Shown piece after piece: positions 1 to 64,000 of a stretch of DNA of 64,000 nucleotides. Every line of letters begins with the position of its first letter. The first letter of the stretch is position 1. The position numbers and the translations under genes were made by a program. The notes beneath the pieces were generated by a model that saw nothing but the letters and a program-made list of their open reading frames with translations, had not been told where the DNA came from and did not search any database. This DNA is from Candidatus Dependentiae bacterium (GTDB lineage: Bacteria > Babelota > Babeliae > Babelales > JACPOV01), in NCBI GenBank assembly GCA_016191325.1, contig JACPOV010000008.1, forward strand, positions 124,001 to 188,000, read 5' to 3'.

Positions 1-693
<693 letters not shown>

Positions 694-795
694 ACGCTCA
701 AATAATCTCGGTAATAATGTTCTGTAAATTCTACCGATAAGCTTAGATCACTTATAGCAATGCACAAGAAAAAATTTTGATAGATTGTAAAAGTT

Positions 796-911
<116 letters not shown>

Positions 912-920
912 TAAATTTTA

Positions 921-957
921 GAAAACCTCGATGTAAAAGTCGGGGTTTTCTTTTTTT
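921..957 (+). terminator. intrinsic terminator of the rRNA operon
   Basis: An 11-bp stem (gaaaacctcga with tcggggttttc, one G-U pair) closes an 8-base loop and is followed by eight T residues. It starts ten bases after the 5S gene. Confidence 0.92.
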
Positions 958-1117
958 AAGGATCATTTTTTTATTTTACGATCGTATGCACTAATTCGTC
1001 AAATCCATTTCGCGTTTTCCATTGTGTCATCTATGTTAATTTTTATATTTACATACATAGTTAAATTTTTCAGCTCCCCATTTTAGTTGTTTTTTTAATT
1101 TACGAAAGGAGCAAATC

Positions 1118-1453
1118 ATGAACAAAATACTGTTGTTTTCTTTGCTGGTAATCTTAGTTGCGAATCACTCAAATTGTATGCAGGAAACCGAAATTGATGG
1201 TATGAACCTTGAACAGATTATAGCGGTTTCTGCAACGATCCACAGTCTTCAAGACGATGCTTCCAATCCGCTGAATTTAACTGCGGTTAATACCTTTTAT
1301 GATGTATGTCGTCATCCAGGTGCAGAGGTTGAGGATCCAAATATCATCAAAATCCTAACGGAAAAAAATTTGATTCAAGCAGGTGAGAAAAAAGTCGCCG
1401 CTGAAGTTGCAACAATCGTTCGAGCAACTATTTTGAATGATCAAAACAGCTAA
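1118..1453 (+). CDS. small exported protein, unknown function
   Basis: A 111-residue protein with a typical signal peptide: MNK, then a hydrophobic stretch to about residue 18, then 'SNCM|QE'. The start ATG is preceded by a good Shine-Dalgarno sequence (gaaaggag). The mature part is about 90 residues, acidic and probably helical, with no domain I recognise. Its middle ('LNLTAVNTFYDVC') and its C-terminal 'GEKKVAAEVATIV' loosely match the three exported proteins that follow, suggesting a diverged local gene family. Function is unknown; export to the periplasm or beyond is inferred from the signal peptide. Confidence 0.75.
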   Translation: MNKILLFSLLVILVANHSNCMQETEIDGMNLEQIIAVSATIHSLQDDASNPLNLTAVNTFYDVCRHPGAEVEDPNIIKILTEKNLIQAGEKKVAAEVATIVRATILNDQNS

Positions 1454-1593
1454 AATATGGCGACTTCTTTATGCAATGGATTGTCATGATCCGTTTGCAG
1501 ATTGTTTTTTCTTCAGATACAATTGTCATGGGTATTGGTATTTGGCAATAAATGCTAAATAATTTTTTTAATTTATTTTCATTAGGGGTTTTT

Positions 1594-1986
1594 ATGAAAA
1601 AGCTATTGTTTAGTGGATTAATATATTTGGTTATGACGGGCCCTGTTGTGGCAATGGAGAATGATAAGAAATTTCAGGCAGCACTAGAAGATGTTGAAAC
1701 TCTGGCCACGCTTGAGATATTTGAAGCCCTTAAAGAAATCGAAGCAGAGTGGTCCCCGTCAATTGCCAATAATATTCGCTATGAATTTAATAAATCGGTA
1801 AAAGATGAAAATTATACAATTACTGAAGTTAACTCAGTGCAACTTGCAAAAAAGAAATTAGTAAATTCAGCGCAAAAAAAGGTTGCGCCTCATGTTCGAG
1901 AAATAATGCTCAAAGCGGCCGCAAAACAAAAGAAAGAATCAGAAGCAATTGACGCACTCGAAATATTAGGACAATTAAAAAAATAA
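1594..1986 (+). CDS. small exported protein, unknown function
   Basis: The start is placed at the ATG at 1594, after 'attagggg', rather than an upstream in-frame codon at 1552, because it gives a clean signal peptide (MKKLLFSGLIYLVMTGPVVA) ending before 'MEND'. The mature protein has about 110 residues, rich in Lys and Glu and almost certainly helical. The nucleotide stretch 'attaggggttttatgaaaaa' recurs with small changes at the next gene, so the two share a duplicated leader and start region. No known domain is visible. Confidence 0.75.
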   Translation: MKKLLFSGLIYLVMTGPVVAMENDKKFQAALEDVETLATLEIFEALKEIEAEWSPSIANNIRYEFNKSVKDENYTITEVNSVQLAKKKLVNSAQKKVAPHVREIMLKAAAKQKKESEAIDALEILGQLKK

Positions 1987-2030
1987 TATCTAATTTTAGT
2001 ATTATCAATTGAGTTTTTATTAGGGGTTTT

Positions 2031-2393
2031 ATGAAAAAATTATTATTTCAAGGCTTAATTATTTTAGCAGGAATGAGCAGTATTTTGGCTATGGAACAGC
2101 CTCAAGAGCAAACTGAGGAAGAAAAATTAGCTATAAAAAACGAATACTTAGCTTTATATGTTGATCTGTCAAAGGCCTACAATGAGCTTAAGAATCCAGA
2201 AGAACCGCTTAATTTTCAAGCTCTGGAGCATTTGCAGGCAGCATGTGATGATTTAGAATATCAAGTGCCAAGTCCTGCAAAAGAATTATTACAAGAAAAA
2301 GGATTTCTACTTGAAGGCGAAAGCTCTATCGATCCAATAGCTGCAGCAATGATGAAAGAAGCGATCTTGCCAAATGACCAAGGACCTCACTAG
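2031..2393 (+). CDS. small exported protein, unknown function
   Basis: 120 residues with a signal peptide (MKKLLFQGLIILAGMSSILA) followed by 'MEQPQEQ'. The Shine-Dalgarno region 'attaggggtttt' is nearly identical to that of the gene before it. The mature part contains 'LEHLQAACDDLEYQVPSPAKELL', which aligns with 'LQHLIASCYNQDYEIPEESREIL' in the next exported gene, so these two are paralogues. It ends about 65 bases before a strong intrinsic terminator. No known domain; a role outside the cytoplasm is inferred only from the signal peptide. Confidence 0.75.
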   Translation: MKKLLFQGLIILAGMSSILAMEQPQEQTEEEKLAIKNEYLALYVDLSKAYNELKNPEEPLNFQALEHLQAACDDLEYQVPSPAKELLQEKGFLLEGESSIDPIAAAMMKEAILPNDQGPH

Positions 2394-2458
2394 GCAAATC
2401 AATGGATTAACAATACTTCAGAAATTTCGATATAAAATAAGTGATTTAAAACGTTTTA

Positions 2459-2486
2459 GGGCCGAGTAATAACTCGGCTCTTTTTT
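2459..2486 (+). terminator. intrinsic terminator after the small exported genes
   Basis: gccgagt (2461-2467) pairs perfectly with actcggc (2472-2478) around a 4-base loop, extended by a G-U and a G-C pair, followed by six T residues. Confidence 0.88.
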
Positions 2487-2573
2487 ATGGAAAAACATTG
2501 ATCGCGCTGATTTTGTGTATTCTGATTAATTTCTGCTAAATTATTGAGAAATCTATTTCGTACATGTTTAACT

Positions 2574-2930
2574 ATGAGAATGCGTATGAAGCTTTTATTT
2601 GTAATTTTTTTACTGTTCCCTTTTAGTATTTTTTCAATGGAAGATCCAAGCTTATTTGTTAGAAAAGAAATGAAAGAACATTATAAAAATTGCTTGGCAA
2701 CAATAAAATTTTGGCGCGCAAGCAAAAATAGTATTAAAAAAAATGCGCTGCAGCATCTTATTGCTTCCTGCTACAATCAAGATTATGAAATACCAGAAGA
2801 GTCGAGAGAAATTTTAATTAAACATAACATTTTGGGCGAATCAGAAAAGCATGCCCCCGAATTATTAGTTGAATGTGTTAAAGAAGCTAGAAAACAGGTA
2901 TCTATGAATAAAAGATTACGAATAAAGTAG
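2574..2930 (+). CDS. small exported protein, paralogue of the upstream one
   Basis: The reading frame opens at a TTG at 2544, but the ATG codons at 2574, 2580 or 2586 give a normal signal peptide (MRMRMKLLFVIFLLFPFSIFS) followed by 'MEDPS'. I chose 2574; there is no strong ribosome site to decide. The mature part is about 98 residues, basic, and aligns over some 60 residues with the protein encoded at 2031-2393 (LxHLxAxC, YEIPEES, REIL). Its stop codon directly abuts the deaminase gene, so the two are probably cotranscribed. Confidence 0.68.
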   Translation: MRMRMKLLFVIFLLFPFSIFSMEDPSLFVRKEMKEHYKNCLATIKFWRASKNSIKKNALQHLIASCYNQDYEIPEESREILIKHNILGESEKHAPELLVECVKEARKQVSMNKRLRIK

Positions 2931-2936
2931 GTGAAG

Positions 2937-3941
2937 ATGGATTCTTTTTTAGCTCAATTACCCAAAGCTGAACTGCATGTTCATCTAGAGGGGACGCTAG
3001 CTCCAGAATTAATGTTTATTATTGCAGACCGGAATAAGTTGAAACTGCCTTATAAAACAGTGGATGAAGTATCCGCTGCGTTTAAGTTCACCAATTATGA
3101 TGAGTTTGCGAGAGCGTATAGAAGCCTGACTTCAATTATGCACACCGAGCAAGATTTTTATGATGTTGCATATGCGTATGCAAAACGAGTCCATGCCCAA
3201 GGAGTTCTTCATCTTGAAATGACATTCGATTTTGACACCTATTTACCTCGCGCAATTAATCCTGGCATTATTGTTAACGGCATTTATGAAGCGTTTGTTG
3301 ATGCGCGGCGCGATATTGGTATTACGACCAATATGATCTTGTGCCTTTTGCGCCATCTTGATGAGGCGGTTGCTTTAAATACATTAAAGCTTTCAATTCC
3401 GTACAAAGACAAAATTATTGCGATCGGTTTAGCTTCGTATGAAGCGAGCAATCCGCCAACTAAATTTATGAAAGCATTTAACTACGCGCGAGAACTTGGC
3501 TATCGAACGACAGCGCATGTAGGAGAGAATGCCGGGCCTGAAAATATTTGGCAGACAATTGATTTGCTGAAAGCGGATCGAATTGATCATGGAGTGCGAT
3601 GCATTCAAGACGAAAAATTAGTTGCAGAATTGATAAAGAGGCGCATTCCGCTTACCGTTTGCCCGATTTCCAATATTAAAACCGGAATTTTTCCAACAAT
3701 TGACGCGCATCCGCTTAAAAGAATGCTAGATGCCGGGCTTATGGTTTCAATTAATTCTGATGATCCAGTTTTCTTCGGGGCGGAATTACTTGATAACTAT
3801 GGAATGGCATATAATGAGGGAGGTCTCTCTCGGGAAGATATAATAGCCTGCGCTAGGAATTCATTTGTTTCAGCTTTTATTTCAGATGACCGAAAAAACG
3901 ATTATCTCAAAATGCTAAATGAAGCAATAAAGACAAACTGA
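2937..3941 (+). CDS. adenosine/adenine deaminase family protein
   Basis: A zinc-dependent purine deaminase of about 334 residues, the normal family length. Counting from the GTG at 2931, visible residues are the metal-binding H16 and H18 in 'HVHLEGT', the 'TAHVGEN' segment with H196 and catalytic E199, H220 in 'RIDHGVR', 'LTVCPISNIKTG', and D277-D278 in 'SINSDDP'. I start at the ATG at 2937 because 'MDSFLAQLPKAEL' then matches the family N-terminus in length. The 'LPKAELHxHLEGT', 'LLRHL', 'NPPTKF' and 'NSDDPxFFG' segments resemble the fungal/proteobacterial adenine deaminase (Aah1-like) branch more than classical Add, so adenine to hypoxanthine is a possible reaction. Purine salvage fits an organism that depends on host nucleobases. 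Confidence 0.88.
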   Translation: MDSFLAQLPKAELHVHLEGTLAPELMFIIADRNKLKLPYKTVDEVSAAFKFTNYDEFARAYRSLTSIMHTEQDFYDVAYAYAKRVHAQGVLHLEMTFDFDTYLPRAINPGIIVNGIYEAFVDARRDIGITTNMILCLLRHLDEAVALNTLKLSIPYKDKIIAIGLASYEASNPPTKFMKAFNYARELGYRTTAHVGENAGPENIWQTIDLLKADRIDHGVRCIQDEKLVAELIKRRIPLTVCPISNIKTGIFPTIDAHPLKRMLDAGLMVSINSDDPVFFGAELLDNYGMAYNEGGLSREDIIACARNSFVSAFISDDRKNDYLKMLNEAIKTN

Positions 3942-4012
3942 TTTAAAGAAGTGCTATTTTTGTTCTCAGTTGCGGCCTAATTTTCATATACTTAAGAAAA
4001 AAGGAGAAGCAT

Positions 4013-4282
4013 ATGAAGAAATATGGGCTAGCATTTATGATTTGTTCACTTTCTCTTGAAGCGATGAATATGCAAAAAACAATGATTGGTTTTGCTGTAG
4101 GAGTGCAGGGAACCATGAACGATGATGCTGAAATAAAATATCGAGAAAAGAGAGATGATAAAGATGAAAATAACGAAGCAGAAAGCATCATATTAAAGCA
4201 AGCTAATAGCTCTAAGGAAAAGCTCTATTCACGGATGAATAGAGTTCAATCAAGGAAAAAAAACCTTAGCGCTAAACTGTAA
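4013..4282 (+). CDS. small exported protein, unknown function
   Basis: 89 residues. A strong ribosome-binding site (aaaaggagaagcat) precedes the ATG. The N-terminus MKKYGLAFMICSLSLEA followed by 'MNMQK' is a short signal peptide. The mature part is highly charged (EKRDDKDENNEAES) and ends in a Lys-rich segment; it is probably disordered or helical. No relative is recognised. Confidence 0.65.
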   Translation: MKKYGLAFMICSLSLEAMNMQKTMIGFAVGVQGTMNDDAEIKYREKRDDKDENNEAESIILKQANSSKEKLYSRMNRVQSRKKNLSAKL

Positions 4283-4370
4283 TTGGTTGGTCGACAAATG
4301 GGTAATTAGCCGGTACGATACTTTTAGTGTAAAACAACTCTTTATTTTATATAATAATATAGAAGTGCCG

Positions 4371-4604
4371 ATGCGATTCTCTATTTTTGTTTTTTGGGCT
4401 TTTGCGTTTGTTCAAACAATTTTTCCAATGATTAATCAAAGCAGTACGCAACCAGAAAGAATATCGAATAATCAAAGACCAATTGCTTCCACACAACAAA
4501 AATCTCCGGCGGATATACAAAGTACGAAAAATGATTCTCAGACTAGCTCAACAAACGCGCCCTACGCTATCCCGCCAGGTAGTCGTTTTTATTTTTATAA
4601 TTGA
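4371..4604 (+). CDS. small exported Ser/Gln/Thr-rich peptide, unknown
   Basis: The open frame begins at 4287, but only the ATG at 4371 gives a plausible N-terminus: MRFSIFVFWAFAFVQTIFP, a hydrophobic signal, then 'MINQSSTQPER'. The mature part (about 58 residues) is low-complexity, rich in Ser, Gln, Thr and Asn, and ends in aromatic residues (RFYFYN). There is no clear ribosome site upstream, so the call is tentative. It ends a few bases before the convergent aldehyde dehydrogenase gene. Confidence 0.5.
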   Translation: MRFSIFVFWAFAFVQTIFPMINQSSTQPERISNNQRPIASTQQKSPADIQSTKNDSQTSSTNAPYAIPPGSRFYFYN

Positions 4605-4610
4605 GTTTGG

Positions 4611-5927
4611 CTATTGTTGATATCGCCACTGCCAATCAAACCAAAATGAGCGTCTCATTACCGATTTATAATGAGTGAACGATTCAAAGCTTTTTTTGCC
4701 ATGGTATGAGCCAAAGCCGCTTGCACCGACTCCGCCAAATGGCAGATGAAGATTTGCATATTGTACTATGGCATCATTAATACAGATGCTTCCAGCGCAT
4801 ACATTATTAATAATGTGATTTTGCAATCGTTTGCTTTTGCTGAAAAAATAGCAAGCAAGCGGTTTAGGCATTGTTTTTAGTTTTTCAAGAATCATATCAA
4901 TTTTGTTATACGATATAATGGGCAATACAGGCCCAAAAATTTCTTCATGAACGATTGGATCTACAAATGTCGTTTTGGTTAGGGTAGGTTCAATCAGCAA
5001 TGAGATTTTTTGTGCATCGCCTCCAGCAACAATAGTTTGTGTTTCCAAAAGTTTATCAAGACGCTCAAAATGAAATTGATTTACAATACGTGCAAATGGA
5101 TATTTTGCATCTTGATACCATTCTTTCATGATAGCTTTCATCTCGTGAATAAATGGCTCTTCAATTTGCTGATCGACAAGCAGATAATTTGGAGCTAAGC
5201 AGCTTTGTCCAGCATTATAGAATTTAGCCCAAACGATTCTTCGCGCTGCAATTTCTATGTCTATTTCCTTATCAACAATGCATGGGTTGCAACCACCCAA
5301 TTCAAGAGTTAAGGGCGTTAGATTTTGTGCGGCCGCGCTCATTACAAGTTTGCCGACGCGAGTGCTGCCGGTAAAAAAAATGTGATCAAATGGTAGAGTA
5401 ACCAAATCTTGCGCTCTTGATGCATCTGCCTGAACGACTGATATGTATCCAGGATCAAATGTTGAGGAAATGAGTTTTGCAAGCGCTTCCGATGTTGCTG
5501 GTGAAAACTCCGAAGGTTTTAAGATTGCGCAATTTCCTGCACTTATTGCACCAACGAGTGGCATTATGGTTAAAGCGATTGGGAAATTCCAAGGGCTCAT
5601 AATTAATACTACGCCTTTGGGTTCTGCAATAATCATGCTTGCGGTAGGGAAAAAAACAACTGGCGTTTTAACTCGTTTTTCTGCAGCCCAACAAGTCAAA
5701 TAGTTGCAATGAAAGTCTATTTCCTTCAGGCAGATTTCGATTTCGCTTTCCCATGTTTCATGCTTTGATTTATTTAAATCAGCATGAAGTGCCGCAAGAA
5801 GCAATTGTTTATTTTCCGTTAGAGCGGACTTGAGTTTTTGAAGCGAATTTAAACGAAAACACAGACAGCGGGTTTGACCTGATTCAAAAAACGAGCGTGA
5901 GCGTGAAACTATATGATAATTATTCAT
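4611..5927 (-). CDS. aldehyde dehydrogenase, class 3-like
   Basis: 438 residues, matching the shorter class-3 (ALDH3/CoA-independent fatty aldehyde) branch of the NAD(P)-dependent aldehyde dehydrogenases. 'MSPWNFP' carries the active-site Asn (N114), 'FFTGSTRVGK' is the nucleotide-binding loop, 'LELGG' holds the general base E209, and 'NAGQSCLAP' holds the catalytic cysteine C243. 'EIFGPVLP' and 'PFGGVGASGFGSYHG' near the C-terminus are also typical. It would oxidise aldehydes to acids, probably for detoxification or membrane-lipid turnover; no pathway partner is adjacent. There is no membrane tail. The start overlaps the preceding small exported gene by eight bases, implying coupled translation. 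Confidence 0.93.
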   Translation of the reverse strand: MNNYHIVSRSRSFFESGQTRCLCFRLNSLQKLKSALTENKQLLLAALHADLNKSKHETWESEIEICLKEIDFHCNYLTCWAAEKRVKTPVVFFPTASMIIAEPKGVVLIMSPWNFPIALTIMPLVGAISAGNCAILKPSEFSPATSEALAKLISSTFDPGYISVVQADASRAQDLVTLPFDHIFFTGSTRVGKLVMSAAAQNLTPLTLELGGCNPCIVDKEIDIEIAARRIVWAKFYNAGQSCLAPNYLLVDQQIEEPFIHEMKAIMKEWYQDAKYPFARIVNQFHFERLDKLLETQTIVAGGDAQKISLLIEPTLTKTTFVDPIVHEEIFGPVLPIISYNKIDMILEKLKTMPKPLACYFFSKSKRLQNHIINNVCAGSICINDAIVQYANLHLPFGGVGASGFGSYHGKKSFESFTHYKSVMRRSFWFDWQWRYQQ

Positions 5928-6210
5928 CCAGTTTTTTTAATGTTGCAGCAAAACGGTTATTAAATTCTTCGTCTCCCAATTCTGCTCGAGCGAGAATGAT
6001 AAGTTGGGGATCTACATCGGGACGCAAAGCATTCGTGCTGTCCCAACATTTGTTTATAGGAGTCAGGTTGGTATGTTTTGCGACAACTGTTTTATGAAAA
6101 TGTTCTGTCGCTACTGCAATTGATTCTTTTGGAGATTCTGGCTGATGGCCCATGCCCGACAGCGCTACCGTCCAAATCGATAAAATGAAGACGCTCATTA
6201 ATTTTCGCAT
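5920..6210 (-). CDS. small exported protein, unknown function
   Basis: 96 residues with signal peptide MRKLMSVFILSIWTVALS followed by 'GMGHQPE'. The mature part is about 75 residues; 'NLTPINKCWDSTNALRPDVDPQLIILARAELG' faintly recalls the small exported proteins at the start of the window (an 'LTPxNxxxDxxxxP' pattern). Its 3' end overlaps the aldehyde dehydrogenase start. Function is unknown. Confidence 0.65.
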   Translation of the reverse strand: MRKLMSVFILSIWTVALSGMGHQPESPKESIAVATEHFHKTVVAKHTNLTPINKCWDSTNALRPDVDPQLIILARAELGDEEFNNRFAATLKKLDE

Positions 6211-6258
6211 AAATATATCCCTTTTTTAATATATTTTTTTATATCCTAATCGGAAAAG

Positions 6259-6984
6259 TTATTTTATGCCATATTCATTCAACGTCTTTAAGAGTGCTTT
6301 ATAGCCGCTACTATTTGTATCTAAATTATTTCCCATTGCTTTGATAGCTTTTTGAGCATCTATGGCTTTCGCTTGTGCAAAATCCTTCTTTCCTTCTTTT
6401 TCGTATGCTTTAATTAAGCGATTATATGCGTATGCTAATCGTTTATTAATGAGCTTAATATCTTTTGAGCGCACAGGCTTTTCTGCCATTTTTGTCAGCG
6501 TATTGATAATATCATTCAGTTCGCTTGTGCTCGCTGTTTTTGAAAAGAGAATAATTGAAGCGTTTACAATTCCAATTCTTTCTTTTAGAAGCTCTTGTGC
6601 ATCATCTAGTTCCGGGGTGTACGGCGCTTTTGGGGCTTTCAATTCTGCAAGCGATTGCCCTGCATTGATAATCATCTCTTTTGCAGTTTTTGCATCCATA
6701 TCGATACCCATTTCAGCTAATTTGCCAAGCATAGTTGCATGCAGATCAATAAGTTCTTGTGCGGACTTCGGCCAAAAAGCATTTAGAGAGACAACTATTT
6801 TTTTATAGCGAGAATAGGGGAAAACTTGTTCGTGAGGAACCATTGCAATAAATTCTTTTGCATCTTGAATTACTTTTTTTTCGTCTTCTTGCCCGGCAGG
6901 CAGATCCCATACCATTGCATTACTTGAACTTGTTGAAGCTATAAGTGCGGCTAAGAAAATTGCATATTTTACTAAATATTTCAT
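6259..6984 (-). CDS. exported helical protein, unknown function
   Basis: 241 residues. The N-terminus MKYLVKYAIFLAALIASTSSSNA followed by 'MVWDLP' is a signal peptide. The rest is Ala/Lys/Glu-rich and predicted helical by eye, with segments such as 'YNRLIKAYEKEGKKDFAQAKAID' and 'AMGNNLDTNSSGYKALLKTLNEYG' that could be TPR-like helix pairs, although no clear TPR consensus is seen. It lies downstream of the large membrane protease gene with about 45 bases between. I cannot assign a function. Confidence 0.7.
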   Translation of the reverse strand: MKYLVKYAIFLAALIASTSSSNAMVWDLPAGQEDEKKVIQDAKEFIAMVPHEQVFPYSRYKKIVVSLNAFWPKSAQELIDLHATMLGKLAEMGIDMDAKTAKEMIINAGQSLAELKAPKAPYTPELDDAQELLKERIGIVNASIILFSKTASTSELNDIINTLTKMAEKPVRSKDIKLINKRLAYAYNRLIKAYEKEGKKDFAQAKAIDAQKAIKAMGNNLDTNSSGYKALLKTLNEYGIK

Positions 6985-7031
6985 CGCTCAACCTTTTATA
7001 ATTAATTTAACCATATTCTATGTGTAATTAA

Positions 7032-10000
7032 TTATAAATTTTCTTCCCACCAGTAAGCAAGCATTCCGATGAGAAGAATCGCTAGCGCCGCGCCGAGCAA
7101 AACTCCTGGGTATGCATGAAATGCTGCTTGTTGTGCGATTGCCAAAATTGTTATTGTTCCAGTGATAATGGGAATGGAATTGCGAATGTGTCTGATGATA
7201 ACGTAATACAGAGCTGCAGTAGCGCCGCCAACCAGTAAGCTTGGCAGAAGCCATGTGCCAATTGATTCGATCGATAAACCATTAATACAGAAAATAAGAA
7301 GCACGATTAGAATGAGCCCAGCAAGCGAGCGTTGTTTCCATTGTGCTGTTACTAGATCAGCAAAGCGGGTGATGAGTAAAAATATTATCGTCGCTGAAAC
7401 GTATCCGGTGAACATGGTGAGCGCAAATCCTATGCTAGGAATCAGTGATGCAGCGTGAGTATAGTCTGCCCAGAGAGGTTTAAAAGTGGGCGCTAATGCA
7501 AGAGCAAGGGATCCCATTGCGCTTAATATCAAACCGCAGCAGACGCCAATAAAAATGGTAATCGATTTTTGCGTGTGTTTATTGAGGGTTCTTGTAGTTG
7601 CAAGAGCTGCACCAGCGCCATAATATAATCCTTGGGAAATAATTTGCAGCATGAGCCAACCACCTGATCTGATTGCTTGATGTAAATATGGCTCGCTAGT
7701 TTGAAAGCAGGCGGTAATGAGTGGCCAAATATTGATCGATTGCACGAGCGCTTTTAGTGCTAGTAAAACAGAAAAAACAAAAAAGATCGTTGATGAAAAT
7801 GCAAGGCGGCGCCAATTTCTTACGAGCAAGATCATAAAGAAACCTAAACAAATAAGCGCAAATAAGCTGCAGATCATGCCGATAATTCTTATTACCGTTG
7901 TATATTGTTTTTCTGCGCGTTGCCATTGTTCTGGAATAAATATAAAGCGTTCCGCATTTGAAAATTCGTCTCCCGCAAGAGAGATTTTAACGCGCGCTTC
8001 GCCATCATTTAGCAGAACATGAGGATCTTTGAACGTAAATATCCAATCTACGCGCGTTGGGTGTTTTTTTGAGACTGCGGATATTTCATTTAATTTTGCA
8101 GGATCTAGATTAAATTCATTTCTAATGATTTCGTGCGCTTTTTTTCGTGCAGATGATTCACTAAGAGAAGCTCCGGGCCGAGCTTCGGGTAGAACGTGAT
8201 CAAATTCTCTTATTTTTCCAGAGCCTTCAACAAGAATGCCGAACTCTTCTGAACGTTCTGCTATATCTCCCTCAAACTGTGCAAACCGCAATCTCCAAGA
8301 GGCTGGCGTGATATAAGAGCCAAGCAAATTCATGTACACATCTTTTCCATTCTTTTGGATCACAAACCTATCGTGCTCATCTGTGTCTCCATGAGTATTA
8401 ATAAGCGATTGCCACGGTGGATTTGAAAGCGAAAAGCCACGTTCCGTTAGCATAGAAGATGCGGAATTTAGTGCTTCAGCTTTTCGTGTTTCTAAAGGAA
8501 AATTCTGTTGTTTAAATGGGGTAAGGAAAAGCCAACCCACCATTGCGATGATGCCAAATAATGCAAGAAAGCGAATTTCTTTTCCAGAAATTCCGCGAAG
8601 AGGTTCTTCTTCAGGGATAAAAAATTCATCATCTTTTTGTTTAGGCTCAGGTTGAAGAGATTTATTATAGGCAGTTGCAGGCGCTTGAGTGAATGTGCCA
8701 TTTTTAAACCGTGCATAAAGTACGATGATGAGTGGAATCGATGAGATAATAATTACAAGCGCTTTGTTGATAAGCGTTCCGGGCCCGGTTGAGATAAAAA
8801 GGGGTAAAGCCATCCAGAAAACATCAAAGATAACATGCGATAGAATGCTTGGGAGCAAGCCATAAATCAAATAAATTCCACCAAAAAGTGATGATGAAAA
8901 TATCAGCTCAACAACGCGCGCATAGGCGGGTTGTTGCGGATAATTCGCATGGCCTGCGCCAAAAATCAATACTTGTATAATAAAACCAAGTGCGATAAAA
9001 AGATTTCGTCGTCGAAAATAGGAGCCAAGCAATGCCGCACCCGCTAGAGGGATTGCGCGAAAAAGGCATTCTTCCATGAATCCAGCCATAAATGCTTGCG
9101 AAAGTGCACTAAACCAAGGAAAATAAGTGGCTAAAATATTGGGGTTGAAAAGCATTTCAGCAGGTGTCCACCAACCTAGATAGCGAGTTGTGAAAGCATA
9201 TGCTGCAGTAACATAAGCAATATCTACGCCAATTATGAGGTAGCCACCAAGGGTTCTACCCAGCACTTGGATCGACGAAGCATTTTCATTTTTCCACATC
9301 GACCATAGTTTGAGATGGTAGCCAAAAGCGTAGCGTGTTAATCCTTCTGCGATAGCAAATACGAGAGTAAGTAATCCGGTATATATTAAAAGGCTTGCAA
9401 AAAGAGAGATAAAAAGATGAACGAAAAAGGATGTTTTGCTGAGTGCTGTTTCATATTCTATCCAAGCAAGGGGAAGCTCATTGAGGGTGTTAAACGATTG
9501 CAGGAGTGCCACCAAAAAGCCCGCAGCAAGCGCTGGTCTCCAGAGAAGCGAATGACGCGCAAGAAGAAATGCAAGCCCTGCAAGGCAACCGATTCCTAAA
9601 TAAAGAATACAGATCAAAAAAAGCGCACCGAACGCAATAATATTATTTGCTGAACGCATATGTTCATAACGACGCTTAAAACTTTCAGGGACCTTGATCT
9701 GATATTTAATTTCTGTCAATCGATCGCCACTGACGCCAAGATGCAGTTGAAAAGGAGCTCCGTTAACCGAATGGCCGATGCGATCATAAACAAACTGATG
9801 ATCGATGCGCCCATTTGGTCTCATCTCTTGTGAGGATTGTGCGAAAGTATACGAGCTCAAATCTATCTGCCAATTAAGCGCGTTTTCTCGTGCGATTGCT
9901 AACGCTTGTTGTGGCGCGAGTGCGGATCCCGGCGCATCTTCAGGAAGTTTTTCGGACATGCCGTAGAAAGTTCCCTCAGGTGTAAAAAGAATTTCGGTTT

Positions 10001-10358
10001 CGTGCGCATCAAATTCTTTAAAATGGCGCACAATCCAATAATAGGGGGTGTACCATTTTTCTTTAATAATTTCATTTAACCGTTGTGTCCCGCCGCCTTC
10101 GAGCTCAATAAAATTTTTTGTTTCGTCATCAGTTTTAAATGCAACTGCTGCCTGATAATTTTCCGGCCCCCATTGATGAATGCGATCAAGAGCGGCCGCT
10201 TTTTCAAGCGCTTGTTCACGATTCATAGTGATGCGGATATTGAGGATGGCAAATGCCTTAGGAAAAAAATGATAGGCAAATAATAAGCCGCTCAAACAAA
10301 GTAAGGTTAATGTTATCCAAAATAATGGGGTGCGTGACCAAACGCGGGTTGAGCTCAT
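7032..10358 (-). CDS. giant CPBP/CAAX-type intramembrane protease protein
   Basis: 1108 residues with two long extracytoplasmic domains and many membrane spans. Residues 15-35 form a first span, 45-235 are soluble, and about 236-550 hold a multi-span core with the three CPBP (Abi/CAAX protease) motifs: E429-E430 and R434 in 'EECLFR', H470 in 'FGAGHANY', and H508/D512 in 'HVIFD'. A second span near 597-612 is followed by another soluble domain to about 830 and then further spans to the C-terminus. The second soluble domain resembles the first near its end (P-E-x-x-PG-x-x-L then x-A-x-x-IA/II), so the architecture may be an internal duplication with only one protease core. CPBP proteins cleave membrane proteins or prenylated peptides; the substrate here is unknown. 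The family is usually 200-350 residues, so this size is exceptional. Confidence 0.85.
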   Translation of the reverse strand: MSSTRVWSRTPLFWITLTLLCLSGLLFAYHFFPKAFAILNIRITMNREQALEKAAALDRIHQWGPENYQAAVAFKTDDETKNFIELEGGGTQRLNEIIKEKWYTPYYWIVRHFKEFDAHETEILFTPEGTFYGMSEKLPEDAPGSALAPQQALAIARENALNWQIDLSSYTFAQSSQEMRPNGRIDHQFVYDRIGHSVNGAPFQLHLGVSGDRLTEIKYQIKVPESFKRRYEHMRSANNIIAFGALFLICILYLGIGCLAGLAFLLARHSLLWRPALAAGFLVALLQSFNTLNELPLAWIEYETALSKTSFFVHLFISLFASLLIYTGLLTLVFAIAEGLTRYAFGYHLKLWSMWKNENASSIQVLGRTLGGYLIIGVDIAYVTAAYAFTTRYLGWWTPAEMLFNPNILATYFPWFSALSQAFMAGFMEECLFRAIPLAGAALLGSYFRRRNLFIALGFIIQVLIFGAGHANYPQQPAYARVVELIFSSSLFGGIYLIYGLLPSILSHVIFDVFWMALPLFISTGPGTLINKALVIIISSIPLIIVLYARFKNGTFTQAPATAYNKSLQPEPKQKDDEFFIPEEEPLRGISGKEIRFLALFGIIAMVGWLFLTPFKQQNFPLETRKAEALNSASSMLTERGFSLSNPPWQSLINTHGDTDEHDRFVIQKNGKDVYMNLLGSYITPASWRLRFAQFEGDIAERSEEFGILVEGSGKIREFDHVLPEARPGASLSESSARKKAHEIIRNEFNLDPAKLNEISAVSKKHPTRVDWIFTFKDPHVLLNDGEARVKISLAGDEFSNAERFIFIPEQWQRAEKQYTTVIRIIGMICSLFALICLGFFMILLVRNWRRLAFSSTIFFVFSVLLALKALVQSINIWPLITACFQTSEPYLHQAIRSGGWLMLQIISQGLYYGAGAALATTRTLNKHTQKSITIFIGVCCGLILSAMGSLALALAPTFKPLWADYTHAASLIPSIGFALTMFTGYVSATIIFLLITRFADLVTAQWKQRSLAGLILIVLLIFCINGLSIESIGTWLLPSLLVGGATAALYYVIIRHIRNSIPIITGTITILAIAQQAAFHAYPGVLLGAALAILLIGMLAYWWEENL

Positions 10359-10436
10359 AACTTCCTTTTTTTAATAAGTTATACAGAAGGAAGTTTAAGT
10401 ATAAAAGTATTATAACTAATAGGATAGATGGAAAAT

Positions 10437-10763
10437 CTATTTGCGCTTTTTATACAAACGTTGACGTTGGAGAAAAATAGTATTTTTGATTGCCTTTGCT
10501 TTCCGAGCAATATCTGAACTATTGGCTCTACTTGCTTCTTTTGCCAGATTAACACATTCAGCTTTAAACTGTTCTATTTCTTCTTTGGTATTAAGCGGTA
10601 TGCGTTGGCGACGCTGATGATGGAAATCTATATTTGCTATAATAGGTTCTTGCTTGTTTTGTAAATCTAAGAGTTTGTGTTCAAGTAATCGCTGAACGGC
10701 GCAGAGCTTTAAGGATGAGAATATAAAATACTGAACAAATAATACAACTTTTAAAATATTCAT
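10437..10763 (-). CDS. small exported basic protein, unknown function
   Basis: 108 residues. MNILKVVLFVQYFIFSSLKLCA is a signal peptide; unlike most exported proteins here it is followed by 'VQR' rather than Met. The mature part is rich in Arg, Lys, Gln and His (RQRIP, RKAKAI, LYKKRK) and probably helical. No known domain. It sits alone between the protease gene and another small exported gene on the same strand. Confidence 0.6.
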   Translation of the reverse strand: MNILKVVLFVQYFIFSSLKLCAVQRLLEHKLLDLQNKQEPIIANIDFHHQRRQRIPLNTKEEIEQFKAECVNLAKEASRANSSDIARKAKAIKNTIFLQRQRLYKKRK

Positions 10764-10840
10764 GGCCGCGCTTGAAGTTAAAATACTTATAGGTAGTTAC
10801 TTTAGTATAGTACTATTATGATGCAAATGGGTATATTCGT

Positions 10841-11212
10841 TTATGAGGGATTACTTTGAGACGTAGGATCTGATTTTGCGGTCAGGATATTTAGATTGCA
10901 AAGACGACCACTTGCTACGACTCTTTCTGTATACAATTTATGCTTGCGACTAAACTTTATTAATTCGGAAAGCTTTTCTTTTATTGGAGATGCATTTTTA
11001 TCAGTAAGATCGTTTTTTATTTTATTGAACTCTCTAGAAAAAACTCGCTTTGCTTTTTTTTCATCATTTGGTTTTTTTGTCTTTTTAAATGAAGGTGTTT
11101 CGTTCAAGCCAACTTTTTTTAATTGCAATGATAATGAGTCCATTCCAAAGGCATTGCTGTTTACAAAAAGTGCCAGTGCAAAGCAGAGAGGATAATAAAA
11201 TAAATTTTTCAT
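10841..11212 (-). CDS. small exported Lys-rich protein, unknown function
   Basis: 123 residues. MKNLFYYPLCFALALFVNSNAFG followed by 'MDSLS' is a signal peptide. The mature part is Lys-rich (KKTKKPNDEKKAKR) and helical in character, with a single Cys near the C-terminus. No recognised domain. Confidence 0.65.
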   Translation of the reverse strand: MKNLFYYPLCFALALFVNSNAFGMDSLSLQLKKVGLNETPSFKKTKKPNDEKKAKRVFSREFNKIKNDLTDKNASPIKEKLSELIKFSRKHKLYTERVVASGRLCNLNILTAKSDPTSQSNPS

Positions 11213-11325
11213 AAAAATTTTCCAATAATAAATGAGTGCGCTAATTTAAAGCAATTATGTATCTATTTTTCTCATTTGTCACTTTTATTATTGTTGGTGG
11301 CTTCTAGTTTCCCAGCGTATCCAAA

Positions 11326-12669
11326 TTAATCATTAAATAATTCTACAAGCTGATAAACCGAATCTAATCTTATCACCGACCGGAATGGAATATCGATTTT
11401 TTGGGTGCGTGCAACGACGAGCGTTTGAATGCCAAATTTATGAGCCTCATTAAGATGCATGGCAATTTGGTTGATCGGCTTGATTTGACCAGTTAAATTT
11501 ATTTCACCTAATATGATAGATTTTTCTGGGAGCGGTTTTTGAAAATAGCTAGAAAGAATTGCAAGTGCTATTCCTAAATCAATGCCGCTTTCTTTTATTT
11601 TAAAGCCGCCGCCAACTTTGAAAAAAATATCTTGAGCGTTCAGGTTGATCCGCAAATATTTTTCTAAAATTGCGGCCATTAATACAACCTGTTTTTGATC
11701 CACGCCAGAGACAACGCGTTGGGGTATGCCAAACTTGGTCGGAACTAACAGTGCTTGCAGCTCCAGAAGCAGTGGTCGTGATCCTTCTAAGTAGCTTATT
11801 AATGCAGAGCCGGGAGAATAAGAAGCCTCCTCCAGAAGCTGTTGATTAATATTGCGAACTTCCTGTAAACCATTTTCGTGCATTTCAAAAAAACCTAGTT
11901 CCCCGATCGATCCAAACCGATTTTTCACCGCGCGTAAGATGCGCGTTTGCCAGCGATCTTCTCCTTGTAAATAAAATACTGCGTCGACCATATGCTCAAG
12001 CATTTTAGGCCCAGCAATAGTGCCTTCTTTAGTAATATGGCCGGTTAAAATGACGGCGCATTTATTTTCTTTCGCCAAGCGCATAAGGCGAAATCCTGAT
12101 TCGCGCAGTTGCCCAATACTTCCAGGAAGTACTTGGCTATCGGCCGAATAACAATTTTGGATAGAATCGATAATTACAATATCAGGTTTGTGCTCTTCGC
12201 TCAGTTCAATGATCGATTCAAGCTGTGCATGATCGGAGCACATAAGTTGTGTATTCAAGCAATTTAGCCGATCGGCGCGCAAACGTACTTGTTCAAGTGA
12301 TTCTTCCGATGAAATATAAATTACGCGGTGCCTGTTTGCAAGCGCGTGCGCAATTTGTAGCAAGAGGGTCGATTTTCCAATACCAGGATCTCCCGTTAAG
12401 ATGAGAAACGATCCAGGCATAATGCCGCCGCCAAGTACGCGATCCCATTCGTCAATGCCCGAATTCATGCGTTCTTGAAACTCGAGCGAGACTTGATCGA
12501 GCGAGGTGAGCTTTGCCGTGGATTTAACAAAAAGAGCTTCTTTTGCAGTAAATGATGGTTTCATTTCAGAAATTGAATCCCATTCTTTGCATGATGGGCA
12601 GCATCCAACCCATTTAGGTGGCCGGTAGCCGCAACTTGCGCAATTAAACTCTATTTTTTGTTTTGCCAT
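11326..12669 (-). CDS. radA: DNA repair protein RadA
   Basis: 447 residues, normal for RadA (Sms), the RecA-like helicase that promotes branch migration in recombination. The N-terminal zinc ribbon has C10, C13, C24 and C27 (CxxC...CxxC). Walker A is 'GDPGIGKS' at about 93-100, Walker B is 'DIVIIDSI', and the RadA-specific 'KNRFG' motif follows near residue 245. The C-terminal part has the Lon-protease-like fold typical of RadA ('GGGFKIKESGIDLGIALAIL'). It lies downstream of tdk on the same strand with an 80-base gap. Confidence 0.97.
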   Translation of the reverse strand: MAKQKIEFNCASCGYRPPKWVGCCPSCKEWDSISEMKPSFTAKEALFVKSTAKLTSLDQVSLEFQERMNSGIDEWDRVLGGGIMPGSFLILTGDPGIGKSTLLLQIAHALANRHRVIYISSEESLEQVRLRADRLNCLNTQLMCSDHAQLESIIELSEEHKPDIVIIDSIQNCYSADSQVLPGSIGQLRESGFRLMRLAKENKCAVILTGHITKEGTIAGPKMLEHMVDAVFYLQGEDRWQTRILRAVKNRFGSIGELGFFEMHENGLQEVRNINQQLLEEASYSPGSALISYLEGSRPLLLELQALLVPTKFGIPQRVVSGVDQKQVVLMAAILEKYLRINLNAQDIFFKVGGGFKIKESGIDLGIALAILSSYFQKPLPEKSIILGEINLTGQIKPINQIAMHLNEAHKFGIQTLVVARTQKIDIPFRSVIRLDSVYQLVELFND

Positions 12670-12721
12670 TTTTATTTCGCAATCGATTATTTTTTACAAG
12701 GAGCTTATGTTCTATCGGGGG

Positions 12722-12750
12722 TCCCCACAAAAGCTTCAGCTTTTTGGGGA
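12722..12750 (-). other. hairpin between tdk and radA
   Basis: tcccca plus aaaagc (12722-12734, one bulged C) pairs with gctttttgggga just after the tdk stop codon. Read on the minus strand there is no T run, so this may be an mRNA-processing or stability hairpin rather than a terminator. Confidence 0.4.
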
Positions 12751-12752
12751 TT

Positions 12753-13349
12753 TTAATATGGCGGCTGTTCATCAATGCTATGACAATCGCGGCAGCGTGC
12801 TTGGTAATTTTCTTGTGCGCCAACCAAAACCAATGGATCATTGTATTGCGCAGGTTTTCCGTCTACAAGTCGCTGCGTGAAATGTGCTTCGCATCCGCAA
12901 TCCATGCAAATTGCTTTGAGTTTGGTCACGTGATCAGCAATTGCAAGTAAAATTGGCATGCAGCCAAATGGGCGACGTTTGAAATCAAGATCGAGCCCCG
13001 CAGCAATGACGCGCTTTCCTTCATCAACGAGTTTGCATATGACGTTTACCATTTCAATCGGAAAAAACTGTACTTCATCTATAGCGATTACTTTTGTAGA
13101 TGCAGGAATGACATCCAACATTTTCTCAGGATGATCGATTGGAGTGCCTGCAATGCGCGAGCCGTCGTGCGATGCGATATGCTCAATGGTTGTTCGATTG
13201 TCAAACTGATGTTTAAAAACTGCTATTGAAAGTTTTGCATACTGGGCTCGTTTAATGCGCCGTATGAGTTCTTCAGATTTTCCGGAAAACATTGGGCCGC
13301 AAATAACTTCTAACGTCCCCTTCGTTTCGTGACTTTTATATGGTGTCAT
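12753..13349 (-). CDS. tdk: thymidine kinase
   Basis: 198 residues, the size of bacterial type II thymidine kinases, which phosphorylate thymidine for salvage. Walker A is 'GPMFSGKS' (18-25), the 'DEVQFF' motif carries the catalytic/Mg site, and the zinc lasso is visible as 'CMDCGCEAHF' and 'CRDCH' near the C-terminus. Pyrimidine salvage fits the host dependence suggested by the neighbouring gene content. Confidence 0.96.
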   Translation of the reverse strand: MTPYKSHETKGTLEVICGPMFSGKSEELIRRIKRAQYAKLSIAVFKHQFDNRTTIEHIASHDGSRIAGTPIDHPEKMLDVIPASTKVIAIDEVQFFPIEMVNVICKLVDEGKRVIAAGLDLDFKRRPFGCMPILLAIADHVTKLKAICMDCGCEAHFTQRLVDGKPAQYNDPLVLVGAQENYQARCRDCHSIDEQPPY

Positions 13350-13458
13350 AGCATAATGCTTTCGTATTGAAAAAAATTTAACTTTTTTTATTAGAGTAAT
13401 TTTTTTTTTGCGTTAAGATAAGTACCAATTTTTTTTAGTTTGAATTCAAGGGGCTCGC

Positions 13459-14814
13459 ATGAGTATCGTGATCGGTAAACAATTATTTGCTTCGCATGAA
13501 TGGCATACGATCGAAGCACGCTATTTTTCCGGCAAAGCGGAAGCAGATTATATTGCTGTCGAGCAATCATTAGAGCTGCAGGGCGAAGTTTCGCTTGTGG
13601 GAGCAAAAAACGCGGTGCTCGTTATTATGGCGTCGCTTATTCTTGCAGAGGGAAAATCTGTTCTTAAAAATGTTCCGTGCTCTGCAGATGTTATTCAAAT
13701 GGTTACGCTTCTTGAAGAGCTTGGAGCTGAGGTTACCTTTTATCCTGAACTGAATATGCTCGAAGTCGACACGAGTTTTATCCGTACGTTTCAAGTGCCG
13801 GCAGCAATTATGAAAAAAATGCGAGCGTCTGTTTTGGTGATGGGGCCATTGCTTGCTCGTTTTGGCCGTGCAGATATTGCGCTTCCAGGAGGCTGCTTAA
13901 TTGGAGCGCGTCCGATCGATTATCATTTGAAAAATTTCGCAAAAATGGGAGTGCAGCTTGAAGTTGAAGGCGAATATCTGCGTGCGCATGTTTCTCATCT
14001 CAAATCTGCAACGCTGATTCTTGATTATCCGAGTGTTGGCGCTACAGAAAATCTTTTAATGCTAGCAGTGCTGGTTCCTGGAACAACGCGCATTATTAAT
14101 GCAGCCCTTGAACCTGAAGTAAACGATCTGATTTCAATTTTGCGTTCCATGGGAGCACGCATCACTATCCACGCACCAGCAACTATTGAAATTGAAGGTG
14201 TTTCACAATTGCGCCCGGTTGAGCATACGGTTATTCCGGATCGCCTTGAAGCGGGCAGCTTACTACTTGCAGGAGCAATTGCTGGCGGTTCGCTGAGTTT
14301 GCCGCAGGCAGTCGCTACCGACATGGAAGTTTTTTTACTCAAACTACAAGAAATGGGGCATCACATTGAAGTTGGTAAAAATGGCATTGGCATTTCGCTT
14401 ATTGCAACGCGACATCCTCAGGCAGTTTCATTTAGAACTTCTCCTTATCCAGGATTTCCTACCGATTTACAAGCACCAATGATGGCTGCACTTTGCTTGG
14501 CACAAGGTAAAAGTGAAGTACATGAAACGGTATACGAAAATCGTTTTCTTCATGTTCGTGAACTTCAAAAAATGGGCGCACAAATTGCAGTAAATGGCGA
14601 TCGCGCATTGATTACCGGCGTTGAAGAACTTTATGGAACAAATGTAATTGCATCCGATATTCGCGCTTCGTGTGCATTGGTGATTGCAGGACTTGCTGCA
14701 AAAGGATCAACGATGATTACGGGAATTCACCATTGGCGAAGAGGCTACCAAGCATTAGAAAAAAAATTAGTAACTCTCGGCGCAAAAATTGCATTAATGA
14801 GCAGTGGAGAATAG
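13459..14814 (+). CDS. murA: UDP-N-acetylglucosamine enolpyruvyl transferase
   Basis: 451 residues. First committed step of peptidoglycan synthesis: transfer of enolpyruvate from PEP to UDP-GlcNAc in the cytoplasm. 'SLVGAKNAVL' (46-54) carries the conserved Lys-Asn pair, 'MRASVLVMGPLLARFG' follows, and the catalytic, fosfomycin-sensitive cysteine is C146 in 'LPGGCLIGARP'. 'YPGFPTDLQAP' and 'DIRASCALVIAGL' are also typical. Compared with other MurA proteins there are about 25 extra residues before the first strand; no better downstream start is visible. With glmM in the same window it indicates that peptidoglycan precursors are made. Confidence 0.97.
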   Translation: MSIVIGKQLFASHEWHTIEARYFSGKAEADYIAVEQSLELQGEVSLVGAKNAVLVIMASLILAEGKSVLKNVPCSADVIQMVTLLEELGAEVTFYPELNMLEVDTSFIRTFQVPAAIMKKMRASVLVMGPLLARFGRADIALPGGCLIGARPIDYHLKNFAKMGVQLEVEGEYLRAHVSHLKSATLILDYPSVGATENLLMLAVLVPGTTRIINAALEPEVNDLISILRSMGARITIHAPATIEIEGVSQLRPVEHTVIPDRLEAGSLLLAGAIAGGSLSLPQAVATDMEVFLLKLQEMGHHIEVGKNGIGISLIATRHPQAVSFRTSPYPGFPTDLQAPMMAALCLAQGKSEVHETVYENRFLHVRELQKMGAQIAVNGDRALITGVEELYGTNVIASDIRASCALVIAGLAAKGSTMITGIHHWRRGYQALEKKLVTLGAKIALMSSGE

Positions 14815-14830
14815 TTACATAGTTCATCAA

Positions 14831-14868
14831 AAGAAACAGGCTAGACTGTTTGGTCTATCCTGTTCTTT
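14831..14868. terminator. probable bidirectional terminator, murA / membrane gene
   Basis: aacaggctagac (14835-14846) pairs with gtctatcctgtt (14853-14864) with one C-U mismatch, between convergent genes. Short T-rich tails occur on both sides. The core 'ggctagac' recurs in the hairpin at 15841-15880. Confidence 0.7.
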
Positions 14869-14874
14869 ATCATT

Positions 14875-15657
14875 TTACTGTCGAGAAAATTGCTTATAAA
14901 ATACAGCTGCAGATGAAACAACGAGTTGAAGTACTAATGTTTCGCCGAGCACAAAAATAATAATAAGCGCATAAGAGTCTGAATATCGCAAAAGAGTTTC
15001 TGCGCTGAACATCAATAGCAGAGGGTAAAGTATGCAAATAGGAAGATTTTTTACCGTAAATTTAAATGCATCATAAAAAGCCTTTTGAATAATCTCGCCT
15101 CCGAGCTTTTTATTTTCAAGCAAGAAAAAGGTAAAAAAGAAAAAAATAGCCTTAACGAATATATGGATCGACATAGATGAATATTTGGTGAGATCTTTTC
15201 CAATGTACGAGGAAACGTATGGCGTAAGCGTTGAAACGGCCTGAGTTAAGCCAACAAATAACCTCTCTACAAAATAATATGTAACAAGATGCCAAGCGTA
15301 TGACAAAAAATAGCGACCATTTTTTTCTTGTTTTGTTTGCCTAACAGCTACAAACAGATAAAAATTGACAATGTAAAAACATATAACAAAAAAAGTTACA
15401 CTCGAAACTGCAAATAATGAATAGGGGAAAGCAAAGCCGGATTGAGGGTCAATACCACGTTCTTGAACAGTGTTTTTTGAATAAACCGCGAGTAACAAGA
15501 GCATAATTTCAAGTGCGACAAGCCAACCTATATAAGTCCAAAATGGCCGCATTGATGCTGCAAAAGTTTCCATCGTCTGATAGACAAACTTTTTAAAATT
15601 ATGAGGCAAAAAAATAGAAACGGAATCGATCCAAGATTTTAAAATTGCGCTTATCAT
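14875..15657 (-). CDS. multi-pass membrane protein, unknown function
   Basis: 260 residues with about five or six hydrophobic segments (near 40-58, 77-103, 160-180, 205-222 and 228-250), separated by short charged loops. A ribosome-binding site (aaaggag) precedes the ATG. The C-terminus ends in a short basic tail. No family is recognised with confidence; it recalls uncharacterised integral membrane proteins that cover symbiont genomes. It is flanked on both sides by related hairpins. Confidence 0.7.
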   Translation of the reverse strand: MISAILKSWIDSVSIFLPHNFKKFVYQTMETFAASMRPFWTYIGWLVALEIMLLLLAVYSKNTVQERGIDPQSGFAFPYSLFAVSSVTFFVICFYIVNFYLFVAVRQTKQEKNGRYFLSYAWHLVTYYFVERLFVGLTQAVSTLTPYVSSYIGKDLTKYSSMSIHIFVKAIFFFFTFFLLENKKLGGEIIQKAFYDAFKFTVKNLPICILYPLLLMFSAETLLRYSDSYALIIIFVLGETLVLQLVVSSAAVFYKQFSRQ

Positions 15658-15680
15658 CGAATACTCCTTTAATTAGGAGA

Positions 15681-15854
15681 ATTGTACAAATAAACTTAGC
15701 AGCAGTTCAACAAAAAAACCCTTTTTTTTCGCTAATCTTTTTAAATTCTAGTGCTCACGTAATCTTCGGCACAAAATCAGTATTACCAAACGACGATGAA
15801 TCAGATAAAGCAGAAAAGAAAATAACGACAATATTCCGTAAAAAAATAGGCTAG
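15681..15854 (+). CDS. possible small gene or remnant with lost start codon
   Basis: An open frame runs to a TAG at 15852-15854, inside the terminator hairpin. It encodes a hydrophobic stretch (NPFFSLIFLNSSAHVIFG) followed by an acidic and then basic tail (PNDDESDKAEKK), like the small exported proteins elsewhere in the window. There is an 'aggag' at 15675-15679 but no ATG, GTG or in-frame TTG at a suitable distance; only ATT (15681) or ATA (15690) would fit. It may be a decayed gene or chance. Confidence 0.25.
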   Translation: MVQINLAAVQQKNPFFSLIFLNSSAHVIFGTKSVLPNDDESDKAEKKITTIFRKKIG

Positions 15855-15880
15855 ACTTTTTTTGTCTAGCCTATTTTTTT
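15841..15880. terminator. strong bidirectional intrinsic terminator
   Basis: A perfect 15-bp stem, aaaaaataggctaga with tctagcctatttttt, with a short T-rich loop and an A run/T run on the outer sides, so it can stop transcription in both directions. It stands upstream of the minus-strand membrane gene start and downstream of the exported MutS-like gene's stop. Confidence 0.85.
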
Positions 15881-15902
15881 GATTATGTTTTATGTATTAA
15901 TT

Positions 15903-17882
15903 TTACAAACCAGAGCTGAAAATTCCTTCTTGCTCTAATAAATCGAACGCTATATTTATAGTCGATTTACCTTCTTCTAGTTTAAATGGGCGGACGAATG
16001 AACCATCTTCTGATTTATAAACCGTAACTTGATAATTTTTAAACTTTTCGTTTTCAAGTTCTGTAAGTCGATGATAATGCGTTGCAATGCACGTCATGCT
16101 ATTATCAAATTTGCTCAGTTCTTTAGCAAAAAGATAGGCGGTTTCTTCGCCTTCTTTTGGCGACGTACCGCTAAAAACTTCATCCATAATCGTGAAGCTA
16201 AATTCGTGCTTGCTCAGCTTTCTAATCGATTCGATGAGTGTTTTTGCGCGAATTACTTCCGCTTTAAATAATGAAGTTCCTGTTGCAATATCATCAGTAA
16301 TATTTAAATAACAATTTATGTTAACAAACGGTGTTATTACTAACTGTTTGGCTGGAACAATGCCGATTGTTTGCGCTAGCAAAAGATTGATGATAACGCC
16401 TTTGATGACAGTTGATTTTCCACCAGTATTTGGACCAGTAAGAATCATGTTGTTCGGAAGTGTTTCCGTACCAAGCGTTAGGTCGTTGGTAACAACAACA
16501 TCTGCGCTGACAAATGGATTCCAAAGATCTGTAATGTGAAGATATGGTTTATCTGCCTCAACAAATGATGCAAAAGAATACTGAACGCGACTCGATTCGT
16601 GTGCGAGATATAATTTTGCTATGGAAAGGTATGCGTCCAAATAGCCGGCAGCGGACATCGCTTGCCCAAATTCTTCTTTGACTTCTTTCATAAGTTGATG
16701 TGCGGCTAATACTCTACCTGTTAACGAAAAGAACGATGCTTTACCGGTGAAGGTATTTTTCATCAAGAAAGATTTAAGCTTCTCTGCGTGTGCGCTTAAA
16801 TTGTTTTTAGTAGATAATGATTCGCGAATTGATTCAAAAACGGGATTTTCTGAATGTTGATTGAGAAGATTTGAAAGTTTGCTCAAAGAATTAATATATG
16901 TTGCAACATCAATAAGTTTTGTTTGTAGATGGCGTGCAATATTATTGTTGAGTTTTGTGTCATCAAAAGTTTTGTAGCTACTATAACCAAGCAGACCCAC
17001 CATTACGCCACCAGCGCCGACAAGAGTTGCTTTTGTTTGAGTAGGTAGCTCGGCTAGTAGATTGAATGCATATTTAATGTTACTGGGATTAATTGCGAGG
17101 ATTCCCTGACGAACAGCCTCCAACTTTGAAATAGGCTCACCAAATGCCGCAGCTTGCTGATATTTGGCAATAGCTGCAACTTCAACCGCATAAATAGGAA
17201 AAATATTAATCATTATGGCGGTCAATGCATTACGCATTTGTACAGTCGCCTCTAGAGCTGTAGCGTTTGTATTTAACCACGAAACTTGTTCTGGATAATA
17301 AACCTTTTTAAATAGTTCCTCATTTACTGGATTTTCATCTTGCCAATATGAAAACATGAGCGATTCCGATTTTTTGATTTCGCAAAGAATGGCATCAATT
17401 TCTTTGATGAGCTTTTTATCATGGATGAGCTGCTTAACTACTTCTTGGCGGGTAGTAAGAATATTTGTATCGAAAGTTGGCTCTGAAATTAAAGCAGCTA
17501 GGGCAGCTTCGCCAAAAACAGTGCGCGTGTGATTAATTTTTTCTATAAGATGCGCAGAATTTAATTCACCGCCGCAAAAGATCTCCATTTTTTTCAAAAA
17601 TGTTGCATCAAGCGCTGTCTGCTTTGTTCCTGGTTGCGTATTTTTGCTCAAAATATCGAACGCTATTTTCCTTTTTTCCCCTTCAGAAAGTTCAGTAACT
17701 TGAAGAGTTAATTTTTTATTTTTCTTCTTAATTTCTTCCAGTGATTCTATGCGTTGATTTTGCTCTGTGCTGAACGACTTGAGATAAAGATCTCGTGCCG
17801 TTGCGTACTCAGGCGATGCGGGAATTGAAAAAAGACCTAAAGATACGATTAAAACATACAAGGGGGTGCTGCGCACTATCAT
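15903..17882 (-). CDS. exported or membrane-anchored MutS-like ATPase
   Basis: 659 residues. The C-terminal third is a MutS-family ABC ATPase: Walker A 'GPNTGGKST' (483-491), signature region 'DDIATGTSLFKAEV', Walker B 'FTIMDEVFSGTSP' (563-575) and the H loop 'CIATHYH'. Upstream, 'GEAALAALISEPTFDTNILTTRQEVV' resembles the MutS core (lever) domain. There is no mismatch-binding domain I. The N-terminus (MIVRSTPLYVLIVSLGLFSIPAS) looks like a signal peptide or anchor, and hydrophobic segments near 215-238 and 285-300 could span the membrane. A MutS core ATPase outside the cytoplasm is odd; if residues 1-20 are an anchor with the rest inside, it could resemble the membrane-associated MutS-related families. 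It is not a mismatch repair enzyme of the MutS1 type. Confidence 0.85.
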   Translation of the reverse strand: MIVRSTPLYVLIVSLGLFSIPASPEYATARDLYLKSFSTEQNQRIESLEEIKKKNKKLTLQVTELSEGEKRKIAFDILSKNTQPGTKQTALDATFLKKMEIFCGGELNSAHLIEKINHTRTVFGEAALAALISEPTFDTNILTTRQEVVKQLIHDKKLIKEIDAILCEIKKSESLMFSYWQDENPVNEELFKKVYYPEQVSWLNTNATALEATVQMRNALTAIMINIFPIYAVEVAAIAKYQQAAAFGEPISKLEAVRQGILAINPSNIKYAFNLLAELPTQTKATLVGAGGVMVGLLGYSSYKTFDDTKLNNNIARHLQTKLIDVATYINSLSKLSNLLNQHSENPVFESIRESLSTKNNLSAHAEKLKSFLMKNTFTGKASFFSLTGRVLAAHQLMKEVKEEFGQAMSAAGYLDAYLSIAKLYLAHESSRVQYSFASFVEADKPYLHITDLWNPFVSADVVVTNDLTLGTETLPNNMILTGPNTGGKSTVIKGVIINLLLAQTIGIVPAKQLVITPFVNINCYLNITDDIATGTSLFKAEVIRAKTLIESIRKLSKHEFSFTIMDEVFSGTSPKEGEETAYLFAKELSKFDNSMTCIATHYHRLTELENEKFKNYQVTVYKSEDGSFVRPFKLEEGKSTINIAFDLLEQEGIFSSGL

Positions 17883-17989
17883 GATAGCATTCCTTTGAGG
17901 TATCAGATGAAAATATGCTCATTTCCATTATAGTTCTGGAAGGCAATAATGCAAGATAGAAGAGCGTTTTTATAGGCTGGGCGAGTCTT

Positions 17990-18829
17990 TTAAAAGCTTG
18001 CCGTTAAGTCGGTCAGTTCACGAGTAATTTTTGCTTGGCGGAGTTTATTATAATCAAGTCGCATCGTATCCAAAATGTTTGATGCGTTTCTCGTTGAGCT
18101 ATCCATCGCTATAAAGCGTGCTGCTTGTTCAGCAATTAGAGAGTTTACCAGAATTTCGCGAAGCGTAATTTCCATTTGTTTGGCGGAAAGATAAGAAAGG
18201 AGTTCTTGGGAATCAGCTTCGAATCGGTAAGCTTCCTGAGGCTTCGGTTCATCGAGTTGCTTGTTATAGGGCTGCGCTAAATTGAGGGCAGTGGGCTTTT
18301 GCGCAAAGAAAGTTTTTGGGTACTGATAATAAATGATAATCGATCTATAGTCGTTTCCATGCGCTGAAAGATACATCGAAATTTTTTGAATGATATGCGC
18401 AATGGTTGCAGAGTTAAATACGCGCAGTTCCATAACCGTCGGGCCTTCTCGCTTTGAGAGAAGCTCGACCGCTTTTTTTCCTATTACGATTGTGTCCACA
18501 TTTTTAGGGTCTACGTGTTCATATTGCCGCGCAAAAAAAGCAACAATAGCATTATTGAAGTTGCCGCATAATCCTTTTTGGGAGCCGACGACGATTGCCA
18601 GATCGCGATTGCTTTCAGGATTGCCCTTTAGCGGATAATTCCATGTTGGGTGCTCTTGGGAAATGAGAGCTAGAAGGCGGGAGATTTCTTGCCGATAATT
18701 TTCAACCATTGAGCGCTGCGCGCGCATTTTTGAGTGGCTTGCCATAGAAATAAGACGCATTGCGTGAGTTACTTTTTTTATTGTTTCTACCGCTTTAATG
18801 CGCTGACGCATCTGAATAAGCTCAGACAT
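17990..18829 (-). CDS. atpG: ATP synthase gamma subunit
   Basis: 279 residues, normal for the F1 gamma shaft that turns inside the alpha3-beta3 head. The N-terminal coiled-coil helix 'MSELIQMRQRIKAVETIKKVTHAMRLISMAS' and the C-terminal helix 'ARFIAMDSSTRNASNILDTMRLDYNKLRQAKIT' are the two strands of the shaft; a Rossmann-like middle domain ('LAIVVGSQKGLCGNFN') lies between. A ribosome-binding site (aagga) precedes the ATG. No other ATP synthase gene is adjacent, whereas gamma normally lies between atpA and atpD, so the operon has been split here. Confidence 0.95.
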   Translation of the reverse strand: MSELIQMRQRIKAVETIKKVTHAMRLISMASHSKMRAQRSMVENYRQEISRLLALISQEHPTWNYPLKGNPESNRDLAIVVGSQKGLCGNFNNAIVAFFARQYEHVDPKNVDTIVIGKKAVELLSKREGPTVMELRVFNSATIAHIIQKISMYLSAHGNDYRSIIIYYQYPKTFFAQKPTALNLAQPYNKQLDEPKPQEAYRFEADSQELLSYLSAKQMEITLREILVNSLIAEQAARFIAMDSSTRNASNILDTMRLDYNKLRQAKITRELTDLTASF

Positions 18830-18856
18830 GATTTTCCTTACGGCAACTAAAGGAGT

Positions 18857-18886
18857 TTGTATTATGCAGCTCGACTCTGTTACTAT
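18857..18886 (+). promoter_or_regulatory. candidate sigma70-type promoter for the NYN-tsaE pair
   Basis: TTGTAT (18857-18862) and TACTAT (18881-18886) with an 18-base spacer, about 34 bases before the start codon of the next plus-strand gene, in the 90-base divergent gap after atpG. Confidence 0.4.
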
Positions 18887-18919
18887 AAGATAAAACGATA
18901 AAATAAAATTTGAAAGCGT

Positions 18920-19495
18920 ATGATACTTATTATTGATGGCTATAACGTTTTAAAGTACTGTGTGGAAAAATCTCGGCTCCACCAAAATGAGCGCGAGCAG
19001 TTTATTTTTCTTTTAAAACGTTATGCAGCACTTAAAAAAATGGAGATCGTACTCGTTTTTGATGGCGGGCCTCTTGGTTTGCCCGATAAAGAAACGCATG
19101 GATCAGTGCGCGTCATTTATACTGGAAAAGCAGAAACCGCGGATGAATTTATTGTGAATTACTGTGAGCGCCATAAGGGAGGCGGTATCGTGACCGTTTC
19201 TTCTGACCGAGAGATTATTAATGCCGCGCGCCGCTTTGGTATCGAAACGATTTCGGCGCAAGAATTTTTTCACTATTTAAAAGATGCATTAACAAAACCA
19301 AAAGATGATTCAAGTAGTACAAGAGCTATCAAGATAAGTGACAAAAAAGATGAGCCGGATGTGGATCAGCTTATGCATTATGGAAGTTTGATGCGTCCGA
19401 CAAAAAAAGATGACAAAGATAGTTCACGTGAGCCGGCTGGAAAAGATTTGGCAAAAAATGAAAAACGGCGTCTTCAAAAATTAAAAAAACTATAA
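18920..19495 (+). CDS. NYN-domain ribonuclease, YacP/Rae1-like
   Basis: 191 residues. The N-terminal 120 residues are a PIN-like NYN domain: 'MILIIDGYNVLK' supplies the first acidic residue, 'VLVFDGG' the second, then 'ADEFIVNYCER' and 'VTVSSDREII' the remaining acidic cluster. These are the features of YacP/Rae1 endoribonucleases, which cut mRNA on ribosomes in Firmicutes. The C-terminal 70 residues are Lys/Asp/Ser-rich and ends in a basic tail (NEKRRLQKLKKL), likely an RNA- or ribosome-binding extension. It lies ten bases before tsaE. Confidence 0.82.
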   Translation: MILIIDGYNVLKYCVEKSRLHQNEREQFIFLLKRYAALKKMEIVLVFDGGPLGLPDKETHGSVRVIYTGKAETADEFIVNYCERHKGGGIVTVSSDREIINAARRFGIETISAQEFFHYLKDALTKPKDDSSSTRAIKISDKKDEPDVDQLMHYGSLMRPTKKDDKDSSREPAGKDLAKNEKRRLQKLKKL

Positions 19496-19505
19496 GAAGT
19501 TTCAT

Positions 19506-19937
19506 ATGAAATTCAACCAAACCTTTACACTGGAAACAGTGCCTGATTTAGTACAGCGGTTGGCACACTACAAAAACCGTTGTGCGATCTTTACATTTTC
19601 TGGATCGCTTGGTGCGGGAAAAACAACAATCATACGCGAATTGCTACGCGCATGGGGTGTTAAAGAGCCGGTTACGAGCCCCACCTTTAATTATGTTAAT
19701 ATCTATAGAAATGAGCATGGTGAAACATTTTACCATTTTGATTTATACAGAATAGGATCGATTGACGAATTTATTCAGGCGGGATTTGACGAATTCATTT
19801 ATGCGCCAAAAAGCTGGGCGCTCATCGAATGGCCTGATGTGATTGCGCCATTACTAAAAAAAAATGTTTGCGATGTCTCAATCGAATATGGGCCCGACAG
19901 CTCACAACGAATCGTGAGCTGCCAAGTAACTGAATAG
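19506..19937 (+). CDS. tsaE: tRNA t6A biosynthesis ATPase TsaE
   Basis: 143 residues, the normal length. TsaE is the ATPase that resets the TsaB-TsaD complex making t6A37 in tRNAs reading ANN codons. Walker A is 'GSLGAGKTT' (about 35-43), then 'VTSPTFNYVNIY', 'FYHFDLYRI' and 'ALIEWPD' follow in family order. The last residues (SSQRIVSCQVTE) are encoded across a perfect 8-bp hairpin at 19898-19921 that resembles the 3' hairpin of the exported paralogue downstream at 21.1 kb. Confidence 0.95.
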   Translation: MKFNQTFTLETVPDLVQRLAHYKNRCAIFTFSGSLGAGKTTIIRELLRAWGVKEPVTSPTFNYVNIYRNEHGETFYHFDLYRIGSIDEFIQAGFDEFIYAPKSWALIEWPDVIAPLLKKNVCDVSIEYGPDSSQRIVSCQVTE

Positions 19938-19946
19938 TATTAGATG

Positions 19947-20777
19947 CTATTTTGGTGTATTGCCCGTGCTTGATCCGCAATCGTTATACATAATGTTGGA
20001 ATCGAGCCTAATTGTTCTCATGTCAAGAGATCGCGCGCGGGTATTTGCAAAGATAGTATCAAGGCGCTGAAACTCCCCTCTATTGGAATTTTCCACCCAG
20101 CAGACATCGACAGAATCTACGTTTAGAAAGCTTCCAGAAGTATCGAAGCTAATATTTATTGCAAGGAAAAAAAACGTTGGAATTAAAAATGCTAACCGAT
20201 TGAGTAAGTTCTGAAGATTTAACTGAATAGTGCATGGAGTACCCGAGCCCCCGGTGGTTGGAATGGTACCAACAATCGTTAGGAGTCTTCCGACAGTTTC
20301 GCCTAGCGAGTTTTTATCGCTATTATATTGCATCGAAATGGTAAAATAATTAGAAGGATTAATCGTGGACTGTAGAGTTATCTGGTTTTTGTTGCCAAAA
20401 GCAGCATCAGCAGGATTGAGCAGGCCAGAAACAGGTTTATTGTCCACAGGGTTTTTTGTATTTAGAATAACATTAGGGCCAGTTGATAATCCCATGTCCG
20501 GAAACGTTGATAATGCATAACTAGGGGCACTTGCACTATTGGCTATAGTTACGGTGCCCAGGTAAACGGGGATATCCTGCTTAATGTTCACAACAGGTGG
20601 AAGATTGGCAGGGATACCTGTGCTGCGAACCATAATGGGCGCTTTAGCGGCGCTTGATACACGTGAAGATATTGGGGCGCCTTGGGCGGCAGCAGTTAAT
20701 AGGCCTTCAAATGAGATCGCAACTACGGCAACGAGTGCCTTCAATATACAACGGTTCATTAAAACACGCATTTTCAT
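19947..20777 (-). CDS. exported protein of a duplicated pair (copy A)
   Basis: Start placed at 20777 (MKMRVLMNRCILKAL), preceded by 'aaaaggg'; an upstream in-frame ATG at 20810 would spoil the signal peptide. The hydrophobic part ends 'LLTAAA', and the mature protein opens with 'QGAPISSRVSSAAKAPI', identical in the copy at 21158-21961. The rest is about 230 residues rich in Ser, Thr, Asn and Val and looks beta-sheet-rich, with repeated shared segments ('PVYLGTVTIANS', 'IxxQSTxNPSNYFxI', 'YNSDKNS', 'PCTIQxNLQNLLxR'). It could be a surface or appendage subunit; no known family is recognised. It converges on tsaE with a ten-base gap. Confidence 0.8.
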   Translation of the reverse strand: MKMRVLMNRCILKALVAVVAISFEGLLTAAAQGAPISSRVSSAAKAPIMVRSTGIPANLPPVVNIKQDIPVYLGTVTIANSASAPSYALSTFPDMGLSTGPNVILNTKNPVDNKPVSGLLNPADAAFGNKNQITLQSTINPSNYFTISMQYNSDKNSLGETVGRLLTIVGTIPTTGGSGTPCTIQLNLQNLLNRLAFLIPTFFFLAINISFDTSGSFLNVDSVDVCWVENSNRGEFQRLDTIFANTRARSLDMRTIRLDSNIMYNDCGSSTGNTPK

Positions 20778-20815
20778 TGGTTTTTTACCCTTTTGAATAG
20801 TTTCTCGCAAATAAT

Positions 20816-20876
20816 GCTGTCATACATAAGTATTATTTAATGAGGACTTATTAATCAATATTTTATATTTGAAAAA
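20816..20876 (-). repeat. duplicated upstream region, copy A
   Basis: The 60 bases upstream of exported copy A match those upstream of copy B (22002-22062) at most positions, including 'tcaatattttatatttgaaa'. They are presumably the promoter and leader duplicated with the gene. The rest of the gap to 21100 is AT-rich and I see no gene in it. Confidence 0.7.
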
Positions 20877-21100
20877 AATAAACTAGTTGGTAGTTTATAT
20901 GGGTGTTTGTCCATTATTTCCTTGCAGTACTCGAGCTGCAGGCAGGGTAAAATAAACGAAAAAGGGCAATAGAATAATCATTTTTCGTTTTATTTGAATA
21001 GGGCGCTTTCTTGATTAATAAAAAAGATGAAGTGATTGGGTGGCAAGAATGGTATTGTCGATTTTTTGACGTTCTTTCCTGGGGCATTCAATTGAATACG

Positions 21101-21139
21101 TAAAAGACAGCCCGCCATTCATTGTGAGCTGTCTTTTAA
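21101..21139 (-). terminator. terminator of exported copy B
   Basis: taaaagacagc (21101-21111) pairs with gctgtctttta (21129-21139) around a 17-base loop, 19 bases after the stop codon of the minus-strand gene, with a T run on the minus strand. The minus-strand sequence GACAGCTCACAATGAAT in it recurs with one change (C for T) in the tsaE 3' end. Confidence 0.8.
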
Positions 21140-21157
21140 ATAACTATTGGTTTATCG

Positions 21158-21961
21158 CTAGCAATCTTGATAATAATTATCAGAATCTAGCATTATTTTT
21201 GCTGTCCGAAGATCCATCGAACGCGACTGCTGATTTGGTACAATGCGTTCAGCACGACCCGTCAATCTTCCACCATCATTTTGCAGCCAAGAAATGTCGA
21301 GAGAATCGAGTTTAAGAAAACTGCCTAACGGATCGAAACTAATATTTACTCCGACATAGTAAAAACCGGTATTTGAAAAGGTGAACCTGCTTAATAGATT
21401 TTGTAGGTTAACTTGGATTGTACACGGCGAGGCCCCTGCAGAAGCTGGCAGAGTCCCTGTAATAGTCAAGATGCGTCCTACATATTCGCCTGCGCTATTT
21501 TTATCACTATTGTAATTGATTGCTACGCTAAAATAGTTTGATGGATTGACAGTTGATTGGATAACAATCTGATCTTTATCATTCAGGACTGTATCATTAA
21601 GACCTAAAAGCCCCGGCACCACAAGCGTCGGCCCTTGAGTGTTTACAAGCATGTTAGCCCCACCAACCAATCCTAAATCGGGAAAACGTGAAAGGGCGAA
21701 ATTTGGGGAGCGGGAACCTGAACTATTTGAGATGGTTACAGTACCTAAATAAACAGGTATATTCTCTTTGATATTGGTTTTTAAAAAAGCTGCGCGTGGA
21801 ATCGGTTGATTACGAACCAGAATGGGCGCTTTAGCCGCACTTGATACACGTGAAGATATTGGTGCACCTTGAGCGGCCATTAATTGGCCGTCAAATGAGA
21901 TAGTAATCAAGGCAATAAGCGTTTGTAGTGCCAAATGAGTCATAGAAATACGTGATTTCAT
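21158..21961 (-). CDS. exported protein of a duplicated pair (copy B)
   Basis: 267 residues. Signal peptide MKSRISMTHLALQTLIALITISFDGQLMAA is followed by 'QGAPISSRVSSAAKAPI', identical to copy A. A ribosome site (aaaaaggg) precedes the ATG. The whole mature part aligns with copy A with several conserved blocks ('FPDLGL', 'QSTVNPSNYFSV', 'YNSDKNSAGE', 'SPCTIQVNLQNLLSR', 'NISFDPLGSFLKLDSLDISW'). The two genes are about 40-50 percent alike by eye and share upstream sequence, so this is a recent-to-moderate tandem duplication. Function unknown; a surface structural or adhesive role is plausible. Confidence 0.8.
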   Translation of the reverse strand: MKSRISMTHLALQTLIALITISFDGQLMAAQGAPISSRVSSAAKAPILVRNQPIPRAAFLKTNIKENIPVYLGTVTISNSSGSRSPNFALSRFPDLGLVGGANMLVNTQGPTLVVPGLLGLNDTVLNDKDQIVIQSTVNPSNYFSVAINYNSDKNSAGEYVGRILTITGTLPASAGASPCTIQVNLQNLLSRFTFSNTGFYYVGVNISFDPLGSFLKLDSLDISWLQNDGGRLTGRAERIVPNQQSRSMDLRTAKIMLDSDNYYQDC

Positions 21962-22001
21962 AAGATTTTAGCCCTTTTTAAATGATTTTTTAGCAGATAG
22001 T

Positions 22002-22062
22002 GCTATCACTCATAAGTATGATTTAATAAGAACCCATTTATCAATATTTTATATTTGAAAAT
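22002..22062 (-). repeat. duplicated upstream region, copy B
   Basis: Matches 20816-20876, upstream of copy A. It includes the shared 'tcaatattttatatttgaaa' on the plus strand. Confidence 0.7.
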
Positions 22063-22153
22063 ATAAAAAAGAATTCGCGAGGCAATGCCCGCTAATTTCT
22101 GCTTCTCATTTGCATTGAAATAAAGAGCTGTAGGCTCGGTAAAAAAATAAAAG

Positions 22154-22182
22154 TTGAAAAGTGTGAAGAAAATCACTACTCT
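22154..22182 (+). promoter_or_regulatory. candidate promoter of the tRNA cluster
   Basis: TTGAAA (22154-22159), a 17-base spacer, and TACTCT (22177-22182), ending 15 bases before the tRNA-Tyr 5' end. Confidence 0.45.
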
Positions 22183-22196
22183 ATTTGACAGTTCGA

Positions 22197-22282
22197 GGCG
22201 AGATTCCCGAGCGGTCAAAGGGGACGGACTGTAAATCCGTTGGCTTATGTCTTCGAAGGTTCGAATCCTTCTCTCGCCACCA
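22197..22282 (+). tRNA. tRNA-Tyr (GTA)
   Basis: Acceptor GGCGAGA pairs with TCTCGCC; anticodon stem-loop 'ggactgtaaatcc' shows GTA; the long variable arm typical of bacterial tRNA-Tyr is present; T loop 'ggttcgaatcc'; CCA is encoded. Confidence 0.97.
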
Positions 22283-22284
22283 TA

Positions 22285-22382
22285 CTTGGCCCAGGCTTCG
22301 TATGGCGCAGCCAGGCAATCCTAACGAAGCGTGTCCGAGCTTGCCAAGCCGTAAGGCGAGGATAAGCGGCGCCTGGGTTCAA
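22285..22382 (+). other. GC-rich structured spacer between tRNA-Tyr and tRNA-Gly
   Basis: Outer arms cttg..cccaggc (22285-22295) and gcctggg..caag (22371-22382) enclose two hairpins: gcttcgt/acgaagc (22295-22301 with 22324-22330, capped by tggc/gcca) and cttgcc/ggcgag (22340-22360). It could be a transcribed structural RNA or a repeat. The tggc-gcR-gcca mini-hairpin recurs at 22534-22545. Confidence 0.45.
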
Positions 22383-22416
22383 GATCGAGCGTATGAAGTT
22401 TGAAATAATTTAGGAT

Positions 22417-22492
22417 GCGGGAATAGCTCAATTGGTAGAGCGACAGCCTTCCAAGCTGTAGGTTGCGGGTTCGAGCCCCGTTTCCCGCTCCA
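22417..22492 (+). tRNA. tRNA-Gly (TCC)
   Basis: Acceptor GCGGGAA pairs with TTCCCGC, D arm 'gctcaattggtagagc', anticodon loop 'cttccaa' reads TCC, T loop 'ggttcgagccc', encoded CCA. Confidence 0.97.
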
Positions 22493-22675
22493 TTCTACGT
22501 TTATCCGGGCCTTCAGGCTCGGCAAACTACGAATGGCGCGGCCAGTCTTCACCCAGAGCTCATAGCCACAAAGCAGATGCTAACTGTTGCTGAGAAGAAT
22601 GGATATAAATAGATGCGATTGAGAGCCAAGGTGGGCAGCTCAATCGTCAAGCTCACTGAATGTTTTGAAATTAAC

Positions 22676-22704
22676 TTGGCAAAAGAATTGAAATTTAGTA
22701 TAAA
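22676..22704 (+). promoter_or_regulatory. promoter before tRNA-Thr (TGT)
   Basis: TTGGCA (22676-22681), exactly 17 bases, TATAAA (22699-22704), 35 bases before the tRNA. This is close to the sigma70 consensus. The rest of the 22493-22739 gap holds no gene that I can see. Confidence 0.6.
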
Positions 22705-22739
22705 ATCAGTCCAATGTGGGTTGGTTTTTTGAGAGTAAT

Positions 22740-22815
22740 GCTGGCGTAGCTCAGTCGGTAGAGCAACTGATTTGTAATCAGTAGGTCGCTGGTTCGAATC
22801 CAGTCGCCAGCTCCA
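22740..22815 (+). tRNA. tRNA-Thr (TGT)
   Basis: Acceptor GCTGGCG pairs with CGCCAGC, anticodon loop 'tttgtaa' reads TGT, T loop 'ggttcgaatcc', encoded CCA. Followed by a 274-base gap in which I see no gene; elsewhere a tuf gene often lies in this cluster. Confidence 0.97.
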
Positions 22816-23089
22816 AATTCCGCCTAAGCTTTGATGCCCGAGCTGATTAGCGCCGATCCAAAAGCTAATAGCCGTGATCAAGTGTTGGCGAAGTGCGGCT
22901 CTAGGTCCGCTTAATAATGAAAAAAAAGCGATGAAGATGTTGATAAAATCGCTCTCCTTATAAGAACTGACGAGTCCCATAATGCTAAAAAGCGATGCGG
23001 GACGCGTCTAAACCAGGGTTGAATGATAAAAATCGAGTTGTTTTTTTCCTTTTTTTTATTTAACCTAGTACTATGTTTGAGAAATGTAT

Positions 23090-23164
<75 letters not shown>

Positions 23165-23204
23165 TAATAAAAGTCGTAGTTGTTTCATAACGTAAGAGAA
23201 CCAT

Positions 23205-23366
23205 ATGGCAAAGAAGAAACGAGTAATTACTGCCCTTTCATGTGAGCAATGCAGAGAGCGTAATTATTCGCAAGTAGTTTCAGGAAAAAGATCAGTTGGC
23301 TCTTTGCAATTAAGCAAATATTGTTCTCATTGTCGTAAGCATACGATGCACAAAGAAACCAAATAG
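23205..23366 (+). CDS. rpmG: 50S ribosomal protein L33
   Basis: 53 residues, the usual L33 length. It begins MAKKKRVITALSCEQCRERNY and contains two CxxC pairs ('CEQC' and 'CSHC'), which marks the zinc-binding form of L33. 'GSLQLSKYCSHCRKHTMHKETK' is the family C-terminus. It sits between tRNA-Thr and tRNA-Trp, the conserved position upstream of secE in many bacteria. Confidence 0.95.
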   Translation: MAKKKRVITALSCEQCRERNYSQVVSGKRSVGSLQLSKYCSHCRKHTMHKETK

Positions 23367-23376
23367 GTTTTTGTGG

Positions 23377-23453
23377 AGGCCAGTAGCTCTAATTGGCAGA
23401 GCGGCAGACTCCAAATCTGCGGGTTGGGGGTTCGAATCCCTCCTGGCCTGCCA
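23377..23453 (+). tRNA. tRNA-Trp (CCA)
   Basis: Acceptor AGGCCAG pairs with CTGGCCT, anticodon loop 'ctccaaa' reads CCA, discriminator G, encoded CCA tail. Ten bases after the rpmG stop and 80 bases before secE. Confidence 0.97.
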
Positions 23454-23533
23454 AACGATCGAATAGATCTGAAAGTGTCCAAGATGAATAAGGTTTATTT
23501 TGCATCTCTTGCATGCAAAAGAGGTGAGGTGTA

Positions 23534-23713
23534 ATGAAGGGTGTTGTTCGTTTTTTGCAGGAAGTCCAGCTTGAGCTAGCCAAGATTGCATGGCCGAGTT
23601 TTAATGAACTTGTTGGCTCAGTAATTATAGTTCTTATCTTGGTTTGCATTTTTGCTCTCTATATAGGTTCTATTGATGTCATTTTTTACAAAATCGCTGG
23701 GCGAATTTTTTAG
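23534..23713 (+). CDS. secE: preprotein translocase subunit SecE
   Basis: 59 residues, the short single-span form of SecE that clamps the SecY channel. The conserved cytoplasmic amphipathic helix 'VQLELAKIAWPSFNEL' is followed by one membrane span (VGSVIIVLILVCIFALYIG). A ribosome-binding site (gaggtgaggtg) precedes the ATG. It is followed by nusG after 15 bases, the standard secE-nusG pairing. Confidence 0.95.
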   Translation: MKGVVRFLQEVQLELAKIAWPSFNELVGSVIIVLILVCIFALYIGSIDVIFYKIAGRIF

Positions 23714-23728
23714 CGCATCGGGAAATAC

Positions 23729-24247
23729 ATGAAGCGTTGGTATGTTGTTCAAATTTACGCTGGGTACGAAGAGGCGATTAAAACAGATCTTGAACGCCGC
23801 ATTAAAGAGACGGGCAAACAAGATGTGTTTGGTGACGTATTAATCCCCTCTGCTAAGGTAAAGAGTATGTTCTCGACTGAAGCAAAAGATGAGCAACAGC
23901 TTTTTCCTGGATACCTCCTTGTTGAGATGGAGTTGTCTCAGGAGACAATGCGTTTGGTGCAAGCGACACCGCGCGTTATTCGCTTTTTAGGTGGTAAAGA
24001 ACCTATGCCGCTATCTCAGAAGGAGATAGGGCGAATAGTGTCTCAAATGAAAGGCGAGGTCGCCTTGGTTCCTAAGAAGAGTGATTTCGTTGTTGGAAGT
24101 GAAGTTGATATATCTGAAGGACCCTTTGCAGGGTTTGTTGGAGTTGTCGAGAAAATTGATGAGGCAAATGAGCGTCTCACGTTGATGGTAAGTATTTTTG
24201 GTCGAATGACTCCTATTGAATTAGGTTTTGATCAAGTAAAACGATGA
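23729..24247 (+). CDS. nusG: transcription termination/antitermination protein NusG
   Basis: 172 residues, the normal size. The N-terminal NGN domain opens 'MKRWYVVQIYAGYE' and contains 'LFPGYLLVEM' and 'TPRVIRFLGG'; the C-terminal KOW domain reads 'GSEVDISEGPFAGFVGVVEKI'. It couples RNA polymerase to Rho or to the ribosome. It heads the nusG-rplKAJL-rpoBC run in standard order. Confidence 0.97.
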   Translation: MKRWYVVQIYAGYEEAIKTDLERRIKETGKQDVFGDVLIPSAKVKSMFSTEAKDEQQLFPGYLLVEMELSQETMRLVQATPRVIRFLGGKEPMPLSQKEIGRIVSQMKGEVALVPKKSDFVVGSEVDISEGPFAGFVGVVEKIDEANERLTLMVSIFGRMTPIELGFDQVKR

Positions 24248-24265
24248 TTACGGTAGGTTGGTACA

Positions 24266-24688
24266 ATGGCAAAAGAAGTCAAAGCACAAGTTAAGTTAAA
24301 AGTTTCTGCAGGGGCTGCGACGCCTGCACCTCCAGTTGGTTCCGCTCTTGGTCAGCAAGGCGTGGCGATTATGGAATTCTGCAAGCAGTTTAATGCAAAA
24401 ACGGCGCACTTGAAGGGAGAAGTCCTTCCGGTAGTTGTTACTGTTTATAAAGATAAGACGTTCGACTTTATTGTTAAGACGCCTGAAACTTCAGCTCTCA
24501 TTAAAAAGAAGCTCAAGCTAGAAAAAGGTTCTTCTAAGCCAAATCTTGAAAAAGTTGGCAAATTAACCTGGAAAGATGTCGAAGATATCGCAACGGTTAA
24601 AATGCCAGATCTCAACGCACTTGATGTAGAGCAGGCAAAAAAAATCGTAGCTGGTACTGCTCGTAGTATGGGAATTGATATTGTTTGA
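24266..24688 (+). CDS. rplK: 50S ribosomal protein L11
   Basis: 140 residues. Typical '[22 protein letters not shown]' N-terminal proline-rich stretch and the C-terminal rRNA-binding domain ('[17 protein letters not shown]'). It forms the GTPase-associated centre with L10 and L7/L12, which are encoded three genes on. Follows nusG by 18 bases. Confidence 0.97.
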
Positions 24689-24707
24689 TTAAGATTGGGT
24701 TTTTGTT

Positions 24708-25406
24708 ATGGCAACGCATGGTAAAAAATACATAGCTGCAAGCGAAAAAGTTAATACAGACACCGTATTTTCTTTCAAAGATGGTCTTGCAAAAGTTAAA
24801 GAATTAGCACACGCAAAATTTGATGAATCGGTTGATGTGCATGTGAACCTTGGTATTGATCCTGAAAGAGGCGAACAAGCCGTTCGTGGATCAGTAGTTT
24901 TGCCTCATAGTGTTGGCAAAAAGGTTCGCATTGTCGTTTTTGCAAAAGGTGATCAAGCTGATCTTGCAAGAGAAGCTGGTGCCGACTTTGTAGGTACGGA
25001 TGATTTGGTAGAAAAAATTGAAGGCGGGTGGCTTGATTTTGAATATGCAGTTGCAACACCCGATCTAATGGGCATGGTTGGTAAACTTGCAAAAGTCCTC
25101 GGGCCTCGTGGTTTGTTACCAAACAAGAAGGTGGGCACCGTTGCGCTTCAAGTAGCTCCGGTAATTAACGATCTAAAAAAGGGACGCCTCTTTTTCAAAA
25201 ACGATAAGAGTGGCCTTGTGCATTTTTCAATAGGTCGTGTTTCTTTTGACGCTGCTAAGCTTCAAGAAAATCTCGTTGCTTTCATAAGAGCTTTGAGTAC
25301 TTCTAAGCCAGCTTCTTCAAAGGGCAAATTTATTCAAAAAGTTACGGTAACGTCTACCATGGGACTTGGTATTCGCGTTAACCCGGATGATATTGTAAAC
25401 GCATAG
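24708..25406 (+). CDS. rplA: 50S ribosomal protein L1
   Basis: 232 residues. Two-domain L1 of the ribosomal stalk: 'DESVDVHVNLGIDPE', 'VRGSVVLPHSVGK' and 'VLGPRGLLPNKKVGTV' in order, then 'TVTSTMGLGIRVNP' at the C-terminus. In many bacteria it represses this operon by binding a leader that mimics its rRNA site; no such site was demonstrable here. Confidence 0.97.
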   Translation: MATHGKKYIAASEKVNTDTVFSFKDGLAKVKELAHAKFDESVDVHVNLGIDPERGEQAVRGSVVLPHSVGKKVRIVVFAKGDQADLAREAGADFVGTDDLVEKIEGGWLDFEYAVATPDLMGMVGKLAKVLGPRGLLPNKKVGTVALQVAPVINDLKKGRLFFKNDKSGLVHFSIGRVSFDAAKLQENLVAFIRALSTSKPASSKGKFIQKVTVTSTMGLGIRVNPDDIVNA

Positions 25407-25426
25407 TGATGGATTAAGGTAAAACC

Positions 25427-25957
25427 ATGAATCGCCAAGATAAAGCGCAAAGCATACAGTCTTTGAAAGATGGGTTGCAAAAAGAAGCAACGTTTATTGT
25501 CGGATATAAAGGATTAACCGTTGCTCAATTGACAGATTTGAGACGCAAATTGCACAAAGATGGCGGATCGATGCAGGTAGCTAAAGTAACGCTTATGGAG
25601 CGTGCTATCTCTGAAGGATCTTCAGCTGAACAATTGAAACAATATCTGCAAAATCAAATAGCCTTTGTCTACGCTGAGAAAAATTCTCCAGCTATCGCCA
25701 AAGTTTTATCTACCTATGCAAAGGAAAACGAAAAACTTCAGCTAATAGCTGGTTATCTGGAAAATCAAGTGATATCTACTGCGGGTATTAAGGCGGTCGC
25801 TTCATTGCCTCCTCGCGAAGTATTGCTTGCTATCTTGTGTGGTACATTGAACGCTCCATCACAAAAATTGGTGATGATGCTCAACCTGATGGTGGTGCGC
25901 TTGCTTTATGTATTACAACAAGCTGCAGATAAGAAAGAACAAGAAGCTGCTGCTTAG
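25427..25957 (+). CDS. rplJ: 50S ribosomal protein L10
   Basis: 176 residues. The N-terminal rRNA-binding half shows 'GYKGLTVAQLTDLRRKLH' and 'VAKVTLMERA'; the C-terminal helix that carries L7/L12 dimers is Ala/Gln-rich and ends 'QQAADKKEQEAAA'. It follows rplA by 20 bases. Confidence 0.96.
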   Translation: MNRQDKAQSIQSLKDGLQKEATFIVGYKGLTVAQLTDLRRKLHKDGGSMQVAKVTLMERAISEGSSAEQLKQYLQNQIAFVYAEKNSPAIAKVLSTYAKENEKLQLIAGYLENQVISTAGIKAVASLPPREVLLAILCGTLNAPSQKLVMMLNLMVVRLLYVLQQAADKKEQEAAA

Positions 25958-26017
25958 GCAACTTTTTAATGTGTAATTACGTGTGTTATATAATCTATTC
26001 TTAGATTGGGGAATGCT

Positions 26018-26401
26018 ATGGCATCTAAATCTTATGAAAAATTGGTAGAAGATATCAGCAAATTATCTGTGCTCGAGTTGAGCGAATTGGTAAAAGCGCT
26101 AGAAACAACTTTTGGTGTTTCTGCTGCAATGCCAGTTGCCGCTGCTGCACCTGCTGCACAAGCTGATGCTGGCGCTGCAAAAGCTGAAGAAAAATCAAGC
26201 TACAAAGTTAAGCTCGTTGAAGCTACAGATAAAATCAAAGCAATTAAAGCGTTGCGTCAAGTATTGCCAAATCTTGGATTGGGCGATGCAAAAGCAGCAG
26301 TTGAAGCTTTGCCATATGCTGTAGGTGAAATGCCAAAAGCGGACGCTGAAAAAGCTAAAAAGACATTAGAAGAAGCTGGCGCTAAAGTTGAGTTGGCGTA
26401 A
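26018..26401 (+). CDS. rplL: 50S ribosomal protein L7/L12
   Basis: 127 residues from the ATG at 26018, chosen over an in-frame TTG at 26006 because 'MASKSYEKLVEDISKLSVLELSELV' is the usual N-terminal dimerisation domain and 'ggggaatgct' lies before it. An Ala-rich hinge (about residues 36-55) links to the C-terminal domain 'KVKLVEATDKIKAIKALR', which recruits translation factors. Confidence 0.97.
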   Translation: MASKSYEKLVEDISKLSVLELSELVKALETTFGVSAAMPVAAAAPAAQADAGAAKAEEKSSYKVKLVEATDKIKAIKALRQVLPNLGLGDAKAAVEALPYAVGEMPKADAEKAKKTLEEAGAKVELA

Positions 26402-26435
26402 GCAAACGCTTTGAATGTAGTAAGTTGGAATCGCT

Positions 26436-26476
26436 ATCAGTTTATTTTATTGGACATGTTTTCAATAAAAGCTGAT
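26436..26476 (+). promoter_or_regulatory. intergenic hairpin between rplL and rpoB
   Basis: atcag/ctgat and ttttattg/caataaaa arms enclose a ten-base loop in the 100-base gap. There is no T run, so it is more likely a processing or partial-attenuation hairpin, a common element between rplL and rpoB. Confidence 0.5.
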
Positions 26477-26504
26477 AAAGAGTTGCATAGGGAGGAACAG
26501 CTGC

Positions 26505-29500
26505 ATGTCTAACATGCGCATGGATAACGGTATCGTTCGGAAATCGTTTGGTAAAATTAAAGATATAGTACCAGTTCCCGATTTGATAGCTATACAATCA
26601 AAGTCCTTTAATGATTTTGCGCAGTTGGATTATCTTCCTGCAGAAAGACAATTAATTGGGCTTGAAAAAGTATTGAGAGATATTTTTCCTATCGATTACG
26701 AAGATAAGATGTCTCTTGAATATGTAAGCTATGAATTGGGCGAGTGGTCATGTACATGCGGCAAACTTAAAGGTATTGCAAATCGTTATACATGGAGCTG
26801 TTCTTCGTGTAAGAAATCTGATTGTTCACGCCTTGATGATCAGTTACATTGTACATTCTGCAAAAAGAAAACTGCACGTTATAAGACGTGCTCGAACTGT
26901 TTAGCACGTGTTACCGTGCAAATGGCTATGAACTTGGATGAATGCCGTTCAAGCGGACAAACATTCTCGATGCCATTAAAAATTAAAGTTCAGTTGATGA
27001 CGTGGGATGTCGATGAAACTGGAAATAAGGTAGTTCGCGATATTAAAGAACAGGATATTTTCTTTGCAGATGTGCCAGTAATGGCAGATTTATATGAGGA
27101 AAACGGTGTTTTCAAAGTTGGTAATACCGGCACCTTCCTTATCAATGGCGTTGATCGCGTTGTTGTAAGTCAGCTGCATCGTTCTCCTGGAGTGGTGTTT
27201 ACGCAAAGTAAAAAAGTAAAAGACTTGCGTGGACGCCCTTATTACATAGCGCGAATTATTCCAATGCGTGGATCTTGGCTTGATTTCGAATTTGATAGCA
27301 ACGATCATCTTTATGTACGTATTGATAAAAAGAAAAAAATGTTGGTTACCACTTTCTTGCAGGCGCTTGGTGTTGCTCGTGAGAATGTTATCAAACTTTT
27401 TTATCCTTTTGATCATGTCTATTTTGCAAAAGATGAGTTTTATCGAATTGTTGATATCAATTTAATTGGTCAGCGACTTGAAAAAGGAATGCTCCCAGAT
27501 AAAATCGGTGATGAATTTATCGGGGTTCGTGTTACTGAATCTCTTCTTGAGCGGCTTACGAAAGCGGGAATTGACAGAGTCTTGCTCAAAAAAGCGAGTT
27601 TGATTAATCGTGTTTTTGGTGCGGATGTTGTTGACCCTGAAACGGGTGAGATTCTTGCTGAACAAGGCCAATCGTTTACAGAAGAACATTATGAAAAATT
27701 CAGCCGACTAAAAAAATTAGAATTTGATTTAATTAGTGCGTCTGGTTATGTATTGCAGCCAACAGTAGCAATGACATTGCAACAGGATCGTTGCTATTCT
27801 GAAGAAGATGCTCTTAAAGAACTTCATTCTAAAATTTGGCCTGGTGATAGTTCATCAATTAAAGAAATTAAAGAACGTTTAGAAGCGATGCTATTCTCAA
27901 GCCGCTTATATGATCTGACTCGTGTCGGCCGTATACGTATGAATCGCAAACTCGGAATTGACGTCAATAAAGACGTTCATGTTCTGACAAAGGAAGATAT
28001 TTTTGCGACGGTAAAATATCTCATTAATTTGCGTGAGCTTGGAGAAGGTGAGCTTGATGACATTGACCACTTGGGCAATCGTCGCGTTCGTCTCGTTGGT
28101 GAATTACTCACAAACCAAATTTATGTTGGATTCTTGCGCATTGAGCGTATCATTCGTGAACGCTTTAGAACGCAAGATGCACATACTGGCTTAATGCCTC
28201 AAGATTTGCTCAATATAAAACCACTTGGTGCTGTATTGCGTGAATTCTTTGGTACAGGGCAGCTTTCTCAGTTTATGGATCAAACAAATCCACTAGCTGA
28301 AATTGCGCATAAACGACGTCTTTCTGCCCTCGGGCCCGGTGGCGTGATGAAAGATCGTGCTACGTACGAAATTCGTGACGTACATACTTCCCACTACGGC
28401 CGTATTTGTCCTATCGAGACACCTGAAGGTCAAACTATTGGTTTGATTTCTTCGTTAGCAACGTATGCTTTGGTTAACGATCTAGGATTTATCGAAACGG
28501 CGTATCGTCCTGTACAAAAGGCGAAGGTTAAAGACGAAGTTATATTCTTGGATGCATTCCAAGAACAAAATAAGTATATTGCACAGGCAGATTTCGGCTT
28601 CCATCATGTTAATAAGGGGGAAGGTGCAAAAGTTGTCGCTCGTCATGAAGGTAACTTTTTGTATGAAGAACCCCAAAAAATCGATTACGCCGATTTATCT
28701 CCTAAGCAGCTGGTTTCTGTTTCTACTGCCTTGATTCCATTCTTAGAGCACGATGACGCAACCCGTGCACTTATGGGATCAAACATGCAACGTCAAGCGG
28801 TTCCTATTATTAGATGCCAATCACCACTTGTTGGTACTGGTATGGAGAAAGAAATCTGTAAGTCTTCAGGCGCTGTCTTAATGGCGCGTCGTCCTGGGCT
28901 TGTTGATTACGTTTCTTCTGAAAAAATAGTAGTACGCGCAGACGAAAGCGGCTTTGCAAATACAGAAGATTGGATAGCTAACGGTGTTGATGTTTACTAT
29001 TTAAGAAAATATCAACGTTCAAGCTACAGTACCTGGATTCACCATACGCCACTCGTTAAACGTGGACAACGCGTTCAAACAGGCGATATTCTCTCTAATG
29101 CGCAAGCGATTAAAGAGGGTGAATTAGCGCTCGGTACAAATCTTCTGGTAGCATTTATGCCGTGGCACGGATACAACTTCGAGGACGCAATCGTTGTAAG
29201 TAAACGATTAGTTGCACAAGATGTACTTTCATCGGTTCATATTGATGAATACATTGTAGATGCAAGAGACACCAAGCTTGGGCCTGAAGAAATTACCAAA
29301 GATATTCCAAACGTAAGTGAAAATGCACTGGCTTGCCTAGATGAAGAGGGCATTGTACGTGTTGGTACTCGCGTTAAAGCTGGCGATATCTTAGTTGGTA
29401 AAGTAACACTCAAAGGTGATATTCAATATTCGCCTGAAGAGAAGTTATTGCGAGCAATTTTTGGTGAGAAATCACGAGAAGTTCGTGATACTTCATTACG

Positions 29501-30830
29501 CGTACCGCCTGGTGTTGAAGGTACTGTTATCGACGTAAAAGTATTCTCTAGAAGCGGTATTCGTAAGGATAAGCGCTACAAAGATATGGTTACGAAGTTA
29601 ACAGAAAAACTTGAAGCTGAATTCCGTGAGCATAATGAATTTTTACAGCTTATGATTAGCGAAAAAATTCGAGCAATGCTTGCTGGCGTAGAAGCTGCAA
29701 ATAAAACTTCTGCTAAGTTAGTTAAAAATAAGAAATATGATGAACAAGCGTTAGCTGGATTGCTTTTTGACGAGTTGATCGTTCTTCGTGCTGAAGATAA
29801 AAAGATCAATGAAACAATAGAGCACTTGCAGCATTCTTTTGAGAACCAAAAACGTATTTTGATTGGTTTGAAAGAAGAACGCATTAATAAGTTGAAACGC
29901 GGAGACCCATTGCCATCTGGTGTTATTAAGATGGTGAAAGTCTATATCGCAAGCAAACGTCACGTTTCAGTAGGTGATAAACTTGCTGGTCGTCACGGTA
30001 ATAAAGGTGTGGTTTCTATCATTGTTCCACGCGAAGATATGCCTTACTTGGAAGACGGTACTCCTGTAGATATCGTTTTAAACCCAGTCGGTATCGTATC
30101 TCGTATGAACGTGGGACAAATCCTTGAAACAGCTTTAGGGCTTGTGGGCCGCGAAATTGGTAAGAAGTTCAATGTACTTGTTGCAGATGCTCAAGAAGCT
30201 GTATTGAAAAAAGAACTTGAACAATGCTACGGCAAGGAATTGGTTGCTTCTTACGAAGAACTTTATGGTAAAGAGGGAATTACCCAACTGGCTGAAAAAA
30301 CAGCGCAAGAAGGGGTTCACTATAAGACGCCGGTGTTTGACGGTGCCTCACTCGACCTAGACGTTCGACCAATGTTGAAAGATGCAAACTTGCCGGATAA
30401 CGGCTCATTTAGATTGCTTGATGGTAGATCTGGCGAATATTTTGATCAGCCAGTTACTGTCGGTTCAATTTACATGATGAAACTGAACCACATGGTTGAG
30501 GATAAGTTGCACGCTCGTTCTGTCGGGCCATACTCATTAGTTACGCAACAGCCTCTTGGCGGTAAAGCGCAAATGGGTGGCCAGCGTCTTGGAGAAATGG
30601 AAGTGTGGGCATTAGAAGCGTATGGCGCAGCATATACCTTGCAAGAGTTATTGACCTATAAATCTGATGACGTTAACGGTAGACCTAAAGTGTACGATGC
30701 AATCGTACGTGGCGAAAGAATTCCTGAGCCTGGATTGCCAGAAGCGTTTAACGTTTTAATCAAAGAACTCCAAAGTGTAGGGTTGCGAGTGGATCTGTTT
30801 AAGACTGGCAAGGAGGAAATCAGTGAGTAA
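26505..30830 (+). CDS. rpoB: RNA polymerase beta subunit with cysteine-rich insertion
   Basis: 1441 residues, about 100 longer than E. coli RpoB. Family landmarks are present: 'VVVSQLHRSPGV', 'GQLSQFMDQTNPLAEIAHKRRLSALGPGG' in the rifampicin-binding region (near 602-630), 'SSLATYALVNDLGFIETAYRPV', 'MPWHGYNFEDAI' and 'KRHVSVGDKLAGRHGNKG'. The unusual part is residues 81-143, between 'YVSYELGE' and 'LDECR', which contains C83, C85, C99, C102, C107, C116, C119, C129 and C132. 'WSCTCGKLK' and the CxC-x13-CxxC spacing closely resemble the RpoC zinc-binding domain. Start ATG follows 'gggaggaacagctgc'. Its 3' end contains the rpoC ribosome site. Confidence 0.97.
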   Translation: MSNMRMDNGIVRKSFGKIKDIVPVPDLIAIQSKSFNDFAQLDYLPAERQLIGLEKVLRDIFPIDYEDKMSLEYVSYELGEWSCTCGKLKGIANRYTWSCSSCKKSDCSRLDDQLHCTFCKKKTARYKTCSNCLARVTVQMAMNLDECRSSGQTFSMPLKIKVQLMTWDVDETGNKVVRDIKEQDIFFADVPVMADLYEENGVFKVGNTGTFLINGVDRVVVSQLHRSPGVVFTQSKKVKDLRGRPYYIARIIPMRGSWLDFEFDSNDHLYVRIDKKKKMLVTTFLQALGVARENVIKLFYPFDHVYFAKDEFYRIVDINLIGQRLEKGMLPDKIGDEFIGVRVTESLLERLTKAGIDRVLLKKASLINRVFGADVVDPETGEILAEQGQSFTEEHYEKFSRLKKLEFDLISASGYVLQPTVAMTLQQDRCYSEEDALKELHSKIWPGDSSSIKEIKERLEAMLFSSRLYDLTRVGRIRMNRKLGIDVNKDVHVLTKEDIFATVKYLINLRELGEGELDDIDHLGNRRVRLVGELLTNQIYVGFLRIERIIRERFRTQDAHTGLMPQDLLNIKPLGAVLREFFGTGQLSQFMDQTNPLAEIAHKRRLSALGPGGVMKDRATYEIRDVHTSHYGRICPIETPEGQTIGLISSLATYALVNDLGFIETAYRPVQKAKVKDEVIFLDAFQEQNKYIAQADFGFHHVNKGEGAKVVARHEGNFLYEEPQKIDYADLSPKQLVSVSTALIPFLEHDDATRALMGSNMQRQAVPIIRCQSPLVGTGMEKEICKSSGAVLMARRPGLVDYVSSEKIVVRADESGFANTEDWIANGVDVYYLRKYQRSSYSTWIHHTPLVKRGQRVQTGDILSNAQAIKEGELALGTNLLVAFMPWHGYNFEDAIVVSKRLVAQDVLSSVHIDEYIVDARDTKLGPEEITKDIPNVSENALACLDEEGIVRVGTRVKAGDILVGKVTLKGDIQYSPEEKLLRAIFGEKSREVRDTSLRVPPGVEGTVIDVKVFSRSGIRKDKRYKDMVTKLTEKLEAEFREHNEFLQLMISEKIRAMLAGVEAANKTSAKLVKNKKYDEQALAGLLFDELIVLRAEDKKINETIEHLQHSFENQKRILIGLKEERINKLKRGDPLPSGVIKMVKVYIASKRHVSVGDKLAGRHGNKGVVSIIVPREDMPYLEDGTPVDIVLNPVGIVSRMNVGQILETALGLVGREIGKKFNVLVADAQEAVLKKELEQCYGKELVASYEELYGKEGITQLAEKTAQEGVHYKTPVFDGASLDLDVRPMLKDANLPDNGSFRLLDGRSGEYFDQPVTVGSIYMMKLNHMVEDKLHARSVGPYSLVTQQPLGGKAQMGGQRLGEMEVWALEAYGAAYTLQELLTYKSDDVNGRPKVYDAIVRGERIPEPGLPEAFNVLIKELQSVGLRVDLFKTGKEEISE

Positions 30831-33800
30831 TCAGGTTTTAGAACGCTTTAGAGAATATATCAGCGGAACTCACTTTAACGCGATGAAGCTTGGGCTTGCA
30901 TCGCCAGAGAAGATACGCTCGCTTTCTTACGGCGAAGTTAAAAAGATAGAAACGATTAACTATCGAACATTAAAGCCTGAACGCGATGGGCTTTTCTGTG
31001 CGCGCATTTTCGGTCCTGTAAAGGACTGGGAATGCAACTGCGGTAAATATAAGAGAATGAAACACCGTGGTGTAACGTGCGAAAAATGTGGGGTTGAAGT
31101 AATTCAATCACGCGTTCGCCGTGAGCGTATGGGGCACATCGAATTAGTAGCGCCAGTTGCTCACATTTGGTTCCTTAAAGGGATTCCAAGTTACTTGAGC
31201 CTTGTTTTTGATATGTCGGTTAAAGATCTTGAGCGTGTGATTTACTTTGATGCTTATATTATTATTAAGCAGGGAAAATCACCGTACCCAATTAAGACGC
31301 TTTTAACGAGTGGCGACTATGAGCGTTATATGGAAGCTCATCCGGAAGACACTGAGTTTAAAGCTGATATGGGTGCTGAAGCTATAAAAGAGATCCTTTC
31401 TGGCTTTGATTTAAACATTGAAGTTGCAAAACTAAAGCATGAATATGCAAAGGCGACCTCAGTAGCACTGCGTCATAAAATTATGCGCAGAATAAAAGTG
31501 CTTACTGGTCTCATCCAAGCCGATATTAAACCTGAATGGATGGTATTTGGCGTATTGCCTGTATTACCACCAGATTTGCGCCCATTGGTTCCTCTTGAAG
31601 GTGGTAGATTTGCTAGTTCAGATTTGAACGAGCTCTATCGCCGTGTTCTTAACAGAAATATTCGTCTACAGCGCTTGATGGAAATTGAAGCGCCGTCCGT
31701 TATTATTAAGAACGAAAAGCGCATGCTTCAAGAGTCGGTTGATGCATTGATCGATAATGGTCGTCGTGGACAACCGGTTCGCGGTACTAATCGCCGTCCT
31801 TTGAAATCGTTGAGCGAAATGCTTCGCGGTAAACAAGGTCGTTTCCGTCAGAACTTACTTGGTAAACGTGTTGACTATTCTGGTCGTTCAGTGATCGTTG
31901 TTGATCCTGAATTGAAGATGGATCACTGCGGCTTGCCAAAAATTATGGCACTTGAGCTTTTCAAGCCGTATATTTATGCAGGCTTGATGGAACGAGAATT
32001 AGCGCCAAACCTTCGTATAGCAAAAAGAATGGTTGAAGAGGGGGCACAAGAGATTTGGGATGTTCTAGAAGGCGTCGTAAAAGATCGCCCAGTTCTTCTC
32101 AATCGTGCACCGACGCTGCATCGTTTAGGTATTCAAGCGTTTTATCCGATCTTGGTCGATGGTAAAGCTATTAAAATTCATCCGCTCGTTTGTGCCGCGT
32201 TTAACGCAGACTTCGACGGTGACCAAATGGCAGTACACATTCCATTGAGCGATAAAGCACAAGAAGAATCAAAAACATTGCTTCTTTCAACAAAAAACAT
32301 TCTTTCTGCTGCTAATGGTAAATCGGTCGCGGTTCCAAGTCAGGACATGGTTCTTGGCTTGCACTACATTACTAAAGTGCGTTGCAATGCTAAAGGCGAA
32401 GGCCTTTCTTTCTCGAGCGTGAGAGAAGTGATCACTGCCTATCAGCATGATCAAGTAGCATTACATGCGAAAGTTAAAGTTCGCCTGGCATCTGGTAAAA
32501 TAGCTGAAACAACTACCGGTCGCGTCGTTCTTTATAACGCGCTTCCAGTTGGTGCCGATTTTAATTGGGTAAATAAAGTTATTGCCAAGAGTGATTTGAC
32601 CAAAATGGTTGAGCGTATTTACTATCAGTTTGGTACGCAAGCAACCGTTGAATGTCTTGATAGAATTAAGAAATTAGGCTTCTACTACGCAACTCAAAGT
32701 GGCGTTTCTTTCTCTCTTGCAAACCTCATGGTTCCTAAACAGAAGAATGAGATTGTTGGCAAGGCAGAAAAGAGCGTTAAGCGTATTGAAGATCTTTATA
32801 TGGATGGTGTTATCACCAATAGAGAACGTTACAACCAAGTTATTAGTATTTGGGGACATGCAACTGCTGATGTTGCAAAAGAAGTAACGCGTAATCTAGA
32901 GCAAGAAAACGATTCTGCATTCTTGAATAAAGATAAAGAATTTAAGCCATTTAACCCGATTTTCATGATGCTTGATTCTGGAGCCCGTGGTTCTAAGGAT
33001 CAAATTAAGCAGCTTGTTGGTATGCGTGGATTGATGTCTACTCCAACGGGCGAAATTATGGAAACACCGGTAAAGAGTAACTTCAAAGATGGATTAAACG
33101 TTTTTGAATACTTTGTATCTACTCACGGAGCTCGTAAAGGTCAGTCCGATACGGCGCTTAAAACAGCAAACTCTGGTTATTTGACTAGAAGACTTGTTGA
33201 CGTTGCGCAAGACGTGGTCGTTACGATGGCCGATTGTAAATCACTTGGTTATGTTGAACTTGAAGATCTTAAAGAGGGTGGAGACACGCTTCTTTCTCTC
33301 TCAAGCAGAACGTATGGCCGTATTGTTGCAATCGATATCAAAGACCGCGTAAGTGGGCAACTTCTTTTCAAACAAGGCGATTTGGTACGTAGAGATGATG
33401 TTGATAAAATTGCAAATTCTGCAGTAGCTAAAATACCGGTTCGTTCGGTGCTTACGTGCCAAGCGAAGCGTGGAATTTGTTCAATGTGCTACGGTCTTGA
33501 CCTTTCTAAAGGTAGACTTGTAGACGTTGGCACAACCGTTGGTATTATTGCAGCGCAATCGATCGGTGAACCTGGTACACAGCTGACCATGAGAACGTTC
33601 CACTTTGGTGGTACTGCTTCTGGTACGGGTGAACAGTCATCTATTGTTACAAAACACGCTGGTATTATTCAACTCCGTGGTGTTCGTACCCTTGAAAATC
33701 GTGATGGTAAAGCGGTCAATATGAGCCGTAAATCGCGATTGGTGGTTACTTCGCCCGATGGTCGTGAATTGCAACAGCATGAACTAGAATATGGCACCAC

Positions 33801-34941
33801 ATTGCTTGTTGAAGATAAACAAGAAGTAAAAGTTGGTACCGTTCTTGCTGAGTGGGATCCAAACAGTCGCGTGGTCTTAACGGAGCGTGCTGGTAAGGTA
33901 CAATATGTTGATTTAGTACAGAATGTTACGGTTCAAGATATTTTTGATGAAGCAACAAATAAATCGTCAAAGATTGTTCTTGAGCATAAAAATGATAAGT
34001 ATCAACCTGCAATCAACATCGTTGATGATGAAGGCAATGAACTAGCCTCGTATTACCTACCTCCTGCTTCCTATCTTGTTGTTGAAGATGGTCAGCGAGT
34101 GAGTGTTGCAGACGTGCTTGTGAAAATGCCTCGAGAAATTTCAAAAACCAAAGATATCGCGAGTGGTTTGCCGCGTATTGCTGAGCTCTTTGAAGCTCGA
34201 GTACCGAAAGACCCAGCTATTATCTCCGATATCGATGGTGAAGTGGTATTTGGTGGCTTGCATCGTGGTTTGCGTAAAGTGACGGTAAGCAATGGTTATG
34301 AAACCCATGACTATTTTGTACCGCGCGGTAAGCAGATTATGGTGATGAATGGCGATAAAGTAAGCGCTGGCGATCCTCTTACAACAGGAACTCCAGTTCT
34401 TCACGATATCTTGCGCATCATGGGCCCTGAAGTATTGCAAAAATATCTCGTAAATCAGATTCAAGAGATTTATTTGCTGCAAGGTGTTGATATTAACGAT
34501 AGACACGTTGAATTAATTGTTCGACAAATGTTGCGTAAAATCCGCATTGTTGAACCAGGTGATTCAGACTTCTTAGTAGGTGATCGCGTTGATCGCATTC
34601 ACTTTAAAGCAGTCAACAGTCTCCTTCAAGCTGAAGGTAAGAAAGTTGCTTCAGGTAAACCTACGCTCATGGGTCTGACCCTTGCATCGTTGGATACAGA
34701 AAGCTTTATTTCTGCCGCTTCGTTCCAGGAAACAACTAAAATCTTAGCTGCTGCGGCAGTTGAGGGACAAGTTGATTACTTGTACGGATTGAAAGAGAAC
34801 GTAATCATTGGTAAATTAATTCCTGCTGGTACTGGCGTAGTTCAGTTCAAAGATAAGTACTTAGGTACCGATGAACATGATTTTGAACGTCAGGCCCGCA
34901 TCGAAGAAATGAATGAAATGCAAAGAATAAGAGAATCGTAA
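30823..34941 (+). CDS. rpoC: RNA polymerase beta' subunit
   Basis: 1372 residues, standard for RpoC. The N-terminal zinc-binding domain has C71, C73, C86 and C89 ('WECNCGKYK', 'CEKCG'), the active site is 'NADFDGDQMAVH', and the second zinc site ends 'CSMCYGLDL'. The bridge helix region 'AAQSIGEPGTQLTMRTFH' is intact. It starts at a GTG inside the last codons of rpoB, eight bases overlapped, with 'aaggagg' within rpoB, which couples the two subunits' translation. Confidence 0.98.
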   Translation: MSNQVLERFREYISGTHFNAMKLGLASPEKIRSLSYGEVKKIETINYRTLKPERDGLFCARIFGPVKDWECNCGKYKRMKHRGVTCEKCGVEVIQSRVRRERMGHIELVAPVAHIWFLKGIPSYLSLVFDMSVKDLERVIYFDAYIIIKQGKSPYPIKTLLTSGDYERYMEAHPEDTEFKADMGAEAIKEILSGFDLNIEVAKLKHEYAKATSVALRHKIMRRIKVLTGLIQADIKPEWMVFGVLPVLPPDLRPLVPLEGGRFASSDLNELYRRVLNRNIRLQRLMEIEAPSVIIKNEKRMLQESVDALIDNGRRGQPVRGTNRRPLKSLSEMLRGKQGRFRQNLLGKRVDYSGRSVIVVDPELKMDHCGLPKIMALELFKPYIYAGLMERELAPNLRIAKRMVEEGAQEIWDVLEGVVKDRPVLLNRAPTLHRLGIQAFYPILVDGKAIKIHPLVCAAFNADFDGDQMAVHIPLSDKAQEESKTLLLSTKNILSAANGKSVAVPSQDMVLGLHYITKVRCNAKGEGLSFSSVREVITAYQHDQVALHAKVKVRLASGKIAETTTGRVVLYNALPVGADFNWVNKVIAKSDLTKMVERIYYQFGTQATVECLDRIKKLGFYYATQSGVSFSLANLMVPKQKNEIVGKAEKSVKRIEDLYMDGVITNRERYNQVISIWGHATADVAKEVTRNLEQENDSAFLNKDKEFKPFNPIFMMLDSGARGSKDQIKQLVGMRGLMSTPTGEIMETPVKSNFKDGLNVFEYFVSTHGARKGQSDTALKTANSGYLTRRLVDVAQDVVVTMADCKSLGYVELEDLKEGGDTLLSLSSRTYGRIVAIDIKDRVSGQLLFKQGDLVRRDDVDKIANSAVAKIPVRSVLTCQAKRGICSMCYGLDLSKGRLVDVGTTVGIIAAQSIGEPGTQLTMRTFHFGGTASGTGEQSSIVTKHAGIIQLRGVRTLENRDGKAVNMSRKSRLVVTSPDGRELQQHELEYGTTLLVEDKQEVKVGTVLAEWDPNSRVVLTERAGKVQYVDLVQNVTVQDIFDEATNKSSKIVLEHKNDKYQPAINIVDDEGNELASYYLPPASYLVVEDGQRVSVADVLVKMPREISKTKDIASGLPRIAELFEARVPKDPAIISDIDGEVVFGGLHRGLRKVTVSNGYETHDYFVPRGKQIMVMNGDKVSAGDPLTTGTPVLHDILRIMGPEVLQKYLVNQIQEIYLLQGVDINDRHVELIVRQMLRKIRIVEPGDSDFLVGDRVDRIHFKAVNSLLQAEGKKVASGKPTLMGLTLASLDTESFISAASFQETTKILAAAAVEGQVDYLYGLKENVIIGKLIPAGTGVVQFKDKYLGTDEHDFERQARIEEMNEMQRIRES

Positions 34942-34951
34942 AATAACGTGT

Positions 34952-35026
34952 AGGCGCGTAGCTCAGTGGTAGAGCATTGCTTTGACGTAGCAAGGGTCAA
35001 CGGTTCAATCCCGTTCGCGCCTACCA
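34952..35026 (+). tRNA. tRNA-Val (GAC)
   Basis: Acceptor AGGCGCG pairs with CGCGCCT, D arm 'gctcagtggtagagc', anticodon loop 'ttgacgt' reads GAC, T loop 'ggttcaatccc', encoded CCA. It begins ten bases after the rpoC stop, so it is probably released from the rpoBC transcript or read with rpsO. Confidence 0.95.
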
Positions 35027-35058
35027 GTAAAACGATCAACTAGAGTAAAGGTTTATCC

Positions 35059-35319
35059 ATGGCGGAAGTTACAAAAAATTCGATAATTGAAAAAAATCGT
35101 AAACATGCAAACGATACAGGTTCTGCAGAAGTTCAAATCGCGCTTCTTACAGATCATATTAATCGTTTGACAGAGCACTTTGATAGTCACAAAAAAGACT
35201 ATTCATCTAAACGTGGTTTGCTTAAGAGTGTTAACAAAAGACGTAGATTCTTAGAATATCTTAAGCACAATGATGAAGAACAATATAAAGCGTTAGTCGG
35301 ACGTTTGAATCTCAGATAA
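35059..35319 (+). CDS. rpsO: 30S ribosomal protein S15
   Basis: 86 residues, normal for S15, which binds 16S rRNA helix 22 early in assembly. '[23 protein letters not shown]' and '[18 protein letters not shown]' are the family core. It lies directly upstream of pnp, the widely conserved rpsO-pnp arrangement. Confidence 0.97.
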
Positions 35320-35372
35320 ATTATAATAAGTTCAACAATCGCTTTACTATAAACGATATAAGGTCAAAATAA

Positions 35373-37451
35373 ATGGTAAAAAAATTTAGGTTAGAAGAGT
35401 TTGGATACGAAGTAACCCTCAACAAATTTGCCCAACAAGCTGACGGAGCTGTGTGGTTTGCACAAGGTGGTACCGTCATATTGGCAACCGTTGTTTCCGC
35501 TCCCTCGCCGGAGTTTCCAGGCTTTTTACCATTGACGGTTGATTATCGTGAGCAGTTTGCTGCTGCAGGTAAAATTCCGGGTGGCTATTATAAGCGCGAA
35601 GGAAGATTTACCGATAAAGAGATTTTGACCGGCCGTCTTATCGACCGCGCAATTCGTCCACTCTTTCCGGAAAATTACTTTAACCAAATTCAAAGTTTGG
35701 CAACCGTTTATTCTGTTGATAAAGAACATTCTCCGCACACTATTTCTCTCATTGCGATGTCGTTAGCGCTTACCATTTCCAAAATCCCTTTCATGGGCCC
35801 AGTTGGAGCGGTGGAAGTTGCTCGCGTGAATGGTGAATGGATTTTTAATCCTACCTATTCGCAAACAAAAGAATCTGATGTGAAAATTATCGTCGCGGGA
35901 ACAGCAGAAGGTATTTGTATGGTGGAAGGTTGCACCAGCGAAATTTCTGAAGAGCAATTCCTAGATGTTCTTTTCAAAGCACATGAAAAAATTAAAAAGC
36001 AAGTTGCATGGCAAGAAGAAATTTGCCGTGAAGTTGGCGTGATGAAAGAAAGCATTGCCGACGGTATTGCATGGGCTGAGTGGAAAGAACAAATTGAAGT
36101 GTTCTTGACGCCTGATAAAGTTTCAGCATGCTTCATCTCTGATAAAATTAAACGTGATCAAGTGATGTCGCTTCTTTATGATCAAGCAAAAGCACATTTT
36201 GAGCCACTTGCTCAAGAGAAAAAAGTTTCTATGGCAGTTGTCGATTATGTTTACGACAACGTTCTTAAAGAAAAAATTACCCGCCTTATTTTTGAAAAAG
36301 GGCAACGTCTTGATGAACGAGATTTTGATCAAGTTCGTCAGATTTCAGTAGAAGTTGGCCTCTTGCCGTTTGCACACGGATCAGGTTTATTCAAACGTGG
36401 TCGCACACAAGTTCTTGCAAGCGTAACAATGGGTGGCGGTCAGGATGAACAAAAAGTTGAAGATCTCATGGGCAATACGATCGAAAAATCGTTCATGCTT
36501 CATTATAACTTTCCATCATTCTCTGCTGGTGAAGTTCGCCCAAATCGCGGACCAGGTCGCCGCGAAGTTGGCCACGGTTATCTAGCTGCATCGGCACTGA
36601 GCCCAATGCTTCCAGATAAAGAACAATTTCCTTATACGATTCGTGTTGTAGCTGATGTTCTTGAATCAGATGGTTCAACCTCTATGGGAACTGTTTGTAG
36701 TTCAACAATGGCACTTATGAATGCCGGTGTTCCAATTCGCAAAATGGTCAGCGGAATTGCTATGGGATTGCTCGGCAGCCCAACTGGTAAATTCCAAGCG
36801 TTGACCGATATTAACGGCACTGAAGATGCGTACGGATTAATGGATTTTAAAGTAGCTGGTACCCAAGAAGGTATTACCGCTATCCAAATGGATATCAAAT
36901 ACAAAGGTGGATTATCGCGCTCAGTATTTGAAGCTGCTCTTGAGCAAGCTAAAAAAGGTCGTTTGCACATTTTGCGCGAAATGCAAAAAGTAATGACAAC
37001 GCCAAATCCATTATCAGATTTAGTACCAAAAGTTATTATGTTCAAAGTTGCAACCGATAAAATCGGCGCGATTATCGGTACAGGTGGCAAAGTTATTCGT
37101 GATATTATCGATAAAACTGGCACCACGATCGATATCGAAGATGATGGCTTGGTTAAAATCTACGGTGGCCCTGATGCTAAAGTTGAGCAAGCAATTAACT
37201 GGGTTAAATTGCTTGGCGGCTTGATCGAGAAGGGTAGTGTCCACGAAGGCAAAGTTAGACGTGTTGCTGAATTCGGACTCTTTGTTGAGTTGGTTCCTGG
37301 CCAAGACGGATTGGTACATATTTCTATGATTCCACGCGAAAAACAACGCGATCTGCAGCGTGAATATCCGATCGATAGCGACGTTAAAGTAGAAGTTGTT
37401 GATTACGATCCAGCGACCGGCAGAATCCGTCTAAAATTGCTTGATCAATAA
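35373..37451 (+). CDS. pnp: polyribonucleotide nucleotidyltransferase (PNPase)
   Basis: 692 residues. Two RNase PH domains ('FPGFLPLTVDYREQFAAAGKIPGGYYKREGR' N-terminal, 'RTQVLASVTMGG' and 'SSTMALMNAGVPI' C-terminal), a KH domain (GAIIGTGGKVIRDI, about 568-580) and an S1 domain (EGKVRRVAEFGLFVEL, about 625-640). It degrades RNA 3' to 5' by phosphorolysis. The 3' end nearly touches rph, placing both phosphorolytic RNases in one operon. Confidence 0.98.
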   Translation: MVKKFRLEEFGYEVTLNKFAQQADGAVWFAQGGTVILATVVSAPSPEFPGFLPLTVDYREQFAAAGKIPGGYYKREGRFTDKEILTGRLIDRAIRPLFPENYFNQIQSLATVYSVDKEHSPHTISLIAMSLALTISKIPFMGPVGAVEVARVNGEWIFNPTYSQTKESDVKIIVAGTAEGICMVEGCTSEISEEQFLDVLFKAHEKIKKQVAWQEEICREVGVMKESIADGIAWAEWKEQIEVFLTPDKVSACFISDKIKRDQVMSLLYDQAKAHFEPLAQEKKVSMAVVDYVYDNVLKEKITRLIFEKGQRLDERDFDQVRQISVEVGLLPFAHGSGLFKRGRTQVLASVTMGGGQDEQKVEDLMGNTIEKSFMLHYNFPSFSAGEVRPNRGPGRREVGHGYLAASALSPMLPDKEQFPYTIRVVADVLESDGSTSMGTVCSSTMALMNAGVPIRKMVSGIAMGLLGSPTGKFQALTDINGTEDAYGLMDFKVAGTQEGITAIQMDIKYKGGLSRSVFEAALEQAKKGRLHILREMQKVMTTPNPLSDLVPKVIMFKVATDKIGAIIGTGGKVIRDIIDKTGTTIDIEDDGLVKIYGGPDAKVEQAINWVKLLGGLIEKGSVHEGKVRRVAEFGLFVELVPGQDGLVHISMIPREKQRDLQREYPIDSDVKVEVVDYDPATGRIRLKLLDQ

Positions 37452-37476
37452 AAAAACTGTAGAGAGGGCCGCGCAT

Positions 37477-38241
37477 ATGCATCGTTCGTATCAGCGGCTT
37501 TCTCATCAGGTTCGCCCTACTCGGATTACTTATAATGTTTTTGATTATGCAGACGGCTCGGTTTTACTTGAAATAGGCAAAACGCGTGTCATTTGCGGCG
37601 TAACGTTATCTTCTGGCGTGCCACATTTTCTTAAAGGCAAGCAGCAAGGTTGGCTAACGGCTTCCTATTCTCTGTTACCCACGTCTACAAAAAATCGTAT
37701 TGAGCGAGAAAGTGCTGCAAAGCGCAATGAACGTTCGGTGGAAATTTCTCGTCTTATTGGCAGATCTTTACGCACTATCATTAAATTCTCTATTCTTGGT
37801 GAACGCACTATCAATGTTGATTGTGATGTGCTACAAGCTGATGGTGGTACGCGTGCTGCGTGTATAACCGCCGCAAGTATTGCACTTCGCCTTGCACAAA
37901 ATCGTTGGCTTTCCCAGCAGTTGATTAAAGAACCGATCATGAGCGATGAGATTGCCGCATTATCGGTTGGTGTTCAAAACGGTAACTGCTTGGTAGATTT
38001 AGATTTTGCTGAAGATAGTAAAGTTGCAGCCGATTTCAATTTCGTATTCACTAAATCTGGCAAAATTATTGAGATTCAAGGAACTGCAGAGCGTGAACCA
38101 CTTTCTTGGCACGAAATAGAAGCGATGAGCGCGCTTGCTTGGCAAGGAACGCAAACACTTTTTGAATTGTGCCCCGTTCCAGTTTCTGATGTAAAATCGG
38201 CCGAAACACTTGGGCAAAAAATTCTCGAGCAAAATTTCTAA
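37477..38241 (+). CDS. rph: ribonuclease PH
   Basis: 254 residues from the ATG at 37477; an in-frame TTG at 37441 overlaps the pnp stop but 'gagaggg' lies just before the chosen ATG. 'RPTRITYNVFDYADGSVLLEIGKTRVIC', 'GWLTASYSLLP', 'IGRSLR', 'DCDVLQADGGTRAACITAA' and 'IEIQGTAEREP' are diagnostic. It trims tRNA 3' ends by phosphorolysis. The arginine- and aspartate-rich active-site motifs look intact. Confidence 0.95.
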   Translation: MHRSYQRLSHQVRPTRITYNVFDYADGSVLLEIGKTRVICGVTLSSGVPHFLKGKQQGWLTASYSLLPTSTKNRIERESAAKRNERSVEISRLIGRSLRTIIKFSILGERTINVDCDVLQADGGTRAACITAASIALRLAQNRWLSQQLIKEPIMSDEIAALSVGVQNGNCLVDLDFAEDSKVAADFNFVFTKSGKIIEIQGTAEREPLSWHEIEAMSALAWQGTQTLFELCPVPVSDVKSAETLGQKILEQNF

Positions 38242-38255
38242 ACGAGAGATGTTGC

Positions 38256-39203
38256 ATGAATCTTACCTCTTTTATGCGCACGATCGATCAGGCGCAGATC
38301 TATCAAGATCATGCAATTCTTGCACTTAAGGCACCCGAATATCCGCTTCTTTTTTCCAGTGCATTACTCAAAAAAATAAAACAACAAAGCGCATTAGAAT
38401 GCGTTATGCTCGATCTTGAGCAGCGGGAAGATGCGAGCTTAAAGGCGGAGCTTTCCGTTGGTTTTTTAGGGCAACGTGTTCTTTATTGGCTGGGTGATTT
38501 GAGTCGTCTAGAAAATAAACGACACAAAGTGCTGCTTCAGTTTCTTTCTTCCTATCGTGGGCCGCATTTAATTGTTTTTTATAGCGATCTGTTTGAATCT
38601 TCATCAAATCAACAATTAATTATCGAACTTAAAGAAAAAATCACGCGTGAAGAGCTATCCTCGCTCGCAGTTTGCTTGATGGGCTCTACCGACACAAAGC
38701 ATCTTGATGCACTTTTAACGCAGCATGAAACATATGCAGTTGAAGCTGGTTGCTTGCTCATCCAATATGCAAGTATTATGAGTCGCCCAATGGTGCACGA
38801 TTTCCAAACGAAGTGGTTAACGCAGATTATCGCCGGAGAAAGTTCACTTTTTACGCTCAGTGGCCATTTTTTTTCAGGAAATCAAAAATCTTTTTTTTCT
38901 CAGTGGCAGCTTCTGCGCGAAACGTACCCGGATATTTTTTGGATCGCGTTTTGGTCGGAGCAACTTTTTCGTGCCGCTTCATTTATTGAATTAATGCGAG
39001 CAAATGAACAAGTGCAAGCAAAAAAAATCGCATTTCGTTTGCCATTTATGTTTATTAAAGGAGCATGGCAAAATTATAATGTTGCGCAATTGCAACAAGC
39101 ACACGATTTTTTATATCGCGTTGATTGCTCTTTCAAGCAAGGTGGTCAGCCATTTTCATTAGAACTTTTTTATTTGAAGTTCTTTTTAAACGAATTTAAG
39201 TAA
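38256..39203 (+). CDS. holA: probable DNA polymerase III delta subunit
   Basis: 315 residues, close to the 330-340 of HolA. The N-terminal half (short beta strands alternating with helices, 'VLYWLGDLSRLENKRHKVLLQFLSSY') would be the AAA+ like clamp-loader fold, and the C-terminal collar fits the HolA pattern: 'AVEAGCLLIQYASIMSRPMVHDFQTKWL', 'FWIAFWSEQLFRAASFIEL', and 'LYRVDCSFKQGGQPFSLELFYLKFFLNE' corresponding to the usual 'lhdaDxaiKxGxxdpxxxLExlll'. As in other HolA there is no Walker A. The similarity is weak, so another clamp-loader-like or unknown protein is possible. Confidence 0.6.
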   Translation: MNLTSFMRTIDQAQIYQDHAILALKAPEYPLLFSSALLKKIKQQSALECVMLDLEQREDASLKAELSVGFLGQRVLYWLGDLSRLENKRHKVLLQFLSSYRGPHLIVFYSDLFESSSNQQLIIELKEKITREELSSLAVCLMGSTDTKHLDALLTQHETYAVEAGCLLIQYASIMSRPMVHDFQTKWLTQIIAGESSLFTLSGHFFSGNQKSFFSQWQLLRETYPDIFWIAFWSEQLFRAASFIELMRANEQVQAKKIAFRLPFMFIKGAWQNYNVAQLQQAHDFLYRVDCSFKQGGQPFSLELFYLKFFLNEFK

Positions 39204-39232
39204 TTGGTTTTAGCTAATATCTTGGAAACAAT

Positions 39233-39267
39233 AAAAAAGCATCGCTTTTTCAAGGCGATGCTTTTTT
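39233..39267. terminator. bidirectional intrinsic terminator
   Basis: A perfect 13-bp stem, aaaaaagcatcgc (39233-39245) with gcgatgctttttt (39255-39267), nine-base loop, between two convergent genes. Confidence 0.92.
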
Positions 39268-39282
39268 AAGATCTTTTGCAGA

Positions 39283-39987
39283 TTATTTGTGCCGGTAGTT
39301 ATTTGCTAGATAAAGTACGCCAGATCCTGCCGGAGCTAGAGCACTCGTAAATAAGATTTTTTTATTGAATGATGCATTGGGCTTTGCAGCTGCTGCCGTC
39401 AAATAAATACCGGCATACAAAGCAGGAAAGCTAACAATCGGATTTGCCAAAACGGTGGGTTCTCCTGAAAAATATTTTAACAATCCGTAGCTGCTCGAAG
39501 CTATAAAAGCTAATCCAGTGATCCCCTTAACTGCGCGAAACCATGTTTCATAATGCAATTTATCTGGGTTTTCTGCATAACTGACAACCATAGGAGCTAT
39601 TCGTTGAGTCCATGGGAGCTTTGCTAATTTAACGTGGAGCGCTTTATCGAAAAGTTGAAATTCTACAATTAATCTCGGCTGCCAATTGGATGCACCTTTA
39701 TATGTATATTTAAAATAATCAGGCGCCGATTCTTGAATGGGAAGTAGAAAAATTCCCTGCTCTTTGTGCGCTAATTGATGAAATTTTTTTCCTTGAATAA
39801 TCTCAGTAGAAAGTGTGTATCCGAAACGATCTACTGCTTCCCCCATTGAACATTGATTTAAAAAATCTGCGATAGGTGTTTGCTTATCGATTAATTCTAT
39901 CTGTTCCTTCGTGAAGAATTCTTTATTCATTGCTTGAAGTGCGATGGATAAATGAGCTAACAGTGCAATTAATAAATATTTCTTCAT
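39283..39987 (-). CDS. exported protein with C-terminal hydrophobic segments
   Basis: 234 residues. Signal peptide MKKYLLIALLAHLSIALQA followed by 'MNKEFF'. A soluble part (about 20-155) is followed by three hydrophobic stretches (near 154-172, 180-200 and 210-228), so the protein probably ends in the membrane. No recognised family. Its stop lies 15 bases from the shared terminator. Confidence 0.7.
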   Translation of the reverse strand: MKKYLLIALLAHLSIALQAMNKEFFTKEQIELIDKQTPIADFLNQCSMGEAVDRFGYTLSTEIIQGKKFHQLAHKEQGIFLLPIQESAPDYFKYTYKGASNWQPRLIVEFQLFDKALHVKLAKLPWTQRIAPMVVSYAENPDKLHYETWFRAVKGITGLAFIASSSYGLLKYFSGEPTVLANPIVSFPALYAGIYLTAAAAKPNASFNKKILFTSALAPAGSGVLYLANNYRHK

Positions 39988-40084
39988 AGATCCCTTTGGT
40001 GGTATTGTTTAATGTTCTCAAAAAGGATACAGAGAAAAAGTTTTTTTCAAAGCATTATTAAATATTAAGTAATCCGGATGTGAG

Positions 40085-41296
40085 CTAGTTTAATGATCGC
40101 AACGAGAGAAATTGATATTCTTTTATCTCGCGCGCGACTGAGCCGTCAGCTTTTTTCATAATCAATCTGTCTTTATTTGCCATAAGCTCTTGTAATTCTT
40201 GGTACGTCGAAACATCTTCAAAAAGTTCTGCTAGTTTAAATTCTTTCAATGCGCCGTAGCCGAATTGATAGCCTAAAATAGCAATAACTTTATTATGCCG
40301 CACGCTGCTGATAACGAGCAATGCTCCTGGAATCCATAAAATATCGCCATTCTTTAATGAAGCATATTCGCTCATCTTTTTTAGATAAGTGCGGGCGGTC
40401 GTTGTATTTTTGAAAAAATAAGGAATTTGGCAAATTTGTGCTGCGCGTAGTATCAGGCCTGAAGTATCAAAACCTGCAAGCGGATAAAGTTGATGGTGGA
40501 TCGACCAATAACGCGCTTTTTTTCCGGAAGAGCTCATTTTTTCTTTGAGCGAAAATTGAAAGCGTGGGTAGAAATGCGTGAGTGATGCGCCGCCCCAAAT
40601 AAAAGGCACTTTGCCTTCACTTCGTTTTGCCCAATTTAATAATAGATTAACAAATTCTAGGATTTGTTCTTCTTTAGTTTCATATATGAGCGGTGCTACA
40701 ACCGATTCTGGAATATGAATTGTTTGAAAAATATGGTGGCTTGGATCATAAACCCAAGCGATAAAATCGTCTTGTGGCTGTAGAGCCACAAATCGTGTTC
40801 CAGCAGAATAGGTTCTATTTGTTATTTCATCATAAAAAGGCAATTTGAGAGTAATCATTAACCCATCTTTACTTGCAGCCGTTGGTGCGCCCAGCGGTTT
40901 GGGAACATGACACGCCATAAGGTTTCTGCGTTTGAGTTCTTGAAATGGCATCACATATTTTTTCAGCGTCCAATACTGATTTGATTCATTTGAATTTTTA
41001 TCTTCATAAAAAGCGGTGGGCGATTCAACAAGAACTTGCCCATCTTGTTCCTTTATAATGGTTACTTGTTCATTGAAAAGAAATTGATGAATACGCGGGC
41101 AAATAATTTTATCTTCCGCTGTGGGCCCCCAAGATGCACACATGCAATTATAATCGTTAATTGCAGATTCATCGTTAATTGGTGCTCCGATCGCATTTGC
41201 AACCGGCACGATGATAAAAGCTTTTTGTGCTAAAGCTGTGTGTGTTGTAAAGGTTATCGCGATGAAAAGAAGAGAACGAAAAGAATGGCTCATCAT
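40085..41296 (-). CDS. exported NlpC/P60-like protein with altered active site
   Basis: 403 residues from 41296, chosen because 'aaggagcactct' precedes this ATG; the frame continues upstream to 41338. Signal peptide MMSHSFRSLLFIAITFTTHTALA. Two beta-rich segments (about 28-115 and 135-200) could be SH3-like domains. The C-terminal third has the NlpC/P60 layout: 'VPFIWGGAS' (230-237), 'AGFDTSGLILRAAQICQIP' (274-292), 'LKNGDILWIPG' (314-324). At the catalytic cysteine position of 'GxDCSG' there is T278, and the usual His after 'PG' is A325. It probably binds peptidoglycan or peptides without hydrolysing them, or uses other residues. Confidence 0.75.
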   Translation of the reverse strand: MMSHSFRSLLFIAITFTTHTALAQKAFIIVPVANAIGAPINDESAINDYNCMCASWGPTAEDKIICPRIHQFLFNEQVTIIKEQDGQVLVESPTAFYEDKNSNESNQYWTLKKYVMPFQELKRRNLMACHVPKPLGAPTAASKDGLMITLKLPFYDEITNRTYSAGTRFVALQPQDDFIAWVYDPSHHIFQTIHIPESVVAPLIYETKEEQILEFVNLLLNWAKRSEGKVPFIWGGASLTHFYPRFQFSLKEKMSSSGKKARYWSIHHQLYPLAGFDTSGLILRAAQICQIPYFFKNTTTARTYLKKMSEYASLKNGDILWIPGALLVISSVRHNKVIAILGYQFGYGALKEFKLAELFEDVSTYQELQELMANKDRLIMKKADGSVAREIKEYQFLSLRSLN

Positions 41297-41350
41297 AGAG
41301 TGCTCCTTAATGATGCATTCCCCCCAGATCAGTAGCATACCATCAATATT

Positions 41351-41635
41351 CTAAAAAAGGTACGGCTTCGTTAGCTCTTCGCTCGAGCCTTTCTCATAAG
41401 CTTCTATAATATTTTGCGCTAAAACCGGATTAATTACGTTATTTTCTTTAAGTACGACGATCTGAGTTAAATAGATCGTGTGAGCAACGAGCACTGCAGG
41501 ATTGTTGAATGAAAAAAGATGTTTTCTTTGTGGTACTTCAGTATTAGGTGGTTTATGTTGTAATTTTCTTTGATTATTCATAGAAAAGATATTAGCAGAG
41601 AAAAGAAAGAATAATGAGTAGGTCAGAATTTTCAT
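41351..41635 (-). CDS. small exported protein, unknown function
   Basis: 94 residues. Signal peptide MKILTYSLFFLFSANIFS followed by 'MNNQRK'. The mature part is basic at the start and acidic near the end, with 'HTIYLTQIVVLKENNVINPVLAQNIIEAY' as a likely helix pair. It lies upstream of the NlpC/P60-like gene on the same strand (55-base gap) and may be cotranscribed. Confidence 0.6.
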   Translation of the reverse strand: MKILTYSLFFLFSANIFSMNNQRKLQHKPPNTEVPQRKHLFSFNNPAVLVAHTIYLTQIVVLKENNVINPVLAQNIIEAYEKGSSEELTKPYLF

Positions 41636-41731
41636 AAAACGGTTCGGCTTTTAGTTTGATTTTAATTTTGACTATTATAATGTTTGCTTGTGTAGTATAA
41701 AATGTGGATTAAAAATCACAATGAGAGAAAA

Positions 41732-42076
41732 ATGAAGCACACATTAAAAAAGTTATCTAAACAGATATTTTTTACCGCAATACTATTTTTATCTTGCACA
41801 AATAAATGCTCTTTAACAGATGAGCAGAAAATACTGATGACACAAGATACCGCTGGGGCAGCTCATTTACAAAAAAGACTTAATCGAAACGATTTACAAA
41901 AAGAAATATCGCAATTAAAAGAACAGCTACAATCAATTGATCAGCAGATAAAGAAAATGAGCAATCAGATAAAACGTCGCTCACGCCCCGTCGCTATTAA
42001 AAAACTTAAACGAGAAGCTGGAGCAGTTCAGGAGCGGTTAGAAAAAATGGAAAACGAACTTTCGCGCGAAAAATAA
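41732..42076 (+). CDS. small exported coiled-coil protein
   Basis: Start placed at the ATG at 41732 (MKHTLKKLSKQIFFTAILFLSC); the frame is open from 41702. The hydrophobic segment ends in 'LSC', which could be a weak lipobox. The remaining 85 residues are a Lys/Glu/Gln-rich coiled coil ('EISQLKEQLQSIDQQIKKM', 'VQERLEKMENEL'). Stop-to-stop it nearly touches the convergent DUF502 gene. Function unknown; a periplasmic lipoprotein is possible. Confidence 0.6.
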   Translation: MKHTLKKLSKQIFFTAILFLSCTNKCSLTDEQKILMTQDTAGAAHLQKRLNRNDLQKEISQLKEQLQSIDQQIKKMSNQIKRRSRPVAIKKLKREAGAVQERLEKMENELSREK

Positions 42077-42078
42077 TT

Positions 42079-42708
42079 TTATTTTTTTGAAAATCGATCC
42101 GGCTGAATAATGCCGCCAGAAATAATAAGGCTCATCGCTTCTTGCCGCGAAAGATCTACCGTGCGTAATTCTTGTTCAGGAACTGCAATAAGAAATCCGG
42201 TGGTCGGGTTCGGTGTTGTTGGAATAAATACTTTGTAAAAACGCTGTGCTTTGTTGGGGCTAATTTCTGCTGGAACTTCGCTTGTTAAAAATCCAATGCT
42301 GTAGACGCCAGCGCGAGGAAATTCAACCATCACCACATTTTGAAAGGTCAATTTATCTTGGCCGGTGAATGCTTGAACTAATTGCTTAATTCCAGAATAG
42401 ACAGGATTAAAAAGTGGAACGCGTGCAACGATCGATTCTAAAAAATGTAAAAAACTCTTTAGGAAAAAAAGTTTAAAAATTGCACCGACAAGTAAAATAA
42501 GCAAGAATACAAGAATAATTTCTGAATGCGGAATCGATTGCAGATACGCAGGCTCCACTCGATAAATCGGCGCCAGCCATCCTTTAAGTAATCGGAAAGC
42601 GACATTAAACACCGCAATCGTGAGCGTTATTGGTAGTAAAACTAACAATCCATTAAAGAAAATCGATTTAAAAAAATCGAATAAATGAGTAATGAACGAT
42701 TTTTCCAT
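42079..42708 (-). CDS. DUF502 family integral membrane protein
   Basis: 209 residues. Two membrane spans (FNGLLVLLPITLTIAVFNVAF near 18-38 and EIILVFLLILLVGAIFKLFFL near 62-83) and the characteristic DUF502 core: 'VPLFNPVYSGIKQLVQAF', 'VVMVEFPRAGVYSIGFLT', 'VFIPTTPNPTTGFLIAVP'. The family is widespread and uncharacterised, and its members are often found near cell-envelope genes. It follows glmM on the same strand, with a 66-base gap. Confidence 0.9.
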   Translation of the reverse strand: MEKSFITHLFDFFKSIFFNGLLVLLPITLTIAVFNVAFRLLKGWLAPIYRVEPAYLQSIPHSEIILVFLLILLVGAIFKLFFLKSFLHFLESIVARVPLFNPVYSGIKQLVQAFTGQDKLTFQNVVMVEFPRAGVYSIGFLTSEVPAEISPNKAQRFYKVFIPTTPNPTTGFLIAVPEQELRTVDLSRQEAMSLIISGGIIQPDRFSKK

Positions 42709-42774
42709 GGTATCCCTTGTATAAATCGAAGTTATGATTTTGGTACCCGATGTAAGTAAAACATTCGGGGAAAT

Positions 42775-44091
42775 TTATGAAATTTCTTTTTGCAGCGTTT
42801 GTGATAACAGTCTACCAAGGGTTTGTGCATGATCGCAATCATCATCCTCGATCATTATGCGTAAAAGTGGCTCTGTTCCTGAGTAGCGGACTAAAATTCT
42901 TCCGTTGTGTAATTGACTCGTTGTGTGTTCAATAATATCTCGCAATGGCGGCTCAGATAAATCGCGGCGATTCTTTACGGGAATATTAATAATAATTTGA
43001 GGAAATTTCGTGAACGTATTCATTTCCCAATTTTGCGAATGAATAACCGATTGTGCAACGCGCAATGCAGTAAATATGCCGTCACCGGTAGGTAAATAGT
43101 CGTTCAAAATAATATGGCCCGATGGTTCTCCTCCTAGAAGAAGTTTTCGTGCTGTTAATTGCTCTGCAATATACTTATCGCCAACCGGGGTGCGTAACAA
43201 TTCGATAGAACGTTCTTTGAGATACACTTCAAAGCCTTGATTGGTCATGACGGTGCCAACTACCATTTTTGTTTTTTTATAGAGCGGATGGCTTAAAATG
43301 AGCGCTAAGATGTCATCACCATTTTTTAACTGGCCGTACATATTTACCGCCATCACGCGATCTCCATCTCCATCAAAAGCAAATCCCATATCGGCTTGAT
43401 GATCGACAACTGCTTTTTGAACTGCTTGCGTATGCAATGCGCCGCATTGTTTATTAATATTAACGCCGTTCGGGTGATCAAATAGGGTAATCACCTGCGC
43501 GCCAAGTGCGCTAAAAATCGCAGGTGCTATCGCTGAAGCGGCACCATGCGCGCAATCAAGAATAATTTTTTTCCCTGCAAGAAGTGATGCATCAAAATGC
43601 TGTGTAATTATCGATTGATATTCTTGAATAGCGTTATTCATCATGTACTGCGTGCCAAGCGCTGAGTAATTAAATTCTTTTGGTGCAACAATGAGTTCAG
43701 AAAGCGCTTTTTCATCAGCAGCGGTTAGTTTCCCGGTTGTTGCATCAATAATTTTAATGCCATTATCATAATAGGGATTATGCGAAGCTGAGATCATAAT
43801 GGCCGCATCAAATTGTTGCTGTTTGCGCATAAGCGCGAGGACCGCGGGGCTTGTAAGCACATGTGCATCATGCACCGCGATAGGATGCAAAAATAAACCA
43901 CTTTTGATCACCGATTTAACGAGCGAACAGGAAATGCGCGTATCGTGCGCAAGCAAAAGCGTAGGCGTCGGGCCATAGCGCTGCACTGCCCACGCGCCAA
44001 GTGCGTAACCGATCGATAATAACGTTTCGACCGTAAACGGTTCATCTCCTACTTTCGCGCGAATGCCATCGGTGCCAAAAAATGAGTTCAT
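42775..44091 (-). CDS. glmM: phosphoglucosamine mutase
   Basis: 438 residues, the normal length. GlmM interconverts glucosamine-6- and -1-phosphate for UDP-GlcNAc, the substrate of MurA. The phosphoserine loop is 'MISASHNPYYDNGIKI' (phosphoserine about S103), the metal loop is 'DGDGDRVM', the sugar-binding loop is 'GGEPSGHI', and the phosphate-binding loop is 'RYSGTEPLLRIM'. It overlaps the cdaR-like gene by four bases, as in the cdaA-cdaR-glmM operons of other bacteria. Confidence 0.97.
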   Translation of the reverse strand: MNSFFGTDGIRAKVGDEPFTVETLLSIGYALGAWAVQRYGPTPTLLLAHDTRISCSLVKSVIKSGLFLHPIAVHDAHVLTSPAVLALMRKQQQFDAAIMISASHNPYYDNGIKIIDATTGKLTAADEKALSELIVAPKEFNYSALGTQYMMNNAIQEYQSIITQHFDASLLAGKKIILDCAHGAASAIAPAIFSALGAQVITLFDHPNGVNINKQCGALHTQAVQKAVVDHQADMGFAFDGDGDRVMAVNMYGQLKNGDDILALILSHPLYKKTKMVVGTVMTNQGFEVYLKERSIELLRTPVGDKYIAEQLTARKLLLGGEPSGHIILNDYLPTGDGIFTALRVAQSVIHSQNWEMNTFTKFPQIIINIPVKNRRDLSEPPLRDIIEHTTSQLHNGRILVRYSGTEPLLRIMIEDDDCDHAQTLGRLLSQTLQKEIS

Positions 44092-44483
44092 GCTGGTTGT
44101 TCCTGTGCGCTGACATTTACCGAAATTAATGATGGAGAACAGTGTAGCAGTTTAACTTCATCTGGTACAAAAAAATTATCTTGTGTAATGGCAATATGAT
44201 GTGTGCCGATAGCAAGATCGCGAGCACTTAAATGAATTGCATCAAAATGTGCCGCCGTTTTTTTTAAAACATTTCTTTTTGCAGCGATCGTAAGCGTAAT
44301 CGATTGCGGCGCCTGCACATTAATTCCTTCAGGAATATCAAACCATGCAATTGGCATAGTGATTGATTGCTCGATCATGTGCGATTGGCTTAAAAGATAC
44401 CAAAAGGCATATCCGGTGAGCAGAGAAAATGTTTTAAGAACGAGGTTGCTCGTGAACGCCTGTTTTATCTGAACGAATTTCAT
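44088..44483 (-). CDS. CdaR/YbbR-like protein
   Basis: 131 residues from the ATG at 44483, preceded by 'aaggagatttat'; the frame is open from 44519. One N-terminal membrane span (LVLKTFSLLTGYAFWYLLSQS) and a single extracytoplasmic YbbR-type beta domain ('IAWFDIPEGINVQAPQSITLTIAAKRNVLKK'). Known CdaR proteins carry several such repeats and modulate the diadenylate cyclase CdaA; this one has room for a single repeat. Assignment rests on position between a cdaA-like gene and glmM plus topology. Confidence 0.7.
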   Translation of the reverse strand: MKFVQIKQAFTSNLVLKTFSLLTGYAFWYLLSQSHMIEQSITMPIAWFDIPEGINVQAPQSITLTIAAKRNVLKKTAAHFDAIHLSARDLAIGTHHIAITQDNFFVPDEVKLLHCSPSLISVNVSAQEQPA

Positions 44484-45294
44484 ATAAATCTCCTTGAACT
44501 TTATGTGCCGTGTGAACAATGCTCAGTTGTTGCTTCAAAAACAAATGAGCTTGTTTAGTAGTTAATTGTTCCATCACCGATCCGTTTGCTACGACGATGC
44601 ATCCTGCAGATGCTGGTTGCATAATAAGTACTAATGCGTCTGTTTTTTGCGTCAGCATTTCCGCGCTAGCAATAAAATGATGAATATCATGCGTATTAGC
44701 TGTGCGCTGAATACTATGCGGATTGAATGATGCATTAATGCCAAAAAGTATGCCTGATTGAGAAATAAGCAATGCGCAGCTTTGATCAAACGAACTGCTT
44801 TCAACCATGAATGGTAAGAGTGATGGCTGCAGCGGCGCATTAATGTGCAGTTCACATTCAAGAAGCGGGTGCAGCGCATCTCGCTGCTCAATAATGCAAA
44901 AAAAAGATTTTCCAAGGGAGCGAGCATGAAGCGCAGCGCGCACTACTAAATCGATCCAATCATCGTGCGCCGAAGGCATGAGCGGTTGTGTTTTTTTAAA
45001 TGTGATGAGTTGTTTTTGCAGTGATTGTTGGTGCGCAAGCATTAAAAGCATTATGATGCCGGGGCTATAGAGCAAAATAAATGTCATAATCGTATCGAGT
45101 TGCGCGTACGCAGCAACCAACATTAAAACGCATGACGCAATAAAGGAAAAAAGAAGAGGCGACGATCGATCTTTTTTGAGCCACGTGCTGATGGAAAAAA
45201 TAATGGCGGCAAAAAAGAAAATCTCGAAAATATCCTTGAGGCAATAGATATTACTTTGATTAATAACCATAACCATGGTATGCCACATATTCAT
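44434..45294 (-). CDS. CdaA-like diadenylate cyclase homologue, motif-deficient
   Basis: 286 residues from the ATG at 45294, preceded by 'caggagtagca'. Three N-terminal membrane spans (about 23-38, 47-63 and 68-87) lead to a DAC-like domain (110-250). The alignment with CdaA is readable around 'TQKTDALVLIMQPASAGCIVVANGSV' (family: 'sDAxvivVSEExGxISxaxxG'), but the catalytic 'DGA' is 'DQS' (170-172) and the 'GTRHRAA' loop is 'RTANTHDIHHF' (197-207). Both motifs bind and align ATP in active cyclases, so c-di-AMP synthesis is unlikely. It overlaps the cdaR-like gene by 50 bases. Confidence 0.75.
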   Translation of the reverse strand: MNMWHTMVMVINQSNIYCLKDIFEIFFFAAIIFSISTWLKKDRSSPLLFSFIASCVLMLVAAYAQLDTIMTFILLYSPGIIMLLMLAHQQSLQKQLITFKKTQPLMPSAHDDWIDLVVRAALHARSLGKSFFCIIEQRDALHPLLECELHINAPLQPSLLPFMVESSSFDQSCALLISQSGILFGINASFNPHSIQRTANTHDIHHFIASAEMLTQKTDALVLIMQPASAGCIVVANGSVMEQLTTKQAHLFLKQQLSIVHTAHKVQGDLYEIRSDKTGVHEQPRS

Positions 45295-45509
45295 TGCTAC
45301 TCCTGCTTTTTGGTGAGAGCCTATCTTTTCTTTTCTATTCCTACAAGAAGAATTTAGCGAGTGCAATCTTATCGATTTTTAAAAAAATGATGCACGCAAT
45401 GGTGGGTTTGTTTTTCCGTGAACTTTTTTTCAAAAGTATTATACTGCAGGGCAGATTGATTACATTGTTATTTTATTGAGGCAAGGTTTTTATAAACTTC
45501 AGGAAAATT

Positions 45510-46625
45510 ATGAGCATCATCAGAAGTACACAAAAAAACGTTTTACTTACTATGTTTTTAATAGCAAGCACTATTAATGCGGAGTCGGCTGGGATGCCAA
45601 AATTAGAAACAGATGAATGGCTCAATAGATTTGATCATATTTTGAAAGATTTGCCGCAAGAGGAGTTATTGAGGGCGTTGGCTGAGAGGCAAAAATGGAA
45701 GACGGTCCAAGCTATCGCTAAAACTACGCAAACTCAAAAGCCGGAAGATAGCGAAGCGCATTATTATTCGCCAAAATTCCCGACCGAACTTTCAAATGAA
45801 GAAAAAAAGCTCGATGTCTATAAACGAATAGCAAAAAAATATATAGGTACATTACCATCACATGTTGAGGATCTGGTTTCGTACTTTAAATACCATAAAG
45901 AATGTGTGGACGAAAACGTTTCTATACATAATAAGTTGCTCTTACATGGCAAACCGGGCACGGGCAAAACGCATCTTGTTAAAGTACTTTCTCAAGAATT
46001 GCAAATTCCCCTCATATCGTTTTCAGCATCTTTTTTTGGGGACAAGTATATAGGTGAATCATCCAGAAAAATCCGGTGCGCGTTTGAAGCTGCAAAAAAA
46101 CTCAATCAGCCGGTTCTTGTTTTTATCGATGAGATTGACGCACTTGCGACTAAGAGAAAAGATAGCACCCATGAAGAGCATAGGGCTACGTTAATAACAT
46201 TGCTAACTGAACTGCAGGAGCTTCAAAATAATAAGAATATTTTTTTTATTGTGGCGACCAATGATTTGGAGGCATTAGATCCAGCAGTTAAAGATAGATT
46301 TTCAGGATCGGTGTGCGAGATCAAGGAATTGGATAAAGTTGAAAAGACAAAACTGTATCAAAAAGCTTTTTTAGATCGAGGAATGGAAATTGAGGAAGAA
46401 TTTGCGCAATGCTTAGCAGCTGTTACAGCTAAAGACTTTTCTAATCGAGATGTGGAATACATAGCGACGACAACGATTCTAAAGCGATTTTTAGATAGTA
46501 AGAAAAATCCTGAAGAATGCAAAAATAAGGGTCTGTGCTCTTACGCAAGAAAATCTATTGATTCGACCGGAAAAAAAGCAAGCTTTTATAATATTCTGAC
46601 GCAAACATATTGCGATGGAATATAA
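45510..46625 (+). CDS. exported AAA+ ATPase
   Basis: 371 residues. N-terminus MSIIRSTQKNVLLTMFLIASTINA is a signal peptide, followed by 'ESAGMPK'. After about 100 residues of helical linker comes one AAA+ module of the FtsH/katanin/spastin type: Walker A 'GKPGTGKT' (147-154), Walker B 'VFIDEID' (204-210), sensor 1 'VATND' (248-252) and an arginine finger candidate R263 in 'DPAVKDRF'. There is no protease domain or membrane span after the signal. If truly exported it must find ATP elsewhere, for example in a host cell. It ends in TAATG overlap with the toxin-like gene, so the two are translationally coupled and perhaps work together, for example in unfolding or delivering the effector. Confidence 0.87.
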   Translation: MSIIRSTQKNVLLTMFLIASTINAESAGMPKLETDEWLNRFDHILKDLPQEELLRALAERQKWKTVQAIAKTTQTQKPEDSEAHYYSPKFPTELSNEEKKLDVYKRIAKKYIGTLPSHVEDLVSYFKYHKECVDENVSIHNKLLLHGKPGTGKTHLVKVLSQELQIPLISFSASFFGDKYIGESSRKIRCAFEAAKKLNQPVLVFIDEIDALATKRKDSTHEEHRATLITLLTELQELQNNKNIFFIVATNDLEALDPAVKDRFSGSVCEIKELDKVEKTKLYQKAFLDRGMEIEEEFAQCLAAVTAKDFSNRDVEYIATTTILKRFLDSKKNPEECKNKGLCSYARKSIDSTGKKASFYNILTQTYCDGI

Positions 46626-48529
46626 TGAAATATATCTACAACAAAATAATTATTGTATTCTCGCTTTTTATTTACACTCTTGGAGCTGAAGAAAAAGGAA
46701 GCTGTGCTAACTTTAGTCAAACAGCATCAAATACTACTCAATCAAATCAGTCGACTACGGCAGCGGTTCAATCAAGCCAGGCCGCGGCGCTAGCAGCTCA
46801 ATCTCAACCGTCGTCCACTGATAAAAATAAAAACTATGGAAGTGATGATTCCGATTCATCTTCATCAGGGAAGGCTAATTCTAGCGGAAATTCCTACTCA
46901 GGCGTAATGGTGATGTGCAAAGCACAGAGTAGTAATTCCAAAGCAAATTATACAGCGATTGATAATTATATTGCGGATAAATATTGGAAAATCGCTGAAG
47001 AGAGAATTGCAGCGCGAAATGCTAGTGTTGCCTCAGCCAAAGCTGAAGCAAGTTCGTCGGCAAAATCGAAATATGAAGATTTGCTCGAGAGAGTTAGCAA
47101 TAGGCAAAGCAGCATCTCAAATAATCTTTTAAAGGATGTATATGGGGGCTACAAAAGTAATACATCTTACCGTAATGTTTTTTTCAAGTATATCGCTGCC
47201 GCCAGTGCTTCGAAAAATAGCAACGCGAAATCGCGGCATGAATCTGAACTAGTTAATAACAGTATCTCGCCGCAGGCCGCCTTCGAAATAGGTTATAAAG
47301 CGCTTGAGTTAGTGGACAAATACTGGCCAGTTATTAAAACCGGTGCGCAAGCAACTATTGCGGGTGCGGCGGTCGTTTATGGTACGAGCAAAAATAAACA
47401 GGACCACGCCTATAATTCTTATAATAAAAGTACCACATCGGTAAAGAGCGCGGCGCATACAGCATTGCGTACCTATAATCGAGATCACGGTTATAACGAT
47501 GCAAGTCTTTCGGTTACTGATAAGGTTGATAAGGTCTATACCGCATCTGAAATTCATGAATTGCGGGTCAAAGGGGTAGATTCACGCATATTGACTGTTG
47601 ATGCGCAAGGGAATCCTATCCTTGATGAATCATCTCCAATTTATCCAGTTCCTATGACGTTGAGCGATTTAGAACGGTCGAACCAATTATATCCCGGACC
47701 GAATGGTTTTACTTCGATCGCGCCTTATAGGAACGATGGCAATCCATATGGAGCGGTTTTTCCAAATCCCGATTATTTAAATAAACCATTTTTGTTTGGG
47801 GATCAAGTTTCAGCTCAACCAGTTGAGCCGCCAAAAAATGTAGATACGCAAATACAGCCAACTGCACAAAGTGATTCAGCTGTAAAACCAAATGAAGAAA
47901 GTATTCCGACTAAAGTAGAGCAAATTGGCGAAGTATCAAACGAACCGGATCAAGATGGAGAACAGGAGCAGTTGGAAGATACCAATGCTCGCAAGGTAAT
48001 TGAAAGTACTGCGCCACCCAAGAAGATGAAGATTTTGGTGCAAACAACAGTTGGGCATCAAAATCCAGCCAAAAAGAAAATAGATCCGCCAAGAAATGAG
48101 GATAGTGATAAACAAAAAGGAGGAGGTGGTGCTGCCGCAGGTGGCGGTGGAGGCAAGCCCCCTTGGGATGATGATTATGATTACCATAATTGGGAAAATA
48201 GGAAAAATAAAAACATATTTCGTATTTTAAACCGGGATAAAATTAAAGAATCCATTGCGCATAATACAACAAAGAATAGACTCCACCATTTTTTTGATAA
48301 AGAAGGGCATGGATTTTTTAAATTGTTTAATAACATCGGTGGCAAAAATGAAGATACGCAAAAAAAAATAGTTAATGATGTGATAAAAGAACTATTTGAG
48401 AGCGTAAAATTACCGGATGAGGGAAGATTTGATAATCTTCCGATTAATCTCATGGGAGAAACTATTTATGTGAGGGGCTTTGTCCAAGATGGGGTCATTA
48501 AGATTGGAACAATGTTTATTCCTAAATAA
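46625..48529 (+). CDS. large exported polymorphic-toxin-like protein
   Basis: 634 residues. The start ATG overlaps the previous stop (TAATG). Signal peptide MKYIYNKIIIVFSLFIYTLGA, then a Ser/Gln/Asn-rich low-complexity region (about 25-95), a helical middle, a Pro-rich part, a Gly run near 498-510, and a C-terminal module of about 100 residues beginning 'PPWDDD'. Within it 'LHHFFDKEGHGF' (near 552-563) and 'YVRGFVQDGVIKIGTMFIPK' at the very end resemble the compact RNase-like tips of bacterial polymorphic toxins. The next gene has immunity-protein character. The toxic activity is inferred from architecture and context, not shown. Confidence 0.7.
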   Translation: MKYIYNKIIIVFSLFIYTLGAEEKGSCANFSQTASNTTQSNQSTTAAVQSSQAAALAAQSQPSSTDKNKNYGSDDSDSSSSGKANSSGNSYSGVMVMCKAQSSNSKANYTAIDNYIADKYWKIAEERIAARNASVASAKAEASSSAKSKYEDLLERVSNRQSSISNNLLKDVYGGYKSNTSYRNVFFKYIAAASASKNSNAKSRHESELVNNSISPQAAFEIGYKALELVDKYWPVIKTGAQATIAGAAVVYGTSKNKQDHAYNSYNKSTTSVKSAAHTALRTYNRDHGYNDASLSVTDKVDKVYTASEIHELRVKGVDSRILTVDAQGNPILDESSPIYPVPMTLSDLERSNQLYPGPNGFTSIAPYRNDGNPYGAVFPNPDYLNKPFLFGDQVSAQPVEPPKNVDTQIQPTAQSDSAVKPNEESIPTKVEQIGEVSNEPDQDGEQEQLEDTNARKVIESTAPPKKMKILVQTTVGHQNPAKKKIDPPRNEDSDKQKGGGGAAAGGGGGKPPWDDDYDYHNWENRKNKNIFRILNRDKIKESIAHNTTKNRLHHFFDKEGHGFFKLFNNIGGKNEDTQKKIVNDVIKELFESVKLPDEGRFDNLPINLMGETIYVRGFVQDGVIKIGTMFIPK

Positions 48530-48531
48530 GA

Positions 48532-48900
48532 ATGATACTAATGAAAAAAGCTATTCCGTTCGAAGAATTTGAACAAGCAGTGATGTCTAAAATTATGGAG
48601 CGAGATAATTCCATAAATATTATATTACGAGAACAATATAATAGATCGCATGTGATAAGCCGCGACTTTACGGGGGTAGGTTTTTTTACGACTTTTGAAG
48701 TTGCCACAGAAGCATCGCGGATAACGGAACCAGTTCCGAATGCATATGGGGACGTCGAAGCTATTATTAATGGTATCGGCGGTTATGGGTTTATTCTGTT
48801 CATAAAAAACGGAACCATGAGCTTTCTTGAAGGATATACTTGGCGTGATGAGTGGCCGAAATTAATCAATAATTTTGTTTTAGTTCACTCCGATAAATAA
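48532..48900 (+). CDS. probable immunity protein
   Basis: 122 residues, beginning two bases after the toxin-like gene; an ATG three codons in (48541) is an alternative start. No signal peptide, so it stays in the cytoplasm. 'GVGFFTTFEVATEAS', 'GDVEAIINGIGGYGFILFIKNG' and 'LEGYTWRDEWP' match, from memory, a family of small proteins commonly encoded just downstream of polymorphic toxins. Its job would be to neutralise the preceding C-terminal tip. Confidence 0.65.
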   Translation: MILMKKAIPFEEFEQAVMSKIMERDNSINIILREQYNRSHVISRDFTGVGFFTTFEVATEASRITEPVPNAYGDVEAIINGIGGYGFILFIKNGTMSFLEGYTWRDEWPKLINNFVLVHSDK

Positions 48901-48940
48901 AAAGAAACCACTTGAAGAAGTAGGGAAAAGGGCGTGCTTT

Positions 48941-49183
48941 TTGGCGAATGCGACGAAGAGCAAAAAGCCAATTAATGGCCAAGAAGCATTGAATAATTCA
49001 TATTCTTACAGTGATAGTAGGGGTCGGATTGGAATAAGCAACGGGGAATTCGTTGTTTTAAGATACACCCAACCAAGAGTTTATCATGGATATGCAGTGC
49101 CGTGGGAGAAGTTAACAGATCCAATGAAAAATGCCCTAAAAAGCGCGGGAAAGGTCACTAGTCAAGGAAAGATCATCACATGA
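48941..49183 (+). CDS. orphan toxin tip (polymorphic toxin type 17-like)
   Basis: 80 residues from a TTG at 48941, but the frame is open back to 48884 with no ATG or GTG. The sequence 'KPINGQEALNNSYSYS', 'RIGISNGEFVVLRYT', 'VYHGYAVPWEKLTDPMKNALKSAG' resembles, from memory, C-terminal toxin domains of the type 17 polymorphic toxins. It lacks secretion and linker regions, so it looks like a detached tip cassette that could be recombined onto the larger toxin. A purine-rich 'gggaaaaggg' upstream might allow translation. Its stop overlaps the next start (ATGA). Confidence 0.6.
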   Translation: MANATKSKKPINGQEALNNSYSYSDSRGRIGISNGEFVVLRYTQPRVYHGYAVPWEKLTDPMKNALKSAGKVTSQGKIIT

Positions 49184-49767
49184 AGAAAGTAATTTCTATA
49201 TTTAAGATATCAGAAGATAGTTTTATAGAACTCTATTTTCCGGATCTAAGAAATAAGCAGAATTTCTATTGTGCGCCAACCAGCGCCTTGCATAAATTTG
49301 ATGAAGTAACCGCACAGCTAAACATAAATCATAAAACCATCCTTTTGCAAGAGGGCGAGCTTAGGGATATGATTTGGGTCCTTTATAGAAAGTTGCAAAG
49401 GGCGCAGCAAAAAACTTGCGAACTTCCGAATTGGATTGAGATTGGAGATTTTGTTCGTTGTTTAAACGAATCAGATAAGGATGACGCAGAGCAAAGATAT
49501 AAGGATATAGATTTCAGCAATTTTTGGTTATGGTCGATGGCTAGTGGGGCGCAATCGTTCGTATATACGCGAAATGGCAAAATATATTTAGAGGTTGGAT
49601 ATATCTATAAATGGCATAGTCGCGAGCGAAAGGATTCTGATACCGATTATATTCCATATGAAGAATTTATAAAAAACTACAAACCAATTTTGGTTCAAGA
49701 AATAACTCCTGAAATGGCACAAGAATGGTCTGCTCAGTGCGAATCTTTGATAAAGCAGATCGAATGA
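49180..49767 (+). CDS. probable immunity protein, paralogue of 50608 gene
   Basis: 195 residues, no signal peptide, starting in ATGA overlap with the orphan tip. It is paralogous to the gene at 50608-51204: both have a central 'FxxWSxxxGxxQxxxYTxxxKxYLE' block and nearly the same C-terminus ('DYIPYEEFIKNYKPILVQEITPEMAQEW'). The pairing with the orphan tip suggests it is the cognate immunity protein. No known domain is recognised. Confidence 0.6.
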   Translation: MKKVISIFKISEDSFIELYFPDLRNKQNFYCAPTSALHKFDEVTAQLNINHKTILLQEGELRDMIWVLYRKLQRAQQKTCELPNWIEIGDFVRCLNESDKDDAEQRYKDIDFSNFWLWSMASGAQSFVYTRNGKIYLEVGYIYKWHSRERKDSDTDYIPYEEFIKNYKPILVQEITPEMAQEWSAQCESLIKQIE

Positions 49768-49777
49768 GCTCATATAC

Positions 49778-50356
49778 ATGAACTGGAAAGAGAAATTAAA
49801 AAAATTAGAGTTTGCTAAAAATTGGGACGCAGCAATTGAGTTTATGCAAGGTGCAATTAGAGAAGACCCAAACAATATTGATAAATATCTCTTTATAAAT
49901 TACCTATTAATGAATTTATCAGTTGAAGAAGAATATGATAAAAGCAAGCAGAAATATTATAAGACTTTAGCAAAATGGTATTTCGATGAAGCATATTCAA
50001 AGTTTTATGAAAACCCCGAATTTTTGCATTTAACAGCAAAAACTGCGGTCATGAGCGAATGGTTCTTTGGAATAACCGATGATGACTATCGTAGAATGTT
50101 AGAAAAAGCGCATGATATAGAGCCTCAAAATCCTCTTTATCAAGAATCATACTTTTATGATCTTGAAAGTAAAAATCCCGAAAGCGATGAGCTTATCTCA
50201 TACGCAAAGATGATATTGAGTGTTAATTCTCCAATCAAAAAGCAATTGAGTAACAAAGGAGCTTTGGGCGAATATATAATGGAACTGCAACAGGGCTGGG
50301 CCCAGGATGTATTAAAGGTTGCCGATCGTTTAAAAAGACAGAAAAACCAAAATTGA
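49778..50356 (+). CDS. probable immunity protein, helical repeat type
   Basis: 192 residues, no signal peptide, no ribosome site of note. Helical throughout: 'NWDAAIEFMQGAIREDPNNIDKYLFINYLLMNLSVEEEYD' and 'MSEWFFGITDDDYRRMLEKAHDIEPQNPLYQESYFYDLES' are TPR-like pairs. I recall such proteins from other toxin/immunity islands, where they act as immunity proteins. It lies ten bases after the preceding gene. Confidence 0.6.
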   Translation: MNWKEKLKKLEFAKNWDAAIEFMQGAIREDPNNIDKYLFINYLLMNLSVEEEYDKSKQKYYKTLAKWYFDEAYSKFYENPEFLHLTAKTAVMSEWFFGITDDDYRRMLEKAHDIEPQNPLYQESYFYDLESKNPESDELISYAKMILSVNSPIKKQLSNKGALGEYIMELQQGWAQDVLKVADRLKRQKNQN

Positions 50357-50371
50357 GAACTGAAAATAAAC

Positions 50372-50581
50372 ATGCTAAACCAAATGCAAAATAAATTGAC
50401 AAACCTACAGGCATTTAATGCAATGCGAAAATTCTTAGAGCTTTATTATACACAAACAAGCTCAGATGACGTGGGCTCATTGCTAGACGATTTACAAATT
50501 CTAAAAGATGGTAAAACTGCTGACCCCGCTGCCTGGAATGATTGGATTGACTGTGTTGAAGAAATCTTGAAACGGGACTAG
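50372..50581 (+). CDS. small probable immunity protein
   Basis: 69 residues. 'LQAFNAMRKFLELYYTQTSSDDVGSLLDDLQ' and 'DGKTADPAAWNDWIDCVE' match, from memory, a very common small immunity-like family found after polymorphic toxins of many bacteria. No matching toxin tip is adjacent. It sits 15 bases after the previous gene. Confidence 0.65.
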   Translation: MLNQMQNKLTNLQAFNAMRKFLELYYTQTSSDDVGSLLDDLQILKDGKTADPAAWNDWIDCVEEILKRD

Positions 50582-50607
50582 GTGGTTTGTATAAGGTAAC
50601 GCTGAGA

Positions 50608-51204
50608 ATGAAAAAAGTGTTGTTAAACTTTGAGATTTCTAAAGAGAATCGAATTGAAGTGTTTTTTTCTGATGAAATAAATAAATTCAATTATTTTTAT
50701 GAGCCGAGTGAAAAATTACATGTATTTGATGAAGTAAATATTGCGCTTTACATGCAAAATAAGCAAATCATTTTGGCCGAAGATCCACTTCGAGATGGAG
50801 TTGAATCTTTATACAATCAATTAATCAGAGCGAAACAAGGTTTGATATCCCTTCCTAAAGGTATCAATATTGGGACATTATCATATCATATTAATGAATC
50901 AACATATTTATCAGAGCAGGTGGGTGGCAAGCGATTAATTAACTCAATGAATTTTTCTGTATGGTCATTGCCAGCCGGCAAAGCACAAACATACATGTAT
51001 ACTTCTCAAAATAAACTATATCTTGAAATAGGAGTTTTTTATAGGTGGCATTATATAGAGCGAACAGATGCTGACATTGATTATATTCCATATGAAGATT
51101 TTATAAAAAATTATAAACCGATTTTAGTTGATGAAGTAACTAATGAAATGGCTTCGAATTGGATGCAACAATGCGAATCATTATTGAAGCAGCTTGTATT
51201 ATAA
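50608..51204 (+). CDS. probable immunity protein, paralogue of 49180 gene
   Basis: 198 residues from the ATG at 50608; an in-frame TTG at 50587 gives 205. It shares 'RDxxxxLYxxLxRAxQ', 'NFSVWSLPAGKAQTYMYTSQNKLYLEIG' and 'DYIPYEDFIKNYKPILVDEV' with the 49180-49767 protein. Together the two genes bracket two other probable immunity genes, suggesting stepwise accumulation of spare immunity genes by duplication. Confidence 0.6.
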   Translation: MKKVLLNFEISKENRIEVFFSDEINKFNYFYEPSEKLHVFDEVNIALYMQNKQIILAEDPLRDGVESLYNQLIRAKQGLISLPKGINIGTLSYHINESTYLSEQVGGKRLINSMNFSVWSLPAGKAQTYMYTSQNKLYLEIGVFYRWHYIERTDADIDYIPYEDFIKNYKPILVDEVTNEMASNWMQQCESLLKQLVL

Positions 51205-51265
51205 GTTATCTTTCATTTCATATATATTTATCCAATATTGAGAGAAGCTTTATATATTTTTTTGA

Positions 51266-52288
<1,023 letters not shown>

Positions 52289-52340
52289 TGCTGGCGCATT
52301 ATTTTCGAAGATTTTATGTTAAAAGTAAATGTACTCCGCC

Positions 52341-52525
52341 ATCCCTCGATACAATTTCTCGTTGCACTTGAAATCACTCGGGACGAGCGCGGGGAATATT
52401 TTTTTCTCAGCGTAAATGTATTAGTATTCGGTTATTATGAGCCGATTTGAAAATTTGATGAGACAATTTAGTCTCGCGCTCGTCCCGAGTGGTTTTTAAC
52501 TTTGTTAAAAATTGTATCGAGGGAT
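52341..52525. repeat. long inverted-repeat element (MITE-like)
   Basis: Two nested perfect 17-bp arm pairs: atccctcgatacaattt (52341-52357) with its complement at 52509-52525, and cactcgggacgagcgcg (52375-52391) with its complement at 52475-52491. They enclose an AT-rich centre. The arms are GC-rich compared with their surroundings. It lies between trpS and the next gene. I see no coding sequence in it; it could also act as the trpS transcription terminator. Confidence 0.8.
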
Positions 52526-52551
52526 AGTGCGAAAAAAATAAAGGAGAAGTG

Positions 52552-53130
52552 ATGGTTAAGCATAAAAAACATATCGCGATCGCGTCAATCGTGATCGTCG
52601 CGGCGTTGATGTTATTGGTATTGATAAGTTCAATTACTACGTGGTATCAAACGGAATCTGCGACAGATATCGTGATTGTGAATCATATTTCGCAATTAAG
52701 CGCGGTATTTAAAAAGATCAATGATACTGCAGGAATCATGGATTTTGATCACCAGAAAAATTATATCGATTTTCTCAATGTAAAATCATTTTCTGGCTCT
52801 GAGGTCGGCTCCATGAATCTGGCTTATCCAAATAAATGGGAAGGGCCGTATCTGAAAGAAAACCCGACGGTGCAAGAACAAAATTATCAAGTTGTGCGCA
52901 CCAAAAAAGGATTTTTCATAATTCCGGGCGACGGCGTAAAACTCAGCAATGGGAAAATAATAGGGAAAGATATTCTTATTGATGAAAGTGCCGATATTCC
53001 TGCAATGATGGCAGATGAAAAAATGCTCAATTTTAACGGGAAGGCTCTTGCTGCACCAGTTCCTATGAGCAAAACGGAAAAAAGATCAGCATTTATGGAA
53101 TGGAATAGCGATGCGCTGGACGTGGGATAA
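52552..53130 (+). CDS. membrane-anchored pilin-like protein
   Basis: 192 residues from the ATG at 52552, just after 'aaaggagaagtg'. One N-terminal span (IAIASIVIVAALMLLVLISSI, after a basic MVKHKKH) anchors an extracytoplasmic domain. 'NKWEGPYLKENPTVQEQNYQVV' and 'GFFIIPGDGVKLSNGK' recall the 'WxGPYLxxxP' region of type II secretion pseudopilins, but there is no prepilin peptidase site (Gly-Phe-x-x-x-Glu). The pilin link is only suggestive. The stop overlaps the next gene by 20 bases. Confidence 0.6.
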   Translation: MVKHKKHIAIASIVIVAALMLLVLISSITTWYQTESATDIVIVNHISQLSAVFKKINDTAGIMDFDHQKNYIDFLNVKSFSGSEVGSMNLAYPNKWEGPYLKENPTVQEQNYQVVRTKKGFFIIPGDGVKLSNGKIIGKDILIDESADIPAMMADEKMLNFNGKALAAPVPMSKTEKRSAFMEWNSDALDVG

Positions 53131-54277
53131 GGACATATATGATTATGGAGCAGAAATATTTTGTTTAGGGTTTTTATTCATGTGCACTGCACACCTCGAT
53201 GCAATGGAAATTGAGCTGAATGAAAAAAAAGCCAAGGGCACAGACTTTAAGTTTAAAAGCTTGGGAAAACTTGAAGAAATTTCTTCAGATCATAATTATG
53301 GGTTAGCATTCGAAGGGAAATATATTCATGATTATAAATCTTGGATTGTGGACCTTGAAAGTTTTGCCCAAAAATTGACTAAATTACCAAATAATCACTT
53401 ATCGCCGAAGTTTTCACCAAACAGCAAATATTTTGCATCTTTAAACGATAAATACCATATAGAACTCTTTGATATTAAAAACGCTGAATGGCGGTTGCCA
53501 ATATATCAAGGGAAAGCATTTGGTTCTGCTTCAGGCTATCCAGATTTACGTTTTATAACTGATGATTTGTTAAGTATTTCTGAAAGAGAGCATTCGCGTT
53601 CCCAAAGAGGGATCACGAATTTGCGCCTTTCGCTTTGCACAATCGATGAAAAAGATCCAAAAGAATTTAATGGTTATGATAGCTTCTTTCATACACGTTA
53701 TGCAAATCATAAAGTTGTTAGACTCCCAGAGATTCCGGCAGGGGCTTATTGGGGAGCGCTTGTTTTAAAAAAGCTGCTGCTCATTAATAAAGAAAAGCAG
53801 CTACAACTTCTTGATTATGAAGGAAAAGTGGTACAAGAATTTGATCTTGGGGATAATTTTTATAATACATGCAAGGCAATTTCATCGCGCAGTGAGGAGA
53901 ATGTCTCCTGGATCAGTTGGAAAGAGGTGCATACTCTTGATCTTAAATCAGGAAAAATGAATACACCGATTCAGCATCAGGATAACGTTAAGGCAATTGG
54001 CTATGATGAAAATGATTTGCTTGTTTCATTAACTGAAAAAGCCATGCATTTTTGGAACTCAGAAAGTGGTAAATCTGTGCATATGGAGCATCTTAATACA
54101 TCCGAAGCCTATAATAGTTGGGGAAAGCTCTATGATCATACTGACATGTCTTTCAACCAACACTCGATAGCCTTTAGAGCAAAGAGACTTTATGATCTGG
54201 AAGGGTTTAAGGCCGAGATACCTAAAGAATTGAAAGATCTAGTGAAAGAAAAAAAGAATGGACAGAATAAGAACTAG
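53111..54277 (+). CDS. exported WD40-like propeller protein 1
   Basis: 388 residues. The N-terminus is MRWTWDKDIYDYGAEIFCLGFLFMCTAHLDA followed by 'MEIEL', a signal peptide with a slightly long first part. The mature part shows beta-propeller style blades: 'LSPKFSPNSKYFASLNDKYHIELFDIK', 'QLQLLDYEGKVVQEFDLG', 'KAIGYDENDLLVSLTEKAMHFWNSESGK'. WD40 proteins are binding platforms; as an exported protein in a host-associated bacterium it could bind host or surface partners. It begins inside the preceding gene and its end overlaps the next by 20 bases. Confidence 0.72.
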   Translation: MRWTWDKDIYDYGAEIFCLGFLFMCTAHLDAMEIELNEKKAKGTDFKFKSLGKLEEISSDHNYGLAFEGKYIHDYKSWIVDLESFAQKLTKLPNNHLSPKFSPNSKYFASLNDKYHIELFDIKNAEWRLPIYQGKAFGSASGYPDLRFITDDLLSISEREHSRSQRGITNLRLSLCTIDEKDPKEFNGYDSFFHTRYANHKVVRLPEIPAGAYWGALVLKKLLLINKEKQLQLLDYEGKVVQEFDLGDNFYNTCKAISSRSEENVSWISWKEVHTLDLKSGKMNTPIQHQDNVKAIGYDENDLLVSLTEKAMHFWNSESGKSVHMEHLNTSEAYNSWGKLYDHTDMSFNQHSIAFRAKRLYDLEGFKAEIPKELKDLVKEKKNGQNKN

Positions 54278-55334
54278 CTTTATTGCAACACTAATTATTT
54301 TATTTTTTGGCATAAATGCAATGGAGGAAAATAAACATAAAGAACTGTTTGAACCATTGGCATCGGTTACTGAAATTGCGCCAGATCATGAAACATGCAT
54401 TAAGCAAAAAATACTTTATGAAAGTAAGCAGCAACTTTATCAAGATGCAAAAAAAATAATGACGCTGAAAAATAACATTACTTTTATTTCATTTAGCCCA
54501 GATAGCTCAAAAGTATTATTTAACCAAAAATTGTCTAATAATACATCACTCTTGCGCGTATGCGAAACGAAAACAGGCAATACGATTTTTGAATATTCTG
54601 ATCAAGATTTTGGATCATTCGCATTTCTAAATGATAATAATACTATATTTTGCCGTTTGCCTGATTGTTTAATTGAGCTCAATAAAAAGAAAATACATAA
54701 ACTTGAAACAGCTGGTAGAACTATCATTGGCTTCTATAAAATAGAAGACCATGAATTGCAAGTGCCGCACGATGTTTCTTTCAATAGTTTCCCGTTGCTT
54801 ATAAGCCTAGGAGCTAGCAGGAGAATTTTGGTGACAAACTTAGCGGGGGAAGGGGTTCAATATGCAGTCGACTCGATTAGTAAATATTTAACCCCTAGCA
54901 ATTTCACCGTTAATGAATCGGGTGACGCTATTGCGTGGTATAATCAAAATGATGTGTGGGTTCTGAAAGATATTGGAAAAGATTGCAAAGAAATTGGGCC
55001 GTTTACCCATAGTAGTGGCATATGTTCAGTTGCACTTATGAAGTCTGATAAAATTGTAAGTGGCACTGATAAACTTGAAGGTGCTATCCATATTTGGGAT
55101 ATTATGACCGGCGCAAAGCTTTTGAAATTACAGGTGACTTCTGTAGTAAAAGAGTGTGTGCCCTCTGTCCGCCTTCCAAGCCATTTTAATGGTGATTATT
55201 CTCCTATAACTAAACTTTCTATAAATGAACAAACTTTATGTGCAGAGGATGGTTTTGGCAAGTGGCGTAAAGCTGATGTAAAAGCGATTCAAAGGCTAAT
55301 TGAAGAAAAAAAGGATGAGCAGCGTAAAGAGTAA
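54258..55334 (+). CDS. exported WD40-like propeller protein 2
   Basis: 358 residues. Signal peptide MDRIRTSFIATLIILFFGINA followed by 'MEENKH'. Blades are recognised as 'ITFISFSPDSSKVLF', 'FAFLNDNNTIFC' and 'SVALMKSDKIVSGTDKLEGAIHIWDIMTGAKLL'. It aligns in its last 70 residues with propeller protein 4 ('SGTDxxEGxxxxWD' and 'KVAWH/KLSIN...FGKWRKADVKAI'). The start ATG lies within the 3' end of the previous gene. Confidence 0.72.
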   Translation: MDRIRTSFIATLIILFFGINAMEENKHKELFEPLASVTEIAPDHETCIKQKILYESKQQLYQDAKKIMTLKNNITFISFSPDSSKVLFNQKLSNNTSLLRVCETKTGNTIFEYSDQDFGSFAFLNDNNTIFCRLPDCLIELNKKKIHKLETAGRTIIGFYKIEDHELQVPHDVSFNSFPLLISLGASRRILVTNLAGEGVQYAVDSISKYLTPSNFTVNESGDAIAWYNQNDVWVLKDIGKDCKEIGPFTHSSGICSVALMKSDKIVSGTDKLEGAIHIWDIMTGAKLLKLQVTSVVKECVPSVRLPSHFNGDYSPITKLSINEQTLCAEDGFGKWRKADVKAIQRLIEEKKDEQRKE

Positions 55335-55857
55335 ATTCTTTTTTAGTATGCCTACAAGCATTACGCGCAGATGTACTTTAGTTTTATGTATAGTGCAGCT
55401 CAATGCGATGGAAATTGATCAGAAAGAAAAAACTAATTTATCTTCCGTACTGTCACCAAATAATAAATATGAGGCAGATCTAAATAATGCAGGGCATATA
55501 AAATTATTTGATATCCGGCATCAGAGATGGCGGTCGCTTATTTATGAAGGCAAAGAGAAAGAAGATATGCACACTCCTCAATTGCAATTTATAACAGATG
55601 ACATCTTATGTTCTTGGGTTCAGCGTCGCACCAAAAAGGGGCTTAGCTTGAGAATAAGGCTTCATTATATTGAGCCGTTAACCTATGAGGAATGCCAGTT
55701 TCCTGGTTATCCTTATTGCGAAACACGAGAATTTCTTATAGCGGATGCTACTTTTGCTGCCGCTTTTCCTTCAAAAAAGCAATTACTGATAAAGAAAAAA
55801 AATGAATTAGTTTTCATAGATTATGAAGGCAACGCCATAAAGAAATTCGAAGAGTGA
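55315..55857 (+). CDS. truncated paralogue of propeller protein 1
   Basis: About 180 residues. It aligns with residues about 90-260 of propeller protein 1: 'LSPNNKYEADLNNAGHIKLFDI', 'RWRSLIYEGK', 'LQFITDDIL', 'LVFIDYEGNAIKKFEE'. The C-terminal half of a full propeller is missing. The start is uncertain (55315 or the ATG at 55348, which gives the cleaner signal peptide MPTSITRRCTLVLCIVQLNA before 'MEID'). It may be a decaying copy or a half-propeller that pairs with another protein. Confidence 0.55.
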   Translation: MSSVKSKFFFSMPTSITRRCTLVLCIVQLNAMEIDQKEKTNLSSVLSPNNKYEADLNNAGHIKLFDIRHQRWRSLIYEGKEKEDMHTPQLQFITDDILCSWVQRRTKKGLSLRIRLHYIEPLTYEECQFPGYPYCETREFLIADATFAAAFPSKKQLLIKKKNELVFIDYEGNAIKKFEE

Positions 55858-55910
55858 ACTCTGATGGCTATGGTCCAAAAGAATAAAAAAATGATGAAGG
55901 CAAATCAAGA

Positions 55911-56981
55911 ATGAGCAGAAAAATTAATCTTATTGTGATACTTTGCAGTGCTTTCTTTACTGGTAATGCAATGGATGATGAAGCTGTTCAGTCTTTTAAG
56001 CCTTTTTCGAGTAATTTGTATCATGTTTTTTCGGCAGACTTGAAATATGGAATGAATGAAAAAAATGAGTGTGTAAAACTCGGTTTTCCGGATGATGAAG
56101 TGGTTGCCAAATTACCTAAAAATACAATGTATCTGGGGGGCGCATTCTCTCCAAACAGCTTATTATTTGCTTATACCGATAATTCCAGTGAAAAATCGGT
56201 CGTAAAAATAATAGATATTGAAAAAAGAAAAGAACTCTTTCAAGCTACTATTTGCAATAATCCGCGCAATATGGACCCTAAATTTCTTGATGATGAATGG
56301 CTTGTTACTAAAAGTTTTTACGAAATCGAAGATTCAGAAGATAAGAAATCTTCTTATTGCGTGCTGCTGAATATTAAAGATGAATTTTATTCTAAAATTC
56401 CGCTTAAAGATATTTCTTTATTGCATGAGCTTTTAGGAGCAAATATTCAAAAACAAGAACTTTATCTACAAAACTCAAACCATTTTCAAGTGCTTGATTT
56501 TTTTGGCGTATTAAAACGGAAATTCAAGATTAAAGATGCACATTGGTTAAGTTTTAATTGGATTCTAGCGCCCGATTCCACTAAAATTTCTTGCCAATAT
56601 CGCTCAATGGTTAATCTTTTTAGTATGAACAAGGGGGAAAAGATAGGGAAGCTCGAGCATAAGGCAAGCGTTAGCAATCATGCGTGGAGTCCTGATAGTA
56701 ACTATCTTGTATCGGGAACGGACATGCAGGAAGGAGACGTTTATGTTTGGGATGCAACAGCGGGTGATTTACTGCATAAGCATAATCTTAATGCTTGGAG
56801 CCATTTGCACGGTGGCTTGCCCGTTTCAAAAGTTGCATGGCATCAAAATAACCTTATAATGGCAGATGGTATGGGAAGATGGTACCAAGGCGATGTGAAA
56901 AAGATTTTTGATTTAATTGAAAAAGCTAAAAATAAAAAGCAACTGATGGAAAAGACAACAAATGAACAAAATAAAAATTAA
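55911..56981 (+). CDS. exported WD40-like propeller protein 3
   Basis: 356 residues. Signal peptide MSRKINLIVILCSAFFTGNA followed by 'MDDEAV'. Blades include 'YLGGAFSPNSLLFAY', 'DSTKISCQYRSMVNLFSM', 'NHAWSPDSNYLVSGTDMQEGDVYVWDATAGDLL' and 'VSKVAWHQNNLIMADGMGRWYQGDVKKIF'. The last two match propeller protein 2. It overlaps the next gene by 20 bases, the same overlap as genes 1 and 2, so the cluster arose by tandem duplication. Confidence 0.72.
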   Translation: MSRKINLIVILCSAFFTGNAMDDEAVQSFKPFSSNLYHVFSADLKYGMNEKNECVKLGFPDDEVVAKLPKNTMYLGGAFSPNSLLFAYTDNSSEKSVVKIIDIEKRKELFQATICNNPRNMDPKFLDDEWLVTKSFYEIEDSEDKKSSYCVLLNIKDEFYSKIPLKDISLLHELLGANIQKQELYLQNSNHFQVLDFFGVLKRKFKIKDAHWLSFNWILAPDSTKISCQYRSMVNLFSMNKGEKIGKLEHKASVSNHAWSPDSNYLVSGTDMQEGDVYVWDATAGDLLHKHNLNAWSHLHGGLPVSKVAWHQNNLIMADGMGRWYQGDVKKIFDLIEKAKNKKQLMEKTTNEQNKN

Positions 56982-58020
56982 AATTTTTGTTTTTATAGTA
57001 TTCCATTTATGGGGTATCAATACATATGCGATGGAAATGAAACAAGACAACGACAATTCAGGGAATTTCCAAGCATATACGTCGTCACCTATAAAGAATT
57101 CATTAGCTCCTGCACGAGAGTATATTTCTCCTGATCATACCCTTATAGGTCGTGTTCCGCTCAATGATGGTGAAACAAAAATCTACGACTTAAACAATAA
57201 AGAACTGGCAACCTTGGGGATTGTTGATAATCTGTCGTTTTCTCCCGCCAATAACTACGTAGGCTATACGTTATTTAACAAAAAGTATAAATCAGTAAGT
57301 TTTAATATTGCAGATGCACCAACTGGGCAGATTGTTTACGAAACAAAAGATGGGAAGGTGATAGGATCACGGCCAGTTTTCAAAAACTCTTCAAATATAT
57401 TATTTGGCGTTCCGCCAGAAATTAAAACTTGTAAACTGCTTATTGTACGTTTATCCGAAACGGGAATAGCTTATAAAATGTTGAACATAACTAATTCTTT
57501 GTTCTTTGGAGAGCGCTCCAATAAAGAGTTAGTCGTTTTTAATAATACAAGCGCTTCAGTCGATATTATCGATTATGATGGTGACATAAAAAAAAGCATA
57601 AAAGCTCTAGCCTTTCCAAGTTTTAGTGCCGACAGTATGAAAATTTCCCGTGATGGAAAAGCGGTTGCCTGGGCTAGCCAATTAAAAGTTTTCTGCATCG
57701 CTGATTTAGAAAAAGGGAGTCAGGTAGTAATCTTTGCTCCTGAAGCTAAAGATTTGACATTTTCGAGCGATAATGACTGCCTAGCGGTGACCGATGCTCA
57801 AAGAATTTCCTTTTTTGAAAGCAGCACCGGCAACGTTCGCTATTTTTTCGATTATGCGAACTTAAAACATTTCGATTCTAACGGCTTGGGTTTCTCAAAG
57901 GTTTCCTGGAACGATAAATCGTTGTTAATACATTTTGTGCTAGGCACGTGGATTAAAACCGATGCGCAAAAAATAAAAGCATTCATTTGCCCAAAAGATG
58001 AAAATCTAAAGAAAACTTAA
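56962..58020 (+). CDS. exported WD40-like propeller protein 4
   Basis: 352 residues. Signal peptide MNKIKIKIFVFIVFHLWGINTYA followed by 'MEMKQD'. Blades: 'NLSFSPANNYVGYTLF', 'SFSADSMKISRDGKAVAWASQLKVF', 'LTFSSDNDCLAVTDAQRISFFESSTGN', and 'FSKVSWNDKSLLIHFVLGTWIKTDAQKIKAF', which parallels the C-terminus of the two preceding proteins. Last gene of the cluster; its stop overlaps the convergent helicase gene by four bases. Confidence 0.72.
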   Translation: MNKIKIKIFVFIVFHLWGINTYAMEMKQDNDNSGNFQAYTSSPIKNSLAPAREYISPDHTLIGRVPLNDGETKIYDLNNKELATLGIVDNLSFSPANNYVGYTLFNKKYKSVSFNIADAPTGQIVYETKDGKVIGSRPVFKNSSNILFGVPPEIKTCKLLIVRLSETGIAYKMLNITNSLFFGERSNKELVVFNNTSASVDIIDYDGDIKKSIKALAFPSFSADSMKISRDGKAVAWASQLKVFCIADLEKGSQVVIFAPEAKDLTFSSDNDCLAVTDAQRISFFESSTGNVRYFFDYANLKHFDSNGLGFSKVSWNDKSLLIHFVLGTWIKTDAQKIKAFICPKDENLKKT

Positions 58021-60260
58021 AGGCCTTGAATGAATGAGGATTTCACTTTTTTGAGACCGTTTTTAAATTGAGCGGTAATAATTTTCTCTTCGCCCCGCTC
58101 TTCAATATTTTTAATGATGCCGATGCCAAACTGTGCATGCTTTACCGGTTGATTTAGCTTAAATTTTGTAGTTGATGGCGCCGGCTTTGAGAGTTCTTTT
58201 GGTGTTCCAGAACCAATATCGAATGAAGGTTTTTTGCTTGCAGTACCAAAGGTTTGCACCGCAGCGCGTTGCGATTTCGTGCCGAGCCATTCATGGAAAA
58301 ATTGCATTAATTGATGTTCCTGAAAGAAAGAAGCGTCAGTGCGATGCGCAAGGCGCTCAGGAATCTCGTGCAAAAAGCGAGACGGCGTTTGATCGGTCAT
58401 TGTGCCAAACGTAGAGCGATAGCGCGCATGCGTCATTAAAAGCCGTTCTCGAGCGCGCGTGATACCCACGTATAAAAGCCGCCGCTCTTCTTCAACGCCA
58501 TCAGGATTTTGGAGCGAATGATTACTTGGAAAAATTCCTTCTTCTAGGCCAGTGAGCATCGCTGCATCAAACTCTAGTCCTTTGGCAGCATGAAGCGTCA
58601 TCAAATAAACATGATGCTCAGTTTCTTTGTTTTGTGCTTTTTCTTGCATCAAGGCAACTTCCGCTAAGAAATCAAGAAGTGTTGAGACCCCAATTTCATC
58701 AAAATGTTTGGTAGCACGGAGCAATTCTTTACAGTTCTCAATTTTTTCCTGCGCCTCTTCAAGATCGTACGCATGCTTTAAATATTCAAAGTAATGGATT
58801 TGCGTGATAACTTTTTCAAGCGCTTCATGTGGCTTTTGAATTTCTGCAACCGCAGCAATTGTTTTCATAAATCGTTCAAGCGCAGATCGCTTAGCACTTG
58901 GAAGAGCTTGTTCATTAATAAGATGCTGCGCGATTCCATGGCAATCTAAAAATGGTTGCTTATCCCATTCTGTTAAAAACTGTTCAATAAATACATCCCC
59001 AAGGCCGCGGCTCGGGCAATTGACGACGCGCATAAAAGAAACACGATCAAACGGGTTCACCGCTAAACGCAAATACGCAAGAAGATCTTTAATCTCTTTT
59101 CGTTCATAGAACTGAATGCCGCCAATAATAACGTACGGAATCGAATGGCGAATAAGTGCCTCTTCAAGAGTACGAGATTGATAATGAGCGCGATAAAGGA
59201 GGGCGATTGAATTATAGTTAGGTAAACTGCGCAGTTGTTTGATACCGAGCGCAATCAATTCACCTTCTTGGTATCCGGAAGCACAGTGCACAATGCGTAC
59301 GCGATCACTGCCTTCTTTTGAAGACCATAATTTTTTAGGATTGCGCTGCGTGTTATTTCTAATAACTTGGTTTGCGACGTTTAAGATAGGTTCTGCAGAG
59401 CGATAATTCTGATCGATCGTCACCATTATTGTTGCGGGAAAATCATTTTTAAATTCAAGAATATTGGCGACAGTCGCTCCCCGCCATGAATAGATCGATT
59501 GATCTTCATCGCCAACGGCACAGAGTGAATCGATTGCAAAAGAGCCATCGTCCTTGAGCGCCATCGATTTAAGCAGTTCGTGCTGCACTTTATTCGTATC
59601 TTGATATTCATCAATGAGTAAATGCCGAATTCGCTCTTGATGGGCTTGTTTGAATTCTGGATTCGTTTTGAAAAGATGCAAAATTTCGATCAAGAGATCG
59701 TCAAAATCAAAACATTTGCTTAATTTTTTTTCATGTTCGTACGCTTGCCACACATTTTTTACAAACGGATCGATATAAACGTCATCAGCGCTTTTATTTT
59801 TAAGCATACTGATTTGATACATCAATTGTTTTGGCGAGTAACGTTTATCGCTGCCACTTCTTTTCAGTATTGAGCTCACGAGTTGCTGTTGATCATCCGC
59901 ATCGATGATGCTAAATGTTTCATATCCCAATCGATGGCCATGAATTTTGAGCAAAAATAAACAGTAGGAATGGAACGTGCCGATAAATAGGCCGTGCATT
60001 CCTTTGCCTATTGATTTGGCAATACGCTCTTTCATTTCGCCAGCTGCTTTATTAGTGAACGTGAGCGCGACAATTTCGTGCGGCGGTACGTTTCGCTCGG
60101 TGAGCAAATGCACGATGCGCGAAGTAATGACGCGTGTTTTTCCAGAGCCAGCACCAGCAATAACGAGAAGCGGGCCATCTTTATGGAGCACTGCTTGTAA
60201 TTGCCGTTCATTTAATTGATGCGAAAAAGGTTGGTGAGTTGGATTTGTTTCGTGATTCAT
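58017..60260 (-). CDS. pcrA: UvrD/PcrA-type DNA helicase
   Basis: 747 residues from the ATG at 60260; the frame opens at 60296. Superfamily 1A helicase: Q motif 'LNERQLQAV', Walker A 'GAGSGKT', motif II 'LLIDEYQDTN', motif III 'GDEDQSIYSWRGA', motif IV 'QNYRS', and motif VI 'VGITRARERLL'. The C-terminal 'VKHAQFGIGIIKNIEERGEEKIITAQFKNGLKKV' is the Tudor-like domain of PcrA that contacts RNA polymerase. It would act in nucleotide-excision and transcription-coupled repair. No good ribosome site is seen. Confidence 0.95.
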   Translation of the reverse strand: MNHETNPTHQPFSHQLNERQLQAVLHKDGPLLVIAGAGSGKTRVITSRIVHLLTERNVPPHEIVALTFTNKAAGEMKERIAKSIGKGMHGLFIGTFHSYCLFLLKIHGHRLGYETFSIIDADDQQQLVSSILKRSGSDKRYSPKQLMYQISMLKNKSADDVYIDPFVKNVWQAYEHEKKLSKCFDFDDLLIEILHLFKTNPEFKQAHQERIRHLLIDEYQDTNKVQHELLKSMALKDDGSFAIDSLCAVGDEDQSIYSWRGATVANILEFKNDFPATIMVTIDQNYRSAEPILNVANQVIRNNTQRNPKKLWSSKEGSDRVRIVHCASGYQEGELIALGIKQLRSLPNYNSIALLYRAHYQSRTLEEALIRHSIPYVIIGGIQFYERKEIKDLLAYLRLAVNPFDRVSFMRVVNCPSRGLGDVFIEQFLTEWDKQPFLDCHGIAQHLINEQALPSAKRSALERFMKTIAAVAEIQKPHEALEKVITQIHYFEYLKHAYDLEEAQEKIENCKELLRATKHFDEIGVSTLLDFLAEVALMQEKAQNKETEHHVYLMTLHAAKGLEFDAAMLTGLEEGIFPSNHSLQNPDGVEEERRLLYVGITRARERLLMTHARYRSTFGTMTDQTPSRFLHEIPERLAHRTDASFFQEHQLMQFFHEWLGTKSQRAAVQTFGTASKKPSFDIGSGTPKELSKPAPSTTKFKLNQPVKHAQFGIGIIKNIEERGEEKIITAQFKNGLKKVKSSFIQGL

Positions 60261-60280
60261 ACAAAGTAGTATACCGGTGA

Positions 60281-60317
60281 AAAAAAAAGCGGCCACAAAA
60301 AAATTGTGACCGCTTTG
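60281..60317 (-). terminator. terminator of the coiled-coil gene 60335-61279
   Basis: aaagcggccacaa pairs with ttgtgaccgcttt (one C-A mismatch) and an A run on the plus strand at 60279-60288 gives the T run for minus-strand transcription. It resembles the terminator at 61351-61382, with the same mismatch. Confidence 0.85.
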
Positions 60318-60334
60318 GAAATTAGTTAAATGAA

Positions 60335-61279
60335 TTATGCTTTTTTGTCAGGTTTTTCATCAGATGGTTGTTCTACGCTTGCTCCTAATCCTACGGCGCT
60401 TTTAAGAACTGACACAGTTCCCCAAACTGCAGATGTTACAGTATTGGCTACTTGTGCTGTTACTGTTGGATATGTTTTTGGATTTAAGCGTTGATTCATT
60501 TTGAGTAAATCTGATGAATGAGTTAGTAATTCATTATTTAAAGTTGTTTTTTCTTGCGTTAGTTTATCTATTTGCTCGTTAATCTTTCTCATGTCCTGTG
60601 TTCTTTGTGTTAAGTCGGCAATTTTGTCAGCTTTTTTGAGTGCTACAGTCTGCGTTTTGAATTCTTCTTCTATTTTACTTAACCGTTCATTTTTTTGGTT
60701 TTTTAGTTCAAGTAATTGTTCGCGATCTTTGAGCTGGAGAGTGTGTAAAATGACAGTAGCGCGGCGGAGAAAATCAGCTTCTGCATTTTTCGATTTATAT
60801 AGCTTGTTTAACTCAGTTTGTTCTTTCTGAAGAGCTACAATTTGCTTGTCAAGCTCAGTCGATTGGTCTTCAAGAAGCTTGAGCTCTGTTTGTTTACCAT
60901 CTTGTAAAACTTTTACTTTCTTCTCTTGTTGTCGCTTAATGTTAAAAGGGTTATAGCTTCCAATAGATTCATCGCCACTAACTTCCATACCTTTATAGGC
61001 ATCCATTGCGGCTGCTATTGAAACATATTGATCATTAGGCAATTTTCCGATTTCTGCATTAAGGAATTTGAGGCGTTCATTTATTTCTATGCGTTCCTGA
61101 GTGCCCTTTCTTGTCGCTACTTTTTTTTCCATAGCCGCTGAATACGCATCTTTTAACAAAGCAGGTTTATTATCAGCCTGTGCACTTTCTATTTGTTTTT
61201 TTAATTTCTCAAGTTCATTCGATTGCGCGATCGAAGAAAAAAGCAATGCAAAGAGTAATGGGTTTACCGTATGTTTCAT
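60335..61279 (-). CDS. exported coiled-coil protein A
   Basis: 314 residues. Signal peptide MKHTVNPLLFALLFSSIAQS, then a very long Lys/Glu/Gln-rich coiled coil (about 20-270) and a C-terminal part with a weakly hydrophobic stretch ('VANTVTSAVWGTVSVLKSAVGLGASV'). It is paralogous to the next gene: both contain 'GTxERxxIN', a segment ending 'DPKRxxL/IKRQQE', and 'DLTxRxxxMRxxxxQ'. The signal is followed by 'NELEK', one of the few in the window without Met. Confidence 0.75.
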   Translation of the reverse strand: MKHTVNPLLFALLFSSIAQSNELEKLKKQIESAQADNKPALLKDAYSAAMEKKVATRKGTQERIEINERLKFLNAEIGKLPNDQYVSIAAAMDAYKGMEVSGDESIGSYNPFNIKRQQEKKVKVLQDGKQTELKLLEDQSTELDKQIVALQKEQTELNKLYKSKNAEADFLRRATVILHTLQLKDREQLLELKNQKNERLSKIEEEFKTQTVALKKADKIADLTQRTQDMRKINEQIDKLTQEKTTLNNELLTHSSDLLKMNQRLNPKTYPTVTAQVANTVTSAVWGTVSVLKSAVGLGASVEQPSDEKPDKKA

Positions 61280-61350
61280 AAGGCTCCTTTTTAGTTGAAA
61301 CTTACCTCAAGTTTATAACGCAGCAACTCCCAAAAGTATAGAAAAAGTTA

Positions 61351-61382
61351 TAAAAAAAGCGGCCATAATTAATGACCGCTTA
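61351..61382 (-). terminator. terminator of the coiled-coil gene 61404-62651
   Basis: aagcggccat (61357-61366) pairs with atgaccgctt (61372-61381), one C-A mismatch, five-base loop, with seven T residues on the minus strand. Confidence 0.85.
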
Positions 61383-61403
61383 AAATCGTATATCAGGAGA
61401 GTA

Positions 61404-62651
61404 CTATTTTAATCTAAGTGCTTTTTTCCAATTACCTGTAGCTTTAAGTTCTTCTGGTGTTAAGCGATCAGCGATGCTTTTCTTATCAATTTCCAGCTGT
61501 TTAACTGCCTTTTCATGAGATGTAATTTTATCGGATATTTCTTGCATGAACTGAGTAGATTCATTGCGCATTTTAGATCTGTTTGTGAGATCAGTCTCAT
61601 CGTCAATTTTTTTGTGCTCAGCCCTTAATGAGTCGTATGATCCTGTGATTTCTTTTTTTAGAGACTCAATTTTGGCGGTCACGTAAGAAAGATCTTGTTT
61701 TTGTAAATCTATCAGCAGGTTTTTAATTTCTAAAGTTTCTTTTTTCTCAGTTTCATTTTTCAGACGTGAGTGTTTAATTTCTCCCAACTTTGTTTCCGCG
61801 TTTCTTAATAGTCCGCTAATTTGTTCTATGTGAGCCAACTGATGTTTCTCTTCATTATCATATTTTGAGTCTTCGGCATCAAATGCAGTAAGTTTGATAT
61901 TAGTAGTTTTCAAGAGCTCACGCTTTGGATCATAGGAATCCTGGTATGAAAACTCGTCGGGACTGTCATACTCTTGAAGTTTCTTTAAATCGATTTTAAT
62001 GCCAAAATTTTTCATGATACGTAAATATTTGTTTATTTGTGTACGTTCTGGGGTTCCTGTTGGATAATCTAATTTAAGTTTAAAAGCGTCTAGGGTCCAT
62101 TTCTTTAAGCCCGCCGTGAGTTCTTCATTTATTTGTTGTTGATTAACCGCATGTTGTGCTGCAACCACAAAAGCACCAAGTTCTCTCAGCCGATCGGGCA
62201 TTGTTGTTTCAGTTTTTAATTCGACTGATGATAATTTAACCGGTTCTTGTGTAATGGGTAAACCGCTGTTGCCATTCGATGAAGAAAGATCTGCCAGTTT
62301 TGGTTCTTTATCAAGCTCGGTAGCTAATAAAGTTTCCATGTTTTTTAGCTCGGTTGAGTTTCTTAATGACGGAGGTGTACTCAAGCGCGTGATAGATGCG
62401 GGGGTGTGGGAAGATTCTGCGCCATTTGACGATTCGGAGTCTCTTTCGGAATTAGAGCTAGACTCTTCAACCAAGTTAGCTAGATTGCCAGAACCATTGG
62501 TCATTGCTTGGAGATTTTGCTCGCTGGATGGACGTGAGAAAAGATGATTAACGATATTAGCAATAATACCAGGCTTTTTTTCTTGCCCCATTGCTTGAGA
62601 AATGGTGCTGATTGATGAAATCAAAAGAAGCGGTACAAGATAATGCTTCAT
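61404..62651 (-). CDS. exported coiled-coil protein B
   Basis: 415 residues. Signal peptide MKHYLVPLLLISSISTISQA followed by 'MGQEKK'. Residues about 25-150 are Ser/Asn/Glu-rich and probably disordered ('SSSNSERDSESSNGAESS'); the C-terminal 250 residues are a coiled coil paralogous to coiled-coil protein A ('GTPERTQINKYLRIM', 'TDLTNRSKMRNESTQFM'). It lies directly upstream of protein A on the same strand with its own terminator, so the two are separate units. Function unknown. Confidence 0.75.
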   Translation of the reverse strand: MKHYLVPLLLISSISTISQAMGQEKKPGIIANIVNHLFSRPSSEQNLQAMTNGSGNLANLVEESSSNSERDSESSNGAESSHTPASITRLSTPPSLRNSTELKNMETLLATELDKEPKLADLSSSNGNSGLPITQEPVKLSSVELKTETTMPDRLRELGAFVVAAQHAVNQQQINEELTAGLKKWTLDAFKLKLDYPTGTPERTQINKYLRIMKNFGIKIDLKKLQEYDSPDEFSYQDSYDPKRELLKTTNIKLTAFDAEDSKYDNEEKHQLAHIEQISGLLRNAETKLGEIKHSRLKNETEKKETLEIKNLLIDLQKQDLSYVTAKIESLKKEITGSYDSLRAEHKKIDDETDLTNRSKMRNESTQFMQEISDKITSHEKAVKQLEIDKKSIADRLTPEELKATGNWKKALRLK

Positions 62652-62780
62652 AGAACTCCTTTTTTAGGATGAATGTTTAGCATGAGCTTTTTTAAACAAT
62701 GCAAAGCTATTTATGGTATAGCCAATCTTGTTTTGAAAGTACACGAAATCATAAAAAAAGGAGTTTGTTTTGTTAAAAAA

Positions 62781-63917
62781 TCAAATAGCTTTTTCTTGCA
62801 TGGATTTATACTCGATGGTCCACTTATTTAAATACTCCATTAATGCATCAAGACCATTTGGTTGGGTCGCTGAAATTAAAACGTGCGGTTGGAAACGGTT
62901 TATTTCAACCTCCAGTTGCGGCGTCATTTCAGCTTTATCTACTTTGTTAAATGCATAAAGCATCGGGCTTGTTACATTTAAATCTTTCAAGATTTGATCA
63001 ACGACTTGCATATGCAATTTTAAATTAGGATCAGAAATATCGATTACTTGTACCAATAAGTGTGCGTATTGTAATTCGGCAAGAGTCGATTTAAATGCGT
63101 CAATTAATTTATGGGGCAGCAATTGAATAAAGCCAACAGTATCTGAAATTAATGCGCGTTTGGTGCCGTCGATAAAGAGCTCGCGCGTCGTGGTATCCAG
63201 CGTTGCAAATAATTTATCTTCAGCCAGCACGTTACTTTTGGTCAGCGCATTTAAAATGGTTGATTTGCCGGTATTGGTATAACCAATTAAACAAATAAGA
63301 GGCAAATTACTTTTTAAACGTTGCTTTCTTTGCGTTTCACGTGTTTTTTCAAGTTGATCAAGTTGTCGTCTCAGCCGAAGCATTAATGTTTCAAGATGGC
63401 GGCGTTCTTTTTCTTTTGCCGTTTCGCCAAATCCACCCATTAATCCAAGTGCCCCTGATTGCTGCGAGAGATGAACTCCTCTTCCTGCAAGGCGAGATTT
63501 TTTATGCTCAAGCATTGCGATTTCAACTTGCGCTTTTCCTTCTGCAGAATGTGCCGCTTTTTCAAAAATTTCCAAAATAAGTTGGGTGCGATCGAAAATT
63601 CGTACATGCAGATAATCGCTCAAATTGCGTTCTTGTTGTGGAGATAGGGGTTCTGAAATAATAAGTTCAGTAATATTTTTTTCATCACAGATTTTCTTAA
63701 TCGATTCAAGCTGACCGCTTGTTATGAATGTGCCCGCTTCTATGGTGCGTAGACGCAAAAAATAAGTTTCATCATATTGAACGCCGTTTGATTTTACTAG
63801 ATTAATAAACTCTTCGTAATACGATTCAATATTGGGGTTTCTATTATAAGGAGCTTGAACGCCAACGAGCAAAATGCGCGGGCGATAATCGGAGGGTTCG
63901 TAAAAAACTCGTGCCAT
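62781..63917 (-). CDS. hflX: ribosome-associated GTPase HflX
   Basis: 378 residues. N-terminal HflX domain ('RILLVGVQAPYN', 'ELIISEPLSPQQERNL', 'VRIFDRTQLILEIFEKAAHSAEGKAQVEIA', 'GRGVHLSQQSGALGLMGGFGETAKE') and coiled-coil linker, then a TRAFAC GTPase domain with G1 'GYTNTGKST', the G3 'DTVGFI' and G4 'NKVD'. HflX splits stalled ribosomes under stress. Start at the ATG at 63917. Confidence 0.97.
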   Translation of the reverse strand: MARVFYEPSDYRPRILLVGVQAPYNRNPNIESYYEEFINLVKSNGVQYDETYFLRLRTIEAGTFITSGQLESIKKICDEKNITELIISEPLSPQQERNLSDYLHVRIFDRTQLILEIFEKAAHSAEGKAQVEIAMLEHKKSRLAGRGVHLSQQSGALGLMGGFGETAKEKERRHLETLMLRLRRQLDQLEKTRETQRKQRLKSNLPLICLIGYTNTGKSTILNALTKSNVLAEDKLFATLDTTTRELFIDGTKRALISDTVGFIQLLPHKLIDAFKSTLAELQYAHLLVQVIDISDPNLKLHMQVVDQILKDLNVTSPMLYAFNKVDKAEMTPQLEVEINRFQPHVLISATQPNGLDALMEYLNKWTIEYKSMQEKAI

Positions 63918-63993
63918 GGTAACTTTAATCGCTATTTTAGAATTTATGGTATACTTTTTATGTAGTATATCATTCTTTATATCTTTGATATAG

Positions 63994-63999
63994 AAGGAG
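63994..63999 (+). promoter_or_regulatory. ribosome-binding site of a gene beyond the window
   Basis: AAGGAG at the very end of the window, preceded by an AT-rich stretch with TATACT at 63950-63955. The coding sequence starts outside. Confidence 0.5.
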
Positions 64000-64000
64000 T

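Follow-up and report, generated by a model that had tools for sequence, protein, structure and literature searches.

What keeps a CdaA-like protein in place once the motifs of a diadenylate cyclase are missing from it is the question raised by this locus. CdaA itself is known as an enzyme under the control of CdaR. The gene lies in a 64,000-nucleotide stretch of DNA (the window) taken from a 1.27 Mb genome that belongs to the parasitic phylum Dependentiae (TM6/Babeliales). A preliminary description had placed a CdaA homologue apparently without cyclase motifs at 44434-45294, in the order cdaA-cdaR-glmM. The coordinates are correct, with the gene encoded on the minus strand, and the order holds in the window, where cdaR encodes a single-YbbR protein and the operon continues to DUF502 (Table 1).

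Table 1. Features of the pseudo-CdaA operon in the window.
Feature	Position	Strand	Remarks
pseudo-CdaA gene (CdaA-like, DAC motifs lost)	44434..45294	-	286 aa; ATG at 45294, stop 44436-44434
N-terminal membrane part of pseudo-CdaA, residues 18-106	44977..45243	-	
Cytoplasmic DAC-fold domain, residues 107-255	44530..44976	-	without DGA or RHR
AAGGAG Shine-Dalgarno-like site of cdaR	44490..44495	-	in the 3' end of pseudo-cdaA
cdaR-like gene	44088..44483	-	131 aa; one membrane segment and one YbbR domain
glmM (phosphoglucosamine mutase)	42775..44091	-	start shares 4 nt with cdaR stop
DUF502 membrane protein gene	42079..42708	-	last in the conserved cluster

Elsewhere in the window, two paralogous proteins (49180-49767 and 50587-51204) share 48% identity, and a large low-complexity protein (46610-48529), apparently secreted, is encoded upstream of them; none of the three has a Pfam match. 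The layout of 46610-51204 is reminiscent of a putative polymorphic toxin or secreted effector that is followed by duplicated genes of an immunity-like kind. In the segment 53111-58020, four to five proteins that are alike and apparently secreted are encoded in a row; they look like beta-propellers, with a weak Pfam match of this kind in one case, and possibly form a tandem family.

Descent from CdaA and the fate of the catalytic motifs

Residues 19-249 of the window protein align with the NCBIfam CdaA model TIGR00159 (E 2.2e-8), although the score falls well short of the equivalog cut-off. The match to CdaA_N is weak (E 0.0084, under Pfam's cut-off), and the Pfam DAC model is not reached. TIGR00159 is matched individually by 48 of 63 relatives. 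A search of genome contigs with the single window protein gave no match. But for two records, the relatives recovered from named records are assigned to candidate division TM6, Candidatus Dependentiae or Candidatus Babeliales. A profile built from the 63 relatives aligns with full-length CdaA (structure 9g69) with E 2.7e-14 over positions 20-276, covering membrane and DAC parts, and also 16 further DAC-family chains. In the AlphaFold model of the window protein, the DAC part has pLDDT values mostly of 85-91, and the best PDB matches found by Foldseek are CdaA, DacA and CdaM chains (E 1.3e-8 to 2e-6, TM-score on target mostly 0.63-0.78). The profile match and the model bear out the earlier view that membrane part and DAC fold are kept. 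Homology over both parts, the DAC fold and, in the window, an operon with cdaR and glmM are the traits of the CdaA family, and the protein is a true CdaA homologue by descent.

The motifs of B. subtilis CdaA are D171GA and R203HR (PMC8573169). In the window protein the DGA region reads SFDQSCALLIS, and an ungapped count from the conserved D219 puts F207-I208-A209 at the RHR position; across the 66 aligned members of the family this position is mostly W-K-Q. Neither DGA nor RHR is present anywhere in any of the 66 members, the window protein included. The loss described for one protein therefore extends across the phylum, and displaced copies of the motifs elsewhere in the chain, which would have spoken against it, were not found. 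Active CdaA also has an SEE segment, which is likewise gone. With DGA, RHR and a Pfam DAC domain match over the curated cut-off all lacking, pseudo-CdaA is very probably no cyclase. Because the motifs are absent in every member, they had presumably disappeared already in the last common ancestor of the Dependentiae pseudo-CdaA proteins.

CdaR and GlmM as candidate partners

The phylum was surveyed with 101 Dependentiae genomes, 33 of which are <90% complete or >5% contaminated, in loose first-look searches that very divergent copies can escape. Pseudo-CdaA was found in 67 genomes (two thirds). A profile search detected CdaR, the partner that a CdaA-CdaR complex calls for, in the same 67 of 67 genomes and never in the remaining 34. 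When only genomes with a completeness of at least 90% are counted, the pair is complete in 50 and both proteins are absent in 18, without exception (Fisher p 8e-17, a value that ignores relatedness and overstates independence). Shared loss can also produce such co-occurrence of neighbouring genes, and cdaR lies immediately 3' of pseudo-cdaA at 64 of 66 loci. In the genus g9 (G010, G011 and G012), the two genes were not found adjacent, but both are retained; in G011, cdaA is located at 25 kb, while cdaR adjoins glmM at 41 kb. The CdaR-like proteins comprise about 130 residues with one membrane segment and one YbbR domain. PF07949 is matched by 7 of 31 members, and the family profile matches Listeria Lmo2119 (PDB 5hqh) with E 5.9e-6.

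Upstream of an intact glmM, 20 pair-less genomes contain unrelated genes and neither cdaA nor cdaR, which argues that the loss is real and that no divergent copies are hidden there. Weak profile matches in G055 and G057 (E 0.003; E 6.6e-5 with internal stops) were discarded. Presence and absence of the pair are both seen within the families f2 and f19 as well as between families, and joint loss of cdaA-cdaR therefore probably occurred several times. As a third of the phylum is without it, the pair is dispensable in some lineages. In many pair-less genomes (L116-L133, L135) a gene that looks by eye like a LysE-type transporter adjoins glmM on its upstream side and points the other way, a layout which suggests that those families share a single older rearrangement.

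At 63 of 64 loci the start of cdaR lies inside cdaA, in most cases 41-50 nt ahead of the cdaA stop (47 nt in the window), and most of the loci with an overlapping start carry a Shine-Dalgarno-like site for cdaR. Because both the start and this site are embedded in cdaA, the overlap implies putative translational coupling of the two genes. The last pseudo-cdaA codons contain the cdaR start and ribosome-binding site at 44481-44495 of the window and in the loci L001-L074. A conserved KG near the C-terminus of pseudo-CdaA coincides with the Shine-Dalgarno-like site, and part of this conservation may really be a nucleotide signal.

The preliminary description had suggested GlmM or CdaR as the partner for which the protein may be kept. 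The distribution of CdaR favours the second proposal, whereas GlmM is at most optional. A pseudo-DAC domain that binds GlmM, as a membrane anchor of precursor synthesis or as a restraint on the enzyme, would be in keeping with active CdaA, which contacts GlmM through its DAC domain (PMC8573169), and with the position of glmM about 275-450 nt downstream of pseudo-cdaA at most loci (glmM is within the fetched flank at 53 of 66). The presence of GlmM is, however, unrelated to that of pseudo-CdaA: it is missing in 8 of 50 genomes with and 3 of 18 without pseudo-CdaA (Fisher p = 1; genomes at least 90% complete), and it is retained in most genomes that lack cdaA-cdaR. Ten genomes keep the pair although an orthologous GlmM was not found (G039, G040, G042, G068, G069, G072, G074, G088, G098 and G099). 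These possess only a distant mutase paralogue, a phosphomannomutase-like protein that might stand in for GlmM as partner. At nine glmM-less loci, DUF502 comes immediately after cdaA-cdaR, which gives the impression that glmM was excised. Presence and absence of glmM require at least six changes on the module tree, a quick tree with weak deep branches that broadly follows the taxonomic families (15 family-label changes versus 38.9 in shuffles). As glmM has been lost repeatedly with the pair kept, and kept without the pair, gene content argues that GlmM is not what keeps pseudo-CdaA, and retention for GlmM binding is rather unlikely.

DUF502 is found in 81 of 101 genomes, beside glmM in many pair-less genomes and beside cdaR where glmM is absent. 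Its occurrence both with and without cdaA-cdaR sets it apart from the obligate pair; a literature search returned no functional paper on this membrane protein. In one genome (G065, 91% complete, MurA present), no copy of GlmM or of the mutase paralogue was detected.

Within the Dependentiae family alone, the membrane part of pseudo-CdaA is better conserved than the DAC part (mean 2.15 versus 1.78 bits per column). A search of viral contigs with an active CdaA, intended as a reference for conservation, yielded no match. Nearly invariant residues are E24, W38, P78, H88, Q93, W113, E136, G181 and D219. CdaR attaches to the membrane part of Firmicutes CdaA and GlmM to its DAC domain, and the C-terminal domain of CdaR is located outside the membrane (PMC8573169, PMC8316131). 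The conserved membrane part, the strict partnership with CdaR and the dispensable GlmM fit a retention of the contact between CdaR and the membrane part. Pseudo-CdaA is thus likely to be a catalytically dead, CdaA-derived pseudo-cyclase that is retained as part of a membrane complex with CdaR. In this two-protein complex it would be the membrane-embedded subunit and would bind the membrane segment of CdaR through its own membrane part, as active CdaA is reported to do. CdaR would read or contact the cell envelope with its periplasmic YbbR domain, and the DAC-fold domain would act as a cytoplasmic protein-binding or structural domain instead of an enzyme. The physical pseudo-CdaA-CdaR complex is inferred from the reported binding of CdaR via the membrane part of CdaA (PMC8573169, PMC8316131); the signalling direction and the cytoplasmic partner are inferences as well.

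c-di-AMP machinery, selection and the remaining alternatives

No DAC domain exceeds Pfam's cut-off in any of the 101 Dependentiae genomes, the host genome among them, while 11 of 14 control genomes are positive; a second DAC protein, for which the preliminary description proposed to search, is therefore not found over the cut-off. It had also suggested a check for phosphodiesterases and receptors. The c-di-AMP phosphodiesterase PgpH over the cut-off and the c-di-AMP riboswitch are each found in 0 of 101 genomes, and the host genome, the only one searched for DHH domains, contains none, which leaves no GdpP or DhhP there. RCK_C domains are capable of c-di-AMP binding in other bacteria and occur in 71 of 101 genomes, but their presence is not diagnostic because E. 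coli has them too. By these searches, Dependentiae appear to have lost the c-di-AMP machinery. A full-text literature search, with most subscription journals outside its coverage, returned nothing on Dependentiae with c-di-AMP and nothing on a diadenylate cyclase pseudoenzyme.

Pairwise dN/dS values, calculated from eight pairs of which one is saturated, are 0.05-0.13 for the membrane part and 0.07-0.14 for the DAC part in the pairs with measurable dS, and are close to those of cdaR. The open frames of pseudo-cdaA are similar in length throughout the phylum. Decay into a pseudogene is rejected on the basis of these low ratios and the intact frames.

The strong purifying selection and the kept DAC fold would also suit a nucleotide sensor, with a non-catalytic domain that still binds ATP, AMP or a cyclic dinucleotide and relays this to CdaR. 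The DGA and RHR positions, where the ligand is bound in active enzymes, are, however, not conserved as a new motif, apart from the frequent W-K-Q at RHR, which makes such a sensor improbable. A cyclase that is residual or altered and works with an atypical active site could invoke the conserved DAC-fold residues I135-E136 and D219, which are still there, but the catalytic regions are all altered and vary between members, and no known degrading enzyme or riboswitch accompanies the protein; this reading deserves very little credence. A decaying relic retained only for the cdaR ribosome-binding site in its 3' end, to which the coincident KG might point, is scarcely credible given the low dN/dS over the whole protein (0.05-0.14), the uniform frames and the persistence of pseudo-cdaA in genus g9 apart from cdaR.

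Retention of pseudo-CdaA as a CdaR subunit suggests that the CdaA-CdaR pair has a job that needs no signal molecule, and it is reasonable to think, as the preliminary description had proposed, that the scaffold role of the operon has been separated from signalling. A more specific and tentative version, possible though not the expected outcome, is c-di-AMP-free envelope signalling, in which CdaR would sense the wall from the periplasm and pseudo-CdaA would relay its state through the membrane to a cytoplasmic protein partner. If true, the core role of CdaA-CdaR would be scaffolding or transducing, and could be uncoupled from the second messenger. A phylum that keeps CdaA and CdaR under strong selection after the loss of the chemistry represents a natural experiment, which suggests that CdaA-CdaR functions without c-di-AMP and offers a clean system for finding that function.

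Comparison with known systems

Several YbbR domains are usual in Firmicutes CdaR. The Dependentiae protein encoded downstream of pseudo-CdaA is a homologue of CdaR/YbbR, as the match to Listeria Lmo2119 indicates, but unlike its Firmicutes counterpart it has a single YbbR domain in its short chain. Mycoplasma CdaM (DacM) is, like pseudo-CdaA, a reduced CdaA-type protein, and its structure 7dg0 is matched with a TM-score on target of 0.78; in contrast to CdaM, which is described as an active cyclase, the Dependentiae protein is without the motifs. With Firmicutes CdaA (DacA), pseudo-CdaA shares the membrane part, the DAC fold, the gene order cdaA-cdaR-glmM and the CdaR neighbour (PMC8573169). 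It differs in the missing DGA and RHR, in a DAC part that is less conserved than the membrane part, in the single-YbbR CdaR at its side and in a genomic setting in which no other c-di-AMP enzyme was found.
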